From Acidobacteriota bacterium (GTDB taxonomy: Bacteria > Acidobacteriota > Terriglobia > Terriglobales > SCQP01): DNA of 64,000 bases. The DNA lies in NCBI GenBank assembly GCA_004299485.1, contig SCQP01000002.1, positions 62,001 to 126,000 of the forward strand, written 5' to 3'. Below, in pieces: positions 1-64,000 of the stretch. How positions within the stretch are numbered: position 1 is the stretch's first letter; every line of letters begins with the position of its first letter. A program made the position numbers and the translations under genes. The notes beneath the pieces were generated by a model, which was not told where the DNA came from, made no database searches, and worked only from the letters and a program-made list of their open reading frames with translations.

Positions 1-135
1 CTCCTCACCCTTGCCGGAGATCGCCACCTGCAGCTTCTTGACGGCGGTGTGAAGGTGGCTGGCGTTGGCGCGGTTGCGGGCGGTGCGGCGGCGGGTCTGT
101 CGAACCCGTTTCAGGGCAGAAGGATGGTTGGCCAT
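1..135 (-). CDS. rpsT: Ribosomal protein S20, N-terminal part (cut by window edge)
   Basis: Only the first 45 codons of this leftward gene are in the window. The visible product begins MANHPSALKR and continues with an extremely Arg-rich helix (RQTRRRTARNRANAS) followed by HTAVKKLQ, the pattern of S20, which binds 16S rRNA early in 30S assembly. The gene is divergent from phoH, with 47 bp between the two starts, so both promoters must lie in 136-182. The assignment rests on sequence pattern alone over 45 residues, but that pattern is distinctive. Confidence 0.88.
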   Translation of the reverse strand, partial: MANHPSALKRVRQTRRRTARNRANASHLHTAVKKLQVAISGKGEE

Positions 136-182
136 TGTCGTCGGACTATTTTAGCATCTAAACTATTGCTAACACCTCTCAC

Positions 183-1175
183 ATGAAAACCAGCATCGAG
201 CTTGGCCCCGGCATTGAGACCCTGTTTGGCCCGCTGGATGAAAACCTGCGCCTGCTGGAACATCAGCTCAATTTATCGGTTCGCCTTGGCCCCACGAGTC
301 TCCAGGCAGAAGGGGACAGCGCCAGCGTGGAGCGTTTCGAGGAAATCGTCCGCGACTATCAGCAACTGCGGGCGGAAGGCTATCCGTTTGCCAACGGCGA
401 TCTGCACGCGCTGCTACAGGTGGTGGTGGACGACCCCACGACCAGCCTCGCCGGCCTGGCGCACAGCGGCCGGCAGCGCGCCTTCGGCAAGAAGACCGTC
501 CAGCCCAAAACGATCAATCAGCGGCGTTATCTGGACGCGATCGAGCGCCAGGATATGATCTTCGGCGTGGGCCCGGCCGGGACGGGCAAGACTTATCTTG
601 CCGTGGCGATGGCAGTGGCGGCGCTGAACGCCAAGCAGGTTTCGCGCATCGTGCTCGCCCGACCCGCAGTCGAAGCCGGGGAGCGATTGGGGTTTTTGCC
701 GGGCACGCTGCAGGAAAAAGTCGATCCCTACCTGCGGCCACTCTATGACGCGCTGTTCGACCTGATGGAGCCGGAACGGGTCGAGCGGCTGCTGGAGCGC
801 AACACGATTGAGATTGCGCCGCTGGCCTTCATGCGCGGGCGTACGCTCAACGACGCCTTCATTATTCTGGATGAAGCGCAAAACTCGACGCAGGAACAGA
901 TGAAGATGTTCCTGACGCGCATGGGCTTCCACTCCAAGGCGGTGATCACCGGCGACGTGACGCAGATTGATCTTCCGACGGGCCGCCGCAGCGGCCTGCT
1001 GCAGGCGATCGAAATTCTGGGGTCGGTGGAGGGTCTGGGCGTTATCTACTTTGACGAGCACGATGTGGTCCGGCATCCCCTGGTGCAGCGCATCGTGCGG
1101 GCGTACCAGGAACACGACGCGCGGCAGCTCTCCTTGCTGCCGGAACCTGGAGACAAGACAGCCTCTGCCGATTGA
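183..1175 (+). CDS. phoH: PhoH-family ATPase
   Basis: A 330-residue cytoplasmic P-loop ATPase of the PhoH/PhoL family. The N-terminal 100 residues form the small RNA-binding-like segment. The Walker A motif GPAGTGKT is at residues 130-137 and the Walker B motif FIILDEAQN ends near 234. Family members are linked to RNA metabolism and almost always precede ybeY, as here, where the two reading frames overlap by a few bases. That gene order supports the family call and a shared rRNA-maturation context. The ATG at 183 is close to rpsT and gives the expected family length. Confidence 0.93.
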
Positions 1176-1647
1176 GATCCAGCATCCGCGCCCGCCCAGG
1201 GTCAACTTGCCCGCGCTGCGCCGGTTTCTGGCGCGCGCCCAGAGCGCGGCGGCGGTGCGCGGGGAAGTGGCCGTCCGGCTCGTGGATGATGCCGCCATCT
1301 GCCGCCTCAACCGCCAGTTCCGGCATCACGACCGCCCCACCGACGTTCTCTCATTTCCCACCAGCCCGTGGCCGCTACCCCCTGGCCTTCCGGCCCGCGC
1401 CGGCGACCTCGCGATATCGCTCGACACCGCGGCCCGGCAAGCGCGCCAGCTCGGCCATAGCCCGGACACCGAACTGCGTGTCCTGCTGCTCCACGGGCTT
1501 CTGCACCTTGCGGGTATGGATCATGAAACCGATGGCGGGGAAATGCTGGAACGCGAACTACACCTGCGCCGGCGGTTCCGGCTGCCGGCGGGCTTGATCG
1601 AACGCAGCCGCCAGGCGCAAGATAGAGGCGAATGGCGAAGGTGCTGA
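1165..1647 (+). CDS. ybeY: Endoribonuclease YbeY (16S rRNA maturation), non-ATG start
   Basis: About 160 residues of a zinc-dependent endoribonuclease acting in 16S rRNA 3-prime maturation and ribosome quality control. The signature [11 protein letters not shown] gives the three metal-binding histidines (about residues 110, 114 and 120), and [16 protein letters not shown] plus [10 protein letters not shown] are typical upstream blocks. Homology begins at IEIQHPRPP, with no ATG, GTG or TTG in frame there; the candidates are CTG at 1165 or ATT at 1171, both inside the end of phoH. Translation therefore probably depends on coupling to phoH. The function is secure but the exact start is not. The end overlaps the next small gene by 16 bp. 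Confidence 0.88.
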
Positions 1648-1931
1648 ACGTCCGCTGTCCGGAGTGCAATGCCGAGCTCCGGGTGGATGCGGAAACCGGC
1701 ATGGTGCTGGAGCATGCTGCCGGCGAGCGGCACCCGCGCGGGGTCAGCCTCGATCAGGCACACGAGCAATTGCAAAAGCAGGAGCAGGAGCGCGAGCGGC
1801 GCTTCCAGGATTCGGTGGCGGCCGAAAAGAGCCGGGATGACCTGCTGGCGCGCAAGTTCGACCAAAGCCTGCGCCGGGTGCGCAACCACCCGGACGAGCG
1901 GAAGCCATTGCGCGATTTCGACCTCGACTAG
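1632..1931 (+). CDS. Small conserved protein with a CPEC knuckle and coiled coil
   Basis: A 99-residue protein of unknown function. It opens with [16 protein letters not shown], one CxxC zinc-knuckle half, followed by a short acidic/hydrophobic part. Residues 45-75 (QAHEQLQKQEQERERRFQ) are a strongly charged helix likely to form a coiled coil, and the C-terminus is acidic (FDLD). Only one CxxC pair is visible, so zinc binding would need dimerisation or other ligands. It overlaps the end of ybeY and probably belongs to the phoH-ybeY transcript. Its TAG stop (1929-1931) directly abuts a 111-bp-family repeat. I do not recognise a named family. Confidence 0.7.
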   Translation: MAKVLNVRCPECNAELRVDAETGMVLEHAAGERHPRGVSLDQAHEQLQKQEQERERRFQDSVAAEKSRDDLLARKFDQSLRRVRNHPDERKPLRDFDLD

Positions 1932-2083
1932 GTGGCTCGCCACCTTTTGCCCTGGTCGCTCCCGTTGGTCGCTTGGCTCACCACTTTTGGCCCTGGTCGC
2001 TCCCGATGGTCGCTTGGAGTGGGGGCTTCGATTCCCGGCGGGGTCCACCCGCTGGCGCTCAGGGCTCCCCCAAGCTGCCGCCA
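1932..2083 (+). repeat. 111-bp dispersed repeat, copy 1 (152 bp, internally duplicated)
   Basis: Copy 1 of a dispersed element seen four times in the window in the same orientation. It begins GTGGCTCGCCA and ends CAAGCTGCCGCCA. The first 41 bp or so are present twice in tandem (about 1935-1975 and 1976-2016), each containing CCTGGTCGCTCCCG, making this copy 152 bp instead of 111 bp. It starts one base after the stop codon of the preceding gene, and the left flank reads CTAG. Confidence 0.9.
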
Positions 2084-2240
2084 GTAGCTTGACAGCGGGG
2101 GCGAGGCGGTGTTAGTCTTTTGTTTCCTGAAGGATTGGCTTCCGCCGACCTGATTTTCCGTCCGTTATCCGGTAGCAACTTCGCGCCACGGCTCCACAGC
2201 CGCAGCCAAAACTCCGCTAAAACTCCCACCTGAACCACGC

Positions 2241-3494
2241 ATGACGATTGCTGAACTGAAAGAAAAAAACATTACCGAACTCGCCCGCATTGCCCGCACG
2301 CTGGAGCTGCCCGGCGCCAGCGGCATGCGTAAGCAAGACCTGATTTTCAAGATCCTGCAGGCGCAAAGCGAAAAAGAGGGCCACATCTTTGCGGAAGGCG
2401 TGCTGGAAATCCTGCCTGACGGCTATGGTTTTCTGCGCTCGCCCGACTACAACTACCTGCCCGGCCCGGACGACATTTACATCTCCCCCTCGCAGATCCG
2501 CCGTTTCGACCTGCGGACCGGCGACACCTGCTCCGGCCAGGTGCGGCCGCCGCACGAGGGCGAAAAATACTTTGCGCTGACGAAGATTGAGGCGATCAAC
2601 TTTGAGGCGCCGGAAGAAGCGCGCAACAAGATCCTCTTCGACAACCTGACGCCGCTGTACCCCAGCGAACATATCAAGCTGGAGACGGTGCGGGAAAACG
2701 TGTCGGGCCGGATCATGGATTTACTCACGCCCATCGGCAAGGGGCAGCGCGGCCTGATCGTCGCGCCGCCGCGCACCGGCAAGACCATGCTGATGCAGTC
2801 GATCGCCAACTCGATTACGACCAACCACCCCGAGGTGGTGCTGATTGTGCTGCTCATCGACGAACGTCCGGAAGAAGTCACGGATATGCAGCGCACGGTC
2901 AAGGGCGAGGTGATCAGCTCCACGTTCGATGAGCCCGCCAGCCGGCACGTGCAGGTGGCGGAGATGGTGATCGAAAAAGCCAAGCGCCTGGTGGAGCACA
3001 AGCGCGATGTGGTGATTCTGCTCGACTCCATCACGCGGCTGGCACGCGCCTATAACACGGTGGTGCCCCCGTCCGGGAAAGTGCTGTCGGGCGGTGTGGA
3101 TTCGAATGCTCTGCAGCGGCCGAAGCGGTTTTTCGGCGCCGCACGCAACATCGAGGAAGGCGGCTCGCTGACCATCATCGCCAGCGCCCTGATCGAGACC
3201 GGCAGCCGTATGGATGACGTGATTTTCGAGGAATTCAAAGGCACCGGCAACATGGAAATCATTCTTGACCGCAAGCTGGTGGACAAGCGCGTCTTCCCAG
3301 CGATTGACATTCAACGCTCCGGTACGCGCAAGGAAGAGCTGCTGATTCCCAAGGAAGACCTCAACCGCATCTGGGTGCTGCGCAAGGTGTTGAACCCGCT
3401 GTCGGTGACCGAGTCCATGGAGCTGCTGCGCGACCGGCTGCTGAAGTCGAAAACCAATGGCGACTTCCTATCGGCGATGAACGCTGCGCAATAG
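2241..3494 (+). CDS. rho: Transcription termination factor Rho
   Basis: A 417-residue hexameric RNA helicase that terminates transcription. Residues 1-45 are the Rho N-terminal helical domain ([15 protein letters not shown]), residues 50-120 are the cold-shock-like RNA-binding domain, and residues 130-417 are the RecA-type ATPase. Walker A is APPRTGKT at 175-182 and the Walker B region is [13 protein letters not shown]; the loop [20 protein letters not shown] is highly conserved in Rho. Length is normal for Rho without inserted domains. A 157-bp leader separates it from the upstream repeat copy; I see no recognised riboswitch there, although Rho is often autoregulated through its leader. Confidence 0.97.
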
Positions 3495-3509
3495 ACCTCC
3501 CTGCAAGCG

Positions 3510-5126
3510 ATGGCCAGCGTACTCGAAACCCGCCTCGAAGAACTCCGGAAAGAACAAGAACAGTTGTTGCAGGGCGGAGGCGCCAAGGCCATCGAGCGCC
3601 AGCACGGCAAGGCGCGGCTGACGGCGCGCGAGCGCATCGCCCGGCTGCGGGACGAAGGCTCGCCCTGGCACGAGATCGGGCTGTTCGCCGCCTGGGGCAT
3701 GTATGAGGAGTGGGGCGGCGCGGTGGCGGCGGGCGTGGTCTGCGGTTTGGGAAAGATCCACGGCCGGTGGACGATGATCATCGCCAACGACGCGACAGTC
3801 AAGGCGGGCGCCTTCTTCCCGATGACGGCCAAGAAGGTCCTGCGCTGCCAGACGATTGCGCTCGAAAACCACTTGCCGCTGGTTTACCTGGTGGATTCGG
3901 CAGGCGTTTTTCTGCCCTTGCAGGATGAAGTCTTTCCCGACATTGACGATTTCGGCCGCGTGTTCCGGCATAACGCTGTCGCCAGCGCGATGGGAATTCC
4001 GCAGATTACCGCCATCATGGGCAACTGCGTGGCCGGGGGCGCCTATTTGCCGGTGATGTGCGACACCATTCTGATGACCGAAGGCAGCGGCCTGTATCTG
4101 GCCGGGCCGGCGCTGGTGCAGGCGGCGATTGGGCAGAAGGTATCGAGCGAAGAGCTGGGCGGCGCGCACCTGCACGCGGCCATCAGCGGCACCGTGGATT
4201 TCCGGGAAGCCAACGATGAGGACTGCTGCCGCCGCATCCGCTCGCTCATGAGCCGCCTCGGACCGCCGCCGCTGGCGCCGTTTGACCGGATTGCCACGCG
4301 CGAGCCGCAGCGGCCGGCGGCGGATCTCCTGGAGGTATTTCCGGGCGATCCCCAGGCCAGCTACGATGTGCGCGACGTATTGGCCTGCATCCTGGATGCC
4401 GGAGAATTCGACGAATACCGCGCCGAGTTCGGTCAGACGCTTGTGTGCGGTTATGGCCGCCTGGGTGGTTTTGCCGTGGGTGTGGTGGCGAACCAGAAGA
4501 AGATGGTGAAGCGCACGACGGCTACGGGCAGTAAGCGGATTGAGTTCGGCGGCGTGATTTATCCGGAAAGCGCCGATAAGGCCGCGCGCTTCATCATGGA
4601 CTGCAATCAGGGCCGAATTCCGCTGCTGTTCCTCCACGACGTCAACGGCTTCATGGTGGGCAAGGAAATGGAGGCTGCGGGAATAATCCGCGCCGGCGCC
4701 AAGATGGTGAACGTGGTTGCCAACAGCGTGGTACCGAAGTTCAGCGTGGTCATCGGCGGCAGTTTCGGCGCCGGCAACTACGCCATGTGCGGACGCGCCT
4801 ATGACCCCCGTCTGCTGCTGGCATGGCCCATGGCCCGTTATGCGGTGATGGGCGGCGAGCAGGCGGCCAACACGCTGCTGGACCTGCGGGTGCGTCAGCT
4901 CGAGCGCGGCGGCCGCAAACTTGCTGCCGAGGAGCGAGAGGAGTTACTGGCATCCATCCGCGCCAGCTATGAGGCGCAGACGGATCCCCGCTACGGCGCA
5001 GCCCGGCTGTGGACGGATGCGATTATCGAACCCCAGGAAACGCGCGCCTGGCTGATTGCGGGGTTGGAGGCTGCTAGCCTGAACCCGGATTTGGCTCCTT
5101 TCCGCACAGGCGTGTTGCAAACCTAA
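3510..5126 (+). CDS. Acyl-CoA carboxylase carboxyltransferase subunit (methylcrotonyl-CoA carboxylase beta-like)
   Basis: A 538-residue biotin-dependent carboxyltransferase that would move CO2 from carboxybiotin to an acyl-CoA in the cytoplasm. The N-terminal half has GKARLTARERIARL and GNCVAGGAYLPVM; the C-terminal half has NGFMVGKEMEAAGIIRAGAKM and IGGSFGAGNYAMCGRAYDPR. GGAYLP and the GFMVG block resemble the beta subunit of 3-methylcrotonyl-CoA or geranyl-CoA carboxylase more than propionyl-CoA carboxylase, suggesting leucine or branched-chain catabolism. The partner biotin carboxylase subunit is not in this window. The start at 3510 is 15 bp after rho, so co-transcription is possible. Confidence 0.85.
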   Translation: MASVLETRLEELRKEQEQLLQGGGAKAIERQHGKARLTARERIARLRDEGSPWHEIGLFAAWGMYEEWGGAVAAGVVCGLGKIHGRWTMIIANDATVKAGAFFPMTAKKVLRCQTIALENHLPLVYLVDSAGVFLPLQDEVFPDIDDFGRVFRHNAVASAMGIPQITAIMGNCVAGGAYLPVMCDTILMTEGSGLYLAGPALVQAAIGQKVSSEELGGAHLHAAISGTVDFREANDEDCCRRIRSLMSRLGPPPLAPFDRIATREPQRPAADLLEVFPGDPQASYDVRDVLACILDAGEFDEYRAEFGQTLVCGYGRLGGFAVGVVANQKKMVKRTTATGSKRIEFGGVIYPESADKAARFIMDCNQGRIPLLFLHDVNGFMVGKEMEAAGIIRAGAKMVNVVANSVVPKFSVVIGGSFGAGNYAMCGRAYDPRLLLAWPMARYAVMGGEQAANTLLDLRVRQLERGGRKLAAEEREELLASIRASYEAQTDPRYGAARLWTDAIIEPQETRAWLIAGLEAASLNPDLAPFRTGVLQT

Positions 5127-5260
5127 AGTTCCCTGCGTTGGTGACCGATAGAGAAATTGCAGCCGCACTTGCGCTGCCAGGCTTGGCATCCTCTCCCCCC
5201 GGGCCCGGCCTAGGCTGTCCGCGGCGGTCAGCACCTGCTGGCCGCCGCGCCGCCACGCCG

Positions 5261-6043
5261 TTACGTGGCTTGCGCGAAGATATGGCCGCTGCTGATTTGG
5301 TGTGTCATGGGCACCGGGCCTAGTTTCAATCCGCTTTCGGCATGTAAGAGGGAGTAGCCCAGAGGCCGCAGCAGGCGGCACAGTTCGTTCACGCGCTCGG
5401 TTTTGTGCTGGCTGCTGTCGCCATGCACTTCGATGAGCAGGTCGGGGCGAAACTGTTTCAGCGTCGTTCGCGCACCATGTAAAACGTCTAATTCCAGGCC
5501 TTCGACGTCAATTTTGATGAGGGTTGGCGGCGGCAAGGGAATCGTATCCACCAGCGTATCGAGGGGCTCGATGTTGGCCTCGCCAGTTTGCCTGCGGAGC
5601 GGGGTATGTGCTTCGGAAGCGAGCGATGCCGTGGTGGGCATTCCCGGCAACATGAATAACGAGCGCCGGTCTGCTTCGGCTCCAAGCGCCAAGGGCAGCG
5701 GCAGGACGTTGTTGACCCGGTTGCGCTCCAGATTGGCAACCAGGGTCGAGAAGCTTTCCGCCCGGGGCTCAAACGCGATCACGCGGCCGCTGACGCCAAC
5801 GCGGCGCGAAAAGAACAAGCTATAGGCGCCGGTAAACGCGCCGACATCGTAGACGACACCGCCGGCCACATCCAGATGTTCCAGCAAGCGCTCTTCCGGG
5901 CTGGTGAAATGCAACAGCCGCGCCCACGGTGGCAGCGCCCAGCCGTCGCAATTTTGAAAGCCCTGGGCCATGTCCTTACGGAAGAGACCGGGACGATACC
6001 GTCCCAAAGGGCCAAGCCACTGGCGCAGTTCCTGCAGGTTCAT
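5261..6043 (-). CDS. FkbM-family methyltransferase
   Basis: A 260-residue SAM-dependent methyltransferase of the FkbM type. The SAM-binding motif is VVYDVGAFTGAYSLFF (about residues 65-80), followed by GRVIAFEPRAESF. The family signature LIKIDVEGLELDVLHGA lies near 180, and LLIEVHGDSS follows. Such enzymes O-methylate sugars or small molecules; the substrate cannot be read here. The start overlaps the stop of the upstream exported protein as ATGA, implying translational coupling. The gene is convergent with the carboxyltransferase gene. Confidence 0.82.
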   Translation of the reverse strand: MNLQELRQWLGPLGRYRPGLFRKDMAQGFQNCDGWALPPWARLLHFTSPEERLLEHLDVAGGVVYDVGAFTGAYSLFFSRRVGVSGRVIAFEPRAESFSTLVANLERNRVNNVLPLPLALGAEADRRSLFMLPGMPTTASLASEAHTPLRRQTGEANIEPLDTLVDTIPLPPPTLIKIDVEGLELDVLHGARTTLKQFRPDLLIEVHGDSSQHKTERVNELCRLLRPLGYSLLHAESGLKLGPVPMTHQISSGHIFAQAT

Positions 6044-6801
6044 GGAGACTCTCCTGATGAGGTGTAGGGCCCGACGGGGCTGATGGAAGTCAAAACAAAA
6101 TCATGGAAACAGATGTCCAAGGTGGCGTGGCCAAAAAAGCGAAGATGGGCCAGGGTTTGATTGGAGGCGGGGAGCCAGAAGTCTCCAACTTTCTGGCTGT
6201 GATAGTCGAAGGTTGCGCTCTTGACCCAGAATGAAGGTGAACGAGGCAGTTTACCTTTAATGCGCTTGATTCCAAAATCGTTGGCGCTCAGCCAGATGGT
6301 GCCACGAAACAGGAAGCGGTTGCGATCGGCGTGAGGTGTGGCCTCGAGCACATAGCCGCCGCCGGGGTTATCGGCGGGCGTGGCCAGCAGATGGAACTCG
6401 TAGTTGGCGGGCACGATGGCGCTGCCCTGGCTGCTGGTGATGACAGCATCGCGGATTTCGGCTTTTACCAGCGGCTCCAGAACGTGATGCCGTAACATGG
6501 CAGAGCCGGATTCGGAAACGATGGTGAATATCTTCGGCCCGGGCTGGTGGAACTCCACCCGCACGGTCATGGCGGCACTCGCATCACCTATACCATCATA
6601 CTGAACGTGGTAGCTACGCCAAGCGGAAAAGGCATGCAGGGCGCGGGTGCGGGCGGCATTCATGGCGACCATGCGCGCGACGACTTCGTGCTTCGAAAGC
6701 AGCGGCGCGGGGTTCGGCGGCTGCGTGGTAGCTTGCACAAGCACGAGCGCACCCGCGCTCACGGCCACTCCCATTGCAAACACCCGCGTTGTTAGAGCCA
6801 T
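6040..6801 (-). CDS. Exported protein of unknown function (possible LolA/LolB-like fold)
   Basis: A 253-residue protein with a cleavable-type signal peptide (ALTTRVFAMGVAVSAGALVLVQA). The mature part has an N-terminal helix (SKHEVVARMVAMNAARTRAL) followed by alternating beta-strand-like segments (VRVEFHQPGPKIFTIV, FLFRGTIWLSANDFGIKRI, SATFDYHSQKVGDFWLP). That layout resembles outer-membrane lipoprotein-sorting-like proteins, but no diagnostic motif is visible, so this is only a structural guess. The ATG at 6801 is chosen because the signal peptide starts there; upstream sequence in frame lies antisense to the next gene. It is coupled (ATGA) to the FkbM methyltransferase. Confidence 0.6.
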   Translation of the reverse strand: MALTTRVFAMGVAVSAGALVLVQATTQPPNPAPLLSKHEVVARMVAMNAARTRALHAFSAWRSYHVQYDGIGDASAAMTVRVEFHQPGPKIFTIVSESGSAMLRHHVLEPLVKAEIRDAVITSSQGSAIVPANYEFHLLATPADNPGGGYVLEATPHADRNRFLFRGTIWLSANDFGIKRIKGKLPRSPSFWVKSATFDYHSQKVGDFWLPASNQTLAHLRFFGHATLDICFHDFVLTSISPVGPYTSSGESP

Positions 6802-6898
6802 CGCACCACTATTTTCTTGGATGCAGGGAGGGGCCATACGGGCACTCTCGAGATGGGGAAAAGCGGGTACGCTACTATTGCGGAAGGAGAAAGTGCGA

Positions 6899-7582
6899 AT
6901 GAGGCGATTGGCAGTTCTAGCGGCGGTGGCAACTTTGGCTTTGAACCCAGGTGGCCTGATGGCGCAAGTTCCGGATTCCGTAACGTTGCCGGCGGGCACG
7001 AAAATTAAAGCGGAATTGCGTAGCACGCTGGACTCGGCACACGCAAGAGTGGGAGAGCGAGTGCAAGCGGTGACGACCTCTGACGTCAAAGTTCATGGTC
7101 AGAAGCTTTTGCCCCGCGGCAGCACGCTTTTGGGAAGCATAACCGCCGTGACGCCGGCCGAGAGTGCCCAGTCGCCTTCGCACCTTGCGGTTGTGTTTAC
7201 CGAAGCGCGCACGAAGACGGGGCAGGTAGTGTCGCTCGACGCAGCCATCACCGGCGTGCAGAGGCTGACGCCGCGTCAGCCCATGATGGACCAACCCGCG
7301 ATGCCGGCGATGGAGTCACCGGAACGGCCGGGAATGAACTCAAACGGCCGGGAGAATGCGACCCTGGGAACGGAACCGATACCGCCGCAGATTACCGCTG
7401 CGAATCAGAATATGGACGCCATGGTGCACAGCCATCCGGCACCCCTTGGCATAAAAATGGAACCAGACAAGGGAAGCGTGCTTACGGGCCGGGGTAACTT
7501 CAAACTCGACGCCGGCACGCGGCTGGAACTGCGGGAACTGCAGTCCAAGGCGGGAGCGCAAGCCGGTGCCGGAAGCCGCTAA
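6899..7582 (+). CDS. Exported protein of unknown function
   Basis: A 227-residue protein with a signal peptide ([23 protein letters not shown]). The mature part starts [23 protein letters not shown] and contains [31 protein letters not shown], a small beta-rich module typical of secreted acidobacterial proteins that may fold like an SH3-type or TrbI/VirB10-like barrel (inference). A methionine- and proline-rich stretch ([19 protein letters not shown]) follows. It is transcribed towards ruvB, whose GTG start lies inside its last codons, so the two may be co-transcribed. I do not recognise a characterised family. Confidence 0.6.
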
Positions 7583-8609
7583 CCGCCGTCTCGTGACCGG
7601 CGCAGCCGGAGACGATGACGCAACCTTCGAGTTGAACCTGCGGCCCCGCCGTCTGGACGAATACATCGGCCAAGCGAAAGCGAAGGCGCAGCTTTCGCTA
7701 GCCATAGAGGCAGCGCGGCACCGCGGGGAACCGCTGGATCACGTGCTGCTCTATGGACCGCCGGGGCTGGGCAAGACAACGCTGGCGGGCATTATCGCCG
7801 CCGAACTTGGAGTTGCCTTTCAGTCCACGGCCGGGCCGTTAATTCAGATCAAGGGCGATCTGACGGCAGTGCTGACGAACCTGCAGCAGCGCCAGGTGCT
7901 CTTCTTCGACGAAGTGCACCGACTGCAACCGCAGCTCGAGGAGATACTCTATTCGGCGCTGGAAGACTACCGGCTGGACATTATCATCGGCCAGGGGCCG
8001 TCGGCGCGCACGCATACGCTCAATCTGGAGCCGTTCACGTTCGTCGCGGCCACCACGCGCGCGGGGCTGGTGTCGGCGCCGTTGCGTTCACGTTTTGGTC
8101 TGATTCTGCGGCTGGAGTTCTATGAACCGGCCGATCTGGAAGTGATCCTGCGGCGGTCGGCACGCATCCTCAACGTGGCGATGAAGCCCGAGGGTGCGGC
8201 GGTGCTGGCACGGCGCTGCCGCGGGACCCCGCGCATCGCCAACCGGCTACTGCGGCGGGTGCGTGATTTTGCGCAAGTGCGCGCGGCGGGCGATATTACC
8301 GCCGAGGTCGCCGGCGAAGCGCTGGCGCTGCTGGAAGTGGATGAATACGGTTTTGACGAGGCGGATCGCCGGCTGATGCTGGCGCTGATGGAGAAATTCG
8401 ATGGCGGACCGGTGGGCGTGAATACGCTCGCCGCGGCACTGGCCGAGGAGCCGGATGCGATCGAAGAAATGTATGAGCCCTACTTGATGCAGGTCGGATT
8501 TCTGAGCCGCACGCCGCGCGGCCGCGTGGCGACGGCGCTCGCCTACCGGCATTTCGGGATTACGGCGCCGCAGGAGCGCAGCGCCCAGTCGGGGCTGTTC
8601 CCGGGGTGA
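7566..8609 (+). CDS. ruvB: Holliday junction branch migration helicase RuvB
   Basis: A 347-residue AAA+ motor that drives RuvA-bound Holliday junctions. The N-terminal signature [12 protein letters not shown] is present, Walker A GPPGLGKT is at 64-71, Walker B is LFFDEVHRL, and sensor 1 is [20 protein letters not shown]. The C-terminal winged helix includes [27 protein letters not shown]. The start is GTG at 7566, overlapping the upstream gene by 17 bp, and homology at the N-terminus begins only a few residues later. The stop overlaps folK as GTGA. Confidence 0.95.
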
Positions 8610-9088
8610 GGATCTACCTGCTGCTGGGTTCCAACCGAGGATCCAGCCCACAGATTTTTGATGGCGCAGTTGCGGCACTGGCGCAGTTCGGGGTGCAGGT
8701 CAAGCGCGTCTCTCCCTACCGGGTGACGGTTCCGGTCGGCGCCACGGGCCGCCGCCGCTATTTGAACTGTGCCGTCGAGGCAGAGACGAACCTGCTGCCG
8801 CACACGCTGCTCCACCGGCTGCAGCGGTTGGAGCGCGACTTCGGCCGCCACCTTCACGGCCGGCGGAATCCGCCGCGCACCCTGGACGTTGATCTGATTT
8901 TGTACGACCGCGTCCACATGCGAACGCGGGAACTCACGCTGCCGCATCCGCGTTTTGCGTCGCGGCGGTTCGTTCTGACCGCGCTGGCCGATCTGGGTGT
9001 GACGACAGCTATTTGCCGGCGGACTCACGGGCGAGCAGGACTTTTTGCGCGCGGGTTTCGAGCGCCTCCGCCTGCGGCAGCAGAGTGA
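8606..9088 (+). CDS. folK: 6-hydroxymethyl-7,8-dihydropterin pyrophosphokinase
   Basis: A 160-residue HPPK that transfers pyrophosphate from ATP to hydroxymethyl-dihydropterin in folate synthesis. LLLGSNRG at the N-terminus and the catalytic block [14 protein letters not shown] (about residues 90-104) are diagnostic, with [19 protein letters not shown] following. It starts at GTG 8606 overlapping the ruvB stop. The last 80 bp overlap the convergent ctp gene, and the final 25 residues look unconserved, so the overlap probably reflects a lost stop codon. Confidence 0.9.
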
Positions 9089-10646
9089 GAGCTTTGCGCA
9101 CCTCAGGATCGACTTCCATCACGGTCTTGTAGCCCTCGTTCAGGCCGTACAGGCTCGAGAGGATGCGATAGCGGATTTGCTCTTTGATCCAAGTGGCGTT
9201 GGTGGTTACATCCACCGGATTCAGGTCCACGTGCTGGCCAGCGAGGAACTCTACGAACTGTTGCAGCGTGGCGGCGTCGGGCGTCCAGCTCTCCGGCACA
9301 GAGTCGTGTTGGCTCAGGAACAGATCGGCAAATTCGTAAAACGCCGTGCGGCCGAACAGCACTTGCTGGAAATCGTTCAGCTTCTCGGGCGGGAGTTGCA
9401 CGTCGGGCGTAATGCCGCCACCGCCGTAGACGGTGCGTCCGATGTCGGTCAGTTTCACCTGGCGCTGATCAAGCGGTGTCTTGTGGTTGTGGACGTAAAA
9501 GTAATCGTAGAGCGATACGCCTTCGTAGGGGCGCTGAATGAGCCGGCCGCTGGGGGTGTAGTAGTGAGCGGTGGTGAGCGCCAGACCCGTACCATCGCCG
9601 AGCGGCATTACGGTTTGGACCAAGCCTTTACCGAAAGTCGTTTGGCCGACGATCAGGCCGCGGTCGTGATCCTGGATGGAACCGGAGACGATCTCGGCGG
9701 CGCTGGCCGTCATGCTGTTGACCAGCACCACGAGCGGGAAGTTGCGGCCGCCGTTGCCGTGAGTGGCGGTCAGGACGTGCTCGGGAGAATTGCGTCCATG
9801 ATCACTTACGATCACCTGCCCCTTGGCCAGGAACAGACCCGCGACACCCTGGGCCTGATTCAGGAGCCCACCGGGATTGCCGCGCAAGTCGAGAATGACA
9901 CCGCGCACCGGACCTTCGGCTTCGGCGTGATGCAGGATGGCCGCCATCTCGCTGGTGCTGGTGGCGGTAAAGCCGGTTAGGTGGATGTACTCGACGCCGG
10001 GTTCAATCTGAAAGTCGGAATCCACACTGTTGTGCTGCACGTCGGCCCGAACCAGCGTAAAGGTGAGCAAATGCGGGTGCCCGACGCGTTTTACCGCAAT
10101 GGTTACCTGGGTGCCCTTGGGTCCTTTCAGCAGATTCGCTACCTGATCGGTGCTCATGCCCACCGTCGAGGTGCCGCTGACGGCCATGATGAGATCGTAG
10201 GGGCGCAGCCCGGCCTTGAACGCGGGCGTGCCTTCAAACGGTTGCACCACGCGCGCCTGATTGTTGCGGGCATCGACCGCACCGATCAGCATGCCCACCC
10301 CGGAATACCGGCCGTTCTGGTTTTCCATCACCTGCTCGAAGGCTTTCGGATCCCAGAAGCTAGAGTGTGGGTCAAGCTGACGGAGCATGCCGGGGATGGC
10401 GCCATCGTAAATCGCCGGGCCCGGGTTCACCGGGGCGGCGTAGTTGGCCGCGACCAGGTGGTAGACGTAGGCGAACTTGGTTAGGCCGGCCTGAATGGCA
10501 GCGTCGTTATTGCCGTTGCTGACGGTAGCGGTCTGGCCGGGAGCGGCCGCCTGGGTAGCGGCAATCTGTGGGCCGTAAAGGCGTCCTGCTACAGCGCACA
10601 CTGCCAGGACGAGAACGATCAAAAGCGGGGTTCTGAGTTTTGCCAT
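9009..10646 (-). CDS. S41-family C-terminal processing peptidase
   Basis: A 545-residue exported protease. Residues 1-25 are an N-terminal signal or anchor (LLIVLVLAVCAVAG). An N-terminal helical part reads LDPHSSFWDPKAFEQVMENQ, typical of Ctp proteins. The PDZ domain spans about 110-200 (GVGMLIG, AFKAGLRPYDLIMAVSG). The S41 catalytic domain contains LDLRGNPGG, the probable nucleophile Ser near 315 in SMTASAAEIVSG and the general base Lys at 340 in TTFGKGLVQT, the correct spacing for the Ser-Lys dyad. The ATG at 10646 is chosen because the hydrophobic signal begins there. Confidence 0.92.
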   Translation of the reverse strand: MAKLRTPLLIVLVLAVCAVAGRLYGPQIAATQAAAPGQTATVSNGNNDAAIQAGLTKFAYVYHLVAANYAAPVNPGPAIYDGAIPGMLRQLDPHSSFWDPKAFEQVMENQNGRYSGVGMLIGAVDARNNQARVVQPFEGTPAFKAGLRPYDLIMAVSGTSTVGMSTDQVANLLKGPKGTQVTIAVKRVGHPHLLTFTLVRADVQHNSVDSDFQIEPGVEYIHLTGFTATSTSEMAAILHHAEAEGPVRGVILDLRGNPGGLLNQAQGVAGLFLAKGQVIVSDHGRNSPEHVLTATHGNGGRNFPLVVLVNSMTASAAEIVSGSIQDHDRGLIVGQTTFGKGLVQTVMPLGDGTGLALTTAHYYTPSGRLIQRPYEGVSLYDYFYVHNHKTPLDQRQVKLTDIGRTVYGGGGITPDVQLPPEKLNDFQQVLFGRTAFYEFADLFLSQHDSVPESWTPDAATLQQFVEFLAGQHVDLNPVDVTTNATWIKEQIRYRILSSLYGLNEGYKTVMEVDPEVRKALTLLPQAEALETRAQKVLLARESAGK

Positions 10647-10788
10647 TGCCAAGAACCGGGGGTGGGAAGACTGCTCGCAGTATAACAGATACGGTGCGCA
10701 CAATCGGGAGGTGCGGCGCCACTACCACGCTGCGAACCAGCCGCTCCCGCCAGCTTGGTATCATAGGTGCGGGGCTGGGGCCCTGCCC

Positions 10789-11115
10789 ATGAGCTTTGGC
10801 GAGCTGCTGTTTCTTCTCATTCTGGCGCTGCTGGTTTTTGGTCCGCGCAAGCTACCGGAGATCGCGCGTACCATTGCCAAAGTCATGACCGATCTGCGCC
10901 GCGCCAGTAACGAATTCCGCTACACGCTGGAGGAAGAAATCCGCAACATCGAGGTGAGCGAGCATCCGGCGCCACGTCTGCAAGCGGTTCCCGCACGTGT
11001 GGACGGCGCGGTGTCGCGGCAGGAGGAATCCGCACCGGTGGCCGCCGAAGCCGCCGCTGCGGTCGAGGCTGGAGACGAGCTTGCCGCACGAGCAGGCTCC
11101 GGGCAACACCCCTGA
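10789..11115 (+). CDS. Twin-arginine translocase subunit TatA/TatB family
   Basis: A 108-residue single-pass membrane protein: MSFGELLFLLILALLVFGPRKLPEIARTI gives a transmembrane helix, an FGP hinge and an amphipathic helix, the TatA/TatB architecture. The following segment KVMTDLRRASNEFRYTLEEEIRN is long and charged, more like TatB, and the C-terminus is Ala-rich and disordered. It is followed 6 bp later by tatC, forming a small Tat operon. Two Tat-type signal peptides in this window (58-59 kb and 63 kb) are plausible substrates. Confidence 0.88.
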   Translation: MSFGELLFLLILALLVFGPRKLPEIARTIAKVMTDLRRASNEFRYTLEEEIRNIEVSEHPAPRLQAVPARVDGAVSRQEESAPVAAEAAAAVEAGDELAARAGSGQHP

Positions 11116-11121
11116 TCGCGG

Positions 11122-11922
11122 ATGGCCTTACTCGATCATCTCCGCTCCGCTCCCAGCGCGCCCGCCGGCGGCGCCACCATGTCGTTCCTGCAGCACCTGG
11201 AGGAGCTGCGGCGGCGTATATTTCTGGCCGCAGTTGGCGTGCTGCTGGCGTTCTTCGTCTGCTTCACCTTCGCCGATCCTATTTATGGCTTTATCGAGGC
11301 GCCGATGGCGGCCACCTTGAAGGCGCATCACCTTACGCAGCGGCTGGTGTATTTCAACCCCGTCGATCCGTTCAATTTGTATGTCGAGCTAGGGCTGATT
11401 TGCGCGCTGTTTCTGGCCTCACCCTGGATTCTGTATCAGGTTTGGGCCTTCATCCGGCCTGGATTGCTGCCGCGCGAACGCCGCTATGTCATTCCCTTTG
11501 TGTTTTGCACCTCGGCACTGTTCGTGGCGGGCGGAGCGTTCGCTTACTTGTATGCTTTCCCGCTGGTGCTGAATTTCCTGGTGGGCTATGCGCATCGTTT
11601 CACGCCGGAAATCAATATCAACGAGTACTTCAACCTGTTTTCTACTGTGGTGCTGGGTGTCGGCATTGTATTTGAACTGCCGACGCTGATCTTCTTTCTG
11701 TCGTTGTTTGGGCTGACGAACGCGCGCTGGCTATGGAAAAACTTCCGCTATGCCATCCTGGGCGCCTTTGTTCTGGCTGCGGCGATTACACCCACCGCTG
11801 ATATCACAACGATGACCGTTTTTGCAGCGCCCCTGATTGGCTTGTATGCCCTCGGGATCGGGATTGCGTGGCTGGTGGGCAAGCGTCGCAACACGCGCCG
11901 GCAGGCTGCCTCTGCGGAGTAA
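11122..11922 (+). CDS. tatC: Sec-independent protein translocase TatC
   Basis: A 266-residue polytopic membrane protein and receptor of twin-arginine signal peptides. The hallmark N-terminus SFLQHLEELRRRIFLAAVGVL is present, as are NPVDPFNLYVELGLICALFLASPWILYQVWAFIRPGLLPRERRY and the C-terminal FELPTLIFFLSLFG and AITPTADITTM blocks, giving about six membrane segments. It directly follows the tatA/B gene. Confidence 0.96.
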   Translation: MALLDHLRSAPSAPAGGATMSFLQHLEELRRRIFLAAVGVLLAFFVCFTFADPIYGFIEAPMAATLKAHHLTQRLVYFNPVDPFNLYVELGLICALFLASPWILYQVWAFIRPGLLPRERRYVIPFVFCTSALFVAGGAFAYLYAFPLVLNFLVGYAHRFTPEININEYFNLFSTVVLGVGIVFELPTLIFFLSLFGLTNARWLWKNFRYAILGAFVLAAAITPTADITTMTVFAAPLIGLYALGIGIAWLVGKRRNTRRQAASAE

Positions 11923-12005
11923 CACCCTCCGGCCGTGTCAGGCTACTTTTGCCCCTGTCTTTAGGATAGGATCAGAGTGGACGTGGCGAGTTTTGCCCTG
12001 CCGCT

Positions 12006-12644
12006 ATGAAATTCCTGCTCGAGCTGGTGCACACCCTTGGCGGCCTGGCGCGGACGTGGGGTCTTGTAGGCGTATTTGGCCTGACCTTATTCGACGGCTC
12101 GCTGCTATGGCTGCTGCCCGGGATCAATGACATCGTGCTGATCAGCTTCGTGATCGCCAAGCGCACGCTGGGCTGGGCGGTGATCGCGGTGGTGGTGGCG
12201 ACCTGCGGTTCGGTGCTGGGGGCGATGGCGAGCTACCGTATTGGCCATCGCGGCGGCGCGAATCTGCTACGGAAACGTTTTCCCCCGAAGCTGCTGGTGC
12301 GGGTCGAGGAATGGACGAACCGCCTGGGTGCGATTCCGGTGGGGGTGGCGGCGGTGATGCCGCCGCCGTTTCCTTATGCGCCGTTTGTGGTGTCCGCGGG
12401 CGTGATGAACGTACCGAAAACCCGCTTCCGGGTCTTTGTTGGCATAGGCCGCGGCATACGGTACTCGCTGGAAGCGGTGCTGGCGCTGTATCTCGGTCGT
12501 CACCTGCTCCATCGTCTGGACAGCTTCTACTTGGCGGCGCTAGAGCCGGCCTTAGTCCTGATTGCCGTAGTGCTGGTGGTCTGGGGAGTCTACCGCCTGC
12601 AGTTCTCGCGGCGCGACTCCACGCCCGGACGCTGGTTGCAGTAA
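12006..12644 (+). CDS. DedA/VTT-domain membrane protein
   Basis: A 212-residue integral membrane protein of the DedA (SNARE-associated, VTT) superfamily, members of which act in lipid scrambling or envelope homeostasis. Visible features are FDGSLLWLLPGINDIVLISF (re-entrant-loop region), the glycine-rich MASYRIGHRGG and a proline-rich MPPPFPYAPFVVSAGVMNVP block, then two C-terminal hydrophobic helices. Its 3-prime end overlaps the convergent nadB by 93 bp. The specific substrate cannot be inferred. Confidence 0.8.
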   Translation: MKFLLELVHTLGGLARTWGLVGVFGLTLFDGSLLWLLPGINDIVLISFVIAKRTLGWAVIAVVVATCGSVLGAMASYRIGHRGGANLLRKRFPPKLLVRVEEWTNRLGAIPVGVAAVMPPPFPYAPFVVSAGVMNVPKTRFRVFVGIGRGIRYSLEAVLALYLGRHLLHRLDSFYLAALEPALVLIAVVLVVWGVYRLQFSRRDSTPGRWLQ

Positions 12645-14177
12645 GGGGCCAAACGAAACCGGTGCGCCGCCCTGTTGGCGCGAGTGGCGGCCTGCCAGCG
12701 CCGGAGCGTGCTCGGGGAAATCGGTGCGAAAGTGAGCGCCCCGACTTTCGTGGCGGGCGAGAGCCGCGCGCACAATGGCAGCCGCGGTGACCGGTGCATG
12801 CTGACGGCTGCTCGAGGCCAGGGATTCGAGCTGGAGTAACCCGGTTGCCAGGTCCGCGCGGTTGCGGATTACGCCGGCGCAGGCGCTGAGGACGGCTCGC
12901 ACCGGCGCCAGGTCGGCTGCGGCCGGCGGGGGGAGCGGGAGGGGCGCGGGTCCGGTATTGACAGTGGGTTGGAGCGCGGCCATGGCGGCGCCGGCGCGGG
13001 CGCCGAAGACCAGGCCTTCGAGCAGGGAATTGCTGGCCAGGCGGTTGGCGCCATGAACGCCGGTGCAGGCACACTCTCCAGCCGCGAACAGGCCGGGAAG
13101 CGAGCTGCGACCGTCCCAATCGGTGGCAATGCCGCCCATGGCATAATGCGCCGCCGGGCGCACCGGGATCCAATCGCGTGCGAGGCTCAGGCCAAACTGC
13201 GCCAGCGTGGCGGCAATGCGGGGAAAGCGGCGGGCGAGCTGTGGGGGGGGCAGAGCTGTGGCGTCCAGGTAGCAAGCGGCCGGTTTGTCCCCGGCGCGGG
13301 CGCTCACGGCACGCAACTCAGCTTCGAGGGCGCGCGCCACCACGTCACGCGGGGCCAGCTCGGCGGCCGGTTGGTAGCGCAGCATGAAGCGCTCACCGGC
13401 CGGATTGCGCAACACCGCGCCTTCGCCCCGCAGCGCTTCGCTGAGAAGAAAACGGGGAGCGCCGGGGAGGGCCAACGCGGTGGGATGGAATTGCACGAAT
13501 TCCATATCCGCCAGCACGGCGCCCGCCGTGAAGGCGAGCGCAAGCCCGTCCCCGGTGGCGACGGCGGGATTGGTGGTGTCCTGATAAAGCTGTCCGAGAC
13601 CTCCGGTGGCCAGCAGTACGGCGCGGGCGTAAATCTGGCAGACGCCCACGCCTCCGGCGGCAGTGAATTCAACCCCGACCACGCGTCCCTGCGAACCGAG
13701 CAAGCGACTGGCACGCGCATGCGGAATTATGCGGAGACGCGGTAAGCGGCCGGCGCGCTCTTCCAGCGTCCGGGCGATTTCGCGACCGGTGGAGTCGCCG
13801 TGGGCGTGCAGGACGCGCGAACGGGAATGCGCCGCCTCGCGCGTGCGCTCCAGGTGGCCATCGGCGCGGTCAAAGCTCGCGCCCCAGGCAAGCAGCTCGG
13901 CGATGGCGGCAGGGCCTTCCTCGACCAGGATTTTAACCGCACCGGGATCACAAAGCCCGTCGCCGGCGGTGAGGGTGTCCTGCTCGTGGAGATCGACGGT
14001 GTCATCCTCACCGGTGGCGACGGCGATGCCGCCCTGGGCGTAGGCGGTGGCGGAGTCGTTGATCACGCCCTTGGTCAGCACCACGGTGTGCGCCGCCGGC
14101 CCCAGCGCCAGCGCAGCGCGCAGGCCCGCGATTCCCGAGCCGACGATCACGAAGTCGCTCACCTGTATCTCCTGCAT
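12552..14177 (-). CDS. nadB: L-aspartate oxidase
   Basis: A 541-residue flavoenzyme making iminoaspartate for NAD synthesis. FAD-binding Rossmann motif FVIVGSGIAGLRAALAL is at residues 8-24. Further blocks are SATAYAQGGIAVA, FVQFHPTALALPGAPRFLLSEALRGEGA, HYAMGGIATDWDGRSSLPGLFAAGECACTGVHGANRLASNSLLEGLVFG and ESRGAHFRTDFPEH, all diagnostic of NadB rather than succinate dehydrogenase. The last 50 residues are unconserved and run into the dedA gene on the opposite strand. It is divergent from aroB with a 33-bp gap. Confidence 0.94.
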   Translation of the reverse strand: MQEIQVSDFVIVGSGIAGLRAALALGPAAHTVVLTKGVINDSATAYAQGGIAVATGEDDTVDLHEQDTLTAGDGLCDPGAVKILVEEGPAAIAELLAWGASFDRADGHLERTREAAHSRSRVLHAHGDSTGREIARTLEERAGRLPRLRIIPHARASRLLGSQGRVVGVEFTAAGGVGVCQIYARAVLLATGGLGQLYQDTTNPAVATGDGLALAFTAGAVLADMEFVQFHPTALALPGAPRFLLSEALRGEGAVLRNPAGERFMLRYQPAAELAPRDVVARALEAELRAVSARAGDKPAACYLDATALPPPQLARRFPRIAATLAQFGLSLARDWIPVRPAAHYAMGGIATDWDGRSSLPGLFAAGECACTGVHGANRLASNSLLEGLVFGARAGAAMAALQPTVNTGPAPLPLPPPAAADLAPVRAVLSACAGVIRNRADLATGLLQLESLASSSRQHAPVTAAAIVRAALARHESRGAHFRTDFPEHAPALAGRHSRQQGGAPVSFGPLLQPASGRGVAPRELQAVDSPDHQHYGNQD

Positions 14178-14210
14178 GGCGTCCTTCTTTTAAACTACAC
14201 TGGAACCTGC

Positions 14211-15326
14211 TTGCCTCTGGAGATCCCTGTCCAGGTTGTTCCGCCCTACGTGGCGACGGTTGCACGCGGTGGCCTGAGCCATGCCGGCGCGCTGGTGCGT
14301 GCGCACGTGCCGGCTTCCGGCCGGGTGATCGTGCTCACCAGCCCGCGCGTTCGCGGCCTGTGGGGGAAGACGCTCGATGCCAGCTTGCGAAAGGACGGGC
14401 TCGACGCGAGCGTACTGGAGCTACCCGATGGCGAGGAGCACAAGAACCTGGCCGAGCTGGCGAAGCTGGCGGAGGCGATGGTGGCTGCCAGCGCTGACCG
14501 CGAGGCGCTGCTGCTGGCCTTTGGCGGCGGCGTGATCGGAGATGTGGGAGGGTTTCTGGCGTCCGTGTACATGCGCGGCGTGCGTTTGCTGCAGGTGCCG
14601 ACGACGCTGCTGGCCATGGTGGACAGCTCCCTTGGCGGCAAAACGGGCGTCAATCTGGCGGCGGGCAAGAACCTGGTGGGAACGTTCTATCACCCGCGCG
14701 CCATTCTGGCGGATCCGGATGTGCTGGCGACGCTGCCGGAGCGGGAGTTCCGCAGCGGTCTCGCCGAAGCGATCAAGTACGGCATTATCGGGGCGACGGA
14801 TCTGTTCACCTTCATCGAGCAGGAAGCGGCAGCGCTGCGTGCTTGCCGGCCAGAACCACTGGAGCAGCTCATTGCGGCGTGTCTGCAAGAGAAAGCGCGC
14901 GTGGTGGCGGCCGATGAACGGGAGAGCGACCTGCGGCGGGTACTGAACTTTGGCCACACACTTGGGCATGCGCTGGAAAGCGCTACCGGTTATACGCGTT
15001 ACCTGCACGGCGAAGCCGTGGCTTGGGGCATGATAGCGACCACGCGCATCGCGATTCGTATTGGGCGGCTGAGCGAGGCCCAGGGCACACGTATCGTCGG
15101 CGCTATTCTGAACGTCTGTGCACCTCTGCCGGCATTGGTAGACGATGCTGGATTGCTGTTGCGGCATGCCGCGAGTGATAAGAAGACGCGGGCGGGGCGG
15201 CTGCACTTTGTTTTGCCCGTGGCGATCGGTAGAGTCGAAATCGCGTGCGGGATTGATGAGGCGGTAATCGCAGCCGCGCTCCAGGACGCCGCCGCTATAG
15301 CGGCACGCGCGCCAGTGGTGCGATGA
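14211..15326 (+). CDS. aroB: 3-dehydroquinate synthase (TTG start)
   Basis: A 371-residue NAD- and Zn-dependent shikimate-pathway enzyme. The fold markers are EEHKNLAELAKL, LAFGGGVIGDVGGFLASVYMRGV, VDSSLGGKTGVNLAAGKNLVGTFYHP and the metal-ligand region LNFGHTLGHALE with HGEAVAWGM. Homology begins at LEIPVQVVPPY; the nearest start is TTG at 14211, and the longer upstream reading frame is antisense to nadB. The stop overlaps the convergent PIN toxin gene by about 30 bp. Confidence 0.93.
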   Translation: MPLEIPVQVVPPYVATVARGGLSHAGALVRAHVPASGRVIVLTSPRVRGLWGKTLDASLRKDGLDASVLELPDGEEHKNLAELAKLAEAMVAASADREALLLAFGGGVIGDVGGFLASVYMRGVRLLQVPTTLLAMVDSSLGGKTGVNLAAGKNLVGTFYHPRAILADPDVLATLPEREFRSGLAEAIKYGIIGATDLFTFIEQEAAALRACRPEPLEQLIAACLQEKARVVAADERESDLRRVLNFGHTLGHALESATGYTRYLHGEAVAWGMIATTRIAIRIGRLSEAQGTRIVGAILNVCAPLPALVDDAGLLLRHAASDKKTRAGRLHFVLPVAIGRVEIACGIDEAVIAAALQDAAAIAARAPVVR

Positions 15327-15723
15327 ATGTGATACCTGTGACCTGGAGCTTCAGGAGACGGGCGTCAGCGGTCACGAACAGATCCACACCGGCGGCGGCC
15401 GCACAGGCAAGCTGGATCGCATCCGGTGCTCGCACCGCGTGGCGGCTGCGAATGCCGGCAAAGATCCGCGCATGGCCGGGTCCAAACACCAGTACTGTTG
15501 CTACCGAGGATACGGCCCGCTCGTAGCGGGCGCACAAATCCGCCGCCCCCATCCGCGTGGGGCGCACGAGCAACTCCGCGACGCTGAGCGCGGAAGTGAG
15601 CAATTGATCGCCGCGCCGCGTCATTGCGCGCCTCAGGCTATCGGCTTGCCTGCCCTGTTCGCCAATGTCCTCGAAGAGGTATATGAAAACATTCGTGTCC
15701 CAGAAAATCCGGCTCATTCCCAC
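15295..15723 (-). CDS. PIN-domain ribonuclease, probable toxin
   Basis: A 142-residue PIN-fold protein likely to cleave RNA. The acidic active-site residues are visible: Asp in IFWDTNVFIYLFED, Glu in TSALSVAELLVRP, Asp in VRAPDAIQLACAAA and Asp in LFVTADARL. This matches VapC-type toxins. Start may be ATG at 15723 or 15717. It overlaps the upstream partner by about 10 bp, the usual toxin-second order of a toxin-antitoxin operon. Confidence 0.8.
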   Translation of the reverse strand: MGMSRIFWDTNVFIYLFEDIGEQGRQADSLRRAMTRRGDQLLTSALSVAELLVRPTRMGAADLCARYERAVSSVATVLVFGPGHARIFAGIRSRHAVRAPDAIQLACAAAAGVDLFVTADARLLKLQVTGITFIAPLARVPL

Positions 15724-16187
15724 TCGCTGCGCAGCCGCTCGACGTACTCATCGGCATGCTCATCTTTCCAGATCTCCCGCCCGCTGCCCTGCAGCGCGAG
15801 TAGCGGATCTATTGCTTGCTCTTTGCGGTGCGCCCAGTCGGCGTACCAGGGCAGCAAGCTTTGCCATTCTGCGGCCAGATGTTCTGAACTCGGCACAATT
15901 TTCCCTCCCTCGCGGCGTGGATCATATGGATCGCCGTCACGAAACAGCCTCCGCCGTCCGGGCGCGGATTCAAACAGCATGCGGTAGCGGCCGGGATTGG
16001 GTTTGCGATTGGCGACGTCGTGTTGCTGAATATGCTGCCGCACGCCCGGCCGTCTGAAGCCCAGTTCCTCGGCACGCCGGCAAATCTCCTGGACAGAAAA
16101 ATCTTCCTGATCCGGCCGGTCGCGCTGCAGACTCGCGGTCGCGACCCATGCCTCATCCGCTACCTTGGTTTCAGTCCCTAGGTTCAT
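15714..16187 (-). CDS. Unknown protein paired with PIN toxin (candidate antitoxin)
   Basis: A 157-residue protein directly upstream of, and overlapping, the PIN toxin. Its N-terminal half (DFSVQEICRRAEELGFRRPGVRQHIQQHDVANRKPNPGRYRMLF) has the rhythm of a winged-helix domain, followed by RRLFRDGDPYDPRREGGKIVP. The C-terminus (WKDEHADEYVERLRSEWE) is a charged helix that could wrap a toxin. It is not a VapB, Phd or RelB type that I recognise, so the antitoxin role is inferred from the operon alone. An AT-richer 40-bp stretch (16188-16227) precedes it and may hold the promoter. Confidence 0.55.
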   Translation of the reverse strand: MNLGTETKVADEAWVATASLQRDRPDQEDFSVQEICRRAEELGFRRPGVRQHIQQHDVANRKPNPGRYRMLFESAPGRRRLFRDGDPYDPRREGGKIVPSSEHLAAEWQSLLPWYADWAHRKEQAIDPLLALQGSGREIWKDEHADEYVERLRSEWE

Positions 16188-16227
16188 TTAAGTCAACCTG
16201 TTAAACCAAGTATAGCAGGAGCGACTT

Positions 16228-17754
16228 TTATGTTGATGGCCGCCGGAAAATAATTTGCAGCCTTTGGCGCCATTCTTCGTTCAGACCGATCAGTTCGCAA
16301 GGTACGTCCGGCGAAAACCAGCGGGTGAGCAGGTGCGTTTTGGGGTGCCAGCGCAGGGCGGGCGCAATCATCCAGAGCAGGGGCGGTTGTGCACTGAGCG
16401 AATGTCCGGCGAAATAGCCCAAGCGCTCAAAATCGCCTTGGAGCTGATGCTGGCGCACCTGGAGCCAGTAAAGCAGCGCCTGGAGAGGAAACTCCAGATT
16501 TTCACTCGTCTTGAGTTCGAGGACGATTAGGCGGCCGTCTTGGTCGAGAGCCAGCAGGTCCAGTACACCGGCGCCAGCGGGGGTGGCGATAGGGACTTCA
16601 GCATACACGCGGCGCGAACGAAGGCGAGCGTCCAGAGCAGATGGATCGTGGCGCAGCAGGTGGGCGAGCCATCGTTCCGGTTGAAGAGCGTAGAGGGGCA
16701 GGTTGCGATGGCCGCCGGGAACGCGCGCCATGGCCACCGCGGCCAGCCAGTGGGAGAACAAATCATCGGTGGCAGGCAGCAGTGGGGTTTGCTCGCCGGC
16801 GGTGCCGAAGACAAAAGGGGCTAAGGCGGGATCGTTGCTTTCCCGAACGACCTCAAGTCCATAAACGGCAATGTAGCCGTAGCCATCAGGCGAGGTCTCC
16901 CAGGTTGCCTGCGGACAGTGGGAACGAACCCGAGCCAGCAAATCGGTTGCTTCAGCGCCGGGATCGTTCGCGGCGGGCACTCGGCGCAGGACCGACGTAC
17001 TGTTGCCGGCGTCGGACAGTGCCACCGGGTCGAGCCGGGCGGCCGAGCGATCCCAGCGATAGCACTGCAGCGGCGGGGCGACGCGCAGCCCCGGGCGCAG
17101 CAGGCGCAGCCAGGTTTCGCCGCCCGGAGGCAAAATGAGCCGCACGGCTGCTAGAACAGAACGCGGTTCGCGCTGACGGCATTGTTCGGCCCAGACCAGC
17201 GCCTGAGCTAAGGCGGTCAGCACACCCGCAGCCGCTGGCGATCCGCTGCTTTCTCCATCGAGGGCGACGCAGACCAACAGCTGCTTTTGCCGGCGGTATA
17301 GGAAGCGCTGAATGGGGCTGCGTTCCGGCGTGGCGCCATGCTCTGGAGCGAGACTCCAGCCGCGCCATTCCTGCTGGGCGCTGGCGGCGATGGCCTGGCG
17401 AAAAGCGAGCCGATCGGGACCGGCGCAAGCGGCCGCATGCGCGGTCGAAAGCGTCAGGCGCGAGGGGCGGGTCCGGCCGAGACGCAAGACGTCCAGTTCC
17501 AGGCGCTGGTTGCCCTGATGATGTACGCCCAAGATGCGGCGCACCAGGTTGGCGTCGGGACTCCAGAAATGCCCAACCAGCTTTTGGGCATCGGGGTGAA
17601 GAGCGTAGCCGGTGTGCTTCCCCCCGAGTCGAGTCAGAGGCCGCCCGGCTTCGCTGAGCTGGACTTCCGGGTGGTCGAGAAAGAAGGTGCGGAGTACCTC
17701 TGCGGTACGGGCAGGGTTGGCGGGCGGGGGAGAGGTTGAAGGGTTGGGCCCCAC
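16228..17754 (-). CDS. Unknown protein with a C-terminal PD-(D/E)XK-like nuclease motif
   Basis: A 508-residue soluble protein of unknown function. The C-terminal 140 residues contain GVLDLLALDQDGRLIVLELKTSENLEFPLQALLYWLQV, which fits a PD-(D/E)XK nuclease core (Asp, then E-x-K on a beta strand, then a Gln-containing helix). The N-terminal 370 residues show no motif I know; they include an Arg-rich patch and a Leu-rich segment. The family appears to be a lineage-specific hypothetical. Its neighbourhood (toxin pair downstream, a dispersed repeat upstream) would fit a DNA-repair or defence role, but that is speculation. Confidence 0.6.
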   Translation of the reverse strand: MGPNPSTSPPPANPARTAEVLRTFFLDHPEVQLSEAGRPLTRLGGKHTGYALHPDAQKLVGHFWSPDANLVRRILGVHHQGNQRLELDVLRLGRTRPSRLTLSTAHAAACAGPDRLAFRQAIAASAQQEWRGWSLAPEHGATPERSPIQRFLYRRQKQLLVCVALDGESSGSPAAAGVLTALAQALVWAEQCRQREPRSVLAAVRLILPPGGETWLRLLRPGLRVAPPLQCYRWDRSAARLDPVALSDAGNSTSVLRRVPAANDPGAEATDLLARVRSHCPQATWETSPDGYGYIAVYGLEVVRESNDPALAPFVFGTAGEQTPLLPATDDLFSHWLAAVAMARVPGGHRNLPLYALQPERWLAHLLRHDPSALDARLRSRRVYAEVPIATPAGAGVLDLLALDQDGRLIVLELKTSENLEFPLQALLYWLQVRQHQLQGDFERLGYFAGHSLSAQPPLLWMIAPALRWHPKTHLLTRWFSPDVPCELIGLNEEWRQRLQIIFRRPST

Positions 17755-17806
17755 GTTGTCAGGCTAGCGCGCCGTGGGAATGATGGCTTCCCCCCGGATG
17801 GGTGTA

Positions 17807-17917
17807 GTGGCTCGCCACTTTTTGCCCTGGTCGCTCCCGTTGGTCGCTTGGAGTGCAGGCTTCGATTCCCGGCAGGGTCCGCCCGCTGGAGCACAGAGCT
17901 CCTCCGAGCTGCCGCCA
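17807..17917 (+). repeat. 111-bp dispersed repeat, copy 2
   Basis: An exact-length 111-bp copy: begins GTGGCTCGCCACTTT and ends CGAGCTGCCGCCA. It lies between the PD-(D/E)XK-like gene and the sigma factor gene, ending 30 bp before the sigma factor ATG, so it is likely part of that promoter or leader. Compared with copies 3 and 4 it has a few substitutions (GGAGCACAGAGCTCC in place of GGCGCTCAGGGCTCC). Confidence 0.9.
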
Positions 17918-17947
17918 GGGGATGTTGATAAAATTGGGGGAACAGCG

Positions 17948-18565
17948 ATGGCGACTCATTTACAGCCTGCGGTTCCTTCGCCCGTGCCCGCGGATGAGAC
18001 GGAGCTGGTGGAGCGCGCGCAGGGTGGCGACCTGGCCGCTTTTGAAATTCTCCTGGGCCGCTACGAGCACCGCATTTACCGGCTGGCGCAGCGGATGATG
18101 GGCAATGATGCCGACGCCGAAGACGTGTTGCAGGAGACCTTTCTTAAGGTTTTTTCGCGATTGCGGCAGTTTCAGCGGGAATCGCGGCTGTATACCTGGA
18201 TCGTGCGGATCGCCGTCAATGAAGCGCTGATGAAGCTGAGGAAGCGGCGCGGGAACGTGGTTTCGCTCGATGAAGATATCCCTTCGGAGGAGGGAACCAT
18301 TAGCCGCGAGTTTGCCGATTGGCGGCCCGATCCGGAACAGCAGTATCAAAGCAGCGAGTTGGGAGCGATCCTGCAGAAATGCCTGGATGCGCTGACGCTA
18401 CCCTACCGGCTGGTGTTTCAGTTGCGCGATGTCGAAGAGTTATCAACGGCCGAGACCGCAGAGGCTTTGGGGATTAGTGAAGCGGCAGTAAAATCAAGAC
18501 TGCTGCGCGCCCGCTTGCAACTGCGGGAGAGGCTAGGCCGCCATTTCGGTGTGGAAGGAGCTTGA
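17948..18565 (+). CDS. RpoE-like ECF RNA polymerase sigma factor
   Basis: A 205-residue sigma-70 family factor with region 2 (GDLAAFEILLGRYEHRIYRLAQRMMGNDADAEDVLQETFLKVF, then YTWIVRIAVNEALMKLRKRR) and region 4 (LDALTLPYRLVFQLRDVEELSTAETAEALGISEAAVKSRLLRARLQLRERL). An acidic linker joins them. ATG 17948 is chosen because the frame upstream merely reads through the repeat. The next gene encodes a zinc-finger anti-sigma, so activity is probably controlled by sequestration. Confidence 0.93.
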   Translation: MATHLQPAVPSPVPADETELVERAQGGDLAAFEILLGRYEHRIYRLAQRMMGNDADAEDVLQETFLKVFSRLRQFQRESRLYTWIVRIAVNEALMKLRKRRGNVVSLDEDIPSEEGTISREFADWRPDPEQQYQSSELGAILQKCLDALTLPYRLVFQLRDVEELSTAETAEALGISEAAVKSRLLRARLQLRERLGRHFGVEGA

Positions 18566-18566
18566 C

Positions 18567-18812
18567 GTGGACTGCAGTACTTTTGTCGAGCACTTATGTG
18601 GGTATCTGGATGGGGAAACCAGCATTGAGCTGGTGCAGCATCTACACACCTGCCGCACGTGCCGCCAGCTTGCGGAAAGTTGCCAGGCGACCATTCGCTT
18701 CTATCGGGCCGAGCCCGCGCCCGAGTTGCCGGCCGCGATTCATCGGCGGGTTATGGATCATTTGGGCCGCCAGATGCCACCTTTCCGCCGTGGCACGCAT
18801 CCGAACAAATAG
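18567..18812 (+). CDS. Zinc-finger (ZAS) anti-sigma factor, short soluble form
   Basis: An 81-residue protein with the zinc anti-sigma signature HLHTCRTCRQLAES (H-x3-C-x2-C) preceded by CSTFVEHLCGYLDGETS. No transmembrane helix follows, so it would be cytoplasmic, unlike many anti-sigmas that relay envelope signals. GTG at 18567 is preferred because GGAG lies just upstream (18557-18560), inside the sigma gene end region; a GTG at 18549 is possible. It presumably binds the sigma factor encoded one base upstream. Confidence 0.82.
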   Translation: MDCSTFVEHLCGYLDGETSIELVQHLHTCRTCRQLAESCQATIRFYRAEPAPELPAAIHRRVMDHLGRQMPPFRRGTHPNK

Positions 18813-18823
18813 AGGGGTGTGCG

Positions 18824-19039
18824 ATGGCTTTTGTCGTTTTGGGATGTCCGCATAATCACCTGAGCTTTCCCATCGTGACCCATGAAGCGAACCCGCCGCG
18901 GCCGCCAGCGGGCCAACCCGAACCCCGCGCCCACGTTACCTGTCTCGATTGTGGTCGGGAGTTCTGGTACGACTGGAGCCGCATGCGCCGCCTCTCGGCG
19001 CGCGTGCCTATGGTTGCACAGCCGAACCGGGCGGCCTGA
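18824..19039 (+). CDS. Small Cys/His-rich protein of unknown function
   Basis: A 71-residue protein, MAFVVLGCPHNHLSFP then HVTCLDCGREFWYDWSRMR. Two Cys-containing clusters (CPHNH and CLDC) could bind zinc. The C-terminal CLDCGREFWYDW motif recurs as a conserved block in small acidobacterial proteins (from memory, not checked). It follows the anti-sigma gene by 11 bp and so probably belongs to the same transcript. It has no assignable function. Confidence 0.5.
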   Translation: MAFVVLGCPHNHLSFPIVTHEANPPRPPAGQPEPRAHVTCLDCGREFWYDWSRMRRLSARVPMVAQPNRAA

Positions 19040-19051
19040 GCGGCCGAGAAC

Positions 19052-21214
19052 TCATCCGGCTTCGGCAAGGCCGTAGCGGCGCTGCCAGCGCTGCTGGATG
19101 GCAGTGATGAGCGCGCGAAGTTGCTCACTGTTGGCCTGATCCAGGTAGCTCCGTGCCGCTGCGCGCGCGGTTTCCATCAGATCCTGGTCACGCACGGGCT
19201 CGGCGATCTGAAATGCCGGAATGCCGCTCTGCCGGGTGCCGAAGAATTCGCCCGGCCCGCGCAGTTTCAGATCTAATTCGGCCAAGGCGAAACCGTCGGT
19301 GGTGCGCGCGAGCGCCTGCAAGCGCTGGCGGGCGGTGGCGGTCTCGCCGTCGCCGTGCAGCAGGAAGCAATAGGCGGACTCGCGGTTAGCTCCGTGGGGC
19401 ATGGGGCGACCGACGCGACCGCGCAACTGATGAAGTTGCGCAAGGCCGAAGCGTTCGGCGTGCTCGATGACCATGAGGGTGGCATTGGGGACATCGACGC
19501 CGACTTCAATGACGGTGGTAGAGACGAGGGCCTGGAGCTTGCCGTCGCGAAAGGCATGCATGACGGCGTTTTTTTCTTCGGCCGGGAGGCGGCCGTGAAG
19601 CAGACCGATGTGTAGGTCGGGATAGAGCTTCCTCAGGCGGTCAAACATTGCCAGCGCGGGTTTGACTGCCAGAGTTTCTGACTCCTCGATGATGGGGTAG
19701 ACGAAATAGGCCTGACGTCCCGCCTGAATGCGCTTCCGCACAAATTCGTAGACTTCGGTGCAGCGGCGCTCGGCGACAACGCGCGTGGTTATAGGCCGCG
19801 CACCCGGCGGCGCTTCACGCAGGAAGCTGGCATCGAGATCGCCGTAAAGAGTCAAGGCCAGCGAGCGGGGAATCGGGGTGGCGGTCATGACCAGCACGTG
19901 AGCCGCCCATTCGCTGCCCGCGTCTTTATGCATCAAGTGAAAGCGCTGCAGGACGCCGAAGCGGTGCTGTTCGTCCACAATGACGAGGCCCAGGCGCGCG
20001 AAACGGAACCCGCCCTCGATCAGCGCATGTGTGCCGATCACCAGATGCGGTTGCATAGTGTTGGACTCGGCGCGGCGGCCGGCGGTAACGAGTTGTACCT
20101 GGTAATGCGGCAGGCGCTCGCGCGCGTAAAGGTAATGCTGCTCGGCGAGGATTTGCGTCGGCGCCATCAGCGCTACCTGGTAGCCGTTTTCGATGGCAAT
20201 GACGGCGGCCTCCAGCGCGACGATGGTTTTGCCACTGCCGACGTCACCCTGCAGCAAGCGGCGCATGGGGCGGCCGCTGCACAGGTCCGCAGCGATTTCG
20301 GCCAGCACCTGTTTTTGGCCGGCCGTCGGATGAAAGGGCAGCAGTTGCTTGATTTGTTCGCGGATGCGGCTGTTGAGCTGCATAGGCGCACCGTTTTGGC
20401 GTTGCCATTTGCGCCGCTTCAACTCCAGGCCGGCTTGCAGGAAAAATAGTTCCTCCAGAATCAGGCGCTGATGGCCGGGCGTGCGAGCCGACTCCAATTG
20501 TGCCAGGGGGACAGATTCGGAAGGAAAGTGGACCTGTTCCAGGGCAGTACGCCGATCGGGGAAATGCAGGTGCTGGCGAACTTCGGGCGGCAGGGGATCA
20601 GGCAAGGTTGCGGGCAGAGCGGCCAGCGCTGCATGCACCAGGCGCCGCAGGCGCGCGGAACCCAGGCCGGCAATGGCTTCATAAACCGGCACGATCCGGC
20701 CCAGCTTGAGTGAGGCGATGTGATCCTGGGCGGCCGGACTTGAAGCGAGGACCTCGAACTCTGGCTGGTGCAGCATGAGGCGGCCCTGCTCGCGCGTGAG
20801 CTTGCCGTAGAGCGCCAGGGTTTGGCCGGACTGAAAGCGATCACGCAGATAATCGGCGTGAAACCAGAGGCAGCGCAGCATGCCGGTGCCGTCGCCCACC
20901 AGCATCTCCAGGCGTGTCATGCCGCCACGGGTACGACTGAAGGCGAAGCTATGGATTTGGGCTACTACGACGGCGGGCTCACCCTCGCGCAACTCTCGCA
21001 CGGTTTGCCGGCGAGAGCGGTCTTCATAACGGAAGGGGAGTGTGGTGACGAGGTCATCCACGGTAAAGATTCCACGACTGGCGAGAATTTTGGCGACTTT
21101 CGGCCCTACCCCTTTGACGTACTGCACCATTTGGTGGCGCGGGGCCCCGCCCGGCTCCGAGCGCTCAGTCGTAGGACTGAGGGTCGAATTTTGCACAGGG
21201 GTGAAATCCGGCAT
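19052..21214 (-). CDS. recG: ATP-dependent DNA helicase RecG
   Basis: A 720-residue superfamily 2 helicase that reverses stalled replication forks. An N-terminal wedge/OB domain (VKGVGPKVAKILASRGIFTVDDLVTTLPFRYEDR) is followed by Walker A GDVGSGKT, DEQH box IVDEQHRFGV, TATPIPRSLALTLYGDLD, LHGRLPAEEK and the motif VI block HQLRGRVGR. Length is normal. It is divergent from the secretin gene with only 24 bp between start codons, so promoters must overlap the coding 5-prime ends or lie upstream. Confidence 0.96.
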   Translation of the reverse strand: MPDFTPVQNSTLSPTTERSEPGGAPRHQMVQYVKGVGPKVAKILASRGIFTVDDLVTTLPFRYEDRSRRQTVRELREGEPAVVVAQIHSFAFSRTRGGMTRLEMLVGDGTGMLRCLWFHADYLRDRFQSGQTLALYGKLTREQGRLMLHQPEFEVLASSPAAQDHIASLKLGRIVPVYEAIAGLGSARLRRLVHAALAALPATLPDPLPPEVRQHLHFPDRRTALEQVHFPSESVPLAQLESARTPGHQRLILEELFFLQAGLELKRRKWQRQNGAPMQLNSRIREQIKQLLPFHPTAGQKQVLAEIAADLCSGRPMRRLLQGDVGSGKTIVALEAAVIAIENGYQVALMAPTQILAEQHYLYARERLPHYQVQLVTAGRRAESNTMQPHLVIGTHALIEGGFRFARLGLVIVDEQHRFGVLQRFHLMHKDAGSEWAAHVLVMTATPIPRSLALTLYGDLDASFLREAPPGARPITTRVVAERRCTEVYEFVRKRIQAGRQAYFVYPIIEESETLAVKPALAMFDRLRKLYPDLHIGLLHGRLPAEEKNAVMHAFRDGKLQALVSTTVIEVGVDVPNATLMVIEHAERFGLAQLHQLRGRVGRPMPHGANRESAYCFLLHGDGETATARQRLQALARTTDGFALAELDLKLRGPGEFFGTRQSGIPAFQIAEPVRDQDLMETARAAARSYLDQANSEQLRALITAIQQRWQRRYGLAEAG

Positions 21215-21238
21215 GGGGTTAACTATAATGGCACCCTC

Positions 21239-23062
21239 ATGAGAGTAGGAAGGTACAAAGCGGTGCTGGTTGTGGCACTACTGGTGGGCGTTGCAGTTTC
21301 GGCGACTCCGCCCAACGGCAGTTTGAAAAAAGCCACAGCGGCGGCCGAGGCGGGTCAGCTCGACAAGGCGTATTTGCTGGCGAAGCAGGAAGCGGAAGCG
21401 CATCCGCAAAATCAGGAGCTGCGCGCCGCGAGCGAGCTGCTGCGCGCGCGTGTGGTTTTGACTCATCTGCAGAGCGGCCGCGCGCTGGCGGATGCGGGCA
21501 AGCATAGCGAGGCGGCGGCGCAGTATCGCGCAGCGCTGGAGATCGATCCGGCGAGCGCGGATGCGCGCGCGGGGCTGGCGGCGCAGTACGCGGCGCAATA
21601 TCCCGCGGCTACTTCTCCGAAACCGATCCCGATTGCGATGCGCGTGGAGCGAGCGGCGCCACCGATCAATCTGCTGCCGAAGACGAGACGGCAATCGTTT
21701 CATTTCCGCACCGGCTTGCGGCACGTGATCGCACAGATCGCCAGCGCCTATGGGCTGTCCGCGCTGGTCGCCAACGACGTTCCGAATACGAACATTCATC
21801 TGGATGTGACCGACGCCACCTTTGCGCAGGCGATGACTGCGCTGCGGGCGGTGAGCGGACTAAGCTGGATTCCGCTTGACACCCACACGTTGTATGTAGG
21901 AACGGAAGGCGAGCTGCACGACCTGCAGCCGTTTGCACAGCGCACGTATTACCTGCCGTGGGTTCCCAGCACCGCGGACTTGCAGCAGATCAGCAACGTG
22001 GTGCGCACCATGCTGGGCGTGCAGGACATTACGGTTGCCAGCGCCGATCAGGCGTTGGTGTTGCGCGCCCGGCCCGAGCAGCTCGATGCGGTCGAGAAGC
22101 TGTTGCTGGATATGCGCGGCCAGCCGGGCGAGGTGCTCTTGCAGGTGCGCATTGTCGAGCTGAACGCCACCACCTCGCACGCACTGGGGGTGTCGATACC
22201 GAGCCAGTTCACCATGTTTGCGCTGGGGCCGTTACTGTCGCAGCTTCAGCAGAGCGGCGGGCTGTCGCAGAACATCCTCAATCTATTTCAGCAGGGCGGA
22301 CTCAACGCGGTGCTGAATTCCGGGCTGCTATCCCCGAGCGCGCTGGCAGGAGCGCAGTCGTTGCTGCCGACGCTACTGAAGAATCCATTTGTGGTGTTTG
22401 GCGGCGGAGCGACACTGATGGCACTTTCGGTGCCCAATCTTACGGCCAGCCTCAACCAGTCGAGCAACAGCACGGCGACGCTCGAAACGGCGCTGCTGCG
22501 CGCCAATAGCGGTCAGCCGGCGGAGCTGCAAATCGGCGAGAAATTTCCGGTCATCAACGCCTCGTTTGCGCCGATATCCCTGAATCCGGCGCTGGAGAAA
22601 ATCATCGGCAGCAACACCTTTCGCGAGCCGTTTCCGTCGTTCACGTTTGAAAATATAGGTCTGGACGCAAAGGTAACGCCATTTGTCGCTGCGAACGGCA
22701 ATATCCGCCTGCAAATGGACATCACCGCCAGCGCGCTGACCGGCGCGACCAATAACGATATTCCGATTATCGGAAACCGCCATCTCACGACGGCGGTGAA
22801 CCTGAAAGACAATGACCCGGTGCTGGTGGCCGGGCTGTTGAACCGGCAGGAAATGCGCTCGCTGGCTGGGCTGCCGGGGCTTTCGGCGCTGCCCGGCTTT
22901 GGACGGCTGTTCTCAACCGAGAATCTGCAGACCGGCAACGATCAGTTGGCGTTGATCATTACGCCGCATCTGGTGCGACTGCCGGAGCATCAATCGAGCG
23001 CGACCTGGCTGCCGTCGAACTTCGGCAGCGCCACCGGACTGCGCGGAGCGGGCAATCACTAG
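21239..23062 (+). CDS. TPR-containing secretin (GspD/PilQ family)
   Basis: A 607-residue outer-membrane secretin. A signal peptide (AVLVVALLVGVAVSA) leads to a TPR-like region (residues 30-120, AYLLAKQEAEAHPQNQEL and SEAAAQYRAALEIDPASADA), an STN-like N domain (GLRHVIAQIASAYGLSALV), a secretin N1 module (ISNVVRTMLGVQDITVASADQALVLRA) and the secretin core ending LAGLPGLSALPGFGRLFSTENLQTGNDQLALIITPHLVR. TPR fusions are common in acidobacterial secretins, which usually serve type IV pili or type II secretion; no other pilus gene is present here. The ATG at 21239 starts the signal peptide. Confidence 0.88.
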   Translation: MRVGRYKAVLVVALLVGVAVSATPPNGSLKKATAAAEAGQLDKAYLLAKQEAEAHPQNQELRAASELLRARVVLTHLQSGRALADAGKHSEAAAQYRAALEIDPASADARAGLAAQYAAQYPAATSPKPIPIAMRVERAAPPINLLPKTRRQSFHFRTGLRHVIAQIASAYGLSALVANDVPNTNIHLDVTDATFAQAMTALRAVSGLSWIPLDTHTLYVGTEGELHDLQPFAQRTYYLPWVPSTADLQQISNVVRTMLGVQDITVASADQALVLRARPEQLDAVEKLLLDMRGQPGEVLLQVRIVELNATTSHALGVSIPSQFTMFALGPLLSQLQQSGGLSQNILNLFQQGGLNAVLNSGLLSPSALAGAQSLLPTLLKNPFVVFGGGATLMALSVPNLTASLNQSSNSTATLETALLRANSGQPAELQIGEKFPVINASFAPISLNPALEKIIGSNTFREPFPSFTFENIGLDAKVTPFVAANGNIRLQMDITASALTGATNNDIPIIGNRHLTTAVNLKDNDPVLVAGLLNRQEMRSLAGLPGLSALPGFGRLFSTENLQTGNDQLALIITPHLVRLPEHQSSATWLPSNFGSATGLRGAGNH

Positions 23063-23068
23063 GTCTGG

Positions 23069-24391
23069 TTACATCGCCTCGTTCTTGTAGACTTTGCCGC
23101 CTTTCATCACGAACTGGACGTGTTCCAGCAGCTTGATGTTCTGGAGCGGGTTGCCCCTGACGCCGACGATATCGGCGTATTTGCCCACGTCGAGCGAACC
23201 GAGATCTTTGGCGTCGCGGACGAGTTCAGCGCCGTTGATGGTTCCGGCTTGAATGGCCTCGATCGGTGACATGCCGAAGTGCACCATCCAGTAAAATTCC
23301 TGACTTTGGGTGCCGTGCGGGAAGGGGCCGACATCGGACCCCATGGCCATGGGCACGCCTGCGGCCAGTTGTTTGCGAAACTCGCGCGCTTTGTATTCGA
23401 CCAAGGGATCGGGACCACCGGGGCCACCGAGGGCTTTACTGTGAAAAGCAATGAAGACGGTGAAGGTGGGCACGGCGAAGATATGCTTCTGGACCATGAG
23501 TTTCATGGTCTCGGGAGAGAGTTGCGTGGCGTGTTCGATGGAGGCCACGCCGGCCTGGGCGGCGAAGAGCGTGCCGGGCTCGCCCTGATCATGCACGCAG
23601 ACGAAGGTGCCGAGGCGCGCGGCCTCTTGCACGGCTGCGGCGAGTTGCGGCTCAGTGAATTGGTACGGCGTATGGAAGACGCCGTTGTGGAATTCGTCGT
23701 GGCCAGTCTCGTAAATTTTGACGAAGGTTGAGCCTTCATAATGCTGCCGGCGGATGGTCTCGATGAGTTGGGTGGTACCGGTCACCATGTCGGCGTTTTG
23801 CGGAATGATGATGGCAGGGTTGTAGCCGTAGATGGCTTCGTGGCCGCCGATGATGGAGATAGCCATGCCGGAAACCCAGAGGCGCGGGCCGGGGATGGCG
23901 CCGTCGTTGATCATCCGGCGCAGCGCGGTATCGGCGTTGCCGGCGCCTTCGGTGCCCATATCTTTTTCGGTCGTGAAGCCCGCCATGAGGTCCTGCTTCG
24001 CCTGGATGGTGGCGATGATAGTGCGCAGGGCGACGGACTCATGAATCGTCTGTCCGGCCTCGTCGGGCGCGTGGCCGGGCGCCATGGGGTGCAGGAACAT
24101 GTGCACGTGGCTATCAATCAGGCCCGGCAGCAGAGTGAGGTTGCCGAGATTGAGCACTTTCACGCCGGCCGGGGCAGTCACGTTGGCGCCGAGGGCGGCG
24201 ATGCGGCCATTTTCGACCAGGATGCGGGCAGGCCGCGTGTACTGGCCATTGTGGACGTTGAGCATGGCCGCGGCCTCGACCAGCACCGGCGGCGGAGGCG
24301 CAGGGGTTTGGAGAAATTGCGCCCCGGCCATCCCGGAGCCGGTAAGGACTAAGGCGGCAGTCAGACAGAGTGCGAGGGTGCGGGTACGCAT
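23069..24391 (-). CDS. Exported metal-dependent amidohydrolase
   Basis: A 440-residue amidohydrolase-superfamily enzyme (imidazolonepropionase-like group) with a signal peptide (ALCLTAALVLTGSGMAGAQ), so it acts in the periplasm or outside. Metal-binding motifs are SHVHMFLHP (HxH), a Lys-containing FVKIYETGHDE segment, CVHDQGEPG, SIEHATQLS and the catalytic Asp in MGSDVGPFPHG. Such secreted acidobacterial enzymes are usually annotated as peptidase- or prolidase-like; the substrate cannot be read. It is convergent with the secretin gene (6-bp gap). Confidence 0.88.
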   Translation of the reverse strand: MRTRTLALCLTAALVLTGSGMAGAQFLQTPAPPPPVLVEAAAMLNVHNGQYTRPARILVENGRIAALGANVTAPAGVKVLNLGNLTLLPGLIDSHVHMFLHPMAPGHAPDEAGQTIHESVALRTIIATIQAKQDLMAGFTTEKDMGTEGAGNADTALRRMINDGAIPGPRLWVSGMAISIIGGHEAIYGYNPAIIIPQNADMVTGTTQLIETIRRQHYEGSTFVKIYETGHDEFHNGVFHTPYQFTEPQLAAAVQEAARLGTFVCVHDQGEPGTLFAAQAGVASIEHATQLSPETMKLMVQKHIFAVPTFTVFIAFHSKALGGPGGPDPLVEYKAREFRKQLAAGVPMAMGSDVGPFPHGTQSQEFYWMVHFGMSPIEAIQAGTINGAELVRDAKDLGSLDVGKYADIVGVRGNPLQNIKLLEHVQFVMKGGKVYKNEAM

Positions 24392-24447
24392 GTCGCGTAG
24401 TATGAGCCGAATCGGCCTCCAGCTTCAACTTCTGTTAGAGTCATTCC

Positions 24448-24882
24448 ATGGCCGCTGCCAGCATTGCCGATCGCTTCCGCCCGGTGGGCCTGACGCTATT
24501 GCGTCTGACGACTGGGGTAGTGTTTCTGTATCACGGGTTGGCAAAGGTCAATGACTTTCACCAGTGGACGCAGAACTTTACCCACATGGGCTTCCCGGGA
24601 GGCGTGGCCTATTTTATTGGACCGCTGGAGGTGGTCGGCGGCATTCTGCTAATCCTGGGGCTTTTTAGCCGCGTGTTCGGATTGCTGCTGGCGGGGGAGA
24701 TGCTGACGGCGCTGCTCAAGGTGCATTTGCCGGCGACGAAAATCACGAATGTCCCGGGGCTCAATCCGCCTATGATGCTGTCGGCGATGGCGTTCGTCAT
24801 CTTCTGTTACGGCGGCGGGCCGGTGTCGCTGGACCGGCTGCGCTCGGGCCGTCCGCGGGCGAAAAAGGCTGCGGCCGGTTAA
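24448..24882 (+). CDS. DoxX-family membrane protein
   Basis: A 144-residue protein with four hydrophobic helices. TGVVFLYHGLAKVNDFHQW and FPGGVAYFIGPLEVVGGILLILGLFSRVFGLLLAGEMLTAL are the typical DoxX blocks (helix 1 with HGxxK, then the GxxE helix). DoxX proteins are linked to redox or respiratory-membrane functions, but the role here is unknown. It lies in opposite orientation to the hydrogenase locus that begins 280 bp away and to the amidohydrolase upstream. Confidence 0.85.
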   Translation: MAAASIADRFRPVGLTLLRLTTGVVFLYHGLAKVNDFHQWTQNFTHMGFPGGVAYFIGPLEVVGGILLILGLFSRVFGLLLAGEMLTALLKVHLPATKITNVPGLNPPMMLSAMAFVIFCYGGGPVSLDRLRSGRPRAKKAAAG

Positions 24883-25163
24883 AGCGGGAATACCAGGCGT
24901 GCAGGCCGAAATAGTGGTCGCGGTGAAAAAACAACACTATTGTTGTTAGATTTTGAAGTGTTCGGCGCGATCGGCAAGTAAAGCGTCCGCGTTTGCAGCA
25001 GAAAGAGCGGACTAAGCAAAGGCGCCGGGTTCAAGGGGACGCCGGCGCCGCAGTCACCAAAGCCACCGCAGCAGCATCTGACGCTCGCGCACCCGAAATA
25101 CGCTTGCGCTGTGTAGAAGCGCGAACAAGAGCGTCAGAATGGCGGCAGACCGCACCACAGCGG
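24883..25163. other. Intergenic region with three inverted repeats
   Basis: This 281-bp gene-free stretch lies between the convergent doxX and hydrogenase-operon nickel permease genes. It contains three perfect inverted repeats: AACAACA/TGTTGTT with a 4-nt loop (24930-24947, AT-rich in a GC-rich genome), GGCGCCGG/CCGGCGCC (25021-25028 and 25042-25049) and CTGACGCTC/GAGCGTCAG (25078-25086 and 25129-25137). None is followed by a clear U tract, so they are not textbook intrinsic terminators, but they could end the two transcripts. No ORF or tRNA is seen. Confidence 0.6.
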
Positions 25164-26201
25164 CTATAGGATGGCGCGCGGCGAGGGGGAATTGTCAAGC
25201 GGTCCGGCGGTGTCGAGGCGCTGCCACTTGTAGATGGCGATGGCGATGAGCCAGCTCACGACGAACAGGCCGATGATGGCGTAGCCGACGGTTCCGAAGT
25301 GTTGGTTGATGGTGCCGAGGGCGGCCCAGAAGCGGCCGCCGAGATGCATCTCATTGCCAAACAGGCCGAGAGCCTCGACGCCGCCGACCGCGAGGGCCAC
25401 GAGAGCGGAAATCGCGGTGATGGTCAGGTTGTAAAAGAGCTTGCGGACCGGTTTGGCGAAGGCCCAGCCGTAGGCGCCTACCATGAGGACACCGTCGGAA
25501 CTATCGACCAGGGCCATGCCGGCGGTGAACAGGGCGGGGAAGACCAGCACGGCGGTAAGCGACAGGCCTTTGGCGGCTTCGGCGGCGGCGATGCCGAGCA
25601 GGCCGATTTCGGTTGCGGTATCGAAGCCGAGGCCGAACAGCAAGCCGAGCGGATACATGCCGAGGCTGGAGCGGATCATGCCGAACATGGGACGGAACAG
25701 GCGCGCGAGGATGCCTCCGCCGGCAGTAAGCAGCGAGACGTCTTCTTCCTGGTAGCTGCCACCGGCACGGACGCGGCGAAAGGCGCGGTGTACGGAATGC
25801 CAGACCATGAGGTTCACGACGGCGATGGCGAACAGAAACAGCGCCGAGAGCGAAGTGCCCACTACACCACCGATAACTTGCAGCTCGCCTATACGCCCTT
25901 GCAGCGCGAGGGTGGCGCCGGCGATGGCGCCAGCGCCGATAAAGACCACCGTCGAATGGCCGAGGGAGAACCACATGCCCACGGTTACGGGCTGCTGGCG
26001 TTCCTGCATGAGCTTGCGGGTGACGTTGTCGATGGCAGCGATGTGATCGGCATCGACGGCATGGCGTAAGCCGAGGCTGTAGGCGACGAGGGCCGTTCCG
26101 AGGAGCACGGGATAGTGACGGAAGACAACGACGGCCCAGACCCAGGCGGCGAGGTTGCCGGCAACGAGACCGGCGTACAGGGTGCGGATGCGAGGTTTCA
26201 T
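25164..26201 (-). CDS. NiCoT-family nickel/cobalt permease
   Basis: A 345-residue polytopic membrane transporter of the HoxN/NixA/NicT type. The family signature RHAVDADHIAAIDNVTRKLM (H-x4-DHI on helix 2) and the second signature GLGFDTATEIGLL are present, together with SLGHSTVVF. It is the last gene of the hydrogenase operon and overlaps the hypB stop as ATGA. Importing Ni(II) for the [NiFe] centre is the obvious role from context. Confidence 0.95.
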   Translation of the reverse strand: MKPRIRTLYAGLVAGNLAAWVWAVVVFRHYPVLLGTALVAYSLGLRHAVDADHIAAIDNVTRKLMQERQQPVTVGMWFSLGHSTVVFIGAGAIAGATLALQGRIGELQVIGGVVGTSLSALFLFAIAVVNLMVWHSVHRAFRRVRAGGSYQEEDVSLLTAGGGILARLFRPMFGMIRSSLGMYPLGLLFGLGFDTATEIGLLGIAAAEAAKGLSLTAVLVFPALFTAGMALVDSSDGVLMVGAYGWAFAKPVRKLFYNLTITAISALVALAVGGVEALGLFGNEMHLGGRFWAALGTINQHFGTVGYAIIGLFVVSWLIAIAIYKWQRLDTAGPLDNSPSPRAIL

Positions 26202-26872
26202 GCGGTCGTGCCCGCACCGACCATCAGGTGCTCGAGCGCAGGCAACCCGGCGCCGCTGCGCGCCGAGACTTCGCAGATGCGCATGCCCGGGCGGACAGCC
26301 TCGATGTTGCGACGCAACAGGGCGAGATCGCAGCCGGCCGGTTCGGCCAGATCCAGCTTGGTGATAACAGCGACGTCGGCCGTGTTGAAGATGGTGGGAT
26401 ATTTGAGCGGCTTGTCTTCGCCTTCGGTGACGGAGGCGAGTACCAGGCGCAGGTCTTCGCCGAGATCGTAGCCGGAGGGACAGACGAGGTTGCCGACATT
26501 TTCGATCAGCAGGAGATTGAGCGCGTTCAGGTCCCAGTCAGCAAGAGCGGCATCGATCATGCGGGCTTCGAGATGGCAGAGAGTTCCGGTGTTGATCTGT
26601 CGGACAGGGGCGCCGGCGCCGGCGAGGCGGCGGGCATCGTTTTCGGTGGCGAGATCACCGACCAAGGTGGCGACGCACGCGCGCTGGCGCAAGCGCGGCA
26701 GCAGAGCCTGCAGGAGCGTGGTTTTGCCGGCGCCGGGGCTGGAGACGAGGCTGACGACGCGCACGCCAGCGGCGTGAAAGCGCTCGCGCAGGGCGCGGGC
26801 ACGCATGTCGTTATCGCGCAGCAGATTGCGCCGGACTTCGATGATGCGGGGGAGCGTGGGTGGCATCGTCAT
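26198..26872 (-). CDS. hypB: Hydrogenase nickel-insertion GTPase HypB
   Basis: A 224-residue SIMIBI GTPase that loads nickel into the hydrogenase large subunit. Motifs seen: P-loop SSPGAGKTTLL, DLATENDARRL, the metal-binding NTGTLCHLEARMI (Cys-His pair), IENVGNLVCPSGYDLGED and the guanine-binding region VITKLDLAE. The N-terminus lacks both the CxxCGC nickel motif and a His-rich stretch, as in short HypB forms, so it stores no nickel. The start at 26872 (MTMPPTLPRIIEV) has GGAGGT just upstream and lies inside the end of hypA, a 62-bp overlap. Confidence 0.94.
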   Translation of the reverse strand: MTMPPTLPRIIEVRRNLLRDNDMRARALRERFHAAGVRVVSLVSSPGAGKTTLLQALLPRLRQRACVATLVGDLATENDARRLAGAGAPVRQINTGTLCHLEARMIDAALADWDLNALNLLLIENVGNLVCPSGYDLGEDLRLVLASVTEGEDKPLKYPTIFNTADVAVITKLDLAEPAGCDLALLRRNIEAVRPGMRICEVSARSGAGLPALEHLMVGAGTTA

Positions 26873-27113
26873 CTTCGACCTCCAATCCAATAATTTCCAG
26901 CTCGCGGCTGCCGGCCGCTTCGACCACCAGGCGCGTGCCAGCGAGGGGGGTATCCGCGCTGGCGAGCTCATAGGCGAAGCTGAGGGCGTCGGCGCTCACG
27001 CCGGCGAGAGAGCCGATGCGGAGGTGAATGGCGCGGAGGCGGAGGCCGCCGCGGGCGGTGCACTCCTCCTGCACGCCGTCGAGCAGGCTCATGGCGAGAG
27101 AGAGCTCGTGCAT
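26811..27113 (-). CDS. hypA: HypA nickel chaperone lacking its zinc-binding domain
   Basis: A 100-residue HypA. The nickel-binding N-terminus MHELSLAMSLLDGVQEEC with His2 is intact, as are LRIGSLAGVSADALSFAYELASADTPLAGTRLVVEAA. A normal HypA next has about 45 residues with two CxxC pairs that bind a structural zinc, then a final strand. Here VVEAA runs directly into GSRELEIIGLEVED, the usual last strand, so the zinc domain is missing by a clean in-frame loss. The C-terminal tail beyond EVED reads over hypB. The start shares its A with the stop of the 33-aa peptide gene (TAATG). Confidence 0.85.
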   Translation of the reverse strand: MHELSLAMSLLDGVQEECTARGGLRLRAIHLRIGSLAGVSADALSFAYELASADTPLAGTRLVVEAAGSRELEIIGLEVEDDDATHAPPHHRSPAQSAAR

Positions 27114-27214
27114 TACATCGAGTAGATTTTCAGTTCGCGGCGGATATCGGGGCCGAATTTGTAAAATCCAAACGCCACGAGGCCTAACAGGAGCGGCCAT
27201 TTGAGCTTCTTCAT
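27113..27214 (-). CDS. 33-residue membrane peptide, DUF6893-like
   Basis: A very short gene encoding a 33-residue peptide, beginning MKKLKWPLLLGLVAFGFYKF and ending GPDIRRELKIYSM: a basic start, one transmembrane-length hydrophobic helix and a charged tail with GPD-RY-like spacing. This matches my recollection of the DUF6893 small proteins encoded in group 1h hydrogenase loci. The start overlaps the protease stop (ATGA) and the stop overlaps the hypA start (TAATG), so it is translationally coupled on both sides, which argues that it is real. The function is unknown; a membrane tether is one possibility. Confidence 0.75.
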   Translation of the reverse strand: MKKLKWPLLLGLVAFGFYKFGPDIRRELKIYSM

Positions 27215-27825
27215 GGGGTGGTTACCTCCTGGAGATGGGATGCGAGCAATTCCTGGATCATTGCCTCCGTCATGGCGCAGGCGCGCGGCAGGGCGGCGGC
27301 AACGGGCGGGCTGAGCGGGGGGCGATTGTCGAAGACGGGCTCCAGCGAGAGCGGTTCACAACCGATCAGGAACATGGGCGGAAGCGCAACCATGGTTTGG
27401 CGCGCGAGGGAACGCAGGTGTTCAATGCCGACACTGTGGGGATTGAGCGAGGCTGGTGGCTCGCCACTATTTGCCCTGGTCGCTCCCGTTGGTCGCTGGG
27501 AGTGCGGGCTTCGATGCCCGGCAGGGTCCGCCCGCTGGCGCTCAGGGCTCCTCCAAGCTGCCGCCACCGGCTCGGGTTCGTCGTCGAGCGTGATGCGGTA
27601 CAGCGTTCCGGGCAGTAGGCCGCGGCTGACAGCGTCGAGGACGATCACCGCGGTCCAGTCAGCGTCCAGCAGGTAGGCTAATTCGAGGCAGCGGATGCCG
27701 AAGTCCCGGACGGCGACCTCAGCCGGCAAGGCATGCTTCGTCAGCGCCTGCGCGGCTTCGCAGCCGAAGGCATCATCGCCGAGGAAAATATTGCCGATGC
27801 CGGCAATGAGGATACGGGCGTTCAC
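27211..27825 (-). CDS. Hydrogenase maturation protease with 37-codon repeat insertion
   Basis: A 204-residue HyaD/HybD-type endopeptidase that removes the C-terminal tail of the large subunit. Start block ILIAGIGNIFLGDDAFGCE supplies the first nickel-sensing acidic ligand, VIVLDAVSRGLLPGTLYRI the second (Asp) and NPHSVGIEHL the His. Between them, after DDEPE, the gene contains the complete 111-bp repeat (copy 3, antisense), adding about 37 residues (AAAWRSPERQRADPAG...) without frame shift. Family members are about 150-170 residues, so removing the insertion restores normal length. Whether the enzyme still works is unknown. Start overlaps the upstream gene by 4 bp. Confidence 0.9.
   Translation of the reverse strand: MNARILIAGIGNIFLGDDAFGCEAAQALTKHALPAEVAVRDFGIRCLELAYLLDADWTAVIVLDAVSRGLLPGTLYRITLDDEPEPVAAAWRSPERQRADPAGHRSPHSQRPTGATRANSGEPPASLNPHSVGIEHLRSLARQTMVALPPMFLIGCEPLSLEPVFDNRPPLSPPVAAALPRACAMTEAMIQELLASHLQEVTTP
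27456..27566 (+). repeat. 111-bp dispersed repeat, copy 3, inside the protease gene
   Basis: Exact-length 111-bp copy within the minus-strand maturation protease gene. Begins GTGGCTCGCCACTAT, ends CAAGCTGCCGCCA. Because 111 is divisible by three and the antisense frame is open, the host gene remains an uninterrupted reading frame. The flanks contain GGCT at 27451-27454 and 27569-27572, a possible but imperfectly placed target duplication. Confidence 0.92.
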
Positions 27826-28808
27826 AGGGGCTCAACTTCGCTGAGGCTGAAGAAGAAACGGTGACCAGATTGGCGGGCGTCGCCGAGGTCGGCGCCGGGG
27901 TCGTCCTCGGCTACCACGGCGAGATGGACCGCACCTTCAAGATCCTGTTCGATGGCCTGGATATGAGCGAGCTTGCCGGCGAGAAGCGAGCTGAAAAGAT
28001 CGGCACCGGGACGGGGATGAAGGCGAACACGGTCGCCGGCGCGGAGCTGACGCCCATTGCAAAAAACGGATTGCGGCGGCTGGGCAAAAGGATCCCAGGG
28101 GGCGACAGCCCCACCGTGCAATTCGGGAGGAGGGCCGGGCTCGCAGCGATCAAGAATGGCAGCGGCGGTGCCGCCGGCGGCACGGATTTCGGCCTTTTCG
28201 GCTGCGCTCAGGGTCATTACGCGCAGGGTGAGCAGTTCGTCCATTTCAGTTGAATCACAAAAGTTGCCGGTGCTTTGCGGCGCGATGCCGGCCCAGTCTG
28301 CGAGGATGATCGGGGCAGCCAAGACGAGATCGCGCGCGCCGGGCACGCCCACGAGGACGGGATAGACGCCGCGGCTTTGGCACGCGGCAGCGGCATCGGC
28401 GAAGGCCGGCGGAGGGTCCTGGGCGGAGATGAATTGGCCGCGATCCAGAGCGCAGCGCAGTTGCGCCGAAAGCATCGGCTCCCGGCCCGGGTTGCGCGCG
28501 GTGGCGGTGAGGCGCCAGAGGTCTGGCGCAAGGGCCGCAAGATGCGTTTCAAGGAAGTCAGAAGACTCGGTCTGCACGATGGTGTCGCCGTCGAGGAAGA
28601 CCACACGGACGGCGGCCATGGGAAACTCGGCGCATTCGATCAGGATTTCCAGATGCAGTTCGCTGGGTTCGCCTTCAGTGCCGGGAGGGTAGAGGGTGCC
28701 GAAGTTCCAGCGGTGTTGATTCTTGAGGGCGCTGGGGCGATAGGGATAAAGGACGTGGCCCTCGTGGAGCACGGTGGTGGCCAAAGGCTCGAAGGCTTTC
28801 CAGTTCAT
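27822..28808 (-). CDS. Hydrogenase-locus protein of unknown function (328 aa)
   Basis: A 328-residue soluble protein with no signal peptide. The N-terminus LHEGHVLYPYRPSALKNQHRWNFGTLYPPG is a distinctive block that I associate with unknown proteins of group 1h hydrogenase clusters. The middle part has ARDLVLAAPIILADWAGIAPQSTGNFCDSTEMDELLTLRVMTLS. The C-terminal part has a possible SH3-like barrel (NGRQLRAGDRVRLHP) ending in HLAVVAEDDPGADLG. It is coupled to the genes on both sides by ATGA overlaps. A role in assembly or electron transfer is inferred only from the operon. Confidence 0.7.
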   Translation of the reverse strand: MNWKAFEPLATTVLHEGHVLYPYRPSALKNQHRWNFGTLYPPGTEGEPSELHLEILIECAEFPMAAVRVVFLDGDTIVQTESSDFLETHLAALAPDLWRLTATARNPGREPMLSAQLRCALDRGQFISAQDPPPAFADAAAACQSRGVYPVLVGVPGARDLVLAAPIILADWAGIAPQSTGNFCDSTEMDELLTLRVMTLSAAEKAEIRAAGGTAAAILDRCEPGPPPELHGGAVAPWDPFAQPPQSVFCNGRQLRAGDRVRLHPRPGADLFSSLLAGKLAHIQAIEQDLEGAVHLAVVAEDDPGADLGDARQSGHRFFFSLSEVEPL

Positions 28809-29461
28809 GCAGCGGCCTCTGTTATTGGTCGCGAGCTCCCGGCCTCACTCGGCGCTGGTGCGCCTCGCAAGGCCGCCCGCTCTTCTCGCCCGCATAGCTC
28901 CGCGGCGGGGGCCCCTACGCCCCGCCGCTGCGCTGTCGGTCGTGGATCGCCAGGGTAGAGAGTGCGAATGGCGGCTTTCCAGGCGGCGACGGGCATGGCA
29001 TAACGGGCCTCGAGATCCCAGGGGATGGGGACGGCTTCGAGGCCCGAAGCGGCCTGGATGAGGACGATGCCGCTGAACTGGGCGTCGATGGGGACGGCGC
29101 CGTCGGCTAGGGACTGGCAGTATTGCGTGGCGGCAAGAGAGAGATCGAGCGAGCAGGGAAGGAGCACGTCGCTGACGGTGGTTCCGGTAAAACCGGAGAT
29201 CATGGTGACGACGTGTTGCCAGAGAAAAGGCCGCAGGGTCTGGTCCCAGCGGTCGGGAGCGGTGAAAAGAGGAAACAGGTGATCCGCTTCGGCGGCGGTG
29301 TAGCGGCGGCGGGCGGGCTCGATCTGGAGCTGGCAGCGGAGCCAGATGGCGTGAACGGGTTCGGGGCTGGCGTTGACGGCGCGCAGCTTCATACGCAGAG
29401 TGGGCGTGAGCGCATGCTCGACGGGCTCGAAGCCTTCGATGAAGAAGCGCAGCTCAGGCAC
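28805..29461 (-). CDS. DUF6084-like hydrogenase-associated protein
   Basis: A 218-residue protein; FFIEGFEPVEHALTPTLRMKLRA, WLRCQLQIEPARRRY and LRPFLWQHVVTMISGFTGTTVSDVLLPC fit the DUF6084 proteins that accompany group 1h hydrogenases (recognition from memory). The conserved part ends near TLYPGD (about residue 170). The last 45 residues (PRPTAQRRGVGAPAAELCGREE...) are compositionally odd, and their DNA contains a perfect 9-bp GC hairpin (GCGGCGGGG/CCCCGCCGC), so the tail looks repeat-derived. Overlaps both neighbours slightly. Confidence 0.7.
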   Translation of the reverse strand: MPELRFFIEGFEPVEHALTPTLRMKLRAVNASPEPVHAIWLRCQLQIEPARRRYTAAEADHLFPLFTAPDRWDQTLRPFLWQHVVTMISGFTGTTVSDVLLPCSLDLSLAATQYCQSLADGAVPIDAQFSGIVLIQAASGLEAVPIPWDLEARYAMPVAAWKAAIRTLYPGDPRPTAQRRGVGAPAAELCGREERAALRGAPAPSEAGSSRPITEAAA

Positions 29462-30140
29462 GGCTTGCCCCGCCGCGCAATTCGGCGCAAAGGTTATGCA
29501 CGTGGCGGCGGACTTCGGATCCGCCGGAAAAGCCCGACCAGGCCGAACGTACCAAACCGGCGAGGCGATAGCACTGATCGATGGGAGTGATAAAGAGTTG
29601 ATGCGGGCGTTCCATGTAGTTGAGCAGCAGGGCTTCGAGGCCGGGCCGGAGGGATTGCAGTTCGGGGTGGCGCGAGCAGATGGAAATCCAGAGGTCGGCG
29701 TCGAGGGGCGCGGTGACGATACCGCCAGGACTGGGATAGCGAATGTCCATCGATGGCGCGGGCCCCAGCGCGGCTGCGCCGCGCGTCCCGCTTGGGCTGG
29801 CGCGGGGCCGTGGGCCCGTGATCCCCAGCCCGGCGCCAGCCTTTCCCGTGATGAAGGCGAGCTTGACCGGGATCATGAGGCTGGCCCACTCGAGGGGGTC
29901 GAGATCGAAGCCGAGTAGATAACGGGAATCGCGGGGCACGCGGCGCAAGGGCTGGCCTTCGCGGTCGAACAGGAGCGCGCAGGCAATGCAGGAACAACTT
30001 AACGCGCCGGTCGAAAACTCGACCACGTGCTCGTGGCGTTCGGCCAGCGGCTGGGCACAAAACTCACAGCGGCTCGCCTCGGCGCGGGCCGGCGGGCGAG
30101 CGCGGATGCGCTGGAGAGCGGCCATGGCGCCAGCGGTCAT
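29454..30140 (-). CDS. DUF5947-like hydrogenase-associated zinc protein with GC-palindrome insertion
   Basis: A 228-residue protein. The cysteine blocks CEFCAQPLAERHEHVVEF and LSCSCIACALLFDREGQPLRRVPRD fit DUF5947, found in group 1h hydrogenase loci, and probably bind a metal. The next part, PLEWASLMIPVKLAFI, is also typical. After AFITGKAGAGLGI comes an unusual segment, TGPRPRASPSGTRGAAALGP, encoded by a palindromic stretch (GCGCGGC-TGC-GCCGCGC near 29770). The family pattern then resumes at DIRYPSPGG, suggesting a small in-frame insertion. Confidence 0.72.
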   Translation of the reverse strand: MTAGAMAALQRIRARPPARAEASRCEFCAQPLAERHEHVVEFSTGALSCSCIACALLFDREGQPLRRVPRDSRYLLGFDLDPLEWASLMIPVKLAFITGKAGAGLGITGPRPRASPSGTRGAAALGPAPSMDIRYPSPGGIVTAPLDADLWISICSRHPELQSLRPGLEALLLNYMERPHQLFITPIDQCYRLAGLVRSAWSGFSGGSEVRRHVHNLCAELRGGASRA

Positions 30141-30143
30141 GGC

Positions 30144-30476
30144 TCAGGCCGGCGGCAGGTGCGGCATGCGGTGGTCGACGGCATCGTGCAGCAGCGGATT
30201 TATGGAGGTCGCGCTGCGGGCGTGACGGGCTAGGCCGACCCGGCCTTTTTCCTGAGTTTTGAGCGACCACTCTTCACCCTTGCTGGTGCCGGGGGTGTGG
30301 GAGGGAGTGTCGATGCGGACGTATTGGCGGGCGACACGGACGCCGGCGATTTCGGCTTCGAAATTGTCGTGGGCGTGCTTTTCGCGGCGGCGCAGACCGC
30401 CTTCATGCAGCTCGAGGATATGTGCTGCCAGCTTTTCGCGGGTGCGGTCGTTGCGGCGGGGATTGAGAGAAGGCAT
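30144..30476 (-). CDS. Small protein of unknown function in the hydrogenase operon
   Basis: A 110-residue, strongly basic and polar protein (PSLNPRRNDRTREKLAAHILELHEGGLRRREKHAHDNFEAEIAG) with HVARQYVRID-like central strand (VARQYVRIDTPSHTPGTSKG) and a His-containing tail. No membrane segment, no cysteines. It begins 13 bp downstream (in reading direction) of an octamer repeat array and ends 3 bp before the DUF5947 gene. I do not recognise a family; its position among conserved accessory genes makes it likely real. Confidence 0.6.
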   Translation of the reverse strand: MPSLNPRRNDRTREKLAAHILELHEGGLRRREKHAHDNFEAEIAGVRVARQYVRIDTPSHTPGTSKGEEWSLKTQEKGRVGLARHARSATSINPLLHDAVDHRMPHLPPA

Positions 30477-30489
30477 GGGAGCTCCAAAA

Positions 30490-30521
30490 GTATTTCAGTA
30501 TTTCAGTAGGTCAGTATGTCA
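30490..30521. repeat. Octamer array A (GTATTTCA-type, 4 units)
   Basis: Four tandem 8-bp units on the plus strand: GTATTTCA, GTATTTCA, GTAGGTCA, GTATGTCA. They lie in the 53-bp gap between the NifU-related gene and the 110-aa gene, 13 bp from the latter's ATG. The first two and last three positions of each unit are fixed (GTNNNTCA) while the middle varies. Confidence 0.9.
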
Positions 30522-30529
30522 GTTAAGGC

Positions 30530-30826
30530 TCAGAGGGTGAGCGTGGCCAGAGGGACGAAATCTCCTTGAGGGACGGGCGGGCGTGTGGGCTGGGGGAAAG
30601 GCAGGCTGTGCAGCTCGAGGAGGGCGGCTACGGAAGCCTCGCGGCGCCAGGCGGCGAGGAGGGCCTCGATGTGAGGGGCTTCGGCGGCGGCCTGGAGCAT
30701 GGCGGCGAGGGCTTCGGCGTGGAACTCCAGGACCATGCGGAGGAGCTCGAGGACGTCGGAGCGCAAGGCCGGGTCCGGAATCGCTTCGCAGCGGGCGACC
30801 AGAGATTCGATACGTTCACTTTCCAT
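30530..30826 (-). CDS. N-terminal domain of a hydrogenase-linked NifU-family protein, Fe-S domain absent
   Basis: A 98-residue protein starting inside the hhyL stop region (11-bp overlap). RIESLVARCEAIPDPALRSDVLELLRMVLEFHAEALAAML and REASVAALLELHSLPF match the helical N-terminal domain that I recall from NifU-family proteins next to group 1h large-subunit genes. In those proteins a C-terminal NifU domain with a CxxC motif follows; here the gene instead ends in PQPTRPPVPQGDFVPLATLTL with no cysteine at all in that region. It therefore seems truncated, immediately before octamer array A. Confidence 0.55.
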   Translation of the reverse strand: MESERIESLVARCEAIPDPALRSDVLELLRMVLEFHAEALAAMLQAAAEAPHIEALLAAWRREASVAALLELHSLPFPQPTRPPVPQGDFVPLATLTL

Positions 30827-32600
30827 GGCCAAAGAAGGGGGAGTGCTGCACCTCGAGGGTGCGGCCGTTGCCGAGGTACATGTGGACGCCGCAGGGCAGA
30901 CAGGGATCGAAGCTGCGGACGGCACGCATGATGTCGATGCCTTTGAATTTATCGGGGCCGTTCTCCTCGAAGATGGGCGTGTTCTGGACCGCGTCCTCGT
31001 AGGGTCCGGCCGTGCCCAGGCTGTCGCGCGGGCTGGCGTTCCAGGGTGTGGGCGGATAGGGATGATAGTTGGCGATTTTGCCGCCGCGGATCACCACATG
31101 ATGGCTGAGGACGCCGCGGACAGCTTCATGAAAGCCGCAGCCGATGGCTTCGTCGGGAACGGTGAAGGGCGACCAGGTGCGGTTGTCGCCGCCCAGCAGC
31201 GTGGCCATGGCTTTGTCGTAGAAAAACAGCGCCATGGCAGCGGAGTAGGCCTGGAAGTACGTACGGGCGCGGTCGCGCTCGATGGCGTTCGACCACTTGG
31301 GTGGCTTCCATTCGAAGGTGGTCTCGGGCAGCTCGGCGGTGCGCGGCAGGTTGATTTTGATGATGCCGTTGGCGGCTTCAACGTAGCCGGTATGGACGAG
31401 GCCTTGCAGGGCGGTGGACCACAAGCGGGCGATGGGACCGCCGCCAGTGTCGAGGGCGAGGTGCTCGCCGGTCTTTTTGTCAAACCAGCGTGGCGACATC
31501 ACCCAGGTGTAGTTGCCTTCGAAGTTGCGTTTCTGCGGGCGCGGCGTGGTGGTTTGGTTCCAGGGATGGCGCTGGTCGATGGGGTTGCCGAGGGGATCGT
31601 GGCTAACGTAGGTTTTCTGATTGGCCCAGTCGTCGTAGAAGGAATGGCCGAGCAGGATGCGGATGCCGAGGTTGATGTCGACGAGATCGCCGGTGACCAG
31701 CTTGCCGTCCACGATGACGCCGGGGGAGACGAACATGTGATGGCCCCACTGCGACATGGTTTCGTAGCGGTAATCGCAATGGTCGGGATTGTTCCAGGCG
31801 CCCCAGCAGCCGAGCAGGACGCGGCGCTGGCCGACTTTTTCATAGCCCGGCATGGCTTCATAGATGAAGTTGAACAGGTCGTCGTGCAGGGGCACCACGC
31901 GCTTCATGAAGCTGACGTACTTGAGCAGGCGCGAAAGGTAGTCGGTGAACAACTGCGGCGTCGCCACGGTGCCGACGCCACCGGGATAGAGCGTCGAAGG
32001 ATGGACGTGGCGGCCCTCCATGAGGCAGAACATTTCGCGCGTGAGGCGGCTTTTTTCGAGGGACTCGCGGTAGAAGGCGCCGGTAAACGGATTCAGGCTG
32101 CGCATGATGTCGGCGATGGTGTGGAAGCCGTGTACTTTGGCTTGCGGAGATTCGGTCTTTTCGGCCTTGGCCCAGACGCTGGGATTGGTCTGCTTGATCA
32201 TCTCTTCGCAGAAATCGACGCCGACCATGTTGTCCTGGTACAGGCAGTGGTCGAACATGTACTCGGCAGCTTCGCCGAGATTGACGATCCATTCGCCCAG
32301 GGGAGGCGGCTTGACGCCGAAGGCCATGTTCTGGGCGTAGTTGGCGCAGGTGGCGTGATTGTCGCCGCAGATGCCGCAGATGCGGCTGGTGATGAAGTGG
32401 GCGTCGCGCGGATCTTTGCCCTTCATGAAGACGCTGTAGCCGCGGAAGACCGAGCTGGTGGAGTGGCATTCGGCCACTTGCTTTTTGGCGAAGTCGATCT
32501 TGGTGTAGATGCCGAGGTTGCCGACGATGCGGGTGATGGGATCGAAGTTGACTTCGACGAGGTGATTAGGTTTGGCGGGAGGGTTGGGGGTGGTCGCCAT
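30816..32600 (-). CDS. hhyL: Group 1h [NiFe]-hydrogenase large subunit
   Basis: A 594-residue catalytic subunit that oxidises H2 at the Ni-Fe(CN)2CO centre. The proximal motif is RICGICGDNHATC (Cys75, Cys78, with His82) and the distal motif is SFDPCLPCGVHMY (Cys567, Cys570, His573). The CGDNHATC form is the signature of group 1h (formerly group 5) enzymes able to oxidise atmospheric H2. A C-terminal extension after His573 fits maturation by the protease encoded downstream. ATG at 32600 follows a clear GGAG (GGAGAACTCC region). It lies 11 bp after hhyS. Confidence 0.96.
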   Translation of the reverse strand: MATTPNPPAKPNHLVEVNFDPITRIVGNLGIYTKIDFAKKQVAECHSTSSVFRGYSVFMKGKDPRDAHFITSRICGICGDNHATCANYAQNMAFGVKPPPLGEWIVNLGEAAEYMFDHCLYQDNMVGVDFCEEMIKQTNPSVWAKAEKTESPQAKVHGFHTIADIMRSLNPFTGAFYRESLEKSRLTREMFCLMEGRHVHPSTLYPGGVGTVATPQLFTDYLSRLLKYVSFMKRVVPLHDDLFNFIYEAMPGYEKVGQRRVLLGCWGAWNNPDHCDYRYETMSQWGHHMFVSPGVIVDGKLVTGDLVDINLGIRILLGHSFYDDWANQKTYVSHDPLGNPIDQRHPWNQTTTPRPQKRNFEGNYTWVMSPRWFDKKTGEHLALDTGGGPIARLWSTALQGLVHTGYVEAANGIIKINLPRTAELPETTFEWKPPKWSNAIERDRARTYFQAYSAAMALFFYDKAMATLLGGDNRTWSPFTVPDEAIGCGFHEAVRGVLSHHVVIRGGKIANYHPYPPTPWNASPRDSLGTAGPYEDAVQNTPIFEENGPDKFKGIDIMRAVRSFDPCLPCGVHMYLGNGRTLEVQHSPFFGHGK

Positions 32601-32611
32601 CGGAGTTCTCC

Positions 32612-33673
32612 TTAGAAACGGGCGGCGTCCTGGTAACCGGTGGTGAGAGCCGGTCCGCGATGGCGCCATTTGGGTTCCTGATTGCCGCTGATGTTGGTGA
32701 CGCTGCGGAGGGTGCGGATCATGCGGCCGTAGCCGGCGCCGGCCATGACGGAGACGCTGGAGCCGGGCGGCTCATCCATAAAGGGCATGAATTTGTCGGG
32801 GAAGCCGGGCATGGTGCAAGTCATGCAGATGCCGCCGACGTTGGGACAGCCGCCGATGCCATCCATCCAGCCGCGCTTGGGAACGTTGCAGTTGACGACC
32901 GGGCCCCAGCAGCCGAGCTTGACCAGACATTTGGGCGAGCCGTACTCGTTCGCAAAGTCGGATTGCTCGTAGTAGCCAGCGCGGTCACAGCCCTCGTGCA
33001 CGGTTTTGCCAAACAGCCAGGTGGGGCGCAGCTTGGCGTCGAGCGGAATGATCGGGGCAAGGCCGGCGAGCTCGTAGAGAAGGTAGGTGAGCGTCTCCAT
33101 GAAATTGTCGGGCTGCACCGGACAGCCGGGGACGTTGACGATGGGCAGGCCGGCAGCGGAGCGGAAGTCCCAGCCGAGGTAGTCGGCGAGACCCATGCAG
33201 CCGGTGGGGTTGCCCGCCATGGCGTGAATGCCTCCGTAGGTGGCGCAGGTGCCGATGGCGACGATGGCGGCGGCGTTGGGCGCGAGGTGATCGAGCCAGG
33301 CGGTGGTGAGGATGGGCTGGTGGGTTTCCAGATCTTCGCCCCAGGCGGCCCAGTAGCCTTCATCATGAGTTTCTTCGTTGGGCACCGAACCTTCCATGAC
33401 CAGGACGTAAGGTAGCGTGTTTTCGCCACGCCAGGCCTTGCGGAAGGGAACCAGAAATTCCTCGCCTACGGCGGACGCGAGTACCGGATTGTAGAGGTTT
33501 ACCTTGGGCAGACCGGGAATGCCCTGAAGGACTATATCTTCAATGGCCGGGCGCTGGCCGGCGGTGATGGAGACAGAATCGCCATCGCAGCTCATGCCGG
33601 CGGTGATCCAAAGGATGTCGACCTCCTTCACGGGGAGATCGATCTTGGGAGGAAGCGTGGTGGGGGTGGGCAT
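32612..33673 (-). CDS. hhyS: Group 1h [NiFe]-hydrogenase small subunit
   Basis: A 353-residue electron-transfer subunit carrying three Fe-S clusters. Ligand regions: ITAGMSCDGDSVS, IGTCATYGG and NVPGCPVQPD for the proximal cluster; then HEGCDRAGYYEQ, CLVKLGCWGPVVNCNVPKR and GICMTCTMPGFPDKFMPF for medial and distal clusters. In group 1h enzymes the Asp of CDGD replaces one proximal Cys, linked to oxygen tolerance (established for the family; residue visible here). There is no twin-arginine signal peptide and no C-terminal anchor, so the enzyme matures in the cytoplasm. A GTG at 33685 is an alternative start. Confidence 0.95.
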   Translation of the reverse strand: MPTPTTLPPKIDLPVKEVDILWITAGMSCDGDSVSITAGQRPAIEDIVLQGIPGLPKVNLYNPVLASAVGEEFLVPFRKAWRGENTLPYVLVMEGSVPNEETHDEGYWAAWGEDLETHQPILTTAWLDHLAPNAAAIVAIGTCATYGGIHAMAGNPTGCMGLADYLGWDFRSAAGLPIVNVPGCPVQPDNFMETLTYLLYELAGLAPIIPLDAKLRPTWLFGKTVHEGCDRAGYYEQSDFANEYGSPKCLVKLGCWGPVVNCNVPKRGWMDGIGGCPNVGGICMTCTMPGFPDKFMPFMDEPPGSSVSVMAGAGYGRMIRTLRSVTNISGNQEPKWRHRGPALTTGYQDAARF

Positions 33674-33722
33674 GATACTTGCCACGATTCCTGTACCTGC
33701 GTCGGGGATGTCCGCGGGATGA

Positions 33723-33754
33723 GCGGTTCAGCGTGTCAGCGGTTCAGCCGAATC
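33723..33754. repeat. Octamer array D (GCGGTTCA-type, 3 good units plus 1 degenerate)
   Basis: Plus-strand units GCGGTTCA, GCGTGTCA, GCGGTTCA, then degenerate GCCGAATC. Located between hypE (stop at 33787) and hhyS (ATG at 33673), about 50 bp upstream of the hhyS start. It fits the shared pattern G-Y-NNN-TC-R at 8-bp pitch seen in arrays A, B and C. Confidence 0.8.
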
Positions 33755-33786
33755 GGGCGGCGACGGGGGCGGGGGGTGCGCTGGGG

Positions 33787-34875
33787 TCAGCAGATGCGGG
33801 GCAACTGTTCGTGAAAGTGGGTGTCGAGGACGCGGGTGCCACCGACGGAGGTCTGGAGCAGCACCATATCTTTGGGTGAGGCAATGATTTCGCCGATGCG
33901 GCAGGCATCCGCACCCAGGGGGTGCTGCTTGAGGGTGGCGAGGGCGCGGCTGGCGTAGTCGGACGAGACGATGGCGACGAGCTTGCCTTCGTTGGCGACG
34001 TAGAGGGGGTCGATACCGAGCAGTTCACAGGCAGAGCTGACGGATTCACGGACGGGGATGGCGGATTCGTCGAGTTGCACGCCGACGCCGGAGCGGAGGG
34101 CGATTTCGTGCAGGGAGGTAGCGACGCCGCCGCGGGTGGGGTCACGCATGCAGCGCAGCGCGGGGGGTGGGCAGGCGGCGAGGAGCGCGGCCGCGAGGGT
34201 GTGCAGGGCAGCGCTATCGCTGGCGATGGTGGTTTCGAACTCGAGGTTTTCGCGCAGCGAGAGGATGGCCATGCCGTGGTCGCCGATGGTGCCGCTGAGC
34301 AGGACCACGTCTCCGGGCTGGGCGCGGTTGGCGCCGAGGGAGACGCCTTCGGGAACCCAGCCGACGCCGGTGGTGGTAATAAAGACCTGGTCGCCCTTGC
34401 CGTGATTCACTACTTTGGTATCGCCGGTGACAATGGTGACGCCGGCTTGTTCGGCGGCGGCGGCCATGGAATGCACGACGCGGGCGAGGTCGGTGCGGGC
34501 GAGGCCTTCTTCGAGGATGAAGGCGGCGGCGAGCCAGAGGGGTTTGGCCCCGCCCATGGCGAGGTCGTTGACGGTGCCGTGGACGGCGAGAGAGCCGATG
34601 TCGCCGCCGGGGAAAAAGATGGGGGTGATGACGAAGCTGTCGGTGGTGAGGGCAAGGCGGCCGGCGCCCTGACCGGTTGTCGCAGCCGGCAGCGCCAGCA
34701 CGGCCTGGTCGTCCATGCGTTCGAGGACGGGGTTGCGGAAGGCGGGTAGAAAGACGTCGTTGATGAGCTGGGCGGTGAGCTTACCGCCGGCGCCGTGGCC
34801 AAGGACGATGCGCTCGTGCTCGCGCAAGGGCAGGGGGCAGGAGGCGTTCACGAGGCTAGGTTGGGGGGTGTCCAT
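33787..34875 (-). CDS. hypE: Carbamoyl-dehydratase HypE
   Basis: A 362-residue PurM-like enzyme that dehydrates the carbamoyl group on its own C-terminal cysteine to thiocyanate, the source of the CN ligands. The essential C-terminus PRIC is present. Other markers are LGHGAGGKLTAQLINDVFLP, MDDQAVL, LALTTDSFVITPIFFPGGDIGSLAVHGTVNDLAMGGAKP and MRDPTRGGVATSLHEIA. ATG 34875 (MDTPQPSLVN) is chosen; only one base separates it from octamer array C, so no normal ribosome-binding site is present. The hypF-hypC-hypD-SIS part of the operon lies 2.6 kb upstream, beyond the damaged toxin-antitoxin island. Confidence 0.95.
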   Translation of the reverse strand: MDTPQPSLVNASCPLPLREHERIVLGHGAGGKLTAQLINDVFLPAFRNPVLERMDDQAVLALPAATTGQGAGRLALTTDSFVITPIFFPGGDIGSLAVHGTVNDLAMGGAKPLWLAAAFILEEGLARTDLARVVHSMAAAAEQAGVTIVTGDTKVVNHGKGDQVFITTTGVGWVPEGVSLGANRAQPGDVVLLSGTIGDHGMAILSLRENLEFETTIASDSAALHTLAAALLAACPPPALRCMRDPTRGGVATSLHEIALRSGVGVQLDESAIPVRESVSSACELLGIDPLYVANEGKLVAIVSSDYASRALATLKQHPLGADACRIGEIIASPKDMVLLQTSVGGTRVLDTHFHEQLPRIC

Positions 34876-34876
34876 A

Positions 34877-34908
34877 GGTCTATCGGTCGCTCGGTCTGTC
34901 GGTCTATC
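34877..34908. repeat. Octamer array C (GGTCTATC-type, 4 units)
   Basis: Four plus-strand 8-bp units: GGTCTATC, GGTCGCTC, GGTCTGTC, GGTCTATC. Shifted by one base they read GTCTATCG, GTCGCTCG, GTCTGTCG, GTCTATCA and fit G-Y-NNN-TC-R, the pattern of arrays A, B and D. The array ends one base from the hypE ATG, occupying the place of a Shine-Dalgarno sequence. Confidence 0.88.
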
Positions 34909-35070
34909 AGAGCGGGAGAGTAGGGGGCATGGGTCGGCTGAGGCATCGGCCTTGCGCACCTACGGTGTGCGGCGGGCTGCCCGGGATGGGAACGCACGGC
35001 TCCTGTCAGGAACTTACGAGCATTCGGACGCGGAAAGGGGGAAGAAGGTTGGCTGGCCGTGGCATTCTGC
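34909..35070. other. Non-coding stretch upstream of hypE
   Basis: About 160 bp with no convincing gene on either strand. It contains only a weak GCATTC/GAATGC inverted repeat at its right end, near the VapC remnant. If the toxin-antitoxin island separates the operon halves transcriptionally, a new promoter for hypE-hhyS-hhyL should lie here, but I cannot point to clear -35/-10 boxes. Confidence 0.5.
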
Positions 35071-35190
35071 TCAGGCGGAATGCGGCGGCAGGGGATAGAG
35101 GGCAAGGTCCGGCATGGGGAAGTGCTTGCGGTTGTCGGATACGAGAGTCATCACGTGCGTCACACAGGCGGCAGCGATGGAGGTGTAGGT
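35071..35190 (-). pseudogene. VapC (PIN toxin) C-terminal remnant
   Basis: On the minus strand this stretch reads TSIAAACVTHVMTLVSDNRK followed by HFPMPDLALYPLP and a stop at 35071. That is the last strand and helix of a VapC-type PIN domain (the HGLTLVTDN-K-HF pattern). The rest of the toxin, including the N-terminal Asp motif, is missing: the remnant directly abuts the end of the VapB remnant, so an internal deletion removed most of the toxin. Confidence 0.7.
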
Positions 35191-35435
35191 AGGAGTGAGC
35201 GCTCGCTTTCGGCGCGCAGGCGTTCGACAAACGAAGCTGAGCCGCCTTTCAGCTCGCGGTGACGCTTGGACTTCCAGACGACCTTCGCCTTGCGCAGTGC
35301 CGCGAGCAGCTTCCGGCGCTGCACCTCGCGTTGTGCCGCTTCGGTCAAAAAGGCGCTTCGCCCGCGCACGCCGACGAGTTGATCTACGTCGGCGAGGGGC
35401 TCAGCGGGAAGGACGATGTGGGCGCGGATGCGTTG
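35160..35435 (-). pseudogene. VapB-type antitoxin remnant without start codon
   Basis: Minus strand reads QRIRAHIVLPAEPLADVDQL then VGVRGRSAFLTEAAQREVQRRKLLAALRKAK and WKSKRHRELKGGSASFVERLRAESER, a ribbon-helix-helix VapB antitoxin. Its homologue at 37.2-37.4 kb starts ATGCGACGC; the equivalent codons here are TAGCAACGC, so the start codon has become a stop-like TAG and only an internal GTG remains. It is fused to the toxin remnant and is presumably dead. Confidence 0.75.
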
Positions 35436-35799
35436 CTACAACCGTAAACGGCAAGATGTGCTTGGCGATGGCGGCGGAGAACAGGAAGCGGCCCTCGACC
35501 GGTCCGGAAAGGCGGACATCTTTGTAGGGCGGTTTGGCTTCGCGGGCCTGCTCGGGGTCGGTTTCAATCCAGTAGGTACGGTCGGAGTCGGGAGCGCCGT
35601 CCAGGCCTTTGGCGCGGACGAAGTAGAAGCTTCTGGGGACAATGGTTGCGCCCTGGCGGAAGGCCTTCTGGTAGGGGCTGGCCTTGGCGGGCTCCAGTGC
35701 GCCCGCTTCGGTGGACAATGCGCAGCGGGAGCGAGATAGATGGTCCGCGCCTCGGCCTTGGTGCATGTCAGAGTCTTTGCGGCCACTGGCAGGAAACAT
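35430..35799 (-). pseudogene. Fragment of a restriction-modification DNA methyltransferase-like gene
   Basis: The minus-strand frame contains GALEPAKASPYQKAFRQGAT then IVPRSFYFVRAKGLDGAPDS, YWIETDPEQAREAKPPYKDV and EGRFLFSAAIAKHILPF, a recognisable internal piece of large N6-adenine DNA methylase/type IIG-like proteins (recognised by pattern). Both flanks are unrelated: the upstream part is out of frame with other sequence and the downstream end runs into the VapB remnant. About 95 residues of a protein that is normally many hundreds long survive. Bases 35800-35944 contain no identifiable gene. Confidence 0.55.
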
Positions 35800-35944
35800 T
35801 TCTCACCGGCACGCGGCCTTCCCAGATCTCGGCGGTGATCGGGTCGGCGGGGTCGCCCCGGCAACCGGGATCGCATCGGCGGCTACTTGCGCGGGATCAT
35901 CAGCGTGTGATGTATTGGCGGCGAGCGTGGCGGTGGGGTTGAGG

Positions 35945-36367
35945 CTAGGCGAGGGAGGCGGCGAGGACCAGAAGGAAGTCGCGGGGCGGGAGGATGCGGA
36001 CGGTTTCGAACTGAGGCGGAAAGTGGCGTGTGTTGCCGGTGACCAAGTAGCTGGCGCCAGAGGCCAGTGCGCAGTCGAGCACCATGTCGTCGGCGGGATC
36101 GTAGGCGGCGTGTACTGAGGGGACGTTGGTGGGAGCACGAAAGGCCGCGGCAAGGAAACGGCTCAGCTCGATGCGAATCTTTTGTGCATTAAAGCCGAAG
36201 CCTGGGCGGGTGAGGACCTCTTCGTACTCCCGAAGCAGGAGGTCGGAAACGGCGGGGATGAACCGCCTGGCGCAAGCCAGGGAGAAAATGAGGGCCTCGC
36301 GCCCGTTTCCTTTGAGGAAGGCCGAAACGAGGACATTGGTATCGAGAACGGCTTTAACGGCGGGCAC
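35945..36367 (-). CDS. PIN-domain toxin
   Basis: A 140-residue PIN-family ribonuclease, complete. Active-site acids are visible in AVLDTNVLVSAFLKG, SDLLLREYEEVLTRP and DPADDMVLDCALASGASYLVTGNTRHF. It resembles the COG1569-type toxins (PIN proteins with a D-x-DD-MVL motif). It follows an antitoxin gene by 5 bp and is therefore the only apparently intact toxin-antitoxin pair in the island. Confidence 0.85.
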   Translation of the reverse strand: MPAVKAVLDTNVLVSAFLKGNGREALIFSLACARRFIPAVSDLLLREYEEVLTRPGFGFNAQKIRIELSRFLAAAFRAPTNVPSVHAAYDPADDMVLDCALASGASYLVTGNTRHFPPQFETVRILPPRDFLLVLAASLA

Positions 36368-36372
36368 GGTCG

Positions 36373-36681
36373 CTACCGGGTGGCGCGGCGGCGCTGGCGC
36401 CGCACGCTCCCGATGACCTGATTGATCTGGCGCAGGGATAGCTTGTCGAGGCCGCGGCGGCTGGACTCGCGGCGGATGGCGGCGAGGGTAGCCGAGGGGC
36501 GGGCGGCAAAACGCTGGAGGTATTCTTCGATGCTCAGAATGACGGCTTGAGGTTCTCCTCTGCGGTCAATGACAAAGCGCTCCTGGTTCTGTTTGACCCT
36601 GCGCAGAAGTTGTCCGAATTGAGTGCGGGCAACGAGCGCCGGAACGACTCGGGTGGCCTTGGACAGGGTGCGGTTCGACAA
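36373..36681 (-). CDS. Phd-type antitoxin
   Basis: About 102 residues. The N-terminal Phd/YefM fold is seen in VVPALVARTQFGQLLRRVKQNQERFVIDRRGEPQAVILSIEEYLQRFA, which binds operator DNA; the basic C-terminus (LSLRQINQVIGSVRRQRRRATR) would cap the toxin. No ATG is available: TTG at 36681 or TTG at 36702 are candidate starts, preceded by an AT-rich stretch (AATTACTTGG region, and CTATTGTAGCAG further up) that may contain the promoter and operator. It is cotranscribed with the PIN toxin. Confidence 0.8.
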   Translation of the reverse strand: MSNRTLSKATRVVPALVARTQFGQLLRRVKQNQERFVIDRRGEPQAVILSIEEYLQRFAARPSATLAAIRRESSRRGLDKLSLRQINQVIGSVRRQRRRATR

Positions 36682-36861
36682 GCTGATGGCTCCGTGAACC
36701 AAGTAATTAGTTCGAGTTCTATTGTAGCAGCATGAAATGCGCCGACTCTTTTGCGCGCGGTCGACGGCGGGGGACACGCGGCATCGTGCAAGTTGTGCGC
36801 CGTCGCCGGGCCGGTAAAAATGGACCATGGAACGGTCTACACTGTGGTGTGCGGGCGGAGG

Positions 36862-37122
36862 ATGAGGAAAGTTTCGGTCACGGCGGCTAAGGCGCAACTG
36901 ACGGAGTTGGTGCGCCATGCAGAGGCGGGCGACGAGGTTGTGCTGACCCGGCATGGACAGCCGGTAGTGCACCTTGTCCCTGTGCGGAAGAGTCCGGACC
37001 GGCAGGCACGGTGCGCCTTGCTGCACGCGGTGCGAGCAGCAGCGGCTCGCAAGCGGACGCCGGGGCCGAGTGCGGCGCGCAGTCAGGATTTTTTGTATGG
37101 CGACGACGGGCTTCCGGAATGA
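36862..37122 (+). CDS. Phd-type antitoxin, orphaned
   Basis: An 86-residue Phd/YefM antitoxin: RKVSVTAAKAQLTELVRHAEAGDEVVLTRHGQPVVHLVPV is a textbook N-terminal domain. The C-terminus is basic, ending FLYGDDGLPE. It starts at ATG 36862; the longer upstream frame lacks family similarity. Its stop overlaps, as ATGA, the start of a PIN toxin of which only the first codons survive, so the antitoxin has lost its partner. Confidence 0.8.
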   Translation: MRKVSVTAAKAQLTELVRHAEAGDEVVLTRHGQPVVHLVPVRKSPDRQARCALLHAVRAAAARKRTPGPSAARSQDFLYGDDGLPE

Positions 37123-37165
37123 TCGCCGTCGATTCTTCCGCATTGACGGCGATGGTGCTTGACGA
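37119..37165 (+). pseudogene. VapC toxin N-terminal stub
   Basis: Starts ATG at 37119 overlapping the antitoxin stop and reads MIAVDSSALTAMVLDE, the beta-1 strand and first active-site Asp of a VapC PIN domain, after which similarity stops. From about 37180 the DNA is the antisense of a VapB antitoxin gene. The toxin was therefore cut after 16 codons by a rearrangement. Confidence 0.75.
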
Positions 37166-37182
37166 GAATGGGGGGCACGATG

Positions 37183-37393
37183 TGCCGTACGCCGAGCCGC
37201 CTTTCAGCTCAGGGTGACGCCTAGGCTTCCAGGCGCCCTTTGCGTCGCGCAGGGCTGCAAGCAGTTTGCGGCGCTGTACCTCATGCTGCGCCAGTTCGGT
37301 CAGGAAGGCGCTTCGCCCGCGCGTGCCGATGAGTTGATCTATCTCGGCGAGGAGCTTTGCGGGAAAAACGATGTGTGCGCGTGTGCGTCGCAT
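37183..37393 (-). pseudogene. VapB-type antitoxin, 3-prime truncated
   Basis: Begins ATG at 37393 and reads MRRTRAHIVFPAKLLAEIDQ, LIGTRGRSAFLTELAQHEVQRR and KLLAALRDAKGAWKPRRHPELKGGSA: a ribbon-helix-helix antitoxin, closely similar to the remnant at 35.2-35.4 kb. After GGSA the frame runs into antisense sequence of the VapC stub and Phd gene, so its natural C-terminus and its own toxin are missing. The N-terminal DNA-binding half could still repress a promoter. Confidence 0.72.
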
Positions 37394-37476
37394 GGCGTGG
37401 GTAACAAGGTTTTGTGATCGGCTATCAGCTCACAAGTATCGCCCAACGCTCGGTGCAATGGCTTCTCTTTGAGCCG

Positions 37477-38112
37477 TCAGACCACGTCTTCTTCGCCGAG
37501 GGCGACGTGGATGAGGTCCCAGAGGATGTGGAGGAGGGCGACGTGGGATTCCTGGATGCGGTGGGTGGAAAAGCTGGGGACGGTGAAGCAGTACTGGGCG
37601 GTGTCGGCGAGGCGGCCGCCGTCTTTGCCGCTGAAGCCGACGGTGAGCATGGCGTGGGCGTTGGCGTATTCGAGGGCGTAGATGAGGTTGGGGGAGTGGC
37701 CGGAGGTCGAGAAGGCGATGACCATGTCGCCGGGGCGGGACCAGAGGTCGAGCTGGTCGACGAAGACTTTGGCGAAATCCTTATCGTTGCTGATGGCGGT
37801 GACCACGGCGGATTGGCTGACCAGATCGCGGGCGGGCAGGGCGCGGCGCTTTTCGATGATGGGGTGCAGGAACTCGACGGCGATGTGCTGGGCGTCGCAG
37901 GCGCTGCCGCCGTTGCCGATGACCCAGAGGCGATGACCTGAGCTGAAGGCGGCAGCCATTTTCTGGCTGAGCTCGCCGATCTGGTCAGCGTAGGCGTCGA
38001 AGAACTTTTGCTTGACCTCGATGGATTCAGCGCACTTGCGCATGACCTTGGTGCGCCAGGTCTCTTCATCATGAGCGCGAGGTTGAATGACGACGGGGGC
38101 GGGAGTGCTCAT
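37477..38112 (-). CDS. SIS-domain protein (GmhA-like) in the hydrogenase maturation operon
   Basis: A 211-residue sugar-isomerase-fold protein resembling phosphoheptose isomerase: [65 protein letters not shown] and [19 protein letters not shown]. It overlaps the hypD stop as ATGA, so it is part of the hyp operon and not of an LPS locus. GmhA-like genes recur beside hyp genes in group 1h loci (recollection), but their biochemical role there is not established. The intact QESH and serine-rich motifs suggest a phosphosugar site. Confidence 0.85.
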
Positions 38113-39227
38113 TTGGTAGCTCCGGTAGCGGCGTGAGGCGCGAGATGGCGGCCATAAGCGTAGTAGGCGGCGCAGGCGCCTTCGGCGGAGACCATGGTGG
38201 CACCGAGAGGATGGAGGGGCGTGCAGACGGTGCCGAAGGCGGGGCAGTCGTGGGGCTTTTTGATGCCCTTGAGGATTTGGCCGCTAATGCAGGCAGCGGG
38301 CTCCTGGGTATCGACGTCGGCGACGGAGAATTTGCGCTCGGCGTCGTGGGCGCGGTACTCCCAGCGGAGTTTGTAGCCGCTTTTGGGGATGGAACCGACG
38401 CCGCGCCATTTCTTGTCACCGACTTCGAAGACGGCGAAGACGACGCTGCGGGCGCTGGGGTTGCCGTTGCGGTCGAGGATACGGGCGTACTGGTTTTCGA
38501 CAGTGTAGCGACCGGACTCGAGCTGGCGGACGGTCATGAGGGTGCCCTGGAGGATGTCGAGCGGCTCAAAGCCGGTGATGACGATGGGAACCTTGAAGCG
38601 GGCGGCGATGGGCTCGTACTCGCGGTAGCCCATGATGGCGCAGACGTGGCCGGGGCCAAGAAAGCCCTGGACGCGGTTCATGGGCGATTGCAGGATGTTG
38701 GCGATGGCGGGCGGCACCATGACGTGGGAGACGAGGACGGAAAGATTCGTCAGGCCTTCGGCGTGGGCACGGGCGACGAGCATGGCGTTGGCGGGAGCGG
38801 TGGTCTCAAAACCGATGGCGAAGAAAACGACTTCACGGCCGGGGTTCTGGCGGGCGAGCTTGAGGCAGTCGAGCGGGGTGTAGACGACGCGGACGTCGGC
38901 GCCTTCCGAGCGCAGGGTGAACAGGTCGCCGCGTGAGCCGGGCACGCGCAGCATGTCACCGAAGGAGCAGAAGATGACTTCCGGGCGTTGGGCGATGGCG
39001 TGCGCCTTGTCGATCATTTCGAGCGAGGTAACGCAGACGGGGCAGCCAGGGCCGTGAACGAGCTCGATGCCCTCGGGGAGCATGTAGTCGATGCCGTGCT
39101 TGACGATGGAATGCGTCTGGCCGCCGCAGACTTCCATGATGACCCAGGGGCGGGTCTGGAGGCGGGTAATTTCGGCGACGAGGCGGCGGGCGAGAGCCTG
39201 GTCGCGGTATTCGTCGAGGAATTTCAT
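38109..39227 (-). CDS. hypD: Hydrogenase maturation protein HypD
   Basis: A 372-residue [4Fe-4S] scaffold on which, with HypC, the Fe(CN)2CO unit is assembled. The redox/iron-binding motifs are [42 protein letters not shown] and [12 protein letters not shown]; the C-terminal cluster region is CISGQILKG[15 protein letters not shown]. ATG 39227 lies 5 bp after octamer array B. Length is normal. Confidence 0.96.
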
Positions 39228-39232
39228 GAGAA

Positions 39233-39264
39233 GTATTTCAGTATTTCAGTTCGTCAGTATTTCA
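39233..39264. repeat. Octamer array B (GTATTTCA-type, 4 units)
   Basis: Plus-strand units GTATTTCA, GTATTTCA, GTTCGTCA, GTATTTCA. On the coding strand it spans the last codons and TGA stop of hypC (the final residues LKY come from the array) and ends 5 bp before the hypD ATG. Units are identical to those of array A 8.7 kb away. Confidence 0.9.
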
Positions 39265-39562
39265 GTTTTGTCGAACTCGCCGGTGGGGCTGGGCGGGGCG
39301 CGGGGGATTCGGTTACAACCGGGGCGTCGAGTTCGCCGAGTTGGTTCAGCTCTTCCAAGGCGGAGTAGGTGCGGGCGGCTTCGGCTTCGTTGACGCAGCT
39401 TATGGCGAAACCGACGTGGACGAGGACGTAGTCGCCCACGTGCGCTTCCGGTGTGTAGGTAAGGCAGGCTTCGCGCGTGATGGCGCCGAACTGGACGTTA
39501 GCCATGGGGAGGCCGTGGAGCTCGTAGGCGGTGAGGATTTTGCCGGGGATGGCTAGGCACAT
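39254..39562 (-). CDS. hypC: Hydrogenase maturation chaperone HypC
   Basis: A 102-residue HypC/HupF chaperone. The N-terminus MCLAIPGKI with essential Cys2 is intact, followed by the OB-fold core (ANVQFGAITREACLTYTP, VGDYVLVHVGFAISCVNEAEA). It carries Fe(CN)2CO between HypD and the large subunit. The tail (DAPVVTESPAPRPAPPASSTKLKY) is longer and more Pro-rich than usual, and its last codons and stop belong to octamer array B. Its start overlaps the hypF stop by 10 bp. Confidence 0.95.
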   Translation of the reverse strand: MCLAIPGKILTAYELHGLPMANVQFGAITREACLTYTPEAHVGDYVLVHVGFAISCVNEAEAARTYSALEELNQLGELDAPVVTESPAPRPAPPASSTKLKY

Positions 39563-41805
39563 GGGTGGGACTCGATTGCCTGCGCGATGGCGGCTTGGCC
39601 GAGAGAGAGGCCGCCGTCGTTCATGGGCACTTGCTGAGGGACGAAGACGTGGAAGCCGGAAGACTCAAGGGACTGGAGGGTTGCGGACAACAGGATTTGG
39701 TTTTGAAACACGCCGCCTCCGAGGCATACGCGGTCGCCGGCGCCAGCATCGCGCAGGGTGCGACACGTTGCCGTGATGGCAGCGGCGAGGGTGGCGTGGA
39801 GGCGTGCGGCAAGGAGTTCGATGCGCTCACCGCGGGTGCGGGCCGCTGCCAAAGAGGTGAATAAAGAGGCCAGGGGCCAGGGGACAGGGGCCAGGGGGCA
39901 CGCGAGGGCCGCGGTTTCGACACGCATCGCGGGGTCGGCTTCGAAGGTCACTTCTTCGGTTTCAGGGAAGAGGCCGAGAATAGCGGCGGCGGCGTCGAAG
40001 AGGCGGCCAGCAGAGGTGCAGGGAACGCAGAGCGAGGGGCGGTGGAGGAGGGTCCAGACCATTTCGAGGCGCTTGGGGGCGAGATTGGGCCAGAGCTGGC
40101 GGGCGATGGGGAGGGCGGCGTCACCGAGCTCGCGATAGAGGTAGGCGAGACCGAGGCGCCAGGGCTGGCGGATGGCGGCTTCGCCGCCGGGGAGGAGAAT
40201 TTCGGGCAGGTGGGCGAGGCGGCGGAAAACAGAGCGGGAGGCGAGGAGGAACTCTCCGCCCCAGATGGCGCCGTCGCTGCCATAGCCGGTGCCATCCCAG
40301 GCGACGCCGAGGACGTCGCCCTCGAGTTGATATTCGGCCATGCAGGCGGCGATGTGGGCGTGGTGGTGCTGCACCGCAATGATGCGCCCGATGCCGAGTT
40401 GGGGGGCGAGTGTGCGCACCCATTGATTAAGCAGATAGCCGGGATGGGCATCGAGTGCGAGCACTTTGGGGCGAACGCTAAGTAGGGTCAAGTAATGCTT
40501 TAGGGTTTGTTCGTAAAAAGACCAGACGGGAGGGTTCGCCATGTCGCCGGTGTGAGGGGAAAGAAACGCCTGGGAGCCGCGGGTGAGGCAGAAGGTGTTC
40601 TTGAGTTCGGCGCCGGCTGCGAGGATGGCAAGGGCCGCGGGACAGGGGACCGGGGTCAGAGCAAGCGGTTGAGGGACGTAGCCGCGGGCGCGGCGCAGCA
40701 GGTGCAGGCGGCCGGCGGCGACGAAGGCCACAGAATCGTCGGCGCGGGCGTGGATGGGGCGAGAGTGGTCGAGGAAGCAGTCGGCGATGCCGGTGAGGTT
40801 GGCGTGGGCTTCGGATGCCGAGGCGGCGAGGGGTTCGGAGCCACGATTGCCACTCGTCATCAGCAAGAAGGGCTTGCCATAGGCGGCGAGCAAGAGGTCG
40901 TGCAAGGGGCTACTGGGGAGCATGATGCCGAGGCGGAGTTGGCCGGGAGCGGCGGAGGGGCAGATTTTGGGAGAAGCGGGATCGCGGCGGCGGAGGAGGA
41001 CAATCGGGCGGGCGGAGCTTTCCAGCGCCGTGCGCTCGATGTCGCTGAGATGGCAGATTTGTGCGACCGCGGCGAGGTCGGCGGCAAGGAGAGCGAAGGG
41101 CTTGCGGGGACGGTTCTTGGCGGCACGGAGGCGGGCGACGGTGCTTTCGTTGGCGGGGTCACAGGCGAGCTGAAAGCCGCCGACGTTCTTGATGGCGACG
41201 ATGTTGCCGGCACGGAGGCGGGCGGCGGTGGCATCGAGCGAGCAGGAAAGCTGGGGGCCGCAGGCGGGGCAGGCGTTGGGTTGAGCATGAAAGCGGCGGT
41301 CGAGGGGCGAGTCGTATTCCTGCTGACACTGTGCGCACATAGGGAAGGCGGCCATGGTGGTGAGGGGGCGGTCGTAAGGAACGCCGCGGGTGATGGTGTA
41401 GCGCGGGCCGCAGTGGGTGCAGTTGGTGAAGGCATAGCCGTGGCGGCGGTTGTGCGCATCGAGGTAATCCTCGTGGCAGTGGGGGCAGGGGGCGGTGTCA
41501 GGAGCGATCTGGGCGGGTACGGCGGAAAGCGAGCGGCTGGGGAGAATGTGGAAGCCGGCACCGCCATTGGCGGCGATGGTCTGGACGGAAGTGGATTCGA
41601 CGCGGGCAAGTGGTGGGGGTTGGGAGCGGAGCTGATGAAGAAAAAGTTCGAGAGCGGCTTCGGGCCCTTCGGCCTCAATCGTGACGCCGGCGGTGGAGTT
41701 CCAGACGGCGCCGTTGAGACCGCAACCGGAGGCAAGCTGATAGACAAAAGGACGGAAGCCGACCCCCTGTACCGCACCAGTAACTTCAATGCGCCGGCGT
41801 GCCAC
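39553..41805 (-). CDS. hypF: Carbamoyltransferase HypF
   Basis: A 750-residue enzyme that transfers the carbamoyl group to the HypE C-terminal Cys. Domains in order: acylphosphatase (EVTGAVQGVGFRPFVYQLA), two zinc-finger pairs (CPHCHEDYLDAHNRRHGYAFTNCTHCG and CAQC...CPAC), a YrdC-like domain and a Kae1-like domain (VQHHHAHIAACMAEYQLEGDVLGVAWDGTGYG). Two G-rich heptamer arrays lie inside the coding region (39868-39895 and 40632-40659). It is the first gene of the hyp operon, divergent from the tamA gene. Confidence 0.95.
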   Translation of the reverse strand: MARRRIEVTGAVQGVGFRPFVYQLASGCGLNGAVWNSTAGVTIEAEGPEAALELFLHQLRSQPPPLARVESTSVQTIAANGGAGFHILPSRSLSAVPAQIAPDTAPCPHCHEDYLDAHNRRHGYAFTNCTHCGPRYTITRGVPYDRPLTTMAAFPMCAQCQQEYDSPLDRRFHAQPNACPACGPQLSCSLDATAARLRAGNIVAIKNVGGFQLACDPANESTVARLRAAKNRPRKPFALLAADLAAVAQICHLSDIERTALESSARPIVLLRRRDPASPKICPSAAPGQLRLGIMLPSSPLHDLLLAAYGKPFLLMTSGNRGSEPLAASASEAHANLTGIADCFLDHSRPIHARADDSVAFVAAGRLHLLRRARGYVPQPLALTPVPCPAALAILAAGAELKNTFCLTRGSQAFLSPHTGDMANPPVWSFYEQTLKHYLTLLSVRPKVLALDAHPGYLLNQWVRTLAPQLGIGRIIAVQHHHAHIAACMAEYQLEGDVLGVAWDGTGYGSDGAIWGGEFLLASRSVFRRLAHLPEILLPGGEAAIRQPWRLGLAYLYRELGDAALPIARQLWPNLAPKRLEMVWTLLHRPSLCVPCTSAGRLFDAAAAILGLFPETEEVTFEADPAMRVETAALACPLAPVPWPLASLFTSLAAARTRGERIELLAARLHATLAAAITATCRTLRDAGAGDRVCLGGGVFQNQILLSATLQSLESSGFHVFVPQQVPMNDGGLSLGQAAIAQAIESHPCA
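39868..39895. repeat. Heptamer array inside hypF, first
   Basis: Four plus-strand 7-bp units: GGCCAGG, GGCCAGG, GGACAGG, GGCCAGG, with a partial fifth unit. It encodes, antisense, the run PLAPVPWPLA in the C-terminal part of HypF. Confidence 0.8.
40632..40659. repeat. Heptamer array inside hypF, second
   Basis: Four plus-strand 7-bp units GGGCCGC, GGGACAG, GGGACCG, GGGTCAG. It lies in the middle of hypF and encodes the segment LTPVPCPAALAIL on the coding strand. The unit family (GGGNCAG) is the same type as the other hypF array and the tamB array. Confidence 0.7.
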
Positions 41806-41873
41806 TTGTAAGGCGATGCGAAACTGCGGCTTGCCGTGAGAGCATCTATAGAAGGAATCGCGAATTGCGCTGG

Positions 41874-44800
41874 ATGGGCCTCCTCATGTTGCTGGGCACA
41901 CTGCTGCCCACTGGCTGGGCACAAACGCCCGGAACGACCCCGCTCGACCTGTTTCAGGGGCGGCCGGTGACGGCGGTGGAGCTGGCGGGGCGGCCGGGAT
42001 TGGATACGGCGCCGCTGATCGCGGCCTTGCCGCAGCAGGCGGGAGAGTTGCTGGATGAAGGCAAGATTACGGCCTCGGTAACGCTGCTACGGCAACGAAT
42101 GGGTGCCAAGGTCACGTCGGTTGTGGTCAATGTGATTCCGGAGGTGAGCGGAGTCCGGCTCCAGTTCCTGTTGCGACCGGCGGATTTCTTTGGCATCTAC
42201 CAATTTCCGGGAGCCTTGCAGTTTCCCTACACGCGGTTGTTGGAGGCGGCGCACTACGCGACGCAAACACCCTACACGGCCGATGCGGTGAGCAGCGCTG
42301 TCAGCGGACTACAAAACTATTTTCAGCAGGAGGGGTATTTTCAGGCGCGCGTCGAACCGGAGGAGCGCGTGGACGACGGACACGGGGTGGTCAATTTGAC
42401 CTTCGCTACTGCACTGGGGCCACGCGCCCGCTTTGGCGCGGTACGCTTTGATGGGGCGACCGGGGCGCAAGCGGCGGATCTACTGGCGACGCTGAGCTCG
42501 TTTTGGGCGCGGCTGCGGCGGAAATCGGTGACTTCCGGCAGGTTGTACTCACGGCAGCGGCTGCAGGTGGCGGCGGCGTATCTGCAATCGCACTTGAATG
42601 GCGAAGGCTATTTGGGCGCACAAGTGAGCCCGCGCGGGGCAACCTATCACCCCGAGAGCAATCGGGCAGACATTGCGTTTGACGTTCAGGCCGGGCCGAA
42701 AGTCGACCTCAGCATTACCGGCGCCCACCTTTGGCCGTGGACCCGCCACGGCTTGCTTCCTTTCTACAGCGAAAGCAACGTTGCGCCGGCCGCCGTGCAG
42801 GACGGGCAGCAAAATCTAGCCAGCTACTTTGCCTCCAAAGGCTACTTCAATGCGGTGGTCACCACCAAGGTGACGACCACCACGGTGGGGGGGGAAACGG
42901 AGACGCGGCAGACGCAGGCCTCGGCTGCCGATCTCACGGTGCCGCCGGCACCACCAGCGCCGGCGGCTGAACCGCTGCAATTGAAGTCGATTGCCTACCA
43001 CATCGACAAAGGGCCACGGAATGATGTTGAGGCGATCCGGTTCACGGGCAATCAGTTTTACTCGCGCGCTGACCTGTTGCCGCTGGTGCAGGTGAAGCTG
43101 GAAGGGCTGCTTTCGCATGGCGATTTCAGCGCCGAGCTGCTGCGGCAGAGCGTATCGAATCTTGAGGCGCTATACAAGGGTTCCGGGTACAGCAACGTGC
43201 AGGTCACGCCCGAGATTACGCATCCGGGCGGCAATCTGGTGGTGACGTTCAAGATCAAGGAGGGCACTCAGGATTTCGTTTCGGCTCTCAAGATTGAAGG
43301 GAATGCAGTGGCGCCGGGTGTGTTTGCGCCGCAAGGACTAATGATCGGCAACGGTACACCCTTTTCGCAGACGCTGATTTCGGAAGACAGGGCGCAAATT
43401 CTGGCGTATTACCTGTCGCATGGCTATCTCAATGCCAACTTCCGCGCTACGGCGGCACCGACGCCCGGGCATCCGCACCAGGTAGAAGTGACGTATCACA
43501 TTCAGGAAGGCCCGCAGGTGCATACCGCCGCGGTGTTGACCTATGGCCGTCAGCAAACCAATGCGCGACTGATTCGTCTATTGACGAGCGACCTGAAACC
43601 CAAGGAGCCGCTGACGGAAAACGATTTGCTTCAAGCAGCGAGCCAGCTTTACAGCCCGGGCATTTTTGACTGGGCCGATGTGGGACCGCGGCGTCCGATT
43701 GCCGACCAGACGCAGGCCGACGTACTGGTGAAGGTGCACGAGGCGGCGAGGAACTCGCTGGTGTGGGGGTTTGGATTCGATCTGACGAACCGCGGGGGCA
43801 GCATTCCGTCCGGCACGATCGCGCTGCCGGGGCTGCCGGTGGTGGGGCTGCCGTCGAGTTTCGTCACGAGCCAAGCGACGTTTTTTGGGCCGAGTGTGAA
43901 CGTGGAGTACACGCGGCTGAACGAGGGCGGCAAAGCCGGGACGCTGAGCTTTGGGGGCTTTGCGGGGCGGCTGGATCAACATGGTTCGGTTACCTGGACC
44001 GATCCGTATCTGTTCTGGACAAAATTCACCGGGAATCTGCTGATTTCCGGTGAGCACGATTCACAGAACCCGGTTTTTACGGCGCAGATTGGACAAATTG
44101 GCTACCAACTCGAGCGTCCGCTCAATCTGGATCGAACCACCAATCTGTTTCTGCGGTACAGCTACAGCCAAACGGGATTGAGTCAATTGCTGATTCCGGA
44201 CCTGGTGCCCGAGCGGGACCGGCACATCCGGCTGTCGACGCTTTCGGCGACGTTTCTGCGGGACACGCGTGACAATCCTCTGGATGCACACAAAGGGATG
44301 TTGCAGAGCTACGAGGTGGATCTCAATACGACGGCGCTGGGATCGAATGTAGATTTTGCGAAGGTGCTGACGCAGACGGCATATTACAAGACCCTCCATC
44401 TGCTCGGGCAGCCGAGCACGGTCTGGGCCAACAGTTTGCGTCTGGGACTGGAGCGAGCCTTTGCCGGCAGCTTCATTCCGCTCAGTCAGGCGTTTTTCAG
44501 CGGCGGCGGCAGTACGCTGCGGGGCTTTCCGCTGGATGGCGCGGGGCCGCAGAAGACGATCCCGGCTTGCGGCAATCCCAACGTGCCATCGACATGCTCA
44601 CTGATTCAGGTGCCGGTGGGCGGCAGCGCGCTGCTGATCTTCAATTCCGAGTTGCGCATTCCGACGCCGGAGGTCTGGAAGAATCTGGGCATTGCCTTGT
44701 TCTACGATGGCGGCAATGTATTCAACCACGTTGGCCTGAATACGATCGGGGCATCCTATACCAACACGATCGGTTTTGGGTTGCGCTATCAGACGGCGGT

Positions 44801-44894
44801 GGGACCGATTCGGATTGATTTCGGCCACAACCTAAATGCCGTGCCGGGTATATCGGCGACGCAAATTTTCATTACTTTGGGGCAGGCGTTTTGA
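41874..44894 (+). CDS. Omp85-family outer membrane assembly protein (TamA/BamA-like)
   Basis: About 1006 residues. A signal peptide (GLLMLLGTLLPTGWAQ) is followed by several POTRA-like repeats (for example FTGNQFYSRADLLPLVQVKLEG and LKIEGNAVAPGVFAPQGL), then a C-terminal beta-barrel with VWGFGFDLTNRGG, FLRDTRDNPLDAHKGMLQSYEV, FFSGGGSTLRGFPLDGAGP and the last strand GFGLRYQTAVGPIRIDFGHNLN. Six or more POTRA-like modules make it longer than TamA. Coupling to tamB supports a TamA-like role. ATG 41874 is used because the signal peptide starts there. Confidence 0.88.
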   Translation: MGLLMLLGTLLPTGWAQTPGTTPLDLFQGRPVTAVELAGRPGLDTAPLIAALPQQAGELLDEGKITASVTLLRQRMGAKVTSVVVNVIPEVSGVRLQFLLRPADFFGIYQFPGALQFPYTRLLEAAHYATQTPYTADAVSSAVSGLQNYFQQEGYFQARVEPEERVDDGHGVVNLTFATALGPRARFGAVRFDGATGAQAADLLATLSSFWARLRRKSVTSGRLYSRQRLQVAAAYLQSHLNGEGYLGAQVSPRGATYHPESNRADIAFDVQAGPKVDLSITGAHLWPWTRHGLLPFYSESNVAPAAVQDGQQNLASYFASKGYFNAVVTTKVTTTTVGGETETRQTQASAADLTVPPAPPAPAAEPLQLKSIAYHIDKGPRNDVEAIRFTGNQFYSRADLLPLVQVKLEGLLSHGDFSAELLRQSVSNLEALYKGSGYSNVQVTPEITHPGGNLVVTFKIKEGTQDFVSALKIEGNAVAPGVFAPQGLMIGNGTPFSQTLISEDRAQILAYYLSHGYLNANFRATAAPTPGHPHQVEVTYHIQEGPQVHTAAVLTYGRQQTNARLIRLLTSDLKPKEPLTENDLLQAASQLYSPGIFDWADVGPRRPIADQTQADVLVKVHEAARNSLVWGFGFDLTNRGGSIPSGTIALPGLPVVGLPSSFVTSQATFFGPSVNVEYTRLNEGGKAGTLSFGGFAGRLDQHGSVTWTDPYLFWTKFTGNLLISGEHDSQNPVFTAQIGQIGYQLERPLNLDRTTNLFLRYSYSQTGLSQLLIPDLVPERDRHIRLSTLSATFLRDTRDNPLDAHKGMLQSYEVDLNTTALGSNVDFAKVLTQTAYYKTLHLLGQPSTVWANSLRLGLERAFAGSFIPLSQAFFSGGGSTLRGFPLDGAGPQKTIPACGNPNVPSTCSLIQVPVGGSALLIFNSELRIPTPEVWKNLGIALFYDGGNVFNHVGLNTIGASYTNTIGFGLRYQTAVGPIRIDFGHNLNAVPGISATQIFITLGQAF

Positions 44895-47800
44895 GTAAGG
44901 CGAGTCATCTCTGGCGGCGGATTGGGATTTTCGCCGCGATTGTGGTGGGGCTGGCCATTCTGGCCGTGTGGCTGGTGCTGCGCAGCTCGGGGTTTCAGCG
45001 GTACGTGGTGCAGAAGGTGGAGGGGAGCGCCAGCCAGGCGTTGGGAACGCCTGTGCATGTGGACCAGTTCCGGTTGCAGGTGCATTCGTTTACGCCCAGC
45101 GTGGATTTTTACGGCCTTGTGGTCGAGGGAAAGCCCGTTGCGGGCGTAGGTTCGCAGCAGCCGCTGGTGTTGATTCCACATTTGCACGTTGCGGTGAAGG
45201 TGACCTCAATCCTTCACTGGACGTTCCAGATCGAAGATGTCGAGCTGGACCGGCCGGTGGTGCATGTATATGTGAACGCGCAGGGGGACAGCAACCTGCC
45301 TCCGGGGGGAGGGGCCAGGGGGCAGAGGTCAGAGTCGGATGTGTTTGCGTTGGGGATTGGGCGGGCGGAGATGCGCGACGGCCAGGTTTATGTCAATGAC
45401 CGGGAGCAGAAGATCGATGCGGAGGTGAGGGGATTGGAGCTGGCGCTCGGCTACGTACCGAAGACGCAGAGCTATACGGGCAAGGTGAGCTATACGGCTG
45501 GGAGTGTGCAGGTTGCCGGGATGCCGACGATCACGAGCGGCATGGCGATGCAGTTCACGGCTTCACGCAACGGGGTGCAAATACCCTCGCTCACGCTGAC
45601 GGCGGACGGCGTGAAGGTGAGCGCGCAGGCGACGCTGACCGGCTACGCGGAACCACGGCTTGCCGCAGCGTATCGGGTGCAGGCGGATCTTGGCCGGCTG
45701 CGGAAGGCTCTGCGCGAGCCGGCGCTGCCCGCGGGTCAGGCGGAGATGGTTGGGCAGGCGAAGTACGCCAATAACGAGTTCAGCACCGAGGGTCGGTTTT
45801 CCAGCGCAGCCATGGAGCTGAGGCTGGCCGGGTTGGCGGCGCCGGTGCGCCATTTGAGCGGCGCGTACCAGTTTGCTCATGGAAAGCTGCAGGTCAGCCA
45901 GATGCGCGCGGAGGTGATGGGCGGGCGATTGCAAGCTGGAGCTTCGGTAGAGAATTTCGCGGCGCCGCGGCTACAGGCGAGCGCCCAACTGCAGGACGCG
46001 CAGCTTGGCCGGATGGCGCGCCTGGCGCCGAACAGCCAGGCGACGCTGCAGGCGCTGGGCCTCACGGGAAAGGTGGGGGTCAAAGTCGAGGCCCGGGGCG
46101 CAGTCGCAAAGTTGCATATTGCGGCGCAGACCACGATGACCGCGATGTTCGGACCGACGAGCGTGGAGGGAAACGCGCAGGTAGCTTACGCGAATGACCG
46201 GCTGACGATTCAGAGCGGCCGGCTGCGTACGCCCCACGCCGAGGTCCGGGTGACGGGCGGATTGAGCACACGCGCGTCCGGCGCAGCGCAGTTGGAGGTG
46301 CAAGCGCAGGCCAGCGATTTTGCGGAAGTGGAATCCCTGGCGGGCCGTGCGGCGGGAGCGCTCGGTAAGCCTTTGCCGACGCTGGGGTTGCAGGGCAGCG
46401 GATCGCTCCACGCCCAGGTGGTGGGTACGCTGGCTGCACCCGTGATTGACGGACAATTCCGGGCAGTAAGACTGGGGCTGCGGGGAACACATTGGAATTC
46501 GCTGAAGGGATCGTTTGCCGCGAGTGGGGCGGAGGTGGCGTTGCGCGATGTTGAATTGCGAGCGCCCAAGGGCGCTATCAAGCTGAGCGGCAGCCTGGCG
46601 CTGGAGCACTGGAAGGCGACAGCGGCGAGTGTGATGACGGCCGCGCTCACCGTCAACTCGTTGCCGGTGAGTCAGGTAGCGGGGGCCGTGCCTGGTAAGT
46701 TGCCGCTGGAGGGCATTGTCGATGCGCAGGCAGCGGTAAACGGGACGCTGGATTCACCCGTGGGGCAGGGAACCGCGACGGTACGTTCGGCGCGGCTGGT
46801 GGTGAACGGCAAACATGCAGGGGTTGAATCGGCGCGGTTGAACTTCCAGGCGGCGGGCGGAACGATCACCGCCCAGCTCGCGGCGCAACTGGAGGCCGGA
46901 GAGATCAAGGCCAGCGGTACCTGGAAGCCGGCGTCGGGGGACTACAGCGCGCAGCTTTCGGCGCCGGGGCTCGAGTTGGCGAAAATTCCGCCGCTGGCGG
47001 CGACGCATTTGGGTATTCATGGCTTGCTGGCGTTGGAGGGCCAGGGGCAGGGAAAGATAACCGCGCCGGTTTTTGATTTGAAGCTGCGCGCGAAGGCACT
47101 TGTGACCGATGGTCAGACGGTGCAAGATCTCAGCGCGGACCTGGCGTTGTTGGGACAACAGTTGCGTGCTACGTTGACGGCGACCACGTTGCAGACGACG
47201 CTGCACGCGCAGGCAACGATCCGACTGGAAGGCAACTGGCCGGCCACGGCATCGCTCGATGCACCGGCGATTCCGCTGGCGCCGGTGCTGGCGGCGTTTG
47301 CGCCGCAGGTGGGGTCAGCGATTGTGGGGCAAACCGCGGTGCAGCTTACGCTCTCCGGACCGGTGCGCGCGCCCGAGCAGCTTCAGGTCGACGTCACCGT
47401 GCCCAAGCTGGAAATGCGCTATGAGAAAGCGCTGGAGCTGCATGCGGCGGCGCCGATGGAGGCGCATTTGGCGCACGGGGTGGTGCAGCTTGCGCCGGCG
47501 CATTTCAGCGGCTCGGGGACGGAGTTGCAGGTGCAGGGGACGGTGCCCATTCCGGCGTTGGGCGCGAGTGCGTCGGCGGCGATGAATCTGGCAGTAGCGG
47601 GCAACGTGAATCTGAAGCTGGTGCAGGCCTTTGTGCCGGACCTGGTGGCCGGCGGCAACGTGAACCTGCAGCTTCATGGCGCGGGCACACTGGCGCGACC
47701 GAATCTGACGGGAACCATTGCGGTGAGCGGTGTCAGCCTGAACGATCCCGGCTGGCCGGTGGCGCTACAAGGCGGCGAGGGCGCGCTGCGGTTGCACGAT

Positions 47801-48844
47801 GGGCGGCTGGATCTCACCGGTTTTAGTGCGAACGTCGGCAGCGGCCGGGTGACGGTGGGCGGCGGCATGGCACTGTTGCCGAAGATGCAGTTCAACTTTG
47901 CGGTAGCGGCCGAGCAGGTGAGTGTGCGTTACCCGCCCGGGCTGCGGGAGGTCATCGGGGCGAATGTGAACGTCACCGGTTCGCCAGCGGCGGCACTGGT
48001 CGCGGGCCGGGTACGCGTCGAGAGCGTCTCGCCCGCACCCGGCTTTGATTTCGCCACCTTGACCAGCCAACTGGCGCAGCAGACGGTGGCCGTCGCCACG
48101 CCGGGGGATTTTCTCACCAATTTGCGGCTGGAGCTGACGGTGAGCACGCCCAACGAGATCAACGTGGTATCGCGCGACTTCAGTATTCATGCCAACGCCA
48201 ATGTGAATGTGCGCGGAACGGGACGGGAGCCGGTGGTGCTGGGGCGGTTGGATTTGACCAGCGGCGATCTGATCTTCCGCGGCAACCGCTATGTGATCCA
48301 GGCCGGCACGCTCGATTTCGTGAACCCCATCCGGACGGTGCCGAGCGTCAACATCACCGCGGACACGACGATTCAGCAATACGATTTGCACCTGCACTTT
48401 CAGGGACCGATGGATAACATGCGCACCAGCTACACGTCCGATCCGGCCCTGCCGCCCGCGGATATCATTAGCCTGCTGGCGTTCGGCACGACTACGGAAG
48501 CTTCGGGTGCGAATCCGCTGCCGGGCAATTTAGGCGCGGAGAATCTGGTCGCCAGCGCCGTGACAAGCCAGATCACCGACCGCGTGGAGAAGATCGCCGG
48601 GATCTCGCATCTGTCGGTAGATCCGGTGCTGGGCGGAGGACAACAGAACGCCAGCGCGCGCATCACGCTGCAGCAGCGAGTGACGGCCAATCTTTACGTC
48701 ACCATCTCGACCGACGTCACCGGCACGCAGCGCAACGTGATTGAAGTGCAGTACCGGCTGTCGCCACGGGTTTCGGTCAGCGGCGTGCGGAAGCAGAACG
48801 GCGGGTTTGGGGCGAATTTGCAGTTCAAGAAGACGTGGCACTGA
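44891..48844 (+). CDS. tamB: TamB-like inner-membrane to outer-membrane bridging protein
   Basis: A 1317-residue AsmA/TamB-family protein. One N-terminal membrane helix (RIGIFAAIVVGLAILAVWLVLRS) anchors it; the rest is a long beta-taco with repeated short strands; the C-terminal TamB domain carries FDFATLTSQLAQ, LDLTSGDLIFRGNRYVIQAGTLDFVNPIRTVPSVNITADTTIQQYDLHL and DIISLLAFGTTTEA. It starts at TTG overlapping the tamA stop (TTGA), so the pair is coupled. Proteins of this type move phospholipid or help insert outer-membrane proteins. Confidence 0.93.
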   Translation: MSKASHLWRRIGIFAAIVVGLAILAVWLVLRSSGFQRYVVQKVEGSASQALGTPVHVDQFRLQVHSFTPSVDFYGLVVEGKPVAGVGSQQPLVLIPHLHVAVKVTSILHWTFQIEDVELDRPVVHVYVNAQGDSNLPPGGGARGQRSESDVFALGIGRAEMRDGQVYVNDREQKIDAEVRGLELALGYVPKTQSYTGKVSYTAGSVQVAGMPTITSGMAMQFTASRNGVQIPSLTLTADGVKVSAQATLTGYAEPRLAAAYRVQADLGRLRKALREPALPAGQAEMVGQAKYANNEFSTEGRFSSAAMELRLAGLAAPVRHLSGAYQFAHGKLQVSQMRAEVMGGRLQAGASVENFAAPRLQASAQLQDAQLGRMARLAPNSQATLQALGLTGKVGVKVEARGAVAKLHIAAQTTMTAMFGPTSVEGNAQVAYANDRLTIQSGRLRTPHAEVRVTGGLSTRASGAAQLEVQAQASDFAEVESLAGRAAGALGKPLPTLGLQGSGSLHAQVVGTLAAPVIDGQFRAVRLGLRGTHWNSLKGSFAASGAEVALRDVELRAPKGAIKLSGSLALEHWKATAASVMTAALTVNSLPVSQVAGAVPGKLPLEGIVDAQAAVNGTLDSPVGQGTATVRSARLVVNGKHAGVESARLNFQAAGGTITAQLAAQLEAGEIKASGTWKPASGDYSAQLSAPGLELAKIPPLAATHLGIHGLLALEGQGQGKITAPVFDLKLRAKALVTDGQTVQDLSADLALLGQQLRATLTATTLQTTLHAQATIRLEGNWPATASLDAPAIPLAPVLAAFAPQVGSAIVGQTAVQLTLSGPVRAPEQLQVDVTVPKLEMRYEKALELHAAAPMEAHLAHGVVQLAPAHFSGSGTELQVQGTVPIPALGASASAAMNLAVAGNVNLKLVQAFVPDLVAGGNVNLQLHGAGTLARPNLTGTIAVSGVSLNDPGWPVALQGGEGALRLHDGRLDLTGFSANVGSGRVTVGGGMALLPKMQFNFAVAAEQVSVRYPPGLREVIGANVNVTGSPAAALVAGRVRVESVSPAPGFDFATLTSQLAQQTVAVATPGDFLTNLRLELTVSTPNEINVVSRDFSIHANANVNVRGTGREPVVLGRLDLTSGDLIFRGNRYVIQAGTLDFVNPIRTVPSVNITADTTIQQYDLHLHFQGPMDNMRTSYTSDPALPPADIISLLAFGTTTEASGANPLPGNLGAENLVASAVTSQITDRVEKIAGISHLSVDPVLGGGQQNASARITLQQRVTANLYVTISTDVTGTQRNVIEVQYRLSPRVSVSGVRKQNGGFGANLQFKKTWH
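45304..45338. repeat. Heptamer array inside tamB
   Basis: Five 7-bp units: GGGGGGA, GGGGCCA, GGGGGCA, GAGGTCA, GAGTCGG. It codes for PPGGGARGQRSESD between the first helical stretch and the first beta strands of TamB, a plausible linker where extra residues would be tolerated. Confidence 0.65.
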
Positions 48845-48862
48845 GGCGGTCTGCGGGGGCGG

Positions 48863-49168
48863 TCATTGGCCGGGGGCGAGCTGGCCGCAGGCGACGGGGA
48901 GGGTGGCCTGGGCGGGAACTCCAGGGAGCGAGACGACGGTTGCGGGTAGTTTGGTGGAGGGCGGAACGCCGTGAATGTAGACGACACGGTGGGCCAGGTC
49001 GAGTTGGGATCCATGGAAGTGGGTGGCCATGGCTTTTTCGAGCGCCGGCAACGAGACGGTTTTGCGATAGATTAGGCGGCGGGTTGTGGAAGAGCGGGGA
49101 TAGGTACTGGCGGCAATCTGGGGCGAAGCGACGACCAGTGCGGCCGGGGAAAGATAGTGCTTTTTCAT
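48863..49168 (-). CDS. Small exported protein of unknown function
   Basis: A 101-residue protein. ATG 49168 follows a good Shine-Dalgarno (TTAGGAGATTGCC) and starts KKHYLSPAALVVASPQIAAS, a weak signal-peptide-like stretch. The middle contains LPALEKAMATHFHGSQLDLAHRVVYIHGVPPSTKLPATVVSLPGVP, of unknown fold, and the tail ends ACGQLAPGQ. It is convergent with tamB (19-bp gap). No known family; moderately likely to be real because of the clear ribosome-binding site. Confidence 0.5.
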   Translation of the reverse strand: MKKHYLSPAALVVASPQIAASTYPRSSTTRRLIYRKTVSLPALEKAMATHFHGSQLDLAHRVVYIHGVPPSTKLPATVVSLPGVPAQATLPVACGQLAPGQ

Positions 49169-49423
49169 GGCAATCTCCTAACGAAAGATTACTGGATTTG
49201 ATGTTGGGCAAGCGGTACCCGCCCGGGTGGGCCTTGAGCGACATGTCCGCATTCGTGCGGCCGCAGCTTGGAGGAGACCTGAGTAATCTGCGGGTGGTGG
49301 CGGCAGCTTCACCTCGGGACGCCTATATGCTTCGTCGCAGCCGGTGAGAGTGCCTTAATATGTCAGGGTAGACATTTCCTTAAAGGCACGGTGTGATATT
49401 GTGGCAAGCGGAGCGGAACTTAT
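49169..49423. other. Intergenic region upstream of the propeller genes
   Basis: A 255-bp gap between two divergent genes. A 48-codon frame (49200-49347, MLGKRYPPGW...) has no evident ribosome-binding site and no recognisable similarity, so it is not annotated. A short inverted repeat ATGTC-agggta-GACAT (near 49358-49373) lies about 55 bp before the first propeller gene and could be an operator; no -10/-35 pair is clear. Confidence 0.45.
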
Positions 49424-52400
49424 ATGACAGGTGTGCGCCTGCGAGTTTACTTTGGCCTTCTTGTGGCTGCGCTGTTAACCGGTGGGATGCTGTGGGCGCA
49501 AGGACCCGGCCAGGCGGCGATGCAGTTCCGCGAGATCGGGCCGGCCGAGGGGGGCGGACGGGTATGCTGCGTGGCCGGCATACCGGGGCGGCCGGACATT
49601 TATTATGTCGGAACGGCGGGCGGTGGGGTGTGGAAGACGACCGACGGCGGCTTCCGGTGGAAGTCGATTTTCAGCCACGAGACTACGGAGACCATCGGCG
49701 CGGTGGCGCTGGCGCCATCGAACCCGAACCTGGTATGGGTGGGCACGGGCGAAAGCAACGTGCGCAATGACGTGATTGATGGCCACGGGCTATTTTTTTC
49801 TCCCGATGGCGGGCAGACGTTCCGGGAAGTGGGGAAGAAGTACTTTGACCACGCTGGGCAGATCGCCAAAATCATCATCAATCCTGAGAACCCGGAGGAG
49901 GTTTGGGTTGCGGTCTTAGGACATGCGTTTGGGCCGAACGACGAACGCGGCGTGTTCCGCACCATCGACGGCGGCGCAACCTGGCAGAAGGTGCTGTACG
50001 TCAACGCCATGACGGGTGCGATTGATCTGGCGATGAAGCCAGGGAATCCGCGCGTGCTAGTGGCAGCGATGTGGCAGACGGTGCGGCACCCGTGGGGACT
50101 GGAAGATGGCGGGCCGGGAAGCGGGATTTATAAATCGACCGACGGCGGCGCGAGCTGGACCGAGCTGAAGGGCCATGGTCTGCCCAAGCCGCCTTATGGC
50201 CGCATTGCGTTGGAGTTCGCGCCCAGCGCGCCAAGCCTGCTGTATGCAGAAATTCAGGCGAAGCAGGGTGTGTTCTGGCGCTCGGACGATGATGGCGCGA
50301 ACTGGACGATGGTGAGCAACAACGACCAGCTCAATTCGCGGCCGTTTTACTTCAGCCGGTTCGAGGTGATGCCGAACAATCCCGATGACATTTATTTTTT
50401 ATCGGTGCGGATGTCGTATTCCTCCGATGGCGGCAAGACGTCGCAGCCGGCGGGGGTGACGCTGCACTCGGATCACCATTCGCTGTGGATGGATCCAACC
50501 AATCCGCGGCGGATGATCGAGGGTGATGACGGCGGCGTAAACTTCTCGCACGATGGCGGCAAGAACTGGATTCACGTGGTCAATCTGCCGATTGAAGAAG
50601 GCTACACGGTGCATGTGGACAGCGAACAGCCTTACCACGTGTGTGTGGGCCTGCAGGATAACGACGCCTTTTGTGGGCCTTCGCAGGCCGATGCGTGGCC
50701 GAATCAGTGGCGCGACGTGGCGGGCGGCGACGGCGAGTACGCCGTGCCGGCGCCGAGCGATCCGAACATCTTATATGCCGAGTCGCAGGAAGGCGACGCG
50801 CAGCGGATTGACCTGAACACGGGGCGGCGCACCGGCATCAAGCCCATGCCTAACTTCACGTCGGGCGAGACCAACTACGTCTACGCCATGCCGGCGCGGT
50901 TCAACTGGACGACGCCGATTGCGGTCAGCGCCACCAACCCAAACGTGGTCTATATGGGCGCCAACCGGCTGTATAAGTCAATCGACGGCGGGCATTCGTG
51001 GACGGCGATCAGCCCGGATCTGACGCTGAACGACAAGAGCAAGGAGCAGGCCTCGGGCGGCGTGATTGATCTGGACATGACGGGCGCCGAGACCGCGGAT
51101 ACGATCCTGTCGTTTGCGATTTCGCGGATTGATCCGGAGACGATCTGGGTGGGCACCGACGATGGCCTGGTGCAGGTGACGCACAACGGCGGCAAGACGT
51201 GGGCGCGGGTGAGCGACAACATTTCGGGTCTCAAGCCCTGGGGACGGTTGCAGGAGATGGAGGTCTCGCCGTTCGAACCCAACACGGCCTATGTTGCTTA
51301 CGACCGGCACGAGATGAATGATGCGCACCCGTACGTCTTTAAGACGCACGACGGGGGCAAGACCTGGACGGAGATCGACGCCGGGCTGCCGGATGACTAC
51401 GTGGCCCATGTGATCCGCGAGGACCCGAACCAGAAGGGGCTGCTGGTGTTGGGCACCGATTACGGGCTGTATCGGTCGGACAATGACGGCGGGACCTGGA
51501 CGCGGATTCATGATGGCTTCCCGACCGTGGTCGTCTATGACCTGCAGTTCGTGAAGCGGACGCACAGCCTGGTGGTCTGCACGCATGGGCGTGGCCTGTA
51601 CATTATGGACAACATCGTACCTTGGGAGCAGATGGCGCGGCCGCAGGTGGCGTCGGCGCCGTTTACGCTGTTCCCGATCCTCGATGCGGTGAAGTTCCAG
51701 AGGATGGGATTCACCGACTTGAACATCAATCCGCTGGCGCGGCGCACACCGCAGCCGCCGCAGGGGGCGGTGATCCAGTACAACCTGGCGAAAACAGTAC
51801 ATGCGGTGCATCCGGAGGCTGCACCGCCGCCGCTGACGCCCGAGCAGCAGGCGATGCTGGAGATGGCCGAGCATTATGGCTTCACGCCGCCGGGGAGGGG
51901 ATCGAACGGGCCGGTGAAAATTGAAATCACCGATGCCGAGGGGCATTCCGTGGCCACGATCCATGGCAGCGGGCACGCGGGCGTCAATCGGGCGGTGTGG
52001 GACGGGACGTATGATCCATCGCCAGTGAAGCCGCCGCCGGCGAGCGGACGAGGCGGATTTTTTGCGTTATTCCGTGGCGGCGGGCGCGGGCTGCGGGCGC
52101 TGCCGGGACGGTATAAGGTCACGGTGACCGTGCCGGGATTGGCGCCGCAAGCGCAGTGGGTCAACCTGCAAGAAGACCCGCGGGTGAAGGTAAATCTGGC
52201 GGCGCTAAAGGCGACGCTAGCCGCCGGTCAGGCGATGCAGCCGGATATCGACGCCATGAACCGGATGCTTGACGGCCTCGCCAGCCTGCACACGCAGCTT
52301 GGCGCATTGCAGAAGAACCTGCCCAACGTTGCCAGCGTAGGCGGGCCGGGCGCGTTTGACGCGGAGCTGAGCGCGGCCAAGGCGCTCGATGAGAAGATCA

Positions 52401-52729
52401 GCAGCTTGCAGCATATACTGGTGCCGCCACCGAAGCATGAGGATTACGGTGGAATTGCCGGCTTCGCGTCCGATTTTAACGGTATTTTCCGCGAAGTCAG
52501 CGGCGGGTTCAATACCTTCCCGCCGCCGCAGGTTGTGGGCGACTGGGCGACGGCGCGCACCAAACTCGAAAGTTATCTCACGCGCTACAACGCCATCCTC
52601 AATCAGGACGTTGTGGCCTTTAATCGGCAGGCACTGGCGCATCGCGGCATCACCCTGGTGGCCGGTAACCCCGTATCCCTCGGCCGTGCGCCTGCGGTGT
52701 TGACCGCGGCCACCGCCGCTAACCGCTAA
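49424..52729 (+). CDS. Secreted sortilin/VPS10-like beta-propeller protein, first paralogue
   Basis: An 1101-residue exported protein with a signal peptide (LRVYFGLLVAALLTGGMLWAQ). Residues 25-720 form tandem propeller blades with Asp-box-type repeats such as KTTDGGFRWKSI, KSTDGGASWTEL, SDDDGANWTMV, THNGGKTWARV and SDNDGGTWTRI, and the block VWKTTDGG plus DHAGQIAKIIINPENPEEVWVAVLG near the start. The C-terminal 380 residues are a linker followed by a helical part (ALQKNLPNVASVGG). Acidobacteriota encode many such proteins, thought to bind or process glycans or peptides; no catalytic residues can be assigned here. Confidence 0.85.
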   Translation: MTGVRLRVYFGLLVAALLTGGMLWAQGPGQAAMQFREIGPAEGGGRVCCVAGIPGRPDIYYVGTAGGGVWKTTDGGFRWKSIFSHETTETIGAVALAPSNPNLVWVGTGESNVRNDVIDGHGLFFSPDGGQTFREVGKKYFDHAGQIAKIIINPENPEEVWVAVLGHAFGPNDERGVFRTIDGGATWQKVLYVNAMTGAIDLAMKPGNPRVLVAAMWQTVRHPWGLEDGGPGSGIYKSTDGGASWTELKGHGLPKPPYGRIALEFAPSAPSLLYAEIQAKQGVFWRSDDDGANWTMVSNNDQLNSRPFYFSRFEVMPNNPDDIYFLSVRMSYSSDGGKTSQPAGVTLHSDHHSLWMDPTNPRRMIEGDDGGVNFSHDGGKNWIHVVNLPIEEGYTVHVDSEQPYHVCVGLQDNDAFCGPSQADAWPNQWRDVAGGDGEYAVPAPSDPNILYAESQEGDAQRIDLNTGRRTGIKPMPNFTSGETNYVYAMPARFNWTTPIAVSATNPNVVYMGANRLYKSIDGGHSWTAISPDLTLNDKSKEQASGGVIDLDMTGAETADTILSFAISRIDPETIWVGTDDGLVQVTHNGGKTWARVSDNISGLKPWGRLQEMEVSPFEPNTAYVAYDRHEMNDAHPYVFKTHDGGKTWTEIDAGLPDDYVAHVIREDPNQKGLLVLGTDYGLYRSDNDGGTWTRIHDGFPTVVVYDLQFVKRTHSLVVCTHGRGLYIMDNIVPWEQMARPQVASAPFTLFPILDAVKFQRMGFTDLNINPLARRTPQPPQGAVIQYNLAKTVHAVHPEAAPPPLTPEQQAMLEMAEHYGFTPPGRGSNGPVKIEITDAEGHSVATIHGSGHAGVNRAVWDGTYDPSPVKPPPASGRGGFFALFRGGGRGLRALPGRYKVTVTVPGLAPQAQWVNLQEDPRVKVNLAALKATLAAGQAMQPDIDAMNRMLDGLASLHTQLGALQKNLPNVASVGGPGAFDAELSAAKALDEKISSLQHILVPPPKHEDYGGIAGFASDFNGIFREVSGGFNTFPPPQVVGDWATARTKLESYLTRYNAILNQDVVAFNRQALAHRGITLVAGNPVSLGRAPAVLTAATAANR

Positions 52730-52738
52730 GGAGGATTC

Positions 52739-55700
52739 ATGAAGCTGAAATCAGTTTTGACTGCTTCAGCGCTGGCCGTGCTCGCTCTGGGTGTGGCCGC
52801 GCTGCCGTCGCAGGCACAATTTTTCCGCCGCCCGAACCAAAACAGCAAGCCAATGCAGTTTAATGACATCGGGCCGGCGCTGGCTGGTGGACGGGTGTCG
52901 TCGGTGGTTGGCATTCCTGGCAATCCGAATATTTATTACGCCGGCACGGCCGGCGGCGGCGTTTGGAAATCGAGCGACGGCGGCAACACCTGGAAGGCGA
53001 TTTTCCAGCATGAACCGACCTCGTCGATCGGCGCGGTGGCGCTGGCGCCCTCTAATCCGAATCTGGTTTGGGTGGCGACCGGAGAGCCGAACATCCGCAA
53101 CGACGTAATGGTCGGGCACGGACTGTATTTTTCTTCCGATGCCGGCACGACCTGGACCGAGATTGATCCGCAACTGTTCCACAACGCAGGGCAGATGTCG
53201 AAAATCGTGATCAACCCGCACAACCCGGAGGAAGTCTGGGTCGCGGTGCTGGGGCACGCCTTCGGCCCGAACGACGTGCGGGGCGTGTATAAGACTACCG
53301 ACGGCGGCAAGACGTGGAAGCGCACGCTGTTCGTGAACGATCACACGGGCGCGATTGCACTGGCGATGCAGCCAGGCAATCCTGAAGTGCTGCTGGCGGG
53401 GATGTGGGATGTGGTGCGGCATCCGTGGGGGCTGGAGAATGGCGGCCCGGGCAGCGGGCTGTACCGCTCGACCGATGGTGGCGACACCTGGACGCGCATC
53501 ACCAAGGGACTCGATGCGGGTTCCTATGGCCGCATCGGGCTGGGCTTTGCGCCGAGCGCGCCGGATACGGCGTATGCCATCGTGCAGGCGAAGAAGGGCT
53601 TGTTCTATAAGTCGACCGATGCCGGACTGAGCTGGACGCCGGTGAGCGACAGCGACAACATCGACGCGCGGCCGTTTTATTTCAGCCGCTTTGTGGTGGC
53701 GCCAAACAACCCGGAAAAGATCTATTTCCTTTCGACCATGCTCAGCTTCTCGACCGACGGGGGCAAGACGCTGCAGCGCGCCGGCCGCGTGCATCCCGAC
53801 AATCACAGCCTGTGGATCGATCCGGACAATCCGAACCGCATTCTCGAGGGCAACGACGGCGGTGTGTATCTTTCGTACGACGCCGGGCTGCATTTCCGCT
53901 TCCTCGATACGATTCCGATTGAGGAGGATTATATGGTCTCGGCCAGCAACGAACCGGCCTACAATCTCTGCGCCGGCTTGCAGGACAACAACGCCTGGTG
54001 CGGGCCGTCGTCGCGCAACAGCACCATGAGTTGGTCGGTGGCGGCGGGCGGTGACGGGGAGTACGCTGTGTTCGCGCCGAGCGACCCGAAGATCGTTTAT
54101 GCCGAATCGCAGAATGGCTCGGCCTCGCGCATCAATATCGGCAACGGGCTTTCCACCAGCATCATTCCGTATGAGCTGGGGGTATCCGACATCAAGCAAT
54201 CGGATTTGAAATACCGCTTCGGCTGGACGACACCAATTGAGGTCAGCCCGACGAACGCCAACAGCGTGTACATCGGTGGCAATGTGCTATTTCACTCGAC
54301 CGACGGTGGTTATAGCTGGAAGGTCATCAGCCCGGATCTCACCCGCAACGATAAAGCGAAGCAGGTGCAGAGCGGCGGTGAAATTGTAAATGACCTGACC
54401 GGCGCGGAGACCTACGATACCCTTCTTTCGATCGCGCTTTCGCCCACGGATTCCAGAACTATCTGGACCGGCGCGGACGATGGCGTGATCGAAGTGACGC
54501 ATAACGGCGGCCAAACCTGGACGCGCGTGGATAGCAATATTCCGGACCTGCCGCAGTGGGGCCGGGTGCAGCAAATTGACGTTTCGCCGTTCGATTCCAA
54601 CACCTGCTACGTTACCGTTGACCGGCACATGAACGACGACAACAAGCCCTATGTCTATAAGACGAATGATAGCGGCAAGACCTGGACGTCGATTTCGGCC
54701 GGGCTGCCGCAGGATAACTCGGCGCGCGTCATCCGTGAGGACCCGAACGAGAAGGGCTTCCTGGTGGTGGGCACTGACACCGGGCTGTTCTACTCGCGCG
54801 ACGACGGCTCGACCTGGACGCAACTGAAGCGCGGTTTCCCGACTGTGCCGGTGTTCGACGTTCAGTTCGTGAAAAAGACGCACGATCTGCTGGTGGCGAC
54901 GCATGGCCGCGGCATTCTGGCGCTGGATGACATCATCCCGCTGGAGAAGACCACGCCCGCAGTGGCCGCGGCCCCGCTGACGGTGCTTCCCATCCTCACC
55001 GATTACGACCTGCGCGGCGGTAAGCTGGGCGGCGGCGGATTCTTCGGCTTTGGAGGCGGCTCGGGCGCGCACATCTACTACAACCTGAGCGAGGCGCATA
55101 AGGGCAAAAACAAGGTGACCATCGCCATCAGCGACAGCCACGGCAACCTGGTGACGACACTGACAGGAACCGGCAACCAGGGGCTGAATGAAGTTTCCTG
55201 GCGTGGTAATTACGACGGGCCAGTGACGGCGATTCTGCCGCGGTCCAGCGGCGGTTTTGGCTTTTTCTTCCGGCCGCGCGGCACGCCGGGCAAGCCCACG
55301 CCCGATGCGGGACCGCACGCGGTTCCGGGCGCGTACACGGTCAAGGTGACGGTGGCGGGCCTGCCCGCACAGTCACAGACTGTGCGGTTAGAAGAGGACC
55401 CACGCTGGCCACACCCGGTGGATGCCATTGCCAATGCCGAGACGACGCTGCGCATGTCGCTGGCAGCGCGCGATCAGATGTCGGCACTTAACCAGATGCT
55501 CACCGGCCTGCAGAGCATGAAGTCGCAGCTCCAGGCCGAGCAGGCGAGCATGAAGACTCTCGACGAGAGCGGCTCGGGCAACTATGGGGGCGTGATCAGC
55601 GCGGCCAAGGAGTTCTCGGGCAAAGTGGTGACGCTGGAGAACGCGCTCTACAATCCTGACGGGCAGAAGAACGAAGGAACGGCGTTTTTGAGCGCGTTCC

Positions 55701-55960
55701 AGCAGAAGTTCGAAAGCGCGTACGAGGACCTGGGGAACGTATATGACACGGCTCCCCGGCCGACCGACGTGACCCTGTGGCACTCGCTGCAAGCCGAACT
55801 GCAGGACTATCTCGGCCAGTACAACGGCCTGCTGCGCGCCGACGCCGTCGCCTACAACCGGCTAGCGGCCAAGAACCACGCCATCACGCTGGCGGTGGGT
55901 GAGCCGATCACGCTGCCCGCGGCGAGCGGGCGCGCCGTTGCGGCCCGCCGGCGCAAGTAG
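52739..55960 (+). CDS. Secreted sortilin/VPS10-like beta-propeller protein, second paralogue
   Basis: A 1073-residue tandem duplicate of the preceding gene, 9 bp downstream with the Shine-Dalgarno GGAGG. Signal peptide KSVLTASALAVLALGVAALPSQAQ; propeller blades with KSSDGGNTWKAIF, RSTDGGDTWTRI, HSTDGGYSWKVI, THNGGQTWTRV and SRDDGSTWTQL; the block VWVAVLGHAFGPNDVRGVY is nearly identical in both. A Gly-rich insert (GGKLGGGGFFGFGGGSGAH) replaces the first paralogue's linker. The C-terminal helical part is also similar. The two genes are certainly one transcript, ending at the terminator just downstream. Confidence 0.85.
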   Translation: MKLKSVLTASALAVLALGVAALPSQAQFFRRPNQNSKPMQFNDIGPALAGGRVSSVVGIPGNPNIYYAGTAGGGVWKSSDGGNTWKAIFQHEPTSSIGAVALAPSNPNLVWVATGEPNIRNDVMVGHGLYFSSDAGTTWTEIDPQLFHNAGQMSKIVINPHNPEEVWVAVLGHAFGPNDVRGVYKTTDGGKTWKRTLFVNDHTGAIALAMQPGNPEVLLAGMWDVVRHPWGLENGGPGSGLYRSTDGGDTWTRITKGLDAGSYGRIGLGFAPSAPDTAYAIVQAKKGLFYKSTDAGLSWTPVSDSDNIDARPFYFSRFVVAPNNPEKIYFLSTMLSFSTDGGKTLQRAGRVHPDNHSLWIDPDNPNRILEGNDGGVYLSYDAGLHFRFLDTIPIEEDYMVSASNEPAYNLCAGLQDNNAWCGPSSRNSTMSWSVAAGGDGEYAVFAPSDPKIVYAESQNGSASRINIGNGLSTSIIPYELGVSDIKQSDLKYRFGWTTPIEVSPTNANSVYIGGNVLFHSTDGGYSWKVISPDLTRNDKAKQVQSGGEIVNDLTGAETYDTLLSIALSPTDSRTIWTGADDGVIEVTHNGGQTWTRVDSNIPDLPQWGRVQQIDVSPFDSNTCYVTVDRHMNDDNKPYVYKTNDSGKTWTSISAGLPQDNSARVIREDPNEKGFLVVGTDTGLFYSRDDGSTWTQLKRGFPTVPVFDVQFVKKTHDLLVATHGRGILALDDIIPLEKTTPAVAAAPLTVLPILTDYDLRGGKLGGGGFFGFGGGSGAHIYYNLSEAHKGKNKVTIAISDSHGNLVTTLTGTGNQGLNEVSWRGNYDGPVTAILPRSSGGFGFFFRPRGTPGKPTPDAGPHAVPGAYTVKVTVAGLPAQSQTVRLEEDPRWPHPVDAIANAETTLRMSLAARDQMSALNQMLTGLQSMKSQLQAEQASMKTLDESGSGNYGGVISAAKEFSGKVVTLENALYNPDGQKNEGTAFLSAFQQKFESAYEDLGNVYDTAPRPTDVTLWHSLQAELQDYLGQYNGLLRADAVAYNRLAAKNHAITLAVGEPITLPAASGRAVAARRRK

Positions 55961-55983
55961 GCTGCGCGCAAACTCGGAACCGC

Positions 55984-56022
55984 GCGAGCCCGGCAAGCGA
56001 TTGCCGGGCTCGCAGCTTTTTT
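55984..56022 (+). terminator. Rho-independent terminator
   Basis: A perfect 13-bp stem, GCGAGCCCGGCAA paired with TTGCCGGGCTCGC, closed by a GCGA (GNRA-type) tetraloop and followed after GCAGC by a T6 tract. It lies 23 bp after the second propeller gene and is the clearest intrinsic terminator in the window. Confidence 0.93.
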
Positions 56023-56114
56023 GGCCCGCGGCGAGCTCAACCTCTGGCTCAGCGGCCGGAGAGGAGTTCGAAGCCTGCGTTAACTCGACCGCAGTGCTGG
56101 GCGGGGGAGCTACT

Positions 56115-56975
56115 TCAAATACTCAGGACGGGGCAGTGGGCGTCGCGGATGAGGGCATAGGTAAGGTCACGCATGCGGCCCAGGGCGCCGGCGACGGGGC
56201 TGCGGCCGATGACGAGCAGTCCGGGATGCAGCGCGTCGGCGGCATCCAGGATGGTTTGCCGGATGGGGCCGCTGGCGAGGCGTACCTCCGCGTGCGTGCC
56301 GGCGGAGCGCTGCAGGTCGCTGATTCTTTGCTGCGCATTGCGGGCCGGCTGTTCCTCTTCGCGGTCAAACAAGACGGTCAGATCGGACTCGCGAACGGGC
56401 AGCACGTGAAGGATCGAGAGTTGGGCACCGGCCGCCTGGGCGAGCTGGCCGGCATAGCGCAGGACGCGGGCACCTTCGTCGTCGAGGCGGATGGCGCAGG
56501 CGATCTGGCGCTGGCCGGCAGCGTGGACCTGCCGGTCGACCGAATGTTGCGGGGTGAGCACCGCGCAATCGGCGTCGTTGAGAACCTTAGCGGCGGTGGA
56601 ACCCAGCAGCGCGTGGCGGAACGCGCCTTCGGAGTAGGTAGGGATGACAATCAAATCAAAGTGGTGGGTCCGGGCGGCGGTGGCGATTTCCTCCGCGGGT
56701 TCACCCAAGGCGATCTTGCGCACGCATGAGGGTGCGGGCAGATCTTGCGCAAGGAAGGCGTCAAGGCGCTGCCGTGCAAGACCGCCCTGCTCTGCTTCGA
56801 TTTCAGGCACGGTACGGCCAAGGAGTTCGAATGCGCTGAAGTCGAACGGCTTGATTACGTGGAGCAGGGTCACGCGGGCGCCGAAGATACCTGCCAGGTT
56901 GCGGACGAAGGGCGCGGCCGCGGCGCAGGCGGGGGAGAAGTCGACGGGGAAGAGAATGGTTTGGATCAGGGCCAC
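56115..56975 (-). CDS. Tandem universal stress protein (two Usp domains)
   Basis: About 286 residues with two Usp folds. Domain 1: TILFPVDFSPACAAAAPFVRNLAG, LLHVI, and the nucleotide-loop region FDLIVIPTYSEGAFRHALLGSTAAKVLNDADCAVL. Domain 2: IACAIRLDDEGARVLRYAGQLAQ, LSILHVLP and LLVIGRSPVAGALGRMRDLTYALIRDAHCPVL. ATP-binding G-x9-GS-type residues are better kept in domain 1. GTG 56975 is chosen, directly after the stop of the upstream zinc-finger gene, so the two are coupled; an upstream ATG at 57002 would overlap. Confidence 0.85.
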   Translation of the reverse strand: MALIQTILFPVDFSPACAAAAPFVRNLAGIFGARVTLLHVIKPFDFSAFELLGRTVPEIEAEQGGLARQRLDAFLAQDLPAPSCVRKIALGEPAEEIATAARTHHFDLIVIPTYSEGAFRHALLGSTAAKVLNDADCAVLTPQHSVDRQVHAAGQRQIACAIRLDDEGARVLRYAGQLAQAAGAQLSILHVLPVRESDLTVLFDREEEQPARNAQQRISDLQRSAGTHAEVRLASGPIRQTILDAADALHPGLLVIGRSPVAGALGRMRDLTYALIRDAHCPVLSI

Positions 56976-56976
56976 G

Positions 56977-57237
56977 TCAGAAGCCGAGCTCAACCTGATC
57001 AATGTAACACCACCCCCAGTCTTCGCCTGGTTCGAGCGACTTCATGACGGGGTGATGGGTTTTGTGGAAGTGCTTGGTTGCGTGCTTGTTTTTGGAGGAA
57101 TCGCAACAGCCGACGTGGCCGCATTCCAGGCACAGGCGCAGATGCACCCACTCATCACCCGTGCGGAGGCATTCTTCGCAACCGTCGGTGCGCGGCGAGA
57201 CGTCGCGGATCTGATTCAGGTGAGTACAAACCGCCAT
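56977..57237 (-). CDS. UBP-type zinc-finger protein
   Basis: An 86-residue protein that is almost entirely a ZnF-UBP domain: CEECLRTGDEWVHLRLCLECGHVGCCDSSKNKHATKHFHKTHHPVMKSLEPGEDWGWCYID. All zinc ligands (CxxC, CxxC-GHxGCC, H-x-H pattern) appear present. In eukaryotes this fold binds the ubiquitin C-terminus; bacterial stand-alone copies have no established ligand. It is followed directly by the Usp gene, implying a joint stress-related role. Confidence 0.9.
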   Translation of the reverse strand: MAVCTHLNQIRDVSPRTDGCEECLRTGDEWVHLRLCLECGHVGCCDSSKNKHATKHFHKTHHPVMKSLEPGEDWGWCYIDQVELGF

Positions 57238-57251
57238 GGTGATCTCCTGCG

Positions 57252-57509
57252 CTAGACATCCTTGCCGTCGTCGCGATACTCCTCGGGGATATCATCCTCG
57301 GGCAGTTCTCGCGTGCGCACGGGCCGTTCGGGCTGGTCGGATGCGTCCTCTACGCCCTCGATCACTTCCGCCTCGAAGGGCTGACCCTCATCGATGAGTT
57401 CTTTGACACTTTCGGAGTCCGCATCGCTGCGCGCGGGAAGGCCCTGGTCATCGCCCGCTTGTCCGGCGGATTCGTTGGAGAATTTGGGGTTCTTAGGCTT
57501 GTGCTTCAT
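57252..57509 (-). CDS. Small acidic, disordered protein of unknown function
   Basis: An 85-residue protein, KHKPKNPKFSNESAGQAGDD followed by an acidic tail (EAEVIEGVEDASDQPERPVR and ELPEDDIPEEYRDDGKD). Basic head and acidic tail, no hydrophobic core, no cysteines: probably unstructured. It lies 14 bp upstream of the ZnF-UBP gene in the same direction and may be cotranscribed. The role is unknown. Confidence 0.55.
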   Translation of the reverse strand: MKHKPKNPKFSNESAGQAGDDQGLPARSDADSESVKELIDEGQPFEAEVIEGVEDASDQPERPVRTRELPEDDIPEEYRDDGKDV

Positions 57510-57557
57510 GGCGATCCCCCTCCCTTTTCCATGCCCTTAGTATGAACTGCGTTGAGA

Positions 57558-59153
57558 CTAGCTGAGCCGGAGCTCGTCCCAAGGGCCTTGCCACTCGCAG
57601 GGACGGCCTTTGGTGCGGAAGGTGGTGCGATCCTGGGCAGTCGAGAGGGTTACGTAGACGTCGATGCCCTTGAAGGTGTCGACGCCCGCTGGACCGCTGG
57701 CGTGCCAACAGAGGGTGCCAATGCGCGGGACGAGGTGGGTCGGGACTTCGCGGCCGTCAACCGGGACAGTGTCATGGCGGACGCCGGTGCGATCGAGGAC
57801 GAAGTGGGTGCGGCGCCAGCCCTGGACTGTGGCGGGCGTGATGGCGCCATAGTGGCGGCGAATGAGCCACATGAACGTCCAGAAGCGTGTGCCTGTGATG
57901 TTGAGACCGAAATACGACGGGCGCTGCTCGGCGTTACCGTGCTGGCGCATGGGATGGCCGGGATCGTAGGCGTTATCTTCGTTGTAGCTGTCGCGCGCCT
58001 CGACGTTGTTGGTGGAGACTATGTAGGCGGCATTCCGCTCGCCCATGTCGCCGGGCTTGCGGATGGCGTAGCGCGCGGTGCCGTGCTGATCGGCAGGTAT
58101 GCTTTCGACGACGAAGGCGTGTTGCGCGTCCGATACCATCCAGTTGGCCCCGCGGGTGCATTTGCCGATGACGATCTTGTAGCCGGATTTGGCTCGATAT
58201 TCGGGACGGCCGACGGTGAGCAGCTCGACGGCGTGGCGGGCGCTATCGCCAAACGAGGTGGCGTAGAAGTTGCCGACTTGCCAATCCAGACCAGGGCGGC
58301 GATAGCCAGAAAACGGCTGGGCCAGAGTGGGGGCGAGAATGCCCATGCCGCCGCCAGCGTAGCCGCTGACGGCCACGCCGCGCTCATTCATAGCGTGCTC
58401 GCTGCCGATTTCACCGGCAGAATCGGTCACAGTGAAGCGGTGCGCGCGCTTGTCGCTGGGTCGCGCGATGAAGGTGACTAGATATTCCTGCGGGAAAAAG
58501 TGCTGGTCTTCGGAGCTGCAATGGATGGTCTTGCTGCCGGTCGAGGCGGGTAGCATGATGGCGCCGCTGCAGCAGTGGAAATCGTCCTCTTCGGGCGCCA
58601 GCTCGGCCGTGGCGCTGTGCGGTGGTTTGCCCTGCAGACCGAAGTAGCTGTTGATCATCAGGATTTTTTCGAAATTGGTCAGCTCATGCGGAAACGCTGA
58701 GCGCTGGAGCTCGGTGGCGGCGCCGTCGGCAAGGCCGTGCATGAACTCCAGCGCCTCGGGGACCAGCAGCTCGTAATAAGCGTTCTGATGATGCAGGTAT
58801 TCGGCCATCACTTCCGGGCTGCCCTGGATGGGGAGCAACTCGCGGTACCAGCCCTCGTAGACCATGCGGATGAGATCGCCGGCGCGCTCGCCATACTGTA
58901 GGCCCATGGCGTGCCAGGAGCCGGCCAGCTCACCCAAGTAGCGAGGGTGGGGATCAAAGGCGGGATAGCCGGGAGCGCGGTAGTAGCGGTCGAGGGCGCG
59001 GTTGTGGCCGGTCCAGTCTTTGGGTTCAGGAATGTCGAGGGGCGTGTTGCGACGCGGCGCGGGCCGCGCCGTTTGGGCTACGATTCCACTGCCGCTAACG
59101 GCCGCTGCCGCGCCTGCGGTTGCGGCCAGTTTCATCCAAGTACGCCGGTCCAT
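57558..59153 (-). CDS. Tat-exported C45/Ntn-type acyltransferase-like hydrolase
   Basis: A 531-residue protein with a twin-arginine-like signal (MDRRTWMKLAATAGAAAAVSGSGIVAQ). The mature part contains WHAMGLQYGERAGDLIRMVYEGWY and, around residue 205, DDFHCCSGAIMLPASTGSKTIHCSSEDQHFF, which resembles the catalytic Cys region of C45 peptidase/isopenicillin-N acyltransferase-like proteins, in which the Cys is freed by autocleavage. GSEHAMNERGVAVSGYAGGG follows. It could be a secreted acylase or phospholipase-B-like enzyme; the substrate is unknown. Confidence 0.7.
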   Translation of the reverse strand: MDRRTWMKLAATAGAAAAVSGSGIVAQTARPAPRRNTPLDIPEPKDWTGHNRALDRYYRAPGYPAFDPHPRYLGELAGSWHAMGLQYGERAGDLIRMVYEGWYRELLPIQGSPEVMAEYLHHQNAYYELLVPEALEFMHGLADGAATELQRSAFPHELTNFEKILMINSYFGLQGKPPHSATAELAPEEDDFHCCSGAIMLPASTGSKTIHCSSEDQHFFPQEYLVTFIARPSDKRAHRFTVTDSAGEIGSEHAMNERGVAVSGYAGGGMGILAPTLAQPFSGYRRPGLDWQVGNFYATSFGDSARHAVELLTVGRPEYRAKSGYKIVIGKCTRGANWMVSDAQHAFVVESIPADQHGTARYAIRKPGDMGERNAAYIVSTNNVEARDSYNEDNAYDPGHPMRQHGNAEQRPSYFGLNITGTRFWTFMWLIRRHYGAITPATVQGWRRTHFVLDRTGVRHDTVPVDGREVPTHLVPRIGTLCWHASGPAGVDTFKGIDVYVTLSTAQDRTTFRTKGRPCEWQGPWDELRLS

Positions 59154-59197
59154 AAGGAACCTCCAGTAGGCTGGCTCAGAGTTTACAATTAAGTAAC

Positions 59198-60334
59198 ATG
59201 AGCTGGCAGTCCGAATTTGCGGATTTTGAAGGCGAAGGGGTGGTTTACCTCAACGCTGCGACGCAGGCGCCCATGCCGCTCGGGGCCGCGCGCGCGGCGG
59301 AGACGGCGATTGGGTGGAAGCAGCAGCCGCAGCGCATTCCCGGTGACGAGTATTTGGGCCTTCCGGACCGGGTCCGGAGGCTGCTAGGGAGGCTATTCGG
59401 CGGCGAGCCAGACGAATTTGCCATCACTTCGGGGGCGAGCAGCGGGCTGAGAGTGGTTGCGGCGCAGTATGACTGGCGGGCGGGCGATGAAATTCTGATC
59501 GCCAAGGGCGAGTTTCCCTCGCACTTTACGGCCTTCCGGCCGCTGGAAGCGGCGCGGGGCGTGAAGGTGCGCGTGGTCGCGCCGCGTGGGGCGTTTATCA
59601 GCGCAGCGGATTTTGTGGCGGCGATTACGCCGCAAACGCGGCTGATTTCGGCGAGCGTGGTGCGCTCGAATGACGGCTCGCGGCTCGACGCCGCCGCGCT
59701 CGCGTCGGCCTGCCGAAGTGCAGGCATCACGCTGGTGCTGGACCTGGCGCAGTGCGCGGGCGCGCTACCGCTGCAGCTTGGTGATCTGGGCGCTGATTTT
59801 GTGGTCTGCTCGGGCTACAAGTGGCTGCTGGGGCCGTACGGGACGGGATTTTTCTGGGTGTGCAAGCCGGCCATGGAGAAGCTGCTGCCAGGGCCGTTTT
59901 ACTGGATGGCGAGCGAGGGAGCGGGGAATTTCGACGACCTTACGCGCTTCGAGAACCCGGTGCCGGTGGCAGGCGCGCGGCGTTGGGACGCGCCCGAAAC
60001 GGCCAATTTCATAAATCTGGCGGCGTTCGAAGCTGGGCTGGAATGGATCGCAAAGGCGGGCGTGGACGCCATCGCTGCACACACGGCCAAGTTGGTGGAG
60101 CAACTGATTGCCGGCTTGCCGCAGGAACGCTACGAGCTGGCCAGCCCGGCGGAGGCGGCCGAGCGCGGCCCGTATGTCTGCATCCGTCCGCGCGACATCG
60201 CATTGCTGCCGGCCCTGACGGAAAAGCTCGCGCGTGGGAACGTCTTTACCAGCGTGCGTGGCGGCTCACTGCGGCTTTCGCCGTACGTCTACAACACCGA
60301 ACGCGATATCGAGCGGCTGGTCGCGCTGCTCTAG
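59198..60334 (+). CDS. Class V aminotransferase (cysteine-desulfurase-like fold)
   Basis: A 378-residue PLP enzyme. SGASSGLRVVAAQYDWRAGDEILIAKGEFPSHF is the cofactor-contacting region, DLAQCAGALPLQL supplies the Asp (residue 182), and SGYKWLLGPYGTGFFWV carries the PLP Lys at 208. The enzyme resembles SufS/IscS and related selenocysteine-lyase or kynureninase-like proteins, but no desulfurase-specific Cys loop is evident, so the reaction is open. Its TAG stop directly abuts repeat copy 4. Confidence 0.82.
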   Translation: MSWQSEFADFEGEGVVYLNAATQAPMPLGAARAAETAIGWKQQPQRIPGDEYLGLPDRVRRLLGRLFGGEPDEFAITSGASSGLRVVAAQYDWRAGDEILIAKGEFPSHFTAFRPLEAARGVKVRVVAPRGAFISAADFVAAITPQTRLISASVVRSNDGSRLDAAALASACRSAGITLVLDLAQCAGALPLQLGDLGADFVVCSGYKWLLGPYGTGFFWVCKPAMEKLLPGPFYWMASEGAGNFDDLTRFENPVPVAGARRWDAPETANFINLAAFEAGLEWIAKAGVDAIAAHTAKLVEQLIAGLPQERYELASPAEAAERGPYVCIRPRDIALLPALTEKLARGNVFTSVRGGSLRLSPYVYNTERDIERLVALL

Positions 60335-60445
60335 GTGGCTCGCCATTTTTTGTCCTGGTCGCTCCCGTTGGTCGCTCGGAGTGCGGGCTTCGATTCCCGG
60401 CAGGGCCCGCCCGCTGGTGCTCGGGGCTCCTCCAAGCTGCCGCCA
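60335..60445 (+). repeat. 111-bp dispersed repeat, copy 4, between convergent genes
   Basis: Exact-length 111-bp copy. Begins GTGGCTCGCCATT and ends CAAGCTGCCGCCA. It fills the entire space between the aminotransferase stop (TAG, 60332-60334) and the radical SAM gene stop (TAG read on the minus strand, 60446-60448). The flanks are CTAG at 60331-60334 and CTAG at 60446-60449, a possible 4-bp target-site duplication. Confidence 0.93.
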
Positions 60446-61744
60446 CTAGATCACGTCCATAAATGAGCTGACGGAGAAGACGGCGCGGCCGGAGCCGGGG
60501 TCGCCGTAGCCGGGCGGGACGGGCAGCTTGTATTTGGCGTGGGTGTCGCGCCAGGTTTCGAGCAGGCGCAGGTGGTATTCGAGCGGGGCGCCACCGGCGT
60601 TGTCTTTGCCCAGGCGGGTGAGCGGCTCAGCGCACCAGGTGGTGAAGCGCGGGCAGACGCCATGGGACATAAAAAAGTCGAGGCCCGCGCCGGTCGAGCG
60701 GATGGCCTCGGCAACGTCGGTGAAGCCGTGCGGCTTCGACATCTCGATGCCGGCGACGAAGTTGGGGATGACGTGCGAGGGACCGAAGATTTCGGCGGCG
60801 TCGAGGATGCGCTTGTGCCATTCGCTGCGACCGACGTAACGGCTCTTGCCGGGGCAGAGAATACCGAAGAGGCGCTCATCCCAGACTTCGTAGTTGGGGT
60901 GGTAAATCTGAATACCGGCCTGCTTGAATTTGCGGGCTTCTTCCAGCGGCAGCGCCTGCGTGACCATTTTGCCGATCCAGCGGCCGGGGAAGCGTGACTC
61001 GATGGCGGCGGCATATTCGGCGTAGAAGTCAGCTTCGGTTTTGCCCTTGAGTTTGGAGGTGATGCTGCCACCGGTGATGGTGTAGGCGCGGCTGGCAGAA
61101 TCGGTGGAGGCGATGAGGGCGAGGGCTTCGAGAATTTCGTCCACGGACTTGACGCCAGTGTAGGGTCGGCCCTCCTGAATCTGCTGGCGGTAGTTGTTAT
61201 TGATGTCGCAGAACTGGCACTCTTCTTTGTCGCCGAAGTACTGGCAGATGCGGAAGACGGTGAGATAGACGAGGTAGCCCCATTCGATGGTGGGCGCGAT
61301 TTCGATGACGCGCTTGCCGCTCGCCAGCGAGCGGGTGTAATACTCCGGGACGGGCGGGAACTTGACCGTGGCGAGAGTTTCGCCGTCGAGTTGCAGCTCG
61401 GCGGTGTCGCCGGTGGCCTCGATGCGGTAGGGCGAGGCCGGATTCAGGCGGACGGAAATGATGGTCGGGCGGAAGTTCCAGGGGCCGGCTTCGAGCCAGA
61501 TTTCTTCCGGCGCGCTCCAGTGTTCCTGCTGCTCCATCTCGTTTAATGGCACCAGATCGAAGGAAAAGATGAAGTATGCCTTAGCCTTAAACTGAGCCGC
61601 GAGCTTGAGCGCCGCGGGCGAAAAAGCGATGCCGGTGCGCAGGATGTCTTCTTTGACGACAGCTTCGCGCGGCAGGGTGGGATGGGCGGCAGCGGCGGCT
61701 TCGACTTCGCGCAAGCGCGCCGGGGTTGAACTGGCAGTGGCCAC
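60446..61744 (-). CDS. Radical SAM protein with CX8CX2C cluster motif
   Basis: A 432-residue protein. The Fe-S motif CQYFGDKEECQFCDINNNYRQQ (Cys167, Cys176, Cys179) has spacing CX8CX2C, unlike the canonical CX3CX2C. Downstream, RAYTITGGSITSKLKGKTEADFYAEYAAAIE (the GGE-like SAM region), IGKMVTQALPLEEARKFKQAGIQIYHPNYEVWDE and HVIPNFVAGIEMSKPHGFTDVAEA are typical of radical SAM TIM barrels. The N-terminal 150 residues are a separate domain. It is convergent with the aminotransferase, with repeat copy 4 between them. Function unknown. Confidence 0.82.
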   Translation of the reverse strand: MATASSTPARLREVEAAAAAHPTLPREAVVKEDILRTGIAFSPAALKLAAQFKAKAYFIFSFDLVPLNEMEQQEHWSAPEEIWLEAGPWNFRPTIISVRLNPASPYRIEATGDTAELQLDGETLATVKFPPVPEYYTRSLASGKRVIEIAPTIEWGYLVYLTVFRICQYFGDKEECQFCDINNNYRQQIQEGRPYTGVKSVDEILEALALIASTDSASRAYTITGGSITSKLKGKTEADFYAEYAAAIESRFPGRWIGKMVTQALPLEEARKFKQAGIQIYHPNYEVWDERLFGILCPGKSRYVGRSEWHKRILDAAEIFGPSHVIPNFVAGIEMSKPHGFTDVAEAIRSTGAGLDFFMSHGVCPRFTTWCAEPLTRLGKDNAGGAPLEYHLRLLETWRDTHAKYKLPVPPGYGDPGSGRAVFSVSSFMDVI

Positions 61745-61773
61745 GACCTAGTTTAGCGCGGTAAGGTTGAAGC

Positions 61774-62991
61774 TTGTCTTCGATTGCGGACCAACTTGAA
61801 AGCGCGGGCATGAGTGCGGGGGCGGCCGCCGCCAAAGCGCAACTTTTTGCCGTGCTGGGCGCGCGCGCCGGGCGGGCGTGGTTTGTGCCGGGGCGCATCG
61901 AGCTGCTGGGCAAGCACACCGACTACGCCGGCGGGCGGAGCCTGCTGTGCGCGGTCGAGCGCGGATTTTGCGTTGCGGCGACACCACGCCGCGACCGGCG
62001 CGTGCAGCTTACCGACGCACGGACGGGAGAGAGCGCCGAGTTTACGATCGGGGAGCTGTTAACGGCGAATTGGGCGCGGTATCCGGCGACGGTGGCGCGG
62101 CGGTTGGCGGTGGATGGAAAACTCGATTACGGCTCCGACATCTTGTTTGCCAGTGATTTGCCGCCGGCGGCGGGGATGAGCAGCTCGAGCGCGTTTGTCG
62201 TGGCCACGTATTTGGCTTTGTGCGGCGAAGCCGGGCCGGAGGGCAGGGAAGCCTTAGCGGCTTATCTGGCGGCGACGGAAGTGGGCGTGGGCACGCATGG
62301 CGGCAGCGAAGATCATACGGCGATTCTTTGTTGCAAGGCGGGACGCTGGAGCCAGTACCGCTTCTGCCCGACGCGGCTGGAACAGACGGTGGCCGCACCC
62401 GAGGATATGGCGTTGGTGATTGGCGTGAGCGGCGTCGCGGCCTCGAAGGCGGGCGCGGCACAGGCGGACTACAACCGGGCGGCGGCGGCGACGGCACAGA
62501 TATTGTCGACCTGGAATGAGGTGAGCGGCCGGCACGACGCGACGCTAGCGGCCGCAGTGGCTGCAGGAGCGTATGAGCCGCTGCTGGCGCAGTTGCCGAA
62601 CGCGCTGCGCGCCCGGCTGGAACAGTTTCACAACGAATCGGACGTCTGGATTCCAGCGGCGGCGTTTGCGGCGCGCGAGGGCGATTGGCAAAGTTTTGGC
62701 GAGTTTGTGGCTTGTTCGCAAGCGGGGGCGGAGGCGGCGCTGGGCAACCAGATCCCGGAGACAGTTGCGTTGGCCGCGAGTGCGCGGCGGCTGGGCGCGG
62801 TGGCGGCGTCGGCGTTTGGCGCCGGCTTTGGGGGTTCGGTGTGGGCGCTGGTGCCGGGCGGTGCGGCGGCGGCATTTCGCGCGGCGTGGCAGCGTGAATA
62901 TCAGAAAGCGTTTGCCGCACACGCGGTGGAAAGCCTATTCTTTGAAAGCGCCGCGGGGCCAGCGGCACTGCAGATTGAGCTGGAGGGTTAA
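61774..62991 (+). CDS. Galactokinase-type GHMP kinase
   Basis: A 405-residue GHMP-superfamily kinase, probably galactokinase. The N-terminal sugar-binding signature is PGRIELLGKHTDYAGG (GalK usually has GEHTDYNGG), the P-loop is LPPAAGMSSSSAFV, and the C-terminal region has SAFGAGFGGSVWALVPGG. Start is TTG at 61774, the first codon before homology. It is followed by an alpha-galactosidase-like gene in an overlapping TAATG arrangement, consistent with release and phosphorylation of galactose. The Lys and Ala substitutions in the first motif could indicate a different sugar. Confidence 0.82.
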   Translation: MSSIADQLESAGMSAGAAAAKAQLFAVLGARAGRAWFVPGRIELLGKHTDYAGGRSLLCAVERGFCVAATPRRDRRVQLTDARTGESAEFTIGELLTANWARYPATVARRLAVDGKLDYGSDILFASDLPPAAGMSSSSAFVVATYLALCGEAGPEGREALAAYLAATEVGVGTHGGSEDHTAILCCKAGRWSQYRFCPTRLEQTVAAPEDMALVIGVSGVAASKAGAAQADYNRAAAATAQILSTWNEVSGRHDATLAAAVAAGAYEPLLAQLPNALRARLEQFHNESDVWIPAAAFAAREGDWQSFGEFVACSQAGAEAALGNQIPETVALAASARRLGAVAASAFGAGFGGSVWALVPGGAAAAFRAAWQREYQKAFAAHAVESLFFESAAGPAALQIELEG

Positions 62992-64000
62992 TGGAGCGCA
63001 GGGAATTTTTGGAGCGGGGAGCCGCGGCTGTAGCCGCGGCGATGACTGCCGGTTGGGCGCTGTCGCGGGGTTTACAGGCGCAGGCGCCGGCGATCGCGAG
63101 GGTGAGCGGGAATCGGGCGAAGCTCAGCAATGACATCTTCGACGTCACCTGGGACTCGGGGACGGGCCTGCGCCTCGTCAGCCTGCGCGCGCCAGCGCTA
63201 CCGCAGCTTGGGCCGATGCCGGTGTTCTGGCTGCAGGTGAACGGCAACACTGTCGACTCGACCCAACTGCGCGTGACGGCTCCCTTGCAGCAGCGGGTGC
63301 TGCAGCCCGACGCCGGCGCTGCTTGTTTTGCGGAACGTTTGCCGGGACGGCAGGTGACGGTGACACTGGCGGATCCGGCGGGCGCGTATCAGGTGCGTTG
63401 GCGGGCGCTGCTGCGCGACGGCTCGCATTATTTGCGGCAGGAAATCGAAATCATGGCCGGTGGCAGCGACGTGCCGATTAGCGCAGTCACGCTGATCAAT
63501 CTCGCCGCGAGGGGCGCGCGCGTCGAGGGCAAAGTCAAAGGCTCGCCGATCACGCTGACCGAGACAACCGGGGAGTCGGGCATCCGAAAGGGAGGGTGGT
63601 TTCTGGGCCTTGAGCATCCGCTGTCACAGAGCGAAGTCAGCGGCGGCCGGGCGCGGTGCGAGTTTTCACGGGGGCTGCCTTTGGCGGCCAATCACACCGC
63701 GGTCTATTCGAGCGTGATCGGTGTGGCGGCGCCGGGGCAGATGCGGCGCGATTTCCAGCGCTACATCGAGCGCGAGCGCGCGCATCCCTACCGGCCATTT
63801 TTGCATTACAACTCCTGGTTCGATCTCGGCTACTTCACTCCTTACGATGCCTACGGTTGCCTGGACCGCATTCATGCCTTCGGCGAGCAGCTTTACCGGC
63901 GGCGGAGCGTGCAGCTCGATTCGTTTCTGTTTGACGATGGCTGGGACAACCACAAGGACTGGGGATTCAATAGGGGCTTTCCTGACGGCTTCACACCGCT
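62991..64000 (+). CDS. Tat-exported alpha-galactosidase-like glycoside hydrolase (cut by window end)
   Basis: Only the first 336 codons are present. A twin-arginine-like signal (RREFLERGAAAVAAAMTAGWALSRG) is followed by a beta-sandwich N-terminal domain (SNDIFDVTWDSGTGLRLVSL) and the start of a TIM-barrel part, HPYRPFLHYNSWFDLGYFTPYDA then LDSFLFDDGWDNHKDWGFNR, matching the W-x-D-G-W pattern of GH36/GH27-type alpha-galactosidases. Family membership is by motif only. It starts at the last base of the galactokinase stop (TAATG), so the pair forms an operon for galactoside use. Confidence 0.75.
   Translation, partial: MERREFLERGAAAVAAAMTAGWALSRGLQAQAPAIARVSGNRAKLSNDIFDVTWDSGTGLRLVSLRAPALPQLGPMPVFWLQVNGNTVDSTQLRVTAPLQQRVLQPDAGAACFAERLPGRQVTVTLADPAGAYQVRWRALLRDGSHYLRQEIEIMAGGSDVPISAVTLINLAARGARVEGKVKGSPITLTETTGESGIRKGGWFLGLEHPLSQSEVSGGRARCEFSRGLPLAANHTAVYSSVIGVAAPGQMRRDFQRYIERERAHPYRPFLHYNSWFDLGYFTPYDAYGCLDRIHAFGEQLYRRRSVQLDSFLFDDGWDNHKDWGFNRGFPDGFTP

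Follow-up and report, generated by a model that had tools for sequence, protein, structure and literature searches.

The three G-rich heptamer arrays that lie within hypF and a tamB-family gene are probably in-gene copies of a dispersed module, about 28-35 bp long and made of four to five GGGNCAG heptads, which is tolerated by its host genes and does not act as a translational switch. They were found in a window of 64,000 nucleotides (G000:C2:62001-126000), where G000, the source genome, comprises 3.30 Mb in 22 contigs.

The arrays of the window and their genome-wide family

The earlier note had reported three GGGNCAG arrays in coding sequence, and this was borne out, with arrays 1 and 3 clear and array 2 weaker (Table 1). 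Array 1 reads AGGCCAG, GGGCCAG, GGGACAG, GGGCCAG, GGGGCAC, and Tandem Repeats Finder places it at 39868-39897 with a period of 7 and 4.3 copies. Array 3 reads GGGGGAG, GGGCCAG, GGGGCAG, AGGTCAG and decays beyond. Array 2, as first given (40632-40659), is imperfect, its opening unit GGGCCGC carrying two mismatches, and Tandem Repeats Finder at a score of 40 did not report the stretch 40639-40659. When the window was scored for a four-unit GGGNCAG pattern, the top scores fell on the sites of these three arrays; the reversed window used as control for this scoring was contaminated by the arrays themselves.

Table 1. Heptad and octad arrays in the window and the genes that host the GGGNCAG arrays.
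Feature	Position	Strand	Description
GGGNCAG array 1	39867..39901	+	5 units with no more than 1 mismatch each; lies in hypF, G-rich strand antisense
GGGNCAG array 2, degenerate	40639..40659	+	3 units, 17/18 specified bases; inside hypF, G-rich strand antisense
GGGNCAG array 3	45305..45332	+	4 units; inside tamB-like gene, G-rich strand sense
hypF	39553..41805	-	750 aa, intact; five Pfam matches
tamB-family gene	44891..48844	+	1317 aa, intact; Pfam TamB
Period-8 TCAG-N4 array	30489..30523	+	intergenic; same wider family
Period-8 TCAG-N4 array, TCAGCGTG type	33722..33748	+	intergenic
Period-8 TCAG-N4 array	39232..39266	+	between hypD and hypC, overlaps hypC 3' end

The family is genome-wide, and it is absent or nearly absent from the sampled same-genus genomes. 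Two exact GGGNCAG units in tandem match 71 times in the source genome and the reversed pattern only 3 times, so the claim that such heptad arrays exceed chance holds. The matches group into 43 arrays, which we collected with their flanks as the full set for this genome; since membership calls for two adjacent exact units, the set excludes more degenerate arrays, array 2 among them. Unit counts peak at four, with 3, 9, 19, 9, 1 and 2 arrays of two, three, four, five, six and seven units, respectively. The spacing is exactly seven, as GGGN4 repeated four times gives 166 matches, in sharp contrast to a single match for GGGN5 repeated four times (every eight bases). The same-genus genomes G001 to G004 hold 2, 0, 1 and 0 two-unit matches. 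An effect of chance or codon usage in a G+C-rich genome, with which the roughly 65% G+C of the sampled loci would agree, is thus refuted by the reversed-pattern, period and same-genus controls and retains a negligible probability.

Among the 60 genomes searched, the source genome included, only G020, from another family of the same order, has more than two two-unit matches besides it (14). Three exact units occur in 19 of 396 genomes of a phylum sample, with 28 matches in the source genome, 24 in G106, 13 in G118, 7 in G020 and 5 in G186. The reversed control (GACNGGG) gives 106 matches in G118, above its GGGNCAG count, which points to abundant GGGGACN heptads like those of Nostoc. G106 holds 1235 matches of a four-tract AGGGNNN pattern; homogeneous arrays of AGGGTTC or AGGGATG make up most of the matches listed and offer a counterpart of the slippage type.

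For 17 arrays a neighbouring gene was matched in loci of the same-genus genome G004, and eight sites were aligned. By eye, the array is missing at seven of the eight, whereas 83% of the Xcc repeats recur in Xac with their gene context unchanged, according to Rehm et al. 2015 (PMC4692102). At the eighth site, the purB leader, GGGNCAG heptads directly follow ATTCTAACAG in the source genome (L068 9038-9065), and other, TTGCCAG-like heptads follow the same ATTCTAACAG in G004 (L186), again as judged by eye. In the genes for an amino-acid permease (L067) and an MFS protein (L057), the array immediately precedes the stop codon, altering the C terminus.

Placement at gene edges and within host proteins

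The arrays are concentrated at gene edges, a placement that constrains any mechanism. We called genes with a home-made codon-usage caller (372 genes, 90% coding in the sampled loci) and took 1000 random placements in the same loci as the null. In sense orientation, 18 of the 43 arrays have a stop codon no more than 60 bp away (2.2 expected) and 13 lie near a start (2.4 expected). Where an ORF edge is at most 60 bp away, the G-rich strand points outward in 20 cases and inward in 8. Fully inside genes are 26 arrays against 37.7 expected, with 3 partly inside and 14 between genes, and more than 100 bp inside genes are 13 against 29.7 expected. At least one of these 13 is a miscall: the purB array was rejected as an in-gene case, since it ends up some 10 bp ahead of the purB start codon, the caller having taken a false upstream start.

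We compared both host proteins of the window with their counterparts in relatives, the nearest of which belong to the same genus only and have HypF proteins 47-56% identical. Array 1 encodes HypF residues ~635-647 (ACPLAPVPWPLAS), a stretch spanned by 16 relatives, all of which have 4-49 more residues there; since HypF is the shorter one at this point, native residues were replaced rather than simply added to, a point against plain insertion of a module. Array 2 corresponds to residues 385-392 of 750, in the linker that joins the Sua5/YciO/YrdC and HypF_C Pfam matches, where HypF exceeds 13 of the 17 relatives spanning it by 4 residues. Array 3 encodes GGGARGQRSE in a linker of TamB whose length varies from -5 to +3 among the 16 relatives, of 19, that span the array. 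The earlier note had named identical unit numbers together with conserved residues in all relatives as the pattern that would speak against a switch. Only half of it was seen, as the encoded residues are not conserved and the relatives' loops differ in both length and sequence.

In-gene copies elsewhere mostly lie in linkers or length-variable loops. The array is found between the motor and gamma domains of FtsK, between the zinc and HTH domains of Ada, before the C-terminal domain of an ABC-F protein, in a long insert of SMC and in a loop of TGT whose length ranges from -6 to +28 among 13 relatives. In FtsK, Ada, the ABC-F protein and HypF (array 2) it falls between Pfam matches, and in TGT and HypF (array 1) in a variable loop. 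Further arrays occur in genes for an S58 peptidase, DotU and IcmF-like proteins; several arrays, those of the S58 peptidase and an IcmF-like protein among them, lie within a Pfam match, which counts against the linker or loop reading. A selected peptide was rejected as the role of the arrays, because all three frames are in use: the 20 sense arrays called in genes (purB miscall included) fall in frames 0, 1 and 2 in 7, 5 and 8 cases.

On the reading that we prefer, each module would arise or insert whole, rather than grow by stepwise slippage, and most insertions that disrupt genes would be purged. The few in-gene modules would survive where the net length change happened to keep the frame and the insertion fell in a linker or variable loop.

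Unit independence and a wider NCAG/YYAG-core family

The earlier note had suggested that gain or loss of one heptad would shift the frame, so that phase variation of HypF is possible. As a contingency locus, the arrays would switch HypF, and TamB as well, on and off as slipped-strand mispairing alters the number of heptads. Seven is not a multiple of three and the arrays do lie within coding sequence, as such a contingency locus would have it. We therefore asked whether neighbouring units resemble each other, drawing on 36 GGGN4 arrays that each had three or more A-ended units (a few of them not GGGNCAG) and, as the null, dealing all units at random among arrays. Neighbours share the same spacer in 21 of 96 cases against 20.9 expected (p ~0.54), so the resemblance between neighbours is no greater than that between units from different arrays, and no trace of recent slippage or of homogeneous, slippage-type tandem units is found. 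In the same test, G106 gave 32 of 41 against 10.7 expected, while for G020 the count at lag 1 was 15 of 166 (13.4 expected) and lags 2 and 3 slightly exceeded expectation. Old arrays in which the N position has drifted would show the same independence.

Together with the heterogeneity and independence of the units, the shortness of the arrays (3-5 units), the mid and late position of the hypF arrays in a linker or loop and the genes hit elsewhere make phase variation of HypF very unlikely. The family also resides in smc, ftsK and tgt, where a frequent off switch is implausible, and it clusters at gene ends genome-wide. Split genes were absent from the five same-strand intergenic sites checked, where the neighbours do not look like gene halves (one of the ten proteins had no match). 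Both hypF and tamB are intact, and their arrays lie in length-tolerant loops or linkers, so the proposed switch gains no support.

GGGNCAG represents one dialect within a wider family, defined by an NCAG/YYAG core and a period of 7 or 8. When all tetramers were counted at fixed spacing in the source-genome loci, periods 7 and 8 stood out, and many arrays without GGG share TCAG, ACAG or CAGT. Their units include TCAGTTT, TCAGTCG, TGGTCAG, TCAGCCA and ACAGTTA at period 7, and TCAGTATT, TCAGCGGA and TCAGCGAA at period 8. Arrays of TCAG or ACAG number 22 at periods 7 and 8 (15 intergenic, 3 partly so, 3 in genes near an edge and 1 deep), compared with 0-2 at each of periods 5, 6, 9, 10 and 11. Six re-ordered control cores gave 0-4 each, except AC[TA]G with 17, taken to be the same arrays in another register. 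Some TCAG arrays of this genome are homogeneous (TGGTCAG, GTCATCA), so part of the wider family may be subject to slippage. The window has one more period-8 array, of GGTCNNTC type, at 34870-34915, where the minus-strand gene 33787-34875 has its upstream edge.

The spacers of relatives are TTG, TGG and CTN. Variants of the form KKGNCAG are TTGYCAG in G007, TTGCCAG in G004 and TGGYCAG in G019 and G020. In 863 kb of G004, YYAG repeated three times was found 17 times at period 7 and 0-1 times at periods 5, 8, 10 and 11; the two periods divisible by three, 6 and 9, gave 29 and 16. The GGGRYYA arrays of G020 form 17 convergent pairs and no divergent one, mostly a few bases from the flanking ORFs on both sides, regardless of ORF direction. 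An Acido-Lenti-1 RNA (RF01687) lies a few hundred bases from one such pair (G020, L138 1482-1528); together with gene content, the presence of this RNA in a relative suggests an acidobacterial host. A contig scan with HypF turned up two distant relatives only, a Desulfuromonadales MAG and a Muricauda.

Possible functions and likeness to published repeats

Any effect of the modules would be exerted at the level of nucleic acid, through a G-quadruplex or a binding site for the tetranucleotide core, and not through translation. It is possible, although unlikely, that the arrays are primarily quadruplex elements, in which four G-tracts are selected since DNA or RNA G4s act at gene ends and in-gene copies are strays, an idea also weighed for the Xanthomonas and Nostoc repeats. 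A canonical G4 motif is present in 28 of the 43 arrays, in sharp contrast to none of 860 random placements; four units is the most common size, and edge position and orientation resemble the published Xanthomonas and Nostoc pattern. Yet 15 of the 43 arrays lack the motif, and in the 126 non-seed units the C, A and G of the core are kept 114, 108 and 119 times (90, 86 and 94%), on average better than the three Gs of the tract with 98, 109 and 88 (78, 87 and 70%). This core conservation argues against the G-tracts as the sole selected part. Moreover, this genome and others of the order have arrays with TTG, CTN or T-rich spacers and no G-tracts, which in the source genome occupy the same kind of gene edges, and period 8 should serve quadruplexes equally well but is absent for GGG. 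The arrays do have G4 potential, though it is probably not the feature that all of them share.

About as plausible, and still improbable, is a modular RNA- or DNA-binding protein that would read a YCAG-like tetranucleotide every 7 or 8 nt, leaving the spacers free to drift in each lineage. The conserved core, the variable spacer, the fixed spacing and the nearby ORF edges are as this would have it, whereas the outward orientation of the G020 pairs ignores the direction of transcription and both spacings occur within one genome. More doubtful is an active, unit-based process, run by a templating RNA or a sequence-specific protein, that would deposit or maintain YYAG-N3/N4 arrays at ORF edges throughout the order, with the CAG-core heptads of cyanobacteria and Beggiatoa as products of a process of this kind. 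Each genome would then have its own spacer vocabulary (GGG in the source genome, TTG in G004 and G007, TGG and GGR in G019/G020), and all units of a genome would change together, much as telomere repeats copy their template. Highly improbable, and already disfavoured, is a REP-like element mobilized by a RAYT (Y1 transposase), or else a MITE whose core is conserved. The arrays are dispersed, short and oriented, and G020 has its convergent pairs; however, the source genome has no match to PF01797 (Y1_Tnp), present in 32 of the 41 genomes searched, which led us to reject RAYT/REP mobility. A mobile core between paired arrays was rejected as well, since the 17 inter-arm stretches of G020 are mutually dissimilar, and the flanks of the source-genome arrays share, by eye, no common sequence beyond (C)AG. 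As for known structured RNAs, the window has no Rfam match at gathering thresholds, and 16 further loci have one, away from the arrays.

The closest published counterparts are the quadruplex-forming heptamers GGGAATC of Xanthomonas and GGGGA(C/T)T of Nostoc, for which phase variation was judged unlikely by Rehm et al. 2015 (PMC4692102). Like these, the arrays described here are dispersed and G-rich, with a mode of four units (19/43 here) and a predicted G4 motif; they are enriched at ORF edges and depleted in coding sequence, and run in the same orientation, past stop codons on the sense strand and ahead of ORFs on the antisense strand. The convergent pairs of Xanthomonas and Nostoc have their counterpart in G020. 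Unlike in those genomes, the unit is GGGNCAG, and it is not the G-tract that is conserved over the spacer, as CAG is kept better; the intragenic share is also higher, 26/43 (predicted genes) compared with 7-11% in Xanthomonas and 32%, by subtraction, in Nostoc (PMC4692102). MacGregor 2015 (PMC4679880) described TAACTGA direct repeats in Beggiatoaceae, cyanobacteria and Bacteroidetes; read as its reverse complement, TCAGTTA, this unit shares the TCAG core of the present arrays. These too are dispersed heptads, of 2-6 units, with in-ORF copies mostly at protein ends. However, those repeats have a single invariant unit, placed in most cases directly ahead of start codons, and related heptamers are rarely repeated there, whereas the source genome has several spacers and octads too (PMC4679880). 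TAACTGA/TCAGTTA arrays directly upstream of starts were not the pattern found in the source genome, where the units differ and most lie at gene ends.

The likeness to dispersed cyanobacterial heptamers drawn by the earlier note was right in kind, as the Nostoc heptads and the TAACTGA repeats share layout or core with the present arrays. The cyanobacterial STRR heptamers of Mazel and colleagues (1990), reportedly CCCCAGT, TTGGTCA and CAACAGT, would likewise be genus-specific, dispersed tandem arrays. In the paper library searched, entries on Acidobacteria together with heptamers, tandem or direct repeats or quadruplexes gave no description of these arrays. What we describe is thus a known kind of dispersed heptad array in a new variant, real and genome-wide, and a HypF switch is not supported on present evidence. 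Dispersed heptad arrays have been reported in a few bacteria, to which the source genome adds a lineage-specific expansion with relatives that use other units. Published ideas can be separated by three tests: unit independence (against recent slippage), core conservation (against G-tracts only) and ORF-edge placement.

In a relative's assembly, one contig of 13,080 bases (sampled as L260, G016:C7:1-6000) opens with CCCCAAAA repeated about 15 times; over its first 6 kb, G+C is 38-40% and bacterial ORFs are scarce. We take CCCCAAAA to be a telomere repeat and the contig, presumably, to be a ciliate macronuclear chromosome contaminating this bacterial assembly.
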